26,732 nt of DNA. It comes from a virus. The translations under genes and the position numbers were made by a program. Numbering within the stretch: position 1 is the first letter of the stretch; every line of letters starts with the position of its first letter. Below, in pieces: positions 1 to 26,732 of this stretch. The DNA is taken from positions 1 through 26,732 of IMG/VR virus record IMGVR_UViG_3300023174_000569; one strand, 5' to 3'. Under the pieces are notes generated by a model. That model saw only the letters and a list, made by a program, of their open reading frames with translations. It was not told where the DNA came from and did not search any database.

Positions 1-465
1 CATATCCTGCATTGGTAGCATAATTTGAAATTCCTGCTGTTGTAGCATAACCAGCAAACGAACCATATCCTGCATTGGTAGCATAATTTGAAATTCCTGC
101 TGTTGTAGCATAACCAGCAAACGAACCATATCCTGCATTGGTAGCATAATCTGAAACTCCTGCTCTTGTAGCATATCCAGCAGCACCAGCGTATCCTGCG
201 AATGTTGCATAATTTACATTTCCTGCCGCTGTGGAATATTCTGCAGCGCCAGCGTATCCTGCGAATGTTGCATAATTTACATTTCCTGCCGCTGTAGAAT
301 ATTCTGCAGCACCAGCGTATCCTGCGAATGTTGCATAATTTACATTTCCTGCCGCTGTAGAATATTCTGCGGCGCTAGCATATCCTGCGAATGTTGCATA
401 ATTTGCATTTCCTGCTGCTGTAGAATATTCTGCAGCACTAGCATATCCTGCGAATGTTGCATAAT
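1..465 (-). repeat. 63-bp in-frame tandem repeat array inside the fibre gene
   Basis: Seven full 63-bp units lie at 1-63, 64-126, 127-189, 190-252, 253-315, 316-378 and 379-441, followed by a 24-bp partial unit at 442-465. Units 1 and 2 are identical. Units 1-3 form one subtype (encoding YATNAG/YGSFAG/YATTAG) and units 4-7 a second (YATFAG/YASAAE/YSTAAG). The period is exactly 21 codons, so unit gain or loss keeps the frame. The array begins exactly at the window edge and probably continues. Confidence 0.95.
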
Positions 466-1384
466 TAGCTATAAGGTATCCATCAGCGGTCATTTGGGGT
501 TGGATAAGAGGCTTTGTACTTAAAACTTTACCAACCTCCTGTCCATTTGTAAGTATAGGATAGGCGCCTAAATAATAATACTGTCCTAAATCATTTGGAT
601 AGATACTTATACGACGTCCGTTATTATCCTGTATATAAACACCGTTAGAAGCATATCGAGCAGACCCCAAAGAATTTGAATATAAATCTAATTTTGGATA
701 ATAAGCTGCTGTTAATTCTGCACCGTTCCCATTATTATATAAAGTTAAACGACTTAATGTTCCATCTGTTCTAAGATCTGCATATTGACTGTTACCCTTA
801 GAAAGATAAAGAAGAGGTATTCCATCTTTGTATCCTAAAATTGCATTACCATAACCTCTTTCAATATATAAAGATCCTTCTTTTTCGCCATCAATTAAAC
901 TAACAACTCCTCTATAAGAAATAATAGAAACTTTATTAAAAGAACCTACATCAAAATTTATATAAGATGCAGAGGTAGGTTTTTCAAATTTTAATCCATA
1001 GTTAGTAGCATAAATTCTAAAAGGATCAGTTCCTATATCTACTTGAAAATCATTATATGAACCGTAACCGCCTGCTCTTGCTCGCATAAAAATCTCACCA
1101 TATTCAGTTTGATATCTAAATTCATCTGGAGCAATTAAGTTTCTTCTATTGAGTGCATTATTCCCAAACGTAGAGTTAATAAACACATTTCCAACTGGAC
1201 AAGTTGTATTTCCAATATCTAAACTTCCTGGTCGAGTTAATGGATTTAAATTATTATCTACAGGTATAGATATGCTTCCACCTCCATTAGCAGGAAAAAC
1301 GTTTAAATAACCAGCTGGAGGGATTATACCTCCTGGCGGTGTCGCCACATATCCGGCCGCTATATCAGTAAAAATTGTTGCCAT
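1..1384 (-). CDS. Tail fibre-like protein with 21-residue repeats, C-terminus cut off by the window edge
   Basis: An open frame starts with ATG at 1384-1382 and has no stop to position 1, giving 461 codons. An AAAGGA SD lies a few bases upstream, 11 bp after the previous gene's stop. The N-terminal ~320 residues are beta-rich and begin MATIFTDIAAGYVATPPGG. After a segment reading LIQPQMTADGYLIA comes an array of 21-residue repeats built as 6+6+9 residues, with units such as YATFAG, YASAAE and YSTAAGNAN, then YATNAG, YGSFAG and YATTAGISN. Such Ala/Gly/Tyr repeats are typical of elongated trimeric phage fibres. Its place at the end of the tail module and its repeats suggest a distal fibre or side appendage that helps contact the host. 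The receptor-binding end, if present, lies outside the window. No enzymatic motif is visible. Confidence 0.8.
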   Translation of the reverse strand, partial: MATIFTDIAAGYVATPPGGIIPPAGYLNVFPANGGGSISIPVDNNLNPLTRPGSLDIGNTTCPVGNVFINSTFGNNALNRRNLIAPDEFRYQTEYGEIFMRARAGGYGSYNDFQVDIGTDPFRIYATNYGLKFEKPTSASYINFDVGSFNKVSIISYRGVVSLIDGEKEGSLYIERGYGNAILGYKDGIPLLYLSKGNSQYADLRTDGTLSRLTLYNNGNGAELTAAYYPKLDLYSNSLGSARYASNGVYIQDNNGRRISIYPNDLGQYYYLGAYPILTNGQEVGKVLSTKPLIQPQMTADGYLIANYATFAGYASAAEYSTAAGNANYATFAGYASAAEYSTAAGNVNYATFAGYAGAAEYSTAAGNVNYATFAGYAGAAEYSTAAGNVNYATFAGYAGAAGYATRAGVSDYATNAGYGSFAGYATTAGISNYATNAGYGSFAGYATTAGISNYATNAGY

Positions 1385-1395
1385 TTTATTTCCTT

Positions 1396-2757
1396 TTATC
1401 CGTCATATTCAAATACACATTCTGCATTTGATTTTGGAGATGTAGTAGACCCAATAGATCCCATTCTCAAAGGATCACATATGTCAATTGGATGAGTTGA
1501 AAATATTTTAACATTTATTCCATCTAAACCTTTTAAAAGTGATCCTTTACAATAAACATAATTAAATGTTGCAACATGTCCGTATTCTAACATATAAACA
1601 CTAAGGTCTATATAAGAGCGTTTAGAATTATTCCATACTTGAAGTATTCCTGAAGTACTACTAAACTTAAGATCTGTATAATAAGTATGAGAAAACCAAA
1701 AACTAGCTTGACTTTTTGTATAAAAAGCTGTATATGAATACGTATTAGAATACGCAGGATCTTGCCAAAATTGTAAAATTCCATTCCTGTTAGAGTTCCA
1801 TAGTAAGTTAGTTCCATCACCGTCTTTAGACCAAATAGCTGATTCTTTTGAACCTGGAGCGCAAGATATTATAAAATGATTATAATAATAATCATTCCAA
1901 ATATGTAAAGCGCCAGATCCTCTAGAATTCCATAATAAATTAGTTCCAAATTTATCATAAGCCCAATAAGATGTCTCATAATTATTCACTAAGATTCCAA
2001 AATATTGGCCATTTCTATTAGTCAATGACCATAATAATTCGTCTGTTGAGGGGGTTACTCCAAATTCATGAGAACTATAATATGAGGATACTTTAAATCC
2101 AAAATATGCAGAGCCAGTACTACCAACTACAGCTAGAGCAGATCCTGGAGTTAATGCTTGACCAAAATAACTTAAATTATATCCTGCCGCTATTTGTGGC
2201 CAAGTTCCATCTACTTGAGCAAAAGATGCACCGCCACCGTCATAAGCATAAGTATAAACAGAAGATTTATATGGATCTAAAGCTATAAGGTTTCTAGAAT
2301 AATTATCAGAAGCTTCACATTGAAGTATTCCCTTGTCAAATGTTAATGAATACTTTTGGGAATTATAATTTTTATTAATACGAAAAAGTTCATTAGATCC
2401 ATCATAACTAAAATTCATTGCGCTGCTATTGATCATCTCGAAGAAGCTATTTTTCAAAGTTGTTCTCTCAACTGTCAAACCTGCAACTGTTTGAAATTGT
2501 ATTTGAGCTTTATAATCTGTACGAGATCCAAAAAATATTTCTAGAAAATTCGTGCCATTGGTTGGGCTACTTGCTCTAACACCAAATTCATTTAAATTTA
2601 AACGAGCAGGCTGATTTCCTATCTTACCAAACACATACCATGTTGGACAACTAGGATCATTTCCTTGTTTAGAAAAACAAGGAGAAGAGGTCGAGTATCT
2701 CGACCTATTTATAGTTAAAGGAAATATATCCTTACCAGCTGTAACGTAAAAAGCCAT
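1396..2757 (-). CDS. Putative tail fibre or tip protein with W-rich internal repeats
   Basis: A 453-residue protein whose function I do not recognise from motifs. A strong AGGAGG SD lies 11 bases before the ATG, inside the end of the upstream gene, and the frame ends TAA at 1398-1396. From about residue 239 there are diverged repeats with the core (T/D)(N/E/D)LLW(N/S)...NG(I/A)L..W, at roughly residues 239, 272, 316 and 361. The last three are spaced 44-45 residues. They contain many aromatic residues (W, Y, F), as in beta-propeller or beta-prism adhesins, but I cannot assign a fold. Nine or so cysteines are present, including PCFSKQGNDPSCP near the N-terminus. There is no signal peptide or membrane segment. 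It lies between the giant Ser/Thr-Gly protein and the repeat fibre, so a host-contact role is the best inference. A structural shaft or chaperone role is possible. Confidence 0.72.
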   Translation of the reverse strand: MAFYVTAGKDIFPLTINRSRYSTSSPCFSKQGNDPSCPTWYVFGKIGNQPARLNLNEFGVRASSPTNGTNFLEIFFGSRTDYKAQIQFQTVAGLTVERTTLKNSFFEMINSSAMNFSYDGSNELFRINKNYNSQKYSLTFDKGILQCEASDNYSRNLIALDPYKSSVYTYAYDGGGASFAQVDGTWPQIAAGYNLSYFGQALTPGSALAVVGSTGSAYFGFKVSSYYSSHEFGVTPSTDELLWSLTNRNGQYFGILVNNYETSYWAYDKFGTNLLWNSRGSGALHIWNDYYYNHFIISCAPGSKESAIWSKDGDGTNLLWNSNRNGILQFWQDPAYSNTYSYTAFYTKSQASFWFSHTYYTDLKFSSTSGILQVWNNSKRSYIDLSVYMLEYGHVATFNYVYCKGSLLKGLDGINVKIFSTHPIDICDPLRMGSIGSTTSPKSNAECVFEYDG

Positions 2758-2758
2758 T

Positions 2759-5700
2759 CTAGTACGAGCCTCCTGTTATATCTTGATAAATTACACTAGG
2801 ATTATTATCAGAATCTTTGCCACTTAAAATTAATTTAGCATAAAGATAATCATCATTGTAATGGTTTATTTTGTTTATATTAATAATAACTTGAGATATG
2901 TCAGACTCTATATTTTTTGTTATAGAATATTTGTTGCTATTAATCGGATTTATACTTATTAAATCTGAACTCAACCCACTTGAGTTTAGATACCCAGTTG
3001 AGACATTAAAACTATTTAAAAAGGTTTTGGTATAACTTGAATCTACATAACCAGTTAGTAACTTATTGGCAATTTTAGATATATTACCAGTAGCAATAAA
3101 TGGATCTATATATCCCGTGAATAAACTTCCGCTAACATTCTCTAAATAAGGATTATTTTGATAATAAGCCGTGCCGCTATTAACATTAAAATTCATATTT
3201 TTGCTTAAAATTAGATTGATTAGGCCTAATCCAGTAATCATTGAACCAATTGGGATATTTATTTTAGGAGACACAGATATATTCCTACTTAAAGATCCCG
3301 TAGCAGAAACGTAATTATCATAAAATCCAGTCCCAATTGAAGACCCAGTTAATATGATATTAGAGTCTAGTATAGTTGGATTTATTAAAATACCAGTTAT
3401 TTGTTGAGAGATATACTTAGACCCAAAATCTTGATCAAAATAATCTACATCAAAATATCCATCTAAAAGTCCAGATGTAAAAAATTTGCCAGACCTTGAT
3501 AGGACACTACTTACATTTGCTAATCCAATTATTTGTTCTTCAAAAAATCCAGTCGCATATAATATGTAATCTTGTTGACCAGAATAATCTGTAATAGGAT
3601 ATAGATTCAATGGTAATAAATTTTTTATTCTGCCAGAAGAATCTTGGGCTATAGATTTATCTTGTTTTAAATAAATACCAGTTTGAATATATCCAGAAGA
3701 ATTATTAATAACAAAACTAAGATTTGATAATGACCTAGTCATAGAATTATTTAAATAACCACTATAAGTATCAATTGTTCCGCTGTATGGAAATTCTACT
3801 TGACTAAAAATATATCCTGTAGATTGTAAGATCCCGCTAGATTCATAATAACCAGTTTTTCCTATATTAGTTTTAAATAACCCTGAACCAATTAATCCCG
3901 ATTTATTGTACTGTAATTCTGATCGCAAAGAAACAGGATTTAAAAGTACTCCAGATTTTAATTCTAAAAGATTTCTATTAAAACCTGTAACATAAGAAAC
4001 GTCTATTCCAGTTATAGTTCCAACTATCGGCAATATAGCCACCCCTGATTTTAAAACACCAGTATAATAAAGAACTTTTTCTAAAACAGAATTTCCAGAA
4101 CCAGTTATAATAGGCGAATTATTTAAATTATAAATATTATTTCCAATACTAAAATAATTTCTATTTTCGTAAGCTGGGTCAATTGATCTTATTCCTAAAT
4201 CAGAAAATCCAATTTTTTGAATCTCGCCAGGACCTCGACTTGACGAAATATTAACTCCTGTCCAACCGCTGATAGGAAAGTCTTGTGTTTTTAAACCAGA
4301 CCATCCATAACTATTTGAAGATTTTCTTCTAATTTGCCAACCGCTATTCGCATTATAAATAATATAATGATAATCTCCAACATATCCAGAAGTACTTAAT
4401 GGTGCACCAAAATTACTTATATTATTGTAATAGATAAATTGTCCATTTGGCGAAAGAGCAGTGCTAAAAGAAGAGCTATCTGTTTGCCAATATCTAAAAT
4501 ATAAATTTGGTGGCACATCTAGATTTGAGTAGTTTTTAGCAAAAGAACCAGTAGTTATTTCATAATTTGCTTGAAGAGTCTTTATCCCAGAATTTTCTGT
4601 TGTAAAAATTTCATTGTATCCAGAATAAGAAATTCCTGTTATTGTAGTTAAAACTGGAAATCCAAAAGAAGTATAAAGCGTGCCTTGGCCAGAAATGTAT
4701 AGTGGCACATAACCAGAAGAAGCTCCAGTATAATAAAAAACGCCAGAGTCTATTTTACTTTCTATGACCCCAGTAACATTATATTTATTTAACGAATAAT
4801 CTAAATTATTAAATACATCCATTTGTCCAGTTCCGCTAACTGGTGGATTATCAGAATAATATGATCCAGAGCCAATAAGATTATTAAATGTATAATTTTT
4901 AATAACTTCATTTTTTATATTAACATCATTGATATTAATATTATCAATTAAATCATATCCAGTACCGAATGTATTAAAATTATAATTAATATAATCAGAT
5001 TTTTTTCCACTTATTATAGGTAGATTAGAATACCCAGCGTTAGAATACCATTGTTTTACATCGACTGGACTATCTGGGCTCGTAGAATCGCTAGATCTAT
5101 ATAGTGTGATATTATTTTTTACGATTGTCCACCCAGAAATTGAAGTCCATCTTATAAAGGTATTATTTGATCCACTTAAAACATATAATTTTTTAGATGC
5201 TTGAGCTCCAATAGGCCCAAAAGAAGAGTTGTAAAGACCGCTTGGGGTATATAATCCATTTGCTATTTGACCGTCAGTATTATAAACAAAAACATTCTCT
5301 AAATTTCCATTATAAAATAATAATCCTGAAGAAAGACTGTATCCAGATGAACCATATTTATCATATAAAATTCCACTTCCATAGCCAGTCAATAATCCTG
5401 TACCATTTAAAAATCCAGAAGTTCTAAAACTATTCAATCCACTGGCTAAAATAAGATTTCCATAATTATTTGATCCTATATAATTTCCAGTACATGCCCC
5501 ATAACCAGTTAAACTTAAATTTACATTTAAAATTCCAGTTGCTATTTTATATCCATAAACATTTTGCGTTATATTTTCAACGTATTTTATATTATTAAGA
5601 TCGCCAGATATTTCCCCAGTGGCTAATATAGGAACGTTTGTGCCTGTTAAGTATCCGCTTCCTAACAAGTATCCACTTCCTAAAGCATTAACAAACGCTC

Positions 5701-7078
5701 GACCAGTAAAAATACAATTAGCGTATCCAGTAGAAATGCCAGACCCTAATATATTATTAATTTTTTGCTTTACTTTTCCAGTTATATATGCGCCTGTACT
5801 AAAACCAATATATGGAACTTTAGTATTATAAATGCTATTATTATAAGAACCAGAAACATTATAGTCATATAATGCGCCAGTTATATACCCTAATCCGCTT
5901 AAAGAGTTATTTGAAAATAAAACCGTAGTAGAGTTTCCAGTAGCTTCAAAATTAGATTCATTGACAAACTCTCCTGTAGAATATCCAGAAACATTTATTT
6001 TTATATTTTGGTTTAAATTTCCTGTTAAATAAGTTAAATCTGTTTCGTTAAAATTTTGATAAATTATTCCTGTTTCTATGGAATTTTTTATTAAATTAAA
6101 TCCCGTGGCAATTGCATTTTCTTGTGCAGATAAATAGCCAGATCCGCTTACAAAGCCTGTTAGATTTATATTTTTATATCCAGAAGCGAGTATTTTTGCT
6201 ACAACATTTCCTGTATATCCAGAATCATATTCTAAAGATATATAAAGTGGTTTTTCATAGTAAAATTTATCACTATTTCTTAAATCAAAAGAATCATAAT
6301 TTAACAAACAAATATCTCTTTTAAAATTTGCATTTAGGTCGTAGTTATTGAACATAAAATGTTCATTAAAATTAAATACATTAGTTTCATTTATTAACAC
6401 CGAATCAAATTTTTCATTTATATTACCAAAATCTGTATTTATGTATACATCAAATACGTTTTGAATACTTTTAAAATTTATCCCTGTGGTGGTTATATAA
6501 AAATTTGCACTCTCTTCTGGGTTTAAACTGCCAGTAAATTTATTAATAAATATTAAATTGTTTCTTGGCGTTATTGTGTTGTTTAAAAAACCATAATTTG
6601 TTCCAGATATATCGAGAATTTTTAAAACTTTATTTAATGAATTATTTTTTATCGTTCCTATTATATTTTCTCCGCTTATAAATCCTGAAGCAAAATTCAT
6701 CTCATAAGATGGAATCCCGCCATATATATATAAATCACCAGATATTGGCAGGTTAGTATTAAAATAAAATTTATTTATAGAGAAATTATTCTTACTTTGA
6801 TTTAAAAAAAATGGGGTAGAATTTATGAAATAACTATAATTATTAGAATTAATATCTCCAGATATGCTTAATATATCTCCAGAAGAAGTCCCATATACTA
6901 ATAAATTTGCTGGATCATAAAAATTATTATCTAAATTTTTAAAAGAAATACGATTATTACCTTCGCCAGAAAATCCAAATTCAAAATTTGTAGAATTGTT
7001 TTTAATATTTAAGTTTAAATTAAAACTTAAATTTGTTTGATTGTTAAAATTAAAAATATTATTTCCAGAGAATATCAT
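2759..7078 (-). CDS. Giant Ser/Thr-Gly-rich beta-structured tail protein
   Basis: A 1439-residue protein starting with ATG at 7078. It is preceded by AAGGAGC overlapping the stop of the hub-like gene, so translation is probably coupled. By hand count it has about 100 SG or TG dipeptides, often as (S/T)G-x-(I/L/V)-...(S/T)G, e.g. GSGYLLGSGYLTGT near residue 465, across nearly the whole length. Around residues 590-690 it carries a module with FIRWTSISGWTIV and a downstream W/Y pattern that recurs in the 678-residue tail protein. A second, weaker relative lies near residue 905 (IIYNANSGWQI). Only three cysteines are present. The composition is rich in Asn, Ser, Tyr, Ile and Gly, as in long beta-helical fibre or tip proteins, with no catalytic motif. 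Probably a large distal tail or fibre protein; the exact role is unknown. Confidence 0.75.
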   Translation of the reverse strand: MIFSGNNIFNFNNQTNLSFNLNLNIKNNSTNFEFGFSGEGNNRISFKNLDNNFYDPANLLVYGTSSGDILSISGDINSNNYSYFINSTPFFLNQSKNNFSINKFYFNTNLPISGDLYIYGGIPSYEMNFASGFISGENIIGTIKNNSLNKVLKILDISGTNYGFLNNTITPRNNLIFINKFTGSLNPEESANFYITTTGINFKSIQNVFDVYINTDFGNINEKFDSVLINETNVFNFNEHFMFNNYDLNANFKRDICLLNYDSFDLRNSDKFYYEKPLYISLEYDSGYTGNVVAKILASGYKNINLTGFVSGSGYLSAQENAIATGFNLIKNSIETGIIYQNFNETDLTYLTGNLNQNIKINVSGYSTGEFVNESNFEATGNSTTVLFSNNSLSGLGYITGALYDYNVSGSYNNSIYNTKVPYIGFSTGAYITGKVKQKINNILGSGISTGYANCIFTGRAFVNALGSGYLLGSGYLTGTNVPILATGEISGDLNNIKYVENITQNVYGYKIATGILNVNLSLTGYGACTGNYIGSNNYGNLILASGLNSFRTSGFLNGTGLLTGYGSGILYDKYGSSGYSLSSGLLFYNGNLENVFVYNTDGQIANGLYTPSGLYNSSFGPIGAQASKKLYVLSGSNNTFIRWTSISGWTIVKNNITLYRSSDSTSPDSPVDVKQWYSNAGYSNLPIISGKKSDYINYNFNTFGTGYDLIDNININDVNIKNEVIKNYTFNNLIGSGSYYSDNPPVSGTGQMDVFNNLDYSLNKYNVTGVIESKIDSGVFYYTGASSGYVPLYISGQGTLYTSFGFPVLTTITGISYSGYNEIFTTENSGIKTLQANYEITTGSFAKNYSNLDVPPNLYFRYWQTDSSSFSTALSPNGQFIYYNNISNFGAPLSTSGYVGDYHYIIYNANSGWQIRRKSSNSYGWSGLKTQDFPISGWTGVNISSSRGPGEIQKIGFSDLGIRSIDPAYENRNYFSIGNNIYNLNNSPIITGSGNSVLEKVLYYTGVLKSGVAILPIVGTITGIDVSYVTGFNRNLLELKSGVLLNPVSLRSELQYNKSGLIGSGLFKTNIGKTGYYESSGILQSTGYIFSQVEFPYSGTIDTYSGYLNNSMTRSLSNLSFVINNSSGYIQTGIYLKQDKSIAQDSSGRIKNLLPLNLYPITDYSGQQDYILYATGFFEEQIIGLANVSSVLSRSGKFFTSGLLDGYFDVDYFDQDFGSKYISQQITGILINPTILDSNIILTGSSIGTGFYDNYVSATGSLSRNISVSPKINIPIGSMITGLGLINLILSKNMNFNVNSGTAYYQNNPYLENVSGSLFTGYIDPFIATGNISKIANKLLTGYVDSSYTKTFLNSFNVSTGYLNSSGLSSDLISINPINSNKYSITKNIESDISQVIININKINHYNDDYLYAKLILSGKDSDNNPSVIYQDITGGSY

Positions 7079-7079
7079 T

Positions 7080-9197
7080 CTAGCTCCTTAATAGAATTTT
7101 TCTTGGTGTGACTTTGCTTATGCTTGTGTCCTGTTTTGAAGGAATAGGCGGACGATTTTGATAAGATACATTAGTAAAAACTCCATTCCCATCTATGCTC
7201 ATACTCCAAGATTTCAAACTTGGGTCAATTGCAGGAACATATTCTCCAATTATTTCATACGTTCTATTTTCGCTTATAGCATGGAAAGAAGAAACTTGGG
7301 CGTTGCCACCTCCAGCGCTTAAGTCTGTCAAAGAATATCTTAGACTTTGAACATTGTCACTATCTAATTCAGGAATAATATCTTTATTTGGGTCAACGAG
7401 TGCATCATTTATTTTGAGTTCGCCAGCCACAGACTTACTCATATCATCTGTTTTTTTGTACCAACCCCAAAATGTAGATGTAGATGGAAGGACTATTCCT
7501 CCTAAGCAATAACCTTTATTGTCTTCACTTCCTTGAAAAATTCCTGCAGCCCCTTTAGAGCATGATTGATTTAATATCTGACAAGCGTCTTGTTGTTGAT
7601 CTTCGCACGGTAATAAGCAATACGTATCTTTTTGATTTACTGGACGCTTTAATTCTTCATCTGGATGCAAACAAGAACTAGATTGAACACTTACTCCTGG
7701 CACGTTACTTTTCCAAGCCACAAAAGCTGCATTTGTAAAATCTCCGCCAAAGGCTGAACTATTAGAGTTATTTGTGCATTGTGAATATTTTTCTGCCAAT
7801 TCTCCTATTAAAGGAACAATAACGGGAGCATAATAGCTTCCCAAATCATCTATTTTAGATGGGGCGATATCTTTTGCTGATATATTTTTTCTCCAAAATC
7901 CACCCGCATCAATATCTGGATAAAATTCAGAAGTCGTTATTTTTCTAAATTCATTTGATATACAATTTTTTTCTTCGGTTGAGGCAGGTCGTGTTATACT
8001 AGCTTTATATAATATTCCATATTCTTGAATGGCAGCTGATTCTGCATTTATATAATAATTTTTTAGTTCATCGCTAAATCTTGTCAAATTCCAGTAAGTA
8101 AAACCTTGATTGACTAAATCCAATAAGCTGCTGTCTTGCATACAATCAGCTAATGCAAACATATCATTTTGGAGAAACCCTGCCGTAGGATTAACTGAAT
8201 ATAGCCCTCCATAAAACCCTAATCTACTATATAAACCAGCCTGTCTACAAATTTGGTCTCTCCACATCGGTCCCCTCATGGCAATAGCTCCCAATTGAAC
8301 ATCTAAGGTAAGAGTCGCATTCACAGGACTTAAAGTAAATTGGGTATAATTTTCTCTAGTCTGAGAAAGGCTTCTGGTAGGCTTCAAAGAAAAGCTTGAG
8401 CCATATTGCTTGTATGTACCATCCCTGCTGGATTCATATGTGCGTTTCTTTACATTTGGATTATTCGCTAGATCTGTATCTGCTATTGGTACCCCTTGCG
8501 ATCCATCTATAATTTTAACTTTGCCTAAATAATCAGTCATAAATGATGCACCAGCGTCCGAACATATACTAGAAAGAACTTCTCTTAAAGTACCCGTATA
8601 AGACAATGTTGCGTCACCTGCTCGGCTCAATAAACTAATATTTTCAATATGACTACCACAAGCAGCAATAAAATCATCAACCGAATAACCTGAATCTTTA
8701 TTATCGCAGGATAAAGCAGCGACTTGACCAACAGTTTTTTCCACTTGATCTTCACAATTTATACACTCTTTTTCTTCTTCGACTCCTTGAATCTCTCCAC
8801 CTAAAATAATCATTCCTCTTTCTATGCTTCCACAATACGTTGAGCGCGCACATACACCGTGACGATAATTAATTCCTACATAAGTAGTATCTAAAAAAGA
8901 AGATCCATCTAAGTATGTAAAATGTGCTGTGGTATATTCAGGATTATCTTCGTACGAAACCCCAAACAGTTTCATGGTTCCTCCTAAAGGAAACCCACCC
9001 CCAACTGTTATATTAGCTTGCGTATTCAACTCGGCACCACCAGGCCTAGAAGCCCTAGGAGGGTAAACTGCACTGACAATATACTTTGGCGGACTTTCTA
9101 TACCATTACTTTCTATTCTAAAGCTAAATATAGATCCACCAAAAGCTTCTCCTTCAACGCCATTAAAAATTATAGAATTTAATTTCTGATTTGTCAT
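7080..9197 (-). CDS. Putative tail hub/tip protein, cysteine-rich
   Basis: A 705-residue protein starting with ATG at 9197, preceded by ATAAGGT and the TGTAA/TATAA element in a 29-bp gap. The N-terminal ~120 residues hold YLDGSSFLDTTYVGINYRHG, a pattern I remember from hub-like proteins downstream of tape measures in marine phages. Residues ~205-235 (TLREVLSSICSDAGASF) resemble a helix seen in hub/Tal-type proteins, where a short helix precedes a beta domain. It has 17 cysteines, with clusters ECINC and CLLPCEDQQQDAC, whereas the tape measure appears to have none. G+C is visibly higher than in the flanking AT-rich genes. Role inferred: the central hub where the tape measure ends and fibres attach. 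Alternatives are a Dit-like ring protein or minor tail protein. No peptidase or muramidase signature is visible. Confidence 0.7.
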   Translation of the reverse strand: MTNQKLNSIIFNGVEGEAFGGSIFSFRIESNGIESPPKYIVSAVYPPRASRPGGAELNTQANITVGGGFPLGGTMKLFGVSYEDNPEYTTAHFTYLDGSSFLDTTYVGINYRHGVCARSTYCGSIERGMIILGGEIQGVEEEKECINCEDQVEKTVGQVAALSCDNKDSGYSVDDFIAACGSHIENISLLSRAGDATLSYTGTLREVLSSICSDAGASFMTDYLGKVKIIDGSQGVPIADTDLANNPNVKKRTYESSRDGTYKQYGSSFSLKPTRSLSQTRENYTQFTLSPVNATLTLDVQLGAIAMRGPMWRDQICRQAGLYSRLGFYGGLYSVNPTAGFLQNDMFALADCMQDSSLLDLVNQGFTYWNLTRFSDELKNYYINAESAAIQEYGILYKASITRPASTEEKNCISNEFRKITTSEFYPDIDAGGFWRKNISAKDIAPSKIDDLGSYYAPVIVPLIGELAEKYSQCTNNSNSSAFGGDFTNAAFVAWKSNVPGVSVQSSSCLHPDEELKRPVNQKDTYCLLPCEDQQQDACQILNQSCSKGAAGIFQGSEDNKGYCLGGIVLPSTSTFWGWYKKTDDMSKSVAGELKINDALVDPNKDIIPELDSDNVQSLRYSLTDLSAGGGNAQVSSFHAISENRTYEIIGEYVPAIDPSLKSWSMSIDGNGVFTNVSYQNRPPIPSKQDTSISKVTPRKILLRS

Positions 9198-9222
9198 ACC
9201 TTATGCCTTTATAAGATTACAC
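9198..9222 (-). promoter_or_regulatory. GTGTAA-N3-TATAA leader element before the hub-like gene
   Basis: On the minus strand the gap reads GTGTAA (9222-9217), TCT, TATAA (9213-9209), AGG, then CATAAGGT and the ATG. An inverted repeat, CTTAT/ATAAG with a 6-nt loop, spans 9215-9200. Closely similar strings precede the tape measure and the first chaperone-region gene. It could be a phage promoter (TATAA as the -10 box) or an RNA leader that controls access to the SD. Which it is cannot be told from sequence. Confidence 0.5.
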
Positions 9223-9226
9223 GAGT

Positions 9227-11263
9227 TTATATCATCAATATTTGAATATTATTTCGTTCAATATTATTGAAATATCCTCCATTTAAATTATATTTTTTAT
9301 TATTATAGTCTATCCCATCAATTTTTAATAGTCCATTAACCCATAAAAGATGTTTTTTGGGGTAAATTTTAAAACTATCACTTATATTATTGCCAGTAAT
9401 CTTTTCGGTATAGGAATCTTCTAAAATCAATAATTTCTTATTATTAATATCGAAGTCAAAATAAATTGAATTTCCAATTTTACCGTAGTCTTTATGTTCT
9501 ATTAATTTTAATCCATCTAGAAATACATTATACTTATTAAAGTACGATAAATCTATACCAGTATTAGATATGTATTTATTTACTGTATAATCTGCGAAAT
9601 ATAGGCTTTTTGAATTTAATTTTTTAATTATATTAATATATTCATATTTTCTAATATTTGGCATATCTACATAGCCAGAATAAGAAAACCAATTTGAGAC
9701 AGATATTTCGTCGGGGTTACTCACATTTTCACTAGATCCATATATTGGCATATTATTACCAATAATTGTCCATCCAGAATTATTAGTCCAACGTATAAAA
9801 TAGTTACTTTCATTAATTGAGGCATATAAAGTTTTTTTAGTAACAGGTACAGGTATGCCATTTATGTATCTATTATAATTGTAGATACCACTCTCTATAT
9901 ATGAGCCATTTACCTTGGATTCTTTTTTCGCGCCAGAAACAAATATCATTTGTTTTGCTCCAGAAATTTTAAGAGAATTTAATCCTGTGATAAAATCTTT
10001 GACAACTCTACCATTATAAAAAATGTAATTCAAATCATCTGGTAAATAATTTAATCCAGAGCCAGTATATATATCTGAACGAACATCATCTTCATAAGTT
10101 TGAATTTCGTATAGATCTCCAGTGTTTGTTAATAAATCCTTTATATTATAATCAGAATAATTATTAAATAAATTTGTATCATACATTGGATATATCTTTT
10201 GATTTGTAAAATCTTCGGTTATTTGCTCTTCGGCAGAGTATTCTATCTTATATCCAGTTAAAGCTCCAGTGACTCCAGACAAAACGTAAATATTACAATT
10301 TGAATTATCTCCGCAATTTGTATTTATAGTTTCTTGAATAACCCTATCATATCTAATTATACCAGTTCCTATTATTCCAGTTGGGTTAACTTTACCGCTG
10401 TAGTATATTTTATAAGGATCAGGAGTCAAATTTATTCCTGAATAAAGCTCGCCAGTTTGACCTACTATTTTTGTTAATCTCAATAATTGATTTTCATTTA
10501 AAATTTGATTAATAACAATTACGTCCTTTAATACTCCAGAAAATCCAGTATGCATATTTTTTATAAAATTTACTTTATTGCCAATATACATTTCTTTAGT
10601 TATGTCATCATAATTTTGATTTATTTTTAATTCATTGTATATAAATGTATTTGTGTTGACGTCGGGTTGAATCAAATTAATTCTATTATTTTTTAAAGAT
10701 AAGCATATAATGTTTTTGTCTGGTAAAGAATCCTTAACAAAAGATTTATTATACTCAACAATTCCGCTTTTTTGTCCAGAAAATTCTATTAACATATCAT
10801 TTTTATCAGTTAAACTTACAGAATAAGAGAACTGATCGGTTGAAGACTCGGGCGAGCAAAAATCAAAAAGAACTTTATTTTTACCAATTAAATTAGTGTT
10901 TGCGTAATTATTACTTACTTCATTTTCAAAATGCAATAAAATAGTTTTTTGTCCAGAATTTAATCTTTGATTTAATTTCAAAGAATTATTTGCATCAAAT
11001 AAACCAGACCCACTCAAGTCGCTATATTTATAGCAAGAAGTGAATACTGAAGGATGATATTCATCAAATATAAAATTTCCAGAAACATTTGAGCCAAATT
11101 GTGTTTCGTTTGGATAAACGCTATTTTTTACAATTGATCCAGATACATTTATAAAATTTATATGAGAGTAAAATCTATCTAAATTTATACCTTCTCCGCT
11201 TAAAAAATTAGAAATAAAATTTGTATTCATTTTATAAAGGTAATCCTGTAATGCTTCCACCAT
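9227..11263 (-). CDS. Tail fibre/tip protein with LamG-like domain
   Basis: A 678-residue protein if started at 11263. That ATG has no SD and overlaps the upstream gene by 32 bp. The next ATG (11230, residue 12, MNTNFISNF) lies one base after the upstream stop and may be the true start. Residues ~75-265 look like a LamG/concanavalin-type lectin domain, ending in a ...YIGNK...GFSGVLKDVIVINQILNENQL pattern (split here for brevity). Residues ~435-540 hold a W/Y module (FIRWTNNSGWTII) shared with the 1439-residue protein. The C-terminus has two copies of a fibre-type motif, VFLDGLKL...DY and LLWVNGLLKIDGIDY, like the (V/L)xxNGxxLxxxxDY motif of many tail fibres. About 28 SG/TG dipeptides occur. 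Probably a carbohydrate-contacting tail tip or fibre component. Confidence 0.75.
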   Translation of the reverse strand: MVEALQDYLYKMNTNFISNFLSGEGINLDRFYSHINFINVSGSIVKNSVYPNETQFGSNVSGNFIFDEYHPSVFTSCYKYSDLSGSGLFDANNSLKLNQRLNSGQKTILLHFENEVSNNYANTNLIGKNKVLFDFCSPESSTDQFSYSVSLTDKNDMLIEFSGQKSGIVEYNKSFVKDSLPDKNIICLSLKNNRINLIQPDVNTNTFIYNELKINQNYDDITKEMYIGNKVNFIKNMHTGFSGVLKDVIVINQILNENQLLRLTKIVGQTGELYSGINLTPDPYKIYYSGKVNPTGIIGTGIIRYDRVIQETINTNCGDNSNCNIYVLSGVTGALTGYKIEYSAEEQITEDFTNQKIYPMYDTNLFNNYSDYNIKDLLTNTGDLYEIQTYEDDVRSDIYTGSGLNYLPDDLNYIFYNGRVVKDFITGLNSLKISGAKQMIFVSGAKKESKVNGSYIESGIYNYNRYINGIPVPVTKKTLYASINESNYFIRWTNNSGWTIIGNNMPIYGSSENVSNPDEISVSNWFSYSGYVDMPNIRKYEYINIIKKLNSKSLYFADYTVNKYISNTGIDLSYFNKYNVFLDGLKLIEHKDYGKIGNSIYFDFDINNKKLLILEDSYTEKITGNNISDSFKIYPKKHLLWVNGLLKIDGIDYNNKKYNLNGGYFNNIERNNIQILMI

Positions 11264-12668
11264 AATATTCTATTGTATAAGAAAAAGTTTTATTCACAGG
11301 GTCATAAGATTCTGTGTCTGTAATTAAACCTACCCCGCCTGCGCCTGGCTTGACACCTGGTGACCCTTTGAATTCTCCCTGGACTTTGGTTTTAGCGAAA
11401 GTGTTTGCTTGAAAATCTTGCAAAATATAACCTCGAAGGCTTAAATTAGGTTTAATTATTGGTATCGATATGTCTTCTGTGACCGTATATTTTCCATCAG
11501 CATATCCTCCTGGGATATTTTTATCAGTAAAACTAGCCGAAACTACAAATGTATTTTTGTCTTTATTAATCACTTTTTCAGAAGATATAATCTTAAAATT
11601 TTCTCCAGCAATCGCTTTAAGGTTAATTTGATTTAGTAAGTTTTCACTATTAGATAGTCTTTCTAATTGGTGTCCTCTGGCGAGGACCTCTGCGGATATG
11701 TTTTTATTTGTAATTTTATATATATTATCATATTGTTCTGATATGTTATATCTTATATATGGGTTTGGTAAATTTATATTATCAAAATTAAAATTATAAC
11801 TTATTGTTTTTTCACTTTTATCAGATTGAATATTATAAGAAATAGGTATAGGATTAAAATATCCGCTATATGAGCCAGAAACAATTTGAGCAGGGTTTAT
11901 GGAATTTTTAATTACATCAAAATTTTCATTCCTACCAATAGAAAATTGACCCTGCAAATTTATTTTTAAAGCAACGTCTTTAACTCCTGAAGAGATATCT
12001 ATAGAGTATCTATTAATTCCGCCAGAGATAGATTTACTAGAGCTATCCCCAATATAAGATTCTTCAATAGAATATGAAGACTGCAAACGATTTATGCTCT
12101 CTCTTACAGAAAATAAATTAAAATTTATGTTTTGGTAGGCTGGAATATTATTTAACCCAGTCAAATTTTTAACATAATTTATAGCATTGTCTAAGGCATT
12201 AGATTTATAAGAATTATTACTTATTCCTACGGCCGAAATAGCATGGCTTAAATTTATGGTAAAATCTTTATTTAATTGAAAATCAAAATCATTTTTAGGG
12301 TTTATAACCGAACCTTTAAGATCAGATGATTTTAAATTGATTGTGTAATCCAGGATTTTATTATAATTGCTGTCTGCAAAAGAAATATTAACTACTTGAA
12401 CGTTATTTTTTTCGTATATAGATTCATAAGAATTAGCAGAATTTAATTCTAAAATTTCAAATTGTTTGAAATTTTTTGAAAAAATGTCTATCAAATTTTT
12501 TTGAGATATTTGCAAGCTTTGAAAGTCGCCAGTAAGTTGTCCTTTTAATGTTATTTGATCTTCTATACCCCAAGATTTATTTAAATATAAATTTTCACTT
12601 TTTATTTCTACAATAGGAGTAGGTAGTCCTAAAGTTTGATTATTGTATTTAATGATATTGTTGTTCAT
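11232..12668 (-). CDS. Tail protein, paralogue of its upstream neighbour (distal tail, function unknown)
   Basis: A 478-residue protein whose ATG overlaps the upstream stop in an ATGA-type junction (12668-12665), implying translational coupling. It is beta-rich with a segment order matching the upstream 517-residue protein: ITLKGQLTG near residue 38, a strand such as NVQVVNISFADSNYNKILDYTI, then LNKDFTINLSH, then a helix NAINYVKNLTGL. The C-terminus contains GSPGVKPGAGGVGLITDTESYDP and ends YYGGSITGLPL. There is no cysteine-rich or catalytic region. The pair lies directly after the tape measure, where distal-tail or tip scaffold proteins are usually encoded, so a structural role in the tail tip is inferred. 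It could also be a minor tube-decorating protein. I recognise no named family. Confidence 0.65.
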   Translation of the reverse strand: MNNNIIKYNNQTLGLPTPIVEIKSENLYLNKSWGIEDQITLKGQLTGDFQSLQISQKNLIDIFSKNFKQFEILELNSANSYESIYEKNNVQVVNISFADSNYNKILDYTINLKSSDLKGSVINPKNDFDFQLNKDFTINLSHAISAVGISNNSYKSNALDNAINYVKNLTGLNNIPAYQNINFNLFSVRESINRLQSSYSIEESYIGDSSSKSISGGINRYSIDISSGVKDVALKINLQGQFSIGRNENFDVIKNSINPAQIVSGSYSGYFNPIPISYNIQSDKSEKTISYNFNFDNINLPNPYIRYNISEQYDNIYKITNKNISAEVLARGHQLERLSNSENLLNQINLKAIAGENFKIISSEKVINKDKNTFVVSASFTDKNIPGGYADGKYTVTEDISIPIIKPNLSLRGYILQDFQANTFAKTKVQGEFKGSPGVKPGAGGVGLITDTESYDPVNKTFSYTIEYYGGSITGLPL

Positions 12669-14218
12669 ATTGCTTGATCAAATTGAGCGCTTACGTTCCC
12701 TTCTGAATCATAACTGTATGTAGCTTTTGTTAAATACGCAGCAGAAGATGAAGTATAATTAATCTCTTTAAAGAGCAAACTTGAATCACTAGCTCTACCG
12801 CTGGGAATTACAGCTTTAATTTTAGTAGAAATTTGTCCAAGTTTATTTTTGCTAGAATTAATTTTAGAAATTTTCTTAGGAAAAATAAATTCTGTTATAA
12901 TTTCCGTAGGCCTATCAATGTCAGTACTTACAGACAAAAATGTTACTGGACTATTTGGCCGATAGTAAATATTATTTGTAGAAGTTATACTGTACTTAAA
13001 TAAGTTATCATAATTAGTTCCTGTATGTAATATGGTATAACTATTATTATAGCTTTTAATTAATTGATAATTAGATTTTCTTGAATTAATTACAGAAGTA
13101 GGAAAATAAATTGTTCCAGTATCTCCTATAACATAAACCTCTCCATTTTCAACTGTTTCAATTTCGCCTATGTTATTTGTTTTTGAATTTACTTCATAAT
13201 TTAAAAAATAACCACCATAATAAGTTATATCATTAACATAAGAAACAGAATAGTCTATTTTTTCTTCAAAAATATTATTCTTTTTGGACATTATATAAGG
13301 CTTTAAGTTTAATTGAGCAAACAATGTGCCAATATTATATTTCAAAGAATAGTCGCTAAATAACCCAGAGCATCTACTGTATGAATTAGATATTTCGTTA
13401 TTAAAAATATTATTTTTTTGTAAATCTGTTAGATTTTTTGTCAAAAAATTGATAGAAGCATCCTCTTGTACGTTTGTTTTACCAAAATTATCATTTGCTA
13501 AAACATGTTTATATCCAATAGAATAATCTCCGCTATAATTCTTATCTATTTCTATTGATTTACCAAAAGAAAAAGAATTTTCTATTAGATCATATTTTTC
13601 TGATGATGTATTTTTTTTATTTTTTAATGTATTATAATATCCAGAATATTCTCCAAGCAAACCCAAATTAATTGTGTCATTTAATATTCCAGAAGCTAAA
13701 TTTTTAATCTTTGTAATTAAATCTTCGTTTTCACCACTACGCGCAAGTTTAATATTTAAGTTGTGGTTGTAATTATACTTACTATTAGTATAGTTGAAAG
13801 TAAAATTCTCATCTAAATTCAATATTTTTTCTTTTATAGATGGTATAAAATTTCCATAATAATCCCCAGATAATCCACTTAAATTACTTTGTTCTATGAT
13901 TTCTATATCGTATTTATATTCTCCAAATAATATTGGGTCTTTTTTATCAAAAGTGACGGCCTTAATCCTTCCATAGCCTAAATTATATCCATTTATTGTT
14001 ATGGATTGCAAATCTCCAGAGGCAGAGGCTGTTATACTTTTTATATCATTGAAATAGTCTTTTACTCCAGCTGCATCCTTATTTAAACCTTTATAATCTA
14101 ATATGCCTTGCAAGCTTATATTTTTAACTGTATTTAAAATAAAATCATTATTTTCAGATCCATATTTTTTATCTAAAGAGTATCCAAGTAAAGTTGCATT
14201 ATCAAAATAATAAGCCAT
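12665..14218 (-). CDS. Distal tail protein, function unknown (first of a paralogous pair)
   Basis: A 517-residue protein starting with ATG at 14218, four bases after the tape measure stop. The end of the tape measure (CTAGGGTAA) supplies an AGGG SD. Segments are NISLQGILDYKG near residue 33, GRIKAVTFDKKDPILFGEYKYDIEI near 82 (shown as family evidence; the key residues are the alternating aliphatic/aromatic strand), LDENFTFNYT near 134 and LITKIKNLASGIL near 165. These match in order the neighbouring 478-residue protein. The C-terminus (KEINYTSSSAAYLTKATYSYD) is strand-rich. There is a single visible cysteine and no transmembrane segment. Position directly after the tape measure is typical of the distal tail protein or tip ring. 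A Dit-like role is possible, but I see no diagnostic motif. Confidence 0.65.
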   Translation of the reverse strand: MAYYFDNATLLGYSLDKKYGSENNDFILNTVKNISLQGILDYKGLNKDAAGVKDYFNDIKSITASASGDLQSITINGYNLGYGRIKAVTFDKKDPILFGEYKYDIEIIEQSNLSGLSGDYYGNFIPSIKEKILNLDENFTFNYTNSKYNYNHNLNIKLARSGENEDLITKIKNLASGILNDTINLGLLGEYSGYYNTLKNKKNTSSEKYDLIENSFSFGKSIEIDKNYSGDYSIGYKHVLANDNFGKTNVQEDASINFLTKNLTDLQKNNIFNNEISNSYSRCSGLFSDYSLKYNIGTLFAQLNLKPYIMSKKNNIFEEKIDYSVSYVNDITYYGGYFLNYEVNSKTNNIGEIETVENGEVYVIGDTGTIYFPTSVINSRKSNYQLIKSYNNSYTILHTGTNYDNLFKYSITSTNNIYYRPNSPVTFLSVSTDIDRPTEIITEFIFPKKISKINSSKNKLGQISTKIKAVIPSGRASDSSLLFKEINYTSSSAAYLTKATYSYDSEGNVSAQFDQAI

Positions 14219-14222
14219 TTTT

Positions 14223-17200
14223 TTACCCTAGATTATACTGATCATTAGACCTAAATTTGTATGGACTTGGATTTGAATTAGTATTATTTTTTATAGCTTC
14301 ATCAACAAAATCCTTGATTTTAGCAAAAATGTCAGTTTTTATTTCGCTTAACTTTTCTTCCATAGCGTTCTCTAATGTTGCCTTAGTTTTTTCAAGATCT
14401 GTTTCGTCTATTTTAATAGATAAGCCACTTCCCTCTAAGCTGACTTTTACCTGACCATCTATAGATACTGGAGAAACATCTACCTTACCATTTAAATTCT
14501 TGGTCTCCTCAGAACTACCGTCTCCAGCACCTTGGCTCTGTTTTAATGAATCATATCCATTTTTAATTGCATTTCTAATACCTTCGCTTCCAGAACCTTC
14601 TTGGTCGTTTGTTTTTTGCAAAAGTTGTAAAATATTGGCTAACCTATCTAGCTTACCATCTACGCTCATATTGAGCTGCCTACTTTGATCTGGTGAAATA
14701 TTTGTTCCTCTTGGAGAGGGCCTATCGGTGCTTAATGTTTGATCTATAGTAGAAGGAATTATTCCTTTCGTTTCTATGGGAGAAATATTGGGCACGACAT
14801 CTTGTTGATTTTGTTGCTGTAATTCAATTGTTTTTTGACCTAATCTTTGCTGTAGATCTTGTATATCTCTAACAGTATTAAGCCAAGAATCAAAAGCCTT
14901 ATATGTTACGTCAGCAGTATCCAAGCCTGCTATCCCGTTTACCGCCCTTGAACCAATTGGGTTATTTTGATTTTTGAAATTTTCTTGCATTTCAGATAAT
15001 GATGGAATAGATTTATTATTCTTAATAGCCTCTTGGATAACTTGATTTATAACACCAAAAGCTTCAGGATTAGCTTTGGAAGCTTGATTACTCATCGAGC
15101 CAACTTGCGATTGTTTAAATTCTAAACTTTTTCTACTTATTTCTTGGCTGACTTTTTCATTTATATCTTTTATTGTCTTCTCTCCAGCTTTTTCTCTAGC
15201 GTCGGCAAATATGCGTGATTGGTCTAAATTTGATTTTCCAGAGCCTAAAGAAGAAGAAAATCCTTCTATCAGTTGCTGCATGGCGTTTTGTAAAGCTTGT
15301 TGGATTCCAGATCCTACTATATCTTTTTGCTGATCCTGAGATATTAATTTTAATAAATCATAAATTCCTTTAACGTCTGTACTTAATCCTTGCAAATTTA
15401 ACCCCATATTTTTGTTTGCGTCTGCAATTTTTAATTTTTCTGCTACTTGAATTCCAGCTATTGTACCAGCTTGAGATCTTCTACTTTTTAAAAATTCTAT
15501 CTGATTCATTTCGCTAGAACTTAAATTAGAATCAATATTTACATTCTTGCCTCTATTGAATGCGCCCCTTCTTATAGATTGAATTGCAGTATCAGCTTGA
15601 TATTTAATGTCGCTTTCTCTAGAGCTGACCATAGCTTCAATAAAACTATTAATTCCGCTAGATTTACTAGATAATTCGTCTGGTGTAAACCCACCAATTA
15701 AATCATATGTATTTGCTAATTGAGCTGTTCTGAAACCTGGCTTATTATAATTTGCGTCTGCATTTTCGAAAGCTGAATTTCTTTCTGCTGATAGATCATA
15801 ATTGCTCATTGCCCCTTGTCCACCAAAAGTTGAACGATAGACGTCTCTCGTAGCAATAGCTTTTTGGGCAGCGAGTTGAGCTTCTGCAATCCTATTAGCT
15901 TGATCAGTTTTTTGATTTAAATTTAAAAGGGCTTGAGTTTGACTGTTAAGCTCTGATGTAAATTGAGAATTTAAATCTGCTTTTTGACCAGAAGACATTT
16001 CTTGACCAATATTTCTATCAAACGCTTCCATTATGCTTTGTTTTAAGATTTCTGAAGGTTGGTTTTGATTTATTTTAGCAAAGTCAAGAGTCGCAGATCT
16101 AATTTTTTCTTCTCCAACTCCTTTTTCTCTAAGTTTGTCTAAATAATTTAAACCTTGGTCCATTAAAGATTTATTTGTGTTTGATTTTATTCCTTGCGCT
16201 TCATTTATAAAATCTTCATTTCTACTGGATTTTTCCATTCCATAATTTAATTTAGCTTGCTCAAACGGACTTAAAAATGGTTGCATATAATCTACATTTG
16301 CTCTAGCTTTCTCTAAACCTAAAGATCTTTGATTAGAAACATCTTGTTGTTGGTATCTTGTTTGGAAGTTATTAAAAGAAATTGCTGTTTTTGCTAAAGA
16401 ATCTAAAGACTGTTTAAAAGCTTCTACAGAAGATTTTGCGCGGTCTATAGCTTTTTTCTCTTCGTCTATTAATTTTTTCGCTGTTTCTCTAGCCTTTTCT
16501 GTGCTCTGTTGTACTTTGGCTGTTTCGCTGGAGTCTCTTCCCAATTCTATAATTTGAGCCCTTAACCTCTTAATATCTTCATCCGTAGAATTTCTTAGTG
16601 TTGATGATACTGTTTTATTTAATCCGTAATTTTTTTCTAAAGATGTTATGAACTGATTTTTATTCATGCGATTAAGTTCATCTGCTTTTTGAGGATTGAT
16701 GAAGTCTTTTTCGAATACTCCTCTTCCTGTTTCGCTAAAACCTTTTAATATCTCTGCAGCATCTTTTTTGCCTTGGGCGTCACTTCTAATAACTGTACCT
16801 TTTAATTTTTCTGTTACATTATCTATCATATCATAAAAACCATCTTGGATTTTTATGATTCCACCCTGTACTTTTGTCATTCCTAAAGCTCCAGCAAGAT
16901 TATCTGCTCCACCTAAAACTAATGATGGAATAAGATTAGTAGCCCTTCCTATGTTGCTACCAACTCCTTGTCCTCCTCCAGAGAGTCCTTTGTAATAATC
17001 TGATAAAAATTGAGGAACTGCACCTTTATCGTCTAGTCTAGACTGTAAATCAGTCGCAAAAGATAAAGAGCTTTGTTTTTGGATTAATTGTTTTTGTATT
17101 TTATTAATTTCTTCTTGCAATTCAACGTTATCTTGGATCGCTAATAACTGCATTCTATATGCTGATGGTATGTCTTTTGCGGCATTATTTAATTCTTTAT

Positions 17201-20200
17201 TTATTTTAATTAGATCTTCTGTTCTTGATTTTGGATTATTTCCTATGTCTTGCGCTTTTTGAAAAGTAGCTGAATATCTTTGGCTACTGTCTCCGAAAGT
17301 AGAAACATCGTTTTTAGCTTTATCCAGAGCTTCTGCGAGTTTTGGAGCTTTATCATTTAAAAAATGAGCAAGGCTATTTATTGCCCCAACTGCCCCTAGA
17401 GCTGCCCCAGCAAATAGACCAATTGGGCCTGGTATAATTCCCATTGCTGTGGTAGCGGCTCCAACGGATTGAGTCGCGGCGTCAATAGATTTGCTTAGTT
17501 GTTTGTTCTCTCCAGCAAAACTAGAAGCAAATCCTCCGACCATAGATAATCCAAAACTTGCAAATACTAATTTATTTTTAAAAGTTTGCATCTCTGTGGT
17601 AAGGCTTTCATCACTAAAGCCTTTTTGTAAAATATTTTTAGATTTTAAATAAGGCGGCTCTACATTAGATTTTTTCTCACCCATTGAAGTCAATGGACTA
17701 CTATTTGAAATAAGTTGATCAGATTTAGATCTTGCATTTTTTAAATTATCAGATATATTTTTTAAACTTATATCGCTATCTGATGAATTTTTAATCCAAC
17801 CATTTATTATATTAATGAATTGACCAATTTGTTTTTTAACTAAAACAAACCCTTCGGACATATCGAAGTTTGCTTTATTTATTCCAGACCTTAACGTTAC
17901 GTCTCTTTCTTCTGCATTTGAATTTAAAGCAAAATTAGGAATAAAATTACTTTTATAAATTTCTTTGCCACTTCCGCTTTTCATTAAATTACTTTTTGAG
18001 GCATTTTGCCCTTGATTTATGTGATCATTTTGTATAATTTTGTCTGCATTTGGTCCATATTTTGCAGTTTGTTTTGTGTTAGCTACAACTAATGAGCCTA
18101 AAGTATCTGACCATAAAACTTTTGGTTTCGCGCTTGGTTCAGCTTTTTTTTCTCGATTTACGGCATCTTCTAAAGCTGCAAAATTAGGTATAAATCCAGC
18201 AAAAGCATTTTTTTGATTTATAAATTTTAATAAATCTGGTCTTTCAGCTTTAAGTATTTTTAAAGCCATGCTCTTTCTATTATCACTACTATCAGAATTT
18301 TTAAAATCACCTGCGACTCCAACTGGCGAACCTGGAAAAAATAAAGGTAAATCTTTTGGTATTGAATTTATATCGAAAGCTCCAGTCGAAGAAGCTTTAA
18401 CGCTTTTACCAAACGCAGCTCTAAACGCTGACTCAAATATCCCTCCTATTGTACCTTCTAATGCTCCAGCTAGCCCTTCTGATTGACGTCTAGCATCTCC
18501 TATTGCTTGAGGCAAGTCAACAGGCGGACTTATTTTTCTAGTTTTATAAATGCTACTAGCAAAGTTTGTAATAGAATCGTTTATAGTTGTATCTAAGTTC
18601 TCTCTTAAGCTTTCTAGATTAAATCCAATAGAATTTTGATTAAATCCAACAATAGGAAATTGTACATCTATTGGAGGTTTTCCTTTGGGTCTAAATTCAT
18701 ATCCTTTTGAAGAACCTTGTTTTCTTAAAGCAAGTAAAGGTTTAGAAGAAGAAATAATATTTGATGCTTGTTGAGCAGCCAAAGCTTTTTTGTCTTTATC
18801 GCTCATGTACCCTGCTTGAGCTGCGTCTTCTGCGCTTATAGTTTTTGATTTAATTGCTGAAGGTATTTGGGAAGCAGAAAATCTTCTTCCACCAATATTG
18901 TAGTCCGCAAAATTAGGAATAAAACCTTCGTTTGCATAAGGGTCAAAACCATGTATTCTTTTAAAATTATTTTTATATAAGTCTCCAGCTTTGCTATTTC
19001 TTGGTGGTAAAATCGCTTCCTGTTCAAAACCTGGATATTTTACAATCGATTCAGCGTCATTATAAATAATTTCTCCTTCATTTTTTAAATTTTTTCTTTT
19101 TACTTTTCCTGCTTTATAACCGCCTAGAGATGCGCCAATAATTTCTGAAGCATGCCCAACGTCGTTAAAATTAGGTATATATCCAAAAGATTTATTCTTC
19201 TCTAATACTTTATTGGAAACAATTAAATTTTGAAGAGGCCCAGCCTTCCCAATCCCAACCCCTGCCGCACCTAACGATTTGGCTAGCGTTCCCGCCAAAG
19301 CTAACTGCTTTTGCATTGAAATAGTTTCTTGTTCTATTAAGCTTAATATTTCTCTATGTACTGCTGCAACATCTACATTACCTTTAGCAATTTGTTGAAC
19401 TAAAGCGGGATTCTTAGACATGATATTTATAACTTGAGATTGAATTTGGGCTTGCTCACTAGAAGCCGTATTCATTCCTGATAAAGTTTTAAAAGCGTCC
19501 GCAGAGAATTTAGTTAATCTTTCAAAAATTTTGTAAATGCCTAAAGTCGCTAAAACAATTCCTGGTCCACCCAAAAAATTACCAATGCCCTTAGCAATTC
19601 CTTCTCCTATCTTGGCTCCTATACCGTCTCCATTATTACCAGAGAAAGCAAAAGTTTCTAAAACTCCATTTAAACCACCAAGAGATTTTTTAAGAGCTGG
19701 TCCTAAAGATAATCCACCTATATCTGATGCAGCCTTAGTTAAGTTTGCAAAAGTTTTATTTAACCCTGCAGATAATGTCGTATTTAACTCTTCATTTCTT
19801 TTATTTGCTTCATCTGTAGCACCTTCAGATGTTGATAATGCTTGATTAAATACAGAATACTCTTTCGATAAGTCACTTAAAGCAGCTTTTAAAATATTGA
19901 TTTGGAATACACCACCAACTAATTCTGCCGTCTGAGATTTTTGAGTTCCAGATAATCCTTCAAATTTTGTTGATAGTTCACCTAAAATTTGTATTAATGG
20001 AGCAATATTTCCTTCGGCATCTCTAGTCTTAACTCCAAGTTCATCTAAAGCATTTAAAACTTCTGGTCTTTGTAATCTTGTAAAAATTGTTTTAAATGAA
20101 TTTCCAATAACTGCGCCACCTCTAGCTGTGATTTGTTGAGCAGAAGTAACTAAAGCTACGAGCTCATCTAATCCAACGCCAGCATCTTGCGCAGAACTAC

Positions 20201-20840
20201 CTACTCTTTTTATAGCCTCAGCAAGATCCGCAGAACTTACAGCGAAATTATTATCAACAGCAATTAATTTATTAATTAATTCGTTAGAACCTATAACAGT
20301 TTGATTAAATGAATTTAAAGCAGCAGTAATAGATTCTGTGCTACTAACAACATCTAAACCGCTTAATCTAGTCAATATTAATGCGTCATTTGTTCTTTTT
20401 AATGTTTCTGAAACTCCTAAACCTTGACGAGAAAACTCCAAAGCAGATTTAGCAACCGTATCAAAAGATTGACCCGTATTTTTAGCTAACTCAAATAAAT
20501 CATTACCAAATTTATTTAAATTAGCTGTACTTGTATTTAAAATTGTATTTATCTCTGCCAAGCTTTTTTGTACAGAAATCGTGCTTTGGACCATCGCGCC
20601 GAAAGCTTTTTCAACTGCATATATAGCTCCCGCAGAGACCCCGAATGCAATTACTCTAGCATTTGACGCAGCTAAAGATTTTTCAAATTCACCTAATTGG
20701 CCAGTAATTTTACCTAAAGGCTGGCTAAATCCTTTTGTATTTAAAACTAAATTAGAACTGGCTATCCTTTGTATATCCCTCTCTAGCTGCCTTGTATCGC
20801 CAGCTACATTAAGAACAACATCTTGAGAACCTTGGGCCAT
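14223..20840 (-). CDS. Tail tape measure protein (TP901 family) with an unusual central insert
   Basis: A 2205-residue protein, the largest in the window, starting with ATG at 20840 after AAAAAGG. Residues ~90-350 match the TP901-type tape measure domain (KSLAEINTILNTST, ITARGGAVIGNSFKTIFTRL). Residues ~553-970 hold four IPNF motifs (553-558, 639-644, 882-887, 965-970) and a nuclease-like pattern E803/D823/D845-x-K847. Hydrophobic stretches at ~1091-1110 and ~1127-1160 could insert in a membrane. Residues ~1200-2000 are mostly helical and Gln/Lys-rich. The C-terminus has a short beta segment (VDVSPVSIDGQVKVSLEG) followed by a coiled coil. I see no cysteine. It sets tail length and leaves the tail ahead of DNA. 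At ~0.15 nm per residue the upper estimate is ~330 nm, less if the insert does not contribute. The family call is firm; the insert's function is inference. Confidence 0.95.
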   Translation of the reverse strand: MAQGSQDVVLNVAGDTRQLERDIQRIASSNLVLNTKGFSQPLGKITGQLGEFEKSLAASNARVIAFGVSAGAIYAVEKAFGAMVQSTISVQKSLAEINTILNTSTANLNKFGNDLFELAKNTGQSFDTVAKSALEFSRQGLGVSETLKRTNDALILTRLSGLDVVSSTESITAALNSFNQTVIGSNELINKLIAVDNNFAVSSADLAEAIKRVGSSAQDAGVGLDELVALVTSAQQITARGGAVIGNSFKTIFTRLQRPEVLNALDELGVKTRDAEGNIAPLIQILGELSTKFEGLSGTQKSQTAELVGGVFQINILKAALSDLSKEYSVFNQALSTSEGATDEANKRNEELNTTLSAGLNKTFANLTKAASDIGGLSLGPALKKSLGGLNGVLETFAFSGNNGDGIGAKIGEGIAKGIGNFLGGPGIVLATLGIYKIFERLTKFSADAFKTLSGMNTASSEQAQIQSQVINIMSKNPALVQQIAKGNVDVAAVHREILSLIEQETISMQKQLALAGTLAKSLGAAGVGIGKAGPLQNLIVSNKVLEKNKSFGYIPNFNDVGHASEIIGASLGGYKAGKVKRKNLKNEGEIIYNDAESIVKYPGFEQEAILPPRNSKAGDLYKNNFKRIHGFDPYANEGFIPNFADYNIGGRRFSASQIPSAIKSKTISAEDAAQAGYMSDKDKKALAAQQASNIISSSKPLLALRKQGSSKGYEFRPKGKPPIDVQFPIVGFNQNSIGFNLESLRENLDTTINDSITNFASSIYKTRKISPPVDLPQAIGDARRQSEGLAGALEGTIGGIFESAFRAAFGKSVKASSTGAFDINSIPKDLPLFFPGSPVGVAGDFKNSDSSDNRKSMALKILKAERPDLLKFINQKNAFAGFIPNFAALEDAVNREKKAEPSAKPKVLWSDTLGSLVVANTKQTAKYGPNADKIIQNDHINQGQNASKSNLMKSGSGKEIYKSNFIPNFALNSNAEERDVTLRSGINKANFDMSEGFVLVKKQIGQFINIINGWIKNSSDSDISLKNISDNLKNARSKSDQLISNSSPLTSMGEKKSNVEPPYLKSKNILQKGFSDESLTTEMQTFKNKLVFASFGLSMVGGFASSFAGENKQLSKSIDAATQSVGAATTAMGIIPGPIGLFAGAALGAVGAINSLAHFLNDKAPKLAEALDKAKNDVSTFGDSSQRYSATFQKAQDIGNNPKSRTEDLIKINKELNNAAKDIPSAYRMQLLAIQDNVELQEEINKIQKQLIQKQSSLSFATDLQSRLDDKGAVPQFLSDYYKGLSGGGQGVGSNIGRATNLIPSLVLGGADNLAGALGMTKVQGGIIKIQDGFYDMIDNVTEKLKGTVIRSDAQGKKDAAEILKGFSETGRGVFEKDFINPQKADELNRMNKNQFITSLEKNYGLNKTVSSTLRNSTDEDIKRLRAQIIELGRDSSETAKVQQSTEKARETAKKLIDEEKKAIDRAKSSVEAFKQSLDSLAKTAISFNNFQTRYQQQDVSNQRSLGLEKARANVDYMQPFLSPFEQAKLNYGMEKSSRNEDFINEAQGIKSNTNKSLMDQGLNYLDKLREKGVGEEKIRSATLDFAKINQNQPSEILKQSIMEAFDRNIGQEMSSGQKADLNSQFTSELNSQTQALLNLNQKTDQANRIAEAQLAAQKAIATRDVYRSTFGGQGAMSNYDLSAERNSAFENADANYNKPGFRTAQLANTYDLIGGFTPDELSSKSSGINSFIEAMVSSRESDIKYQADTAIQSIRRGAFNRGKNVNIDSNLSSSEMNQIEFLKSRRSQAGTIAGIQVAEKLKIADANKNMGLNLQGLSTDVKGIYDLLKLISQDQQKDIVGSGIQQALQNAMQQLIEGFSSSLGSGKSNLDQSRIFADAREKAGEKTIKDINEKVSQEISRKSLEFKQSQVGSMSNQASKANPEAFGVINQVIQEAIKNNKSIPSLSEMQENFKNQNNPIGSRAVNGIAGLDTADVTYKAFDSWLNTVRDIQDLQQRLGQKTIELQQQNQQDVVPNISPIETKGIIPSTIDQTLSTDRPSPRGTNISPDQSRQLNMSVDGKLDRLANILQLLQKTNDQEGSGSEGIRNAIKNGYDSLKQSQGAGDGSSEETKNLNGKVDVSPVSIDGQVKVSLEGSGLSIKIDETDLEKTKATLENAMEEKLSEIKTDIFAKIKDFVDEAIKNNTNSNPSPYKFRSNDQYNLG
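17931..19184 (-). repeat. Four (G/N)(F/Y)IPNF motifs delimiting modules in the tape measure
   Basis: The motifs are GYIPNF (19184-19167), GFIPNF (18926-18909), GFIPNF (18197-18180) and NFIPNF (17948-17931). Spacing is 86, 243 and 83 residues, so two ~85-residue intervals flank one long interval. Interval 1 contains VKYPGFEQEAILPPRNSKAG; interval 3 contains VVANTKQTAKYG followed by DHINQGQ. I recall such IPNFA-punctuated modules from marine phage tape measures. Their function is not known to me. Confidence 0.8.
18300..18437 (-). other. PD-(D/E)XK nuclease-like residue pattern within the tape measure
   Basis: A helix, GGIFESAFRAAFGK, carries E803. It is followed by AFDI with D823 and then VAGDFKNS with D845-F846-K847, and a basic helix (RKSMALKILKAE). 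The order helix-E, strand-D, strand-(D/E)xK with ~20-residue spacing is the active-site layout of the PD-(D/E)XK superfamily. The preceding residues GLAGALEGTIGG fit the Gly-rich turn often seen before the first acidic helix. This is pattern matching by eye on one sequence; a structural domain without activity is quite possible. Confidence 0.35.
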
Positions 20841-20869
20841 AACCTTTTTATCCTTTTATAGGATTACAC
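20841..20869 (-). promoter_or_regulatory. GTGTAA-N3-TATAA leader element before the tape measure gene
   Basis: The 45-bp gap before the tape measure reads, on the minus strand, GTGTAATCCTATAAAAGG and then ATAAAAAGGTT before ATG. GTGTAA is 20869-20864 and TATAA is 20860-20856. A perfect inverted repeat ATCCT-ATAAA-AGGAT occupies 20864-20850. The likely SD (AAAAAGG) follows. It matches the elements at 9198-9222 and 23238-23270. Candidate promoter or structured leader for the tape measure operon. Confidence 0.5.
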
Positions 20870-20885
20870 TTAAATATACAAAAAA

Positions 20886-21890
20886 TTATTTTTCTCCATG
20901 AATTTTTAATAAATCTTCAAAATCCAAGTCTTTACCTATTTTTTTAGCTTCTTCTAATAAATCGACAGTTTCTTTGTCATTACCAATAATATTCTTTATC
21001 TCCTCTTTTGTCGCTCCCAGGTAAGTATTTGCAGTTTTATCGTTTTGATTTTTATTTATATTAGAATTAATAGAAGACTGGTTTTCATACCAATTTACTA
21101 AATCTTCTAGAGTTTGATAACTTGTGGGCGGATTACCTTTGCTCTGGATAAGAGCGTTTTCATATTGCTTGCCTAAAACAAATAGTTCTAGCTGATGCTT
21201 AGTTAAAGCGACTATCGGCTTTCCATAAAAATAGTATGGATTATTTTTAGACAAGAAAAAATTATTTAAAAAAAATGGAAGAACCGCAATTTTTTTAATA
21301 TTTCGAATGTCTAGTTCTTCTAATAGTTTATTATAAAGCATAAAAAATTTTAATAGATCCTCTAGGTCTAAATCCTCAAATTGTTGTAGGCTTTCAAAAT
21401 GCTCTTCAGTTAGTTTTGAGTTTTTATATATAGATATATATAAAATATATTCGTTGGCTTTCTTTTTAGCAAACTCTTCTGCCGTTAAATCTAAAAGTAA
21501 TAAACGCTCTTTCTTTAGGTTATTTAGCTCTGATGAATACTTTAATAATTTTTCTTCTATAGAATTTATTTGAGATTTTATTATTAATTTTTTCTTCGTG
21601 GATGTTAATAATTCTATTTCAGATTCTAACTTTTTAATTCTTTCTTCTTTTACTTCGTCCCAGTGGCCAGAGTCTTTTAAAACTTTTATTTTTTCTTTTT
21701 CATCCAATAAACCAGAGTCTTTAGCTTTTTTATATTGCTTTATAAAAAAATCATTGCATTCGCTGTATTCTAAATCAGTTAAATGCTTAAAATATAAAAT
21801 CTTTTCGTTTAAATATAATACCGTATATCCATTTAATATGTCTCTGTAAATTTTTCTTACAAATTCAAATTCTTTTTCAAAATCATTCAC
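20886..21890 (-). CDS. Putative tail assembly protein (second of the chaperone-region pair)
   Basis: A 334-residue protein that starts with GTG at 21890, overlapping the upstream stop by 8 bp. It is mostly helical, with a strongly charged coiled coil at residues ~75-130 (EERIKKLESEIELL... through LNNLKKERLL). Motifs include YFKHLTDLEY near 32, TAEEFAKKKANEYILYISIYK near 135 and an acidic C-terminus. It sits immediately before the tape measure. In siphoviruses the two genes there encode tail assembly chaperones that bind the tape measure and recruit tube subunits. I recall similar proteins at this place in marine phages, without a proven function. The GTG has only a weak purine-rich SD, so coupling to, or a frameshift from, the upstream gene is likely. 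Confidence 0.6.
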   Translation of the reverse strand: MNDFEKEFEFVRKIYRDILNGYTVLYLNEKILYFKHLTDLEYSECNDFFIKQYKKAKDSGLLDEKEKIKVLKDSGHWDEVKEERIKKLESEIELLTSTKKKLIIKSQINSIEEKLLKYSSELNNLKKERLLLLDLTAEEFAKKKANEYILYISIYKNSKLTEEHFESLQQFEDLDLEDLLKFFMLYNKLLEELDIRNIKKIAVLPFFLNNFFLSKNNPYYFYGKPIVALTKHQLELFVLGKQYENALIQSKGNPPTSYQTLEDLVNWYENQSSINSNINKNQNDKTANTYLGATKEEIKNIIGNDKETVDLLEEAKKIGKDLDFEDLLKIHGEK

Positions 21891-22692
21891 TTTTTACGGT
21901 TTGATTGTTTTCTTCTCTATTAGGCAAATCTGCTATATCTTTTTCTCCAGAATATACTTTTTCAAAATAAGCAAAATCATCTTTATTTGTTATTCTTCCT
22001 ACGTACCATAAGCTTATGAAATAAGCTAATTTTTTAATTACTATTTTTATAAAATCATCCTCGCCATCTTCAATTTCATCATATTTCGATAGTCTATTAT
22101 CATAAGAGCTATCGGTAAAAATAGGTTCAAATGTATCTTTTTCTGATTCAATATAGGATAGGGTCAGTACCCACCACATAATAGTTTGATTTCTGGCTCT
22201 ATTTTCTGCAGTTTGCTCGAATAAATTTGATTGATAAAGCTCGAACTCTTGTAGCTCTTTTCTTACGTCAAGTAGGTCATTTAAAACTACTTCTGTCTTC
22301 TTCTGGCGCAACTCTTGAGGTAAATTATCTAGATTAAGTTGAAGACGTTGAAATTCAGTTTCTTTTTTGAATAAATCTAAATATAGACCCGCGTATCTTT
22401 GCTTTTCTGGATCACTTAATGCCCCACCATCGTTTTGATACCTTTTGGCTAATAAAGATCTAGTTAATAAGCCAGATTTAATTCCTTCTGATAATTTTAC
22501 TCCATAAAATAGCTCTGCTTCATCAAATACTTTTCTTGTAGGCTTTAAAATTCTGATTTTGATCGGCCTATTTATAAGTTCTTTTTTAGTAGTCTTTATT
22601 TCTTGACCAGCTTCATCTTTTGAAACGACTGTTTTTTCAAGAAACTCTTCTTTTTCTAACGTGAATTCGTATAAAAATTTATTTGGATTCAT
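21883..22692 (-). CDS. Putative tail assembly chaperone
   Basis: A 269-residue protein starting with ATG at 22692, overlapping the upstream gene by 14 bp and the downstream gene by 8 bp. The N-terminus is beta-like (KFLYEFTLEKEEFLEKTVV, PIKIRILKPTRKVFDEAELFYG), followed by long helices (FKKETEFQRLQLNLDNLPQELRQ), a W-rich helix (ARNQTIMWWVLTLSY) and an acidic segment (YDEIEDGEDD). The C-terminal part (IIKKLAYFISLWYVGRI) is hydrophobic but too charged at its flanks to call a membrane span. Its place between tail tube and tape measure, in a pair with the next gene, is where tail assembly chaperones (the lambda gpG/gpGT type) are encoded. That positional argument is the main support; the sequence has no diagnostic motif known to me. 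Confidence 0.6.
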   Translation of the reverse strand: MNPNKFLYEFTLEKEEFLEKTVVSKDEAGQEIKTTKKELINRPIKIRILKPTRKVFDEAELFYGVKLSEGIKSGLLTRSLLAKRYQNDGGALSDPEKQRYAGLYLDLFKKETEFQRLQLNLDNLPQELRQKKTEVVLNDLLDVRKELQEFELYQSNLFEQTAENRARNQTIMWWVLTLSYIESEKDTFEPIFTDSSYDNRLSKYDEIEDGEDDFIKIVIKKLAYFISLWYVGRITNKDDFAYFEKVYSGEKDIADLPNREENNQTVKSE

Positions 22693-22948
22693 AATTTATT
22701 TCTAGCGCTTTTTTTTCTAAGAATTTTTTAGTTTTTTCAAAATTAGCTTTACCACCGATTAATTTTATAAAATTATTCTTTTTATCTTCTTCCCAAGACA
22801 AAAAGTATTTAATATAATTAGGACTGTTTAAAAATTTTAAATTTAAAAATTTAAAATTAGACTCTAAATATTTTTTAACAGAAGGCATGGATGCATTGGC
22901 TTCTATTATTTGCAATATATTAAAATTATTTGTCTTTTTGATTTTCAT
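22679..22948 (-). CDS. Small hypothetical protein in the chaperone region
   Basis: An 89-residue basic protein, start ATG at 22948. It overlaps the upstream gene by 23 bp and the downstream gene by 14 bp. No clear SD precedes the ATG; the upstream bases are an A-rich run, so translation probably depends on the preceding gene. It contains NILQIIEANASMPSVKKYLE, an aromatic middle (YIKYFLSWEED) and a lysine-rich end. Predicted mainly helical. I recognise no family. Its coding status is supported by tight packing between two co-oriented genes and the absence of any alternative frame there. A role with the adjacent tail assembly genes is inferred from position alone. Confidence 0.6.
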   Translation of the reverse strand: MKIKKTNNFNILQIIEANASMPSVKKYLESNFKFLNLKFLNSPNYIKYFLSWEEDKKNNFIKLIGGKANFEKTKKFLEKKALEINYESK

Positions 22949-23237
22949 TTTTTTTAATATTTAAATCCATGAAGTCGAAATTTTTTTCTATTTCTCTTAT
23001 CGTCTCGTTACCTAGATCTAATATTTTTTTCCTTAAGTAATTATATTTATTTTCATCAAAATAATCTACATTTTTTAAAAAGCTCGCTTCTATTTTTTGA
23101 TTTAATTTATTAAGCATGTTTAAATGCTCTTCTTGCATGTCCTCTATTACATTCAGATATCTTTTATATAAAGAAACAATGTTTCTGTGTATTTGAAATA
23201 ATATATATTTTTTAATATCATCTTTATCAGATTGCAT
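22926..23237 (-). CDS. Small helical hypothetical protein, first gene after the tube terminator
   Basis: A 103-residue protein starting with ATG at 23237, with a good SD (AAGGAG) about seven bases upstream. It is almost wholly helical and charged: residues ~30-55 (IEDMQEEHLNMLNKLNQKIE) look like a coiled coil, followed by YFDENKYNYLRKKILDLG. There is no cysteine or membrane segment. It is the first gene after the terminator behind the tail tube gene and follows the TGTAA/TATAA element, so it probably opens a new transcription unit running into the chaperone-like genes. I recognise no family. A small assembly factor is a guess from position. Confidence 0.65.
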   Translation of the reverse strand: MQSDKDDIKKYILFQIHRNIVSLYKRYLNVIEDMQEEHLNMLNKLNQKIEASFLKNVDYFDENKYNYLRKKILDLGNETIREIEKNFDFMDLNIKKNENQKDK

Positions 23238-23270
23238 ACGATACTCCTTATTCCTTATAAGAGTTTACAC
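23238..23270 (-). promoter_or_regulatory. GTGTAA-N5-TATAA leader element restarting transcription after the terminator
   Basis: On the minus strand, directly after the terminator T-run: GTGTAA (23270-23265), ACTCT, TATAA (23259-23255), GGA, then ATAAGGAG and the start. An inverted repeat, ACTC(T)TAT with ATAAGGAGT and a short loop, covers 23264-23243 and places the SD in its distal arm. Being immediately after a terminator and before an SD-led gene, it is the best-placed of the three similar elements to be a promoter. Confidence 0.55.
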
Positions 23271-23271
23271 T

Positions 23272-23297
23272 AAAAAACCCGCTAATAGCGGGTTTTT
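23272..23297 (-). terminator. Intrinsic terminator after the tail tube gene
   Basis: A stem ACCCGC/GCGGGT with a 5-nt loop (TAATA on the plus strand) is followed on the minus strand by six T residues. The flanking A- and T-runs extend the pairing, so it would also work on the plus strand, but no plus-strand gene ends here. It begins about 25 bp after the tail tube stop codon and would cap the abundant tube transcript. Confidence 0.9.
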
Positions 23298-23320
23298 AGT
23301 ATATTAAATATTAATATATA

Positions 23321-24394
23321 TTAAGCTGATTGTGGACCGTCTATAAATAACCCTACAGCAGTTTCATTTGGACCACCAATTTGCGTGCTCCATTGTAGTG
23401 AAACGGTTTTGTTGCTACCAATAGACGAACTAAAGTTTTGAGAATCTAATTTTGCTTTCTTGAGTGTATATTTCAAAGCTCTCTGATTGGTAGTGTCTGG
23501 CTTCTTCAATGTTATAGAGACAGTATAGTCTTTGTCATCATCTAAAATATTCGCTAAATTAGCTGCAGCAGTATCTCCAATAATTCCCTCTACAGAGAAT
23601 GTTGCTACAACTGGGAATGTTATTTCTTTTGTAAAAGCAAATCTGCTGCCAAGTTTTTGAATAGGCTCACGGCTGACTTCTACTGATACTGTTGCTGTTT
23701 GCACTTTGATATCGTTTTCATCGAGTCCCAAAGTGGAAGAAGCTAAAGTAAGTGTTATATCGCCTGGGCGCAAAGCGCTAAATCCGCTTCCAGAAACTGG
23801 TGTTTGCAATTTAAATCCAGCAGTGGCTTTTTTACCGTCTTCTGGATTGATTGTTGGATTTTGGTCCCCAGTAATTCCGCCTACAAAATTCATATTTAAT
23901 GCTTCGGCATTTACTGTTGCAGTTGGTATGTCGCCTACACTAGCTTCAATTTGGTAAGAAGTAAGATTAACATTACCAAGGCCAATAGTTTTTGCATTAC
24001 TAGCTGTCCAACCAACAACATTAGCGTCAGTTCCTTCTGGAGAAGTCAGTATATAATAGTTTTTAATATCAGTATCTGCGCGACCAGTTAAAATGTGAGA
24101 TAATGCTTGCGTAGTTGCATCTCCTGTTCCTAAAGCCAAACCAATATTAGTTTCATTTTCTCCAGAATTAAGATAATAGGTATAATCTAAAGATACTGTT
24201 GGTTGCTCTAAAATGATACGATCAATTGCTGCAAGATTGCCGTATTGATTGATATCTTGACGAGCGATTTCGAAATTGTAGTTTACGCTTTGAACGCGAG
24301 TTAATTGTTTGTTGTTGCCTGATACTTCAGCGTTTGTTCCTGTTGGTCCCACAAAAAGGGCCTCGCTTTGATAAATTACTCTTTTTCTTGCCAT
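23321..24394 (-). CDS. Probable major tail tube protein
   Basis: A 357-residue protein starting with ATG at 24394, with a TAGGAGAT SD nine or so bases upstream. Residues ~40-90 contain FEIARQDINQYGNLAAIDRI followed by VSLDYTYYLNSGENETNIG, a pattern I recall from tube proteins of marine phages. A later beta-rich segment has PIQKLGSRFAFTKEITFPV, and the C-terminus repeats strand-rich sequence (KKAKLDSQNFSSSIG). It has higher G+C than its neighbours, no cysteine and no signal peptide. Its own 71-bp leader, a strong SD and a terminator right behind it suit a protein needed in many copies. Its place upstream of chaperone-like genes and the tape measure is the standard siphovirus order. The polymeric tube role is well supported by context; fold assignment is inferred. 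Confidence 0.82.
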   Translation of the reverse strand: MARKRVIYQSEALFVGPTGTNAEVSGNNKQLTRVQSVNYNFEIARQDINQYGNLAAIDRIILEQPTVSLDYTYYLNSGENETNIGLALGTGDATTQALSHILTGRADTDIKNYYILTSPEGTDANVVGWTASNAKTIGLGNVNLTSYQIEASVGDIPTATVNAEALNMNFVGGITGDQNPTINPEDGKKATAGFKLQTPVSGSGFSALRPGDITLTLASSTLGLDENDIKVQTATVSVEVSREPIQKLGSRFAFTKEITFPVVATFSVEGIIGDTAAANLANILDDDKDYTVSITLKKPDTTNQRALKYTLKKAKLDSQNFSSSIGSNKTVSLQWSTQIGGPNETAVGLFIDGPQSA

Positions 24395-24434
24395 AATATT
24401 GATCTCCTATTTAAGTTCTATAACCTATATTACA
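24395..24434 (-). promoter_or_regulatory. Leader of the tail tube gene with a weaker TGTAA/TATA element
   Basis: The 71-bp gap upstream of the tube gene contains, on the minus strand, GATGTAATATAGGTTATAG (TGTAA at 24434-24430, TATAG at 24422-24418) and then TAGGAG before the ATG. It resembles the other three elements in having TGTAA followed by a TATA box, but with 7 nt between them and no convincing hairpin. Possible variant promoter; the TAGGAG is a clear ribosome binding site. Confidence 0.35.
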
Positions 24435-24465
24435 TCCGAGAAGTTTAAAAGAGAAATCAATAATA

Positions 24466-25323
24466 TTAAGACCTTGGATTTCTTATATTTGACAGGGTAA
24501 AATCTACTATACCTGGATAAATATCTGGATTTGCTTTGTTATTTAGATTTAATATAGTGCTTACATCTACTCTTTCTATATAAAAAGCTTGATTTGATGA
24601 TATTTTTTGTTGAGATAGAGCTTCATAATTATATGATCCATTATTTGGCAGAATTTTTAAAGAATGAATTGAATTATAAGGACTCTCATTTAGTCCAATT
24701 AAGGGGATATAACTATGATAGCTATCCCTGAATATTGAAAACACTGCATCTAGGTTAAATGTATTATCTGCTAATATAATGGCTCTGACGTTAATTTCTG
24801 TTGTGTCTTCTCCACCAAATGCAAATGCTTTATTCGAGCTTCCATTGTTTTTTAGAAATATTGCTGGATAAGTTATAGAATTAGTAGCTATCCCCGTGGG
24901 ATTTTGATATGTTTTAGGAGTTATTTTATACTGGGTTTCAAACAACACATTTTCTTCTGCGTCAGAAGTTAAGTAAACATTCATATCTTTTACGGAATAA
25001 TTACCGCTTATAGTATTACTGTTTTGATTTGTATTAAAATAAATTTGACCCAAATTAGGATTAACTCCAACTAATCCATTCTGACCAATAGGATTAAAGA
25101 CTTGATTAATGTAGACTCCAGATAGTAAATTAACACCATTTATAGAAGAGTCGGCAACTATTTGCTTAAAAGGTAAACCGTATGTATAGTAGTTATTATA
25201 TAAATTATTTATTGGATAAAAAAAACTTGAATAATTTGTATAAGCTTGACCCTTTTTTAGCAAAATATTATCTACCCAATATGTCATGCTAGACATTAAA
25301 ATATTATCTAATTGAGGCTTCAT
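24466..25323 (-). CDS. Tail completion/terminator-region protein, function unknown
   Basis: A 285-residue protein; its ATG overlaps the upstream stop as ATGA (25323-25320). N-terminal SSMTYWVDNILLKKGQAYTN is followed by FKQIVADSSINGVN, then YSVKDMNVYLTSDAEENVLFE, then FAFGGEDTTEINVRAIILADN and a C-terminal VDFTLSNIRNP. I recall this order of segments in an uncharacterised family encoded just before tail tube genes of marine phages. That is memory, not a search. It is beta-rich, without cysteine or membrane segments. Its place between head-tail joining genes and the tube gene suggests a tail terminator, completion or tube-cap protein. A minor tube protein is the alternative. Confidence 0.62.
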   Translation of the reverse strand: MKPQLDNILMSSMTYWVDNILLKKGQAYTNYSSFFYPINNLYNNYYTYGLPFKQIVADSSINGVNLLSGVYINQVFNPIGQNGLVGVNPNLGQIYFNTNQNSNTISGNYSVKDMNVYLTSDAEENVLFETQYKITPKTYQNPTGIATNSITYPAIFLKNNGSSNKAFAFGGEDTTEINVRAIILADNTFNLDAVFSIFRDSYHSYIPLIGLNESPYNSIHSLKILPNNGSYNYEALSQQKISSNQAFYIERVDVSTILNLNNKANPDIYPGIVDFTLSNIRNPRS

Positions 25324-25889
25324 TTTTTTATGTCTTTCTTAAAGTTTTCAACTAATTCTGATAAAAATTTAACTCGATTAAAGGTAACCGCATTTATTTC
25401 TTTTTCTGCTTGCAACCCGCTACCAGATCTACTCTTTTTTGATTTTTTAAAAAGATAATAACTAAGTCCAGAGATTCCTTTTTCTATTCCTTCTACCCAA
25501 CTTCTTCCATTTTCCCATGGCATTGGAGTCTTGTCTCTTACTTTTTCTAATGTAGGATGAGATATTTTATACTCTATTTTTTTTGTGCTTTTATTTCTTT
25601 GAAATCCAAATTGACTCAATATAATAGATTTCAATTGATCGACTGGATCAGAGCCTTTTTCAAAACCTATAAATGTAAATAAATTTCCTTTTCCACCTAA
25701 AGTATTTGAAATATTTTTTGCCTCACTTTTACCTTTTAATTCCTGAGATATTGGATGATTATCAAGGTTTTGTAAAAAATTTTCTTTAGCTTTTTCTACT
25801 TTTTTTTGTACGATAATATCTGCTTGCATTTGCATTTTTTTTGAATTCAAAACTTTTGCCCTGATAGATGATAGATTTACATTATTCAT
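25320..25889 (-). CDS. Putative neck/tail-completion protein
   Basis: A 189-residue basic protein starting with ATG at 25889, sharing one base with the upstream stop. After a charged helix (KVEKAKENFLQNLDNHPISQEL) it has ISNTLGGKGNLFTFIGFEKGSDPVD split over residues ~61-85, then PMPWENGRSWVEGIEKGISGL and SRSGSGLQ near the C-terminus. The HP(I/V)(S/T)QE...NTLGG.GNLF.FIGF series is one I remember in neck-region proteins of marine phages. Its size, basic charge and position upstream of the tail tube are consistent with an HK97-gp10-like or tail-completion protein joining head and tail. Homology to a structurally defined family is not shown here. Confidence 0.62.
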   Translation of the reverse strand: MNNVNLSSIRAKVLNSKKMQMQADIIVQKKVEKAKENFLQNLDNHPISQELKGKSEAKNISNTLGGKGNLFTFIGFEKGSDPVDQLKSIILSQFGFQRNKSTKKIEYKISHPTLEKVRDKTPMPWENGRSWVEGIEKGISGLSYYLFKKSKKSRSGSGLQAEKEINAVTFNRVKFLSELVENFKKDIKK

Positions 25890-26338
25890 TATTTTGTTGT
25901 TTGTAAATAGAATACATAATAAACAGTATTAAAAAATTTTTTAACAGATTCGTCGCTTATAATATTAAAAGACTTGCTATCAAATTCTATTTTTTCTGTT
26001 TTTCTTCCGTCTAAGATATAATCTCTTGCATCTTTTCTTACTTTAATTTTTACAACACCTTGAGATAAAAAATTTGTTAGCCCTCCGAATCTTGCAGCTT
26101 CTAAGGCTTGTTCATTTTCATACTTTATTTTAGCTTTAAAAGTTTGAGATTCTGGTATATATTCGTAATTTTCTATATTTGAGTTTTCATCATATCCAGC
26201 CAAAGAGTTTGTATTAATATTTTTTATTATTTTTTTGGGTTCTTTATGAATCACTATATCTCTTGAGAAAGTATCAAAAAGATCTTCTATTAATGGGGTT
26301 AAATTATTTTTTTCCGTTTCATTTAATAAACTTGCCAT
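25889..26338 (-). CDS. Putative head-tail connector protein
   Basis: A 149-residue protein starting with ATG at 26338, directly after the upstream stop; AAGGGGA serves as SD. It has an N-terminal helix (LIEDLFDTFSRDIVIHKEPKKI), a central NIENYEYIPESQTFKAKIKY strand region, and VVKIKVRKDARDYILDG followed by KTEKIEFDSKSFNI and a C-terminal YYVFYL strand. This order resembles small head-closure or stopper-type proteins I remember in marine phage genomes. It is followed by a neck-like protein and then the tube gene, supporting a role at the head-tail interface. No catalytic residues or membrane segments are seen. Confidence 0.62.
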   Translation of the reverse strand: MASLLNETEKNNLTPLIEDLFDTFSRDIVIHKEPKKIIKNINTNSLAGYDENSNIENYEYIPESQTFKAKIKYENEQALEAARFGGLTNFLSQGVVKIKVRKDARDYILDGRKTEKIEFDSKSFNIISDESVKKFFNTVYYVFYLQTTK

Positions 26339-26732
26339 TTATTTTCCCCTTGAATAAATATCGATTGTACTATTATAGTCTTTGAAATTTCCTGGTATAA
26401 TATCGTCGCCTGTAACTTGAATTGGTTTTGCTTCATTTATATTATAATTTTTGGTTAAAGCAAGAAGCTCTTCATTAATTTGTTTTCTAAGTTGAGAGTA
26501 ATTTTTTGCTAATTCATTTTTATTTATTTTTACTACAGTGCTACCATCATCAGTGACGCTTACTACGCTATCAACGCTAGCTGCGCCAAGAGCATTACGA
26601 AATAATCTTTCATAGTAATGAATGCTAAAAAGCATTTTAAATATACTTTTTTCTATGTTTCCAAAGCTATCTCCGCTATTTTCTTCGACACCCACCTCTA
26701 ATGTGTTCTCGACAATATAGAATTTTTTATTA
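26339..26732 (-). CDS. Head-tail joining region protein, 5' end cut off by the window edge
   Basis: A frame ending at 26339 stays open to the edge of the window. A GTG at 26695 could give a 118-residue product, but the codons before it are also open and read NKKFYIVENTLEVG, which looks like normal protein. The only purine-rich stretch before the GTG (TTAGAG) is too close for a good SD. The gene therefore probably begins outside the window. Visible segments are IEKSIFKMLFSIHYYERLFRNAL (a helix), VVSVTDDGSTVVKINKNELA and a C-terminal QVTGDDIIPGNFKDY. I recognise no named family. Its position first in a run of connector-like genes suggests a role in the head-tail joint. Confidence 0.65.
   Translation of the reverse strand, partial: NKKFYIVENTLEVGVEENSGDSFGNIEKSIFKMLFSIHYYERLFRNALGAASVDSVVSVTDDGSTVVKINKNELAKNYSQLRKQINEELLALTKNYNINEAKPIQVTGDDIIPGNFKDYNSTIDIYSRGK

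What the first reader, a model, noticed from the sequence alone, without database searches (positions are those of the whole stretch)
18300..18437. Nuclease-like PD-(D/E)XK pattern inside the tape measure protein
E803 in a helix, D823 after a strand, then D845-F846-K847 with a following basic helix matches the active-site layout of the PD-(D/E)XK superfamily. Tape measures are ejected towards the host cell, so an embedded nuclease domain could be delivered with the phage DNA, for host-DNA attack, superinfection effects or anti-defence. This would be an unusual cargo.
Basis: inference. Interest (0 to 1): 0.72.

Follow-up and report, generated by a model that had tools for sequence, protein, structure and literature searches.

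The report
Swappable nuclease-like domain inside phage tail-ruler
The protein that sets tail length in an uncultured phage contains a domain with the active-site residues of a DNA-cutting enzyme, and related phages exchange this domain as a neat cassette, which suggests that the phage tail carries an interchangeable enzyme weapon into bacteria.

Summary
E803, D823, D845 and K847 lie where stated, in a 2205-aa tape measure protein (TMP). The domain that holds them (about residues 646-881) fits exactly between two GFIPNFA motifs. The same motif recurs in hundreds of TMP-like ORFs of uncultured phages. I found 152-153 homologous domains. In 97 dereplicated members, K847 and G799 are invariant, D823 is 96/97, E803 is 94 E plus 3 D, and position 845 is 65 D / 32 E, the classic (D/E)xK exchange. 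Almost everything else diverges to 15-30% identity. Sequence libraries (Pfam, PHROGs, PDB) give no match. Fold searches are inconclusive: the only two credible matches, both weak, are PD-(D/E)XK nucleases (McrC and a DUF4297 nuclease). The strongest new result is cassette exchange. Two TMPs that are 98% identical before the domain and 95% after it share only 26% inside it, and the DNA breakpoints fall on the GFIPNFA codons. Other phages carry a staphylococcal-nuclease domain, GNAT-like or GHKL-like domains in such slots. Best reading: an active nuclease cassette in a polymorphic, virion-borne effector region of the TMP, ejected into the host. Nuclease activity, delivery and target are inferred, not shown.

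The parts
14223..20840 (-). Tape measure protein, 2205 aa
   Evidence: PF10145 E 2.2e-29; PHROG tape measure families to 2.7e-47
19923..20492 (-). TMP N-terminal PhageMin_Tail domain, residues 117-306 (conserved carrier part)
   Evidence: Pfam; about 55% identical to related TMPs
19164..19184 (-). Motif 1, GYIPNFN, residues 553-559
18927..19163 (-). Small conserved spacer module A, residues 560-638
   Evidence: phmmer of residues 553-645 hits 36 related ORFs
18906..18926 (-). Motif 2, GFIPNFA, residues 639-645, left border of the cassette
18198..18905 (-). PD-(D/E)XK-signature cassette, residues 646-881
   Evidence: homologues and conservation; AlphaFold2 model of residues 639-890, pLDDT 85.9
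18444..18446 (-). G799, invariant, start of the G-x-x-F-E motif
   Evidence: 97/97
18432..18434 (-). E803, motif I acid in helix alpha-1
   Evidence: 94 E + 3 D of 97
18372..18374 (-). D823, motif II
   Evidence: 96/97
18300..18308 (-). D845-F846-K847, motif III (D/E)xK on a strand
   Evidence: 845: 65 D / 32 E; K847 97/97
18258..18260 (-). K861 in the following helix (81 K / 15 Q in the family)
18177..18197 (-). Motif 3, GFIPNFA, residues 882-888, right border of the cassette
17949..18176 (-). Small conserved spacer module C, residues 889-964
   Evidence: phmmer of residues 882-971 hits 16 ORFs
17928..17948 (-). Motif 4, NFIPNFA, residues 965-971

Best explanation
Residues 646-881 of the TMP are a metal-dependent nuclease-like domain of the PD-(D/E)XK type (E803, D823, D845, K847). 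It is carried as one exchangeable cassette in a polymorphic effector region of the TMP. GFIPNFA motifs mark the cassette borders, and recombination between phages swaps cassettes there while the TMP around them stays intact. The TMP would sit in the tail tube and leave the virion ahead of the DNA at infection, so the domain would reach the recipient cell at the moment of entry and cut nucleic acid there: host DNA, a resident plasmid or prophage, a competing phage, or a defence-related nucleic acid. Shown here: the residues, their conservation, the motif borders, the swapping, other enzyme-like domains in equivalent slots. Inferred: nuclease activity, ejection of the folded domain, target and self-protection.
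For: Catalytic quartet complete in 96 of 97 dereplicated members, with the D/E exchange at 845, against mostly 15-30% identity over the domain. Secondary-structure order alpha(E)-D-strand(DxK)-alpha(K/Q) in two AlphaFold2 models. Best second-look structures McrC and DUF4297 nuclease. L061 vs L100: 98% and 89% aa before, 26% inside, 96% and 95% after the cassette; DNA identity stops at nt 1743 and resumes at 2470, while the motifs are at 1723-1743 and from 2476. 78 swap events: 62% of left and 41% of right breakpoints within 30 nt of a motif, against 4.4% for random positions. Other slots: SNase 1.9e-9, GNAT 7e-8 and GHKL ATPase 5e-5. TMPs are considered to be ejected with the DNA (PMC11661146).
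Against: No sequence match to any known nuclease family. Foldseek finds nothing at E < 0.1 for either model. In the window's own model a clear beta-2 and a beta-4 strand are missing. An active nuclease in the same channel as the phage's own DNA needs some form of self-protection, which was not identified. Ejection of a folded 240-aa domain through a tail tube is not demonstrated.
Confidence: 0.6

Rival explanations
1. The domain is a real nuclease but works inside the virion or at its assembly: it trims or processes the phage's own DNA end at the neck or tail, as the T4 head-completion nuclease gp4 is thought to do in packaging.
For: The TMP N-terminal side faces the neck and the DNA end in phage 80alpha (PMC11661146). 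A virion REase-fold nuclease needed for packaging is known in T4-like phages (PMC7824862).
Against: A housekeeping role does not explain 26% identity inside a gene that is otherwise 95-98% identical, nor other enzyme-like domains in equivalent slots, nor the 30 of 113 long TMPs without it (some may be cut off by contig ends).
Confidence: 0.13
2. The cassette is a selfish homing-type element: its nuclease cuts other cassette alleles in co-infecting phages and spreads by repair at the motif borders.
For: Sharp allele replacement at the borders. PD-(D/E)XK homing nucleases exist (from general knowledge).
Against: The domain is fused in frame to a late structural protein with no sign of intein or splicing; cassettes without nuclease signature swap at the same borders (e.g. 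L014/L103), so swapping does not need the nuclease.
Confidence: 0.1
3. The domain binds metal or DNA but is not an enzyme, or it is a nuclease-like enzyme of an unrelated fold; its role is structural or recognition.
For: Foldseek matches are not significant and the core strands are poorly formed in the models.
Against: Invariant E/D/(D/E)xK with the rest of the sequence free to change is the mark of a catalytic site; degenerate copies (L183 DTE, L196 DAY) are rare exceptions.
Confidence: 0.17

Closest known systems
PD-(D/E)XK nuclease superfamily (McrC, Cap4/DUF4297-type, Hjc, Mrr)
   Same: E in a helix, D, then (D/E)xK on a strand followed by a helix with a conserved K/Q; the weak best structural matches are McrC and a DUF4297 nuclease
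   Different: No profile similarity to any known family; most members, the window's included, lack an obvious strand after the second helix and have a strand-rich N-terminal extension; embedded in a TMP
Polyvalent proteins of phages and conjugative elements (PMC5512222)
   Same: Large injected proteins that join disparate enzymatic domains in one chain; here nuclease, SNase, GNAT-like and GHKL-like modules
   Different: That paper does not mention tape measure proteins; here the carrier is a TMP, with cassettes bounded by one short motif
Polymorphic toxins (Rhs, CDI, MuF; PMC3482391, PMC5576092)
   Same: Conserved delivery part plus swapped, rapidly diversifying toxin domains, often nucleases
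   Different: The cassette is internal rather than C-terminal; no immunity gene identified; carried by a phage TMP
TMP-related CIS effectors Sle1 of actinobacteria (PMC13277306)
   Same: TMP-like carrier packed in a tail-like particle, with interchangeable functional domains
   Different: Bacterial contractile particle and C-terminal functional domain; not a phage TMP and not this nuclease family
TMPs with muralytic or peptidase domains (general knowledge)
   Same: Enzymatic domain inside a TMP
   Different: Those act on the cell wall and are fixed parts; this one carries a nuclease signature and is exchangeable

Membership tests
Phage tape measure proteins (PF10145) | Profile match in the N-terminal part, very long ORF, position in a tail gene cluster | tested here: met
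   PF10145 103 bits against a cut-off of 33.2; TMP PHROGs; tail-family matches in the window and beside the TMPs of relatives
PD-(D/E)XK superfamily | Conserved acid - D - (D/E)xK active-site motif, acid in alpha-1 | tested here: met
   96/97 dereplicated homologues complete, D/E exchange at 845; secondary structure
PD-(D/E)XK superfamily | alpha-beta-beta-beta-alpha-beta core fold | tested here: inconclusive
   Foldseek without significant match; VIA Z 2.7 McrC and 2.2 DUF4297 for the minimal relative
PD-(D/E)XK superfamily | Sequence-profile similarity to a described family | tested here: inconclusive
   No Pfam, PHROG or PDB hit; no signal above controls in a 135-protein comparison; families of this superfamily often share no detectable sequence similarity
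PD-(D/E)XK superfamily | Metal-dependent phosphodiesterase activity | not testable with these tools
   needs an assay
Polymorphic toxin systems | Conserved carrier with swapped effector domains | tested here: met
   Cassette exchange at motif borders; that the domains are effectors is inferred
Polymorphic toxin systems | Toxin domain at the C-terminus | tested here: not met
   Cassette is internal, residues 646-881 of 2205
Polymorphic toxin systems | Adjacent immunity gene | not tested
   No immunity search was made; no candidate identified
Polyvalent proteins | Several disparate effector domains in one virion-packaged chain | tested here: inconclusive
   Relatives carry GNAT, GHKL, SNase and P-loop-like modules; in the window itself only the nuclease-like module is recognisable; packaging not tested

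The most novel reading that the evidence does not exclude
A widespread lineage of uncultured phages uses the tape measure protein as a loading rack for exchangeable effector enzymes, mostly a new PD-(D/E)XK nuclease family. Cassettes are swapped at GFIPNFA motifs and ejected into the host at infection: a phage counterpart of polymorphic toxins built into the tail ruler.
Probability: 0.5. Interest if true: 0.9.

Novelty: new variant of a known kind. Interest (0 to 1): 0.74.

Why it matters
If right, tape measure proteins are not only rulers and cell-wall drills but carriers of exchangeable enzymes that enter the cell before the phage genome, when host defences first meet the phage. A 2023 survey of phage protein mosaicism (PMC10684548) reported sequence signals of mosaicism in TMPs but could not confirm a single genuine recent case; the L061/L100 pair looks like one, with base-level borders. 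It also offers a family of diverse putative nucleases with a ready-made catalytic mutant test.

Tried and rejected
Direct searches with the single domain or the whole TMP found no close relatives in viral contigs, and none of the domain in cultured phages; degenerate DNA patterns for the GFIPNFA motif opened the family. Iterated profiles that included the motif drifted through it, so all counts come from motif-free segments (on). Foldseek of the window's model against PDB and BFVD gave no match, and its best VIA rows (spliceosome and NMDA-receptor chains, Z 4.0 or less) cover mainly the long helices. Foldseek of the minimal relative gave only insignificant hits, mainly peptidyl-tRNA hydrolases. 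Profile-to-sequence comparison with eight known or putative PD-(D/E)XK proteins (McrC, Mrr, HsdR, RecB, RecC, MutH, YaeQ, T4 gp4) did not exceed controls. A genome-contig scan for the motif plus the AIxRE sequence found nothing, so no prophage or host link was obtained. The profile hits to lectins are taken as chance matches on GxxFE. Kinase-like and ART-like segments seen by eye in L053, L020 and L047 were not confirmed by Pfam and are not claimed. The idea that the motif is conserved as a DNA recombination site was set aside: 777 occurrences use 550 different 21-mers, so selection acts on the peptide.

Full report
What is there. The window is one linear viral record of 26,732 bases, 31% G+C. 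ORF 14223-20840 on the minus strand encodes a 2205-aa tape measure protein (PF10145 at residues 117-306, E 2.2e-29; TMP PHROGs to 2.7e-47). E803, D823, D845, F846 and K847 are at the stated positions. The TMP holds four copies of a short motif (GYIPNF 553, GFIPNF 639, GFIPNF 882, NFIPNF 965). The residues lie in the 236-aa module between the second and third copies.

Finding the family. The domain alone has no match in Pfam, PHROGs, PDB sequences, cultured phages or, by single-sequence patterns, IMG/VR. Scanning IMG/VR for the DNA that encodes G[FY][IV]PNFA gave about 275 loci. They yield 253 motif-bearing ORFs, 147 with a detectable TMP N-terminal domain, most with two to eight motifs.

Conservation. 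Iterated profiles on motif-free segments find 153 homologous domains in 146 ORFs (the window's own included); 83 of 113 long TMPs carry one. Reversed and shuffled segments give none. In 97 members dereplicated at 60%, G799 and K847 are invariant, D823 is 96/97, E803 is 94 E + 3 D, 845 is 65 D / 32 E, and 861 is 81 K / 15 Q. The catalytic quartet is complete in 96 of 97. The closest relative is 57-60% identical over the domain and the rest are mostly 15-30%. The pattern is visible in first-pass pairwise alignments too, so it is not made by the profile.

Structure. AlphaFold2 with 47 sequences gives pLDDT 85.9: E803 in a helix (about 788-813), D845 and K847 on a strand (844-849), then a helix with K861; D823 has only a bridge residue. 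Foldseek against PDB and BFVD finds nothing. Some relatives are shorter and have strands after the second helix. A model of one (L275, pLDDT 76.3) has no significant Foldseek match. In the second look only three of 493 chains reach Z 2, and the top two are McrC of McrBC (Z 2.7, rmsd 4.3 over 90) and a DUF4297 protein of the DUF4297-HerA complex (Z 2.2, 106 aligned), both PD-(D/E)XK nucleases from general knowledge. This is suggestive, not proof. The fold is therefore marked inconclusive, while the active-site pattern is marked met.

Cassette exchange. L061 and L100 are 98% identical over the TMP N-terminal part and 89% over the small module before the domain, 26% inside the domain, and 96% and 95% after it. 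At DNA level the alignment (94.7%) ends at nt 1743 of L061, the last base of motif 2 (1723-1743), and resumes (95.6%) at 2470, six bases before motif 3. Both alleles keep the catalytic residues. L108/L182, L017/L275, L103/L121, L255/L217, L041/L236 and L004/L061 show the same pattern. Over 78 swap events in 57 ORFs (not all independent), 62% of left and 41% of right breakpoints fall within 30 nt of a motif, against 4.4% of random positions. The motif is conserved as peptide, not DNA: 777 copies, 550 distinct 21-mers. In the window, the cassette is most like that of L061 (60%), although the rest of the two TMPs is less similar (55% N-terminal, 24% C-terminal), while TMPs with equally similar N-termini hold cassettes at 24-31%.

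Other cargo. Slots between motifs in other phages hold a staphylococcal nuclease domain above its Pfam cut-off (L168, E 1.9e-9), GNAT-type domains (best E 7.2e-8), a GHKL-type ATPase (5e-5) and P-loop segments. Some TMPs hold more than one nuclease-like cassette (L017, L077, L078, L108). This fits an effector region more than a fixed structural part.

Mechanism. TMPs run the length of the tail tube and are thought to leave with or ahead of the DNA; in phage 80alpha the TMP C-termini sit at the tip and the N-termini at the neck (PMC11661146). A nuclease in the TMP would thus enter the cell envelope or cytoplasm at the first moment of infection. Rapid replacement with a strictly kept catalytic site suggests selection for changing specificity or for escape from resistance, as in polymorphic toxins. 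Target and self-protection are unknown. An in-virion DNA-processing role and a homing role are less likely but open.

What is known. Polyvalent proteins (PMC5512222) are the nearest concept, but that paper does not mention tape measures. A survey of phage protein mosaicism saw TMP signals but confirmed no genuine recent case (PMC10684548). Sle1 effectors of an actinobacterial contractile particle are TMP-related with interchangeable domains (PMC13277306). Paper searches found no description of nuclease cassettes in TMPs, within a library that lacks most subscription journals.

Limits. Metagenomic chimeras could mimic single swaps, but not the repeated coincidence with motif borders. The sample was chosen by the motif and by codon pattern. 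No activity, no delivery and no host have been shown.

Noticed in passing
L168 8760-9344 (-): A staphylococcal-nuclease (SNase) domain above the Pfam cut-off in a cassette slot of another TMP, i.e. a second, unrelated nuclease type as cargo.
   Followed up: partly
L025 4352-6751 (-); L049 259-696 (+); L017 7900-8382 (-): GHKL-type ATPase, GNAT-like and P-loop segments between GFIPNFA motifs of other TMPs.
   Followed up: partly
window motifs at residues 553, 639, 882, 965: The GFIPNFA peptide is conserved at protein level (550 different 21-mers in 777 copies) but its function (linker, docking, processing site) is unknown.
   Followed up: partly
L183 1448-2080 (+); L196 1899-2327 (+): Relatives of the nuclease-like domain in which the catalytic lysine is lost (DTE, DAY): possible inactive copies.
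   Followed up: no
window 22679-22948 and 22926-23237 (-): Two small overlapping ORFs upstream of the TMP, in the place and size of tail assembly chaperones G/GT.
   Followed up: no
window 18927-19163 and 17949-18176 (-): The two small conserved modules that flank the cassette recur in many related TMPs; no known family matched.
   Followed up: partly
L014, L103, L121, L189, L210: Cassettes without the nuclease profile also swap at the same motif borders between TMPs that are 95-99% identical elsewhere.
   Followed up: partly
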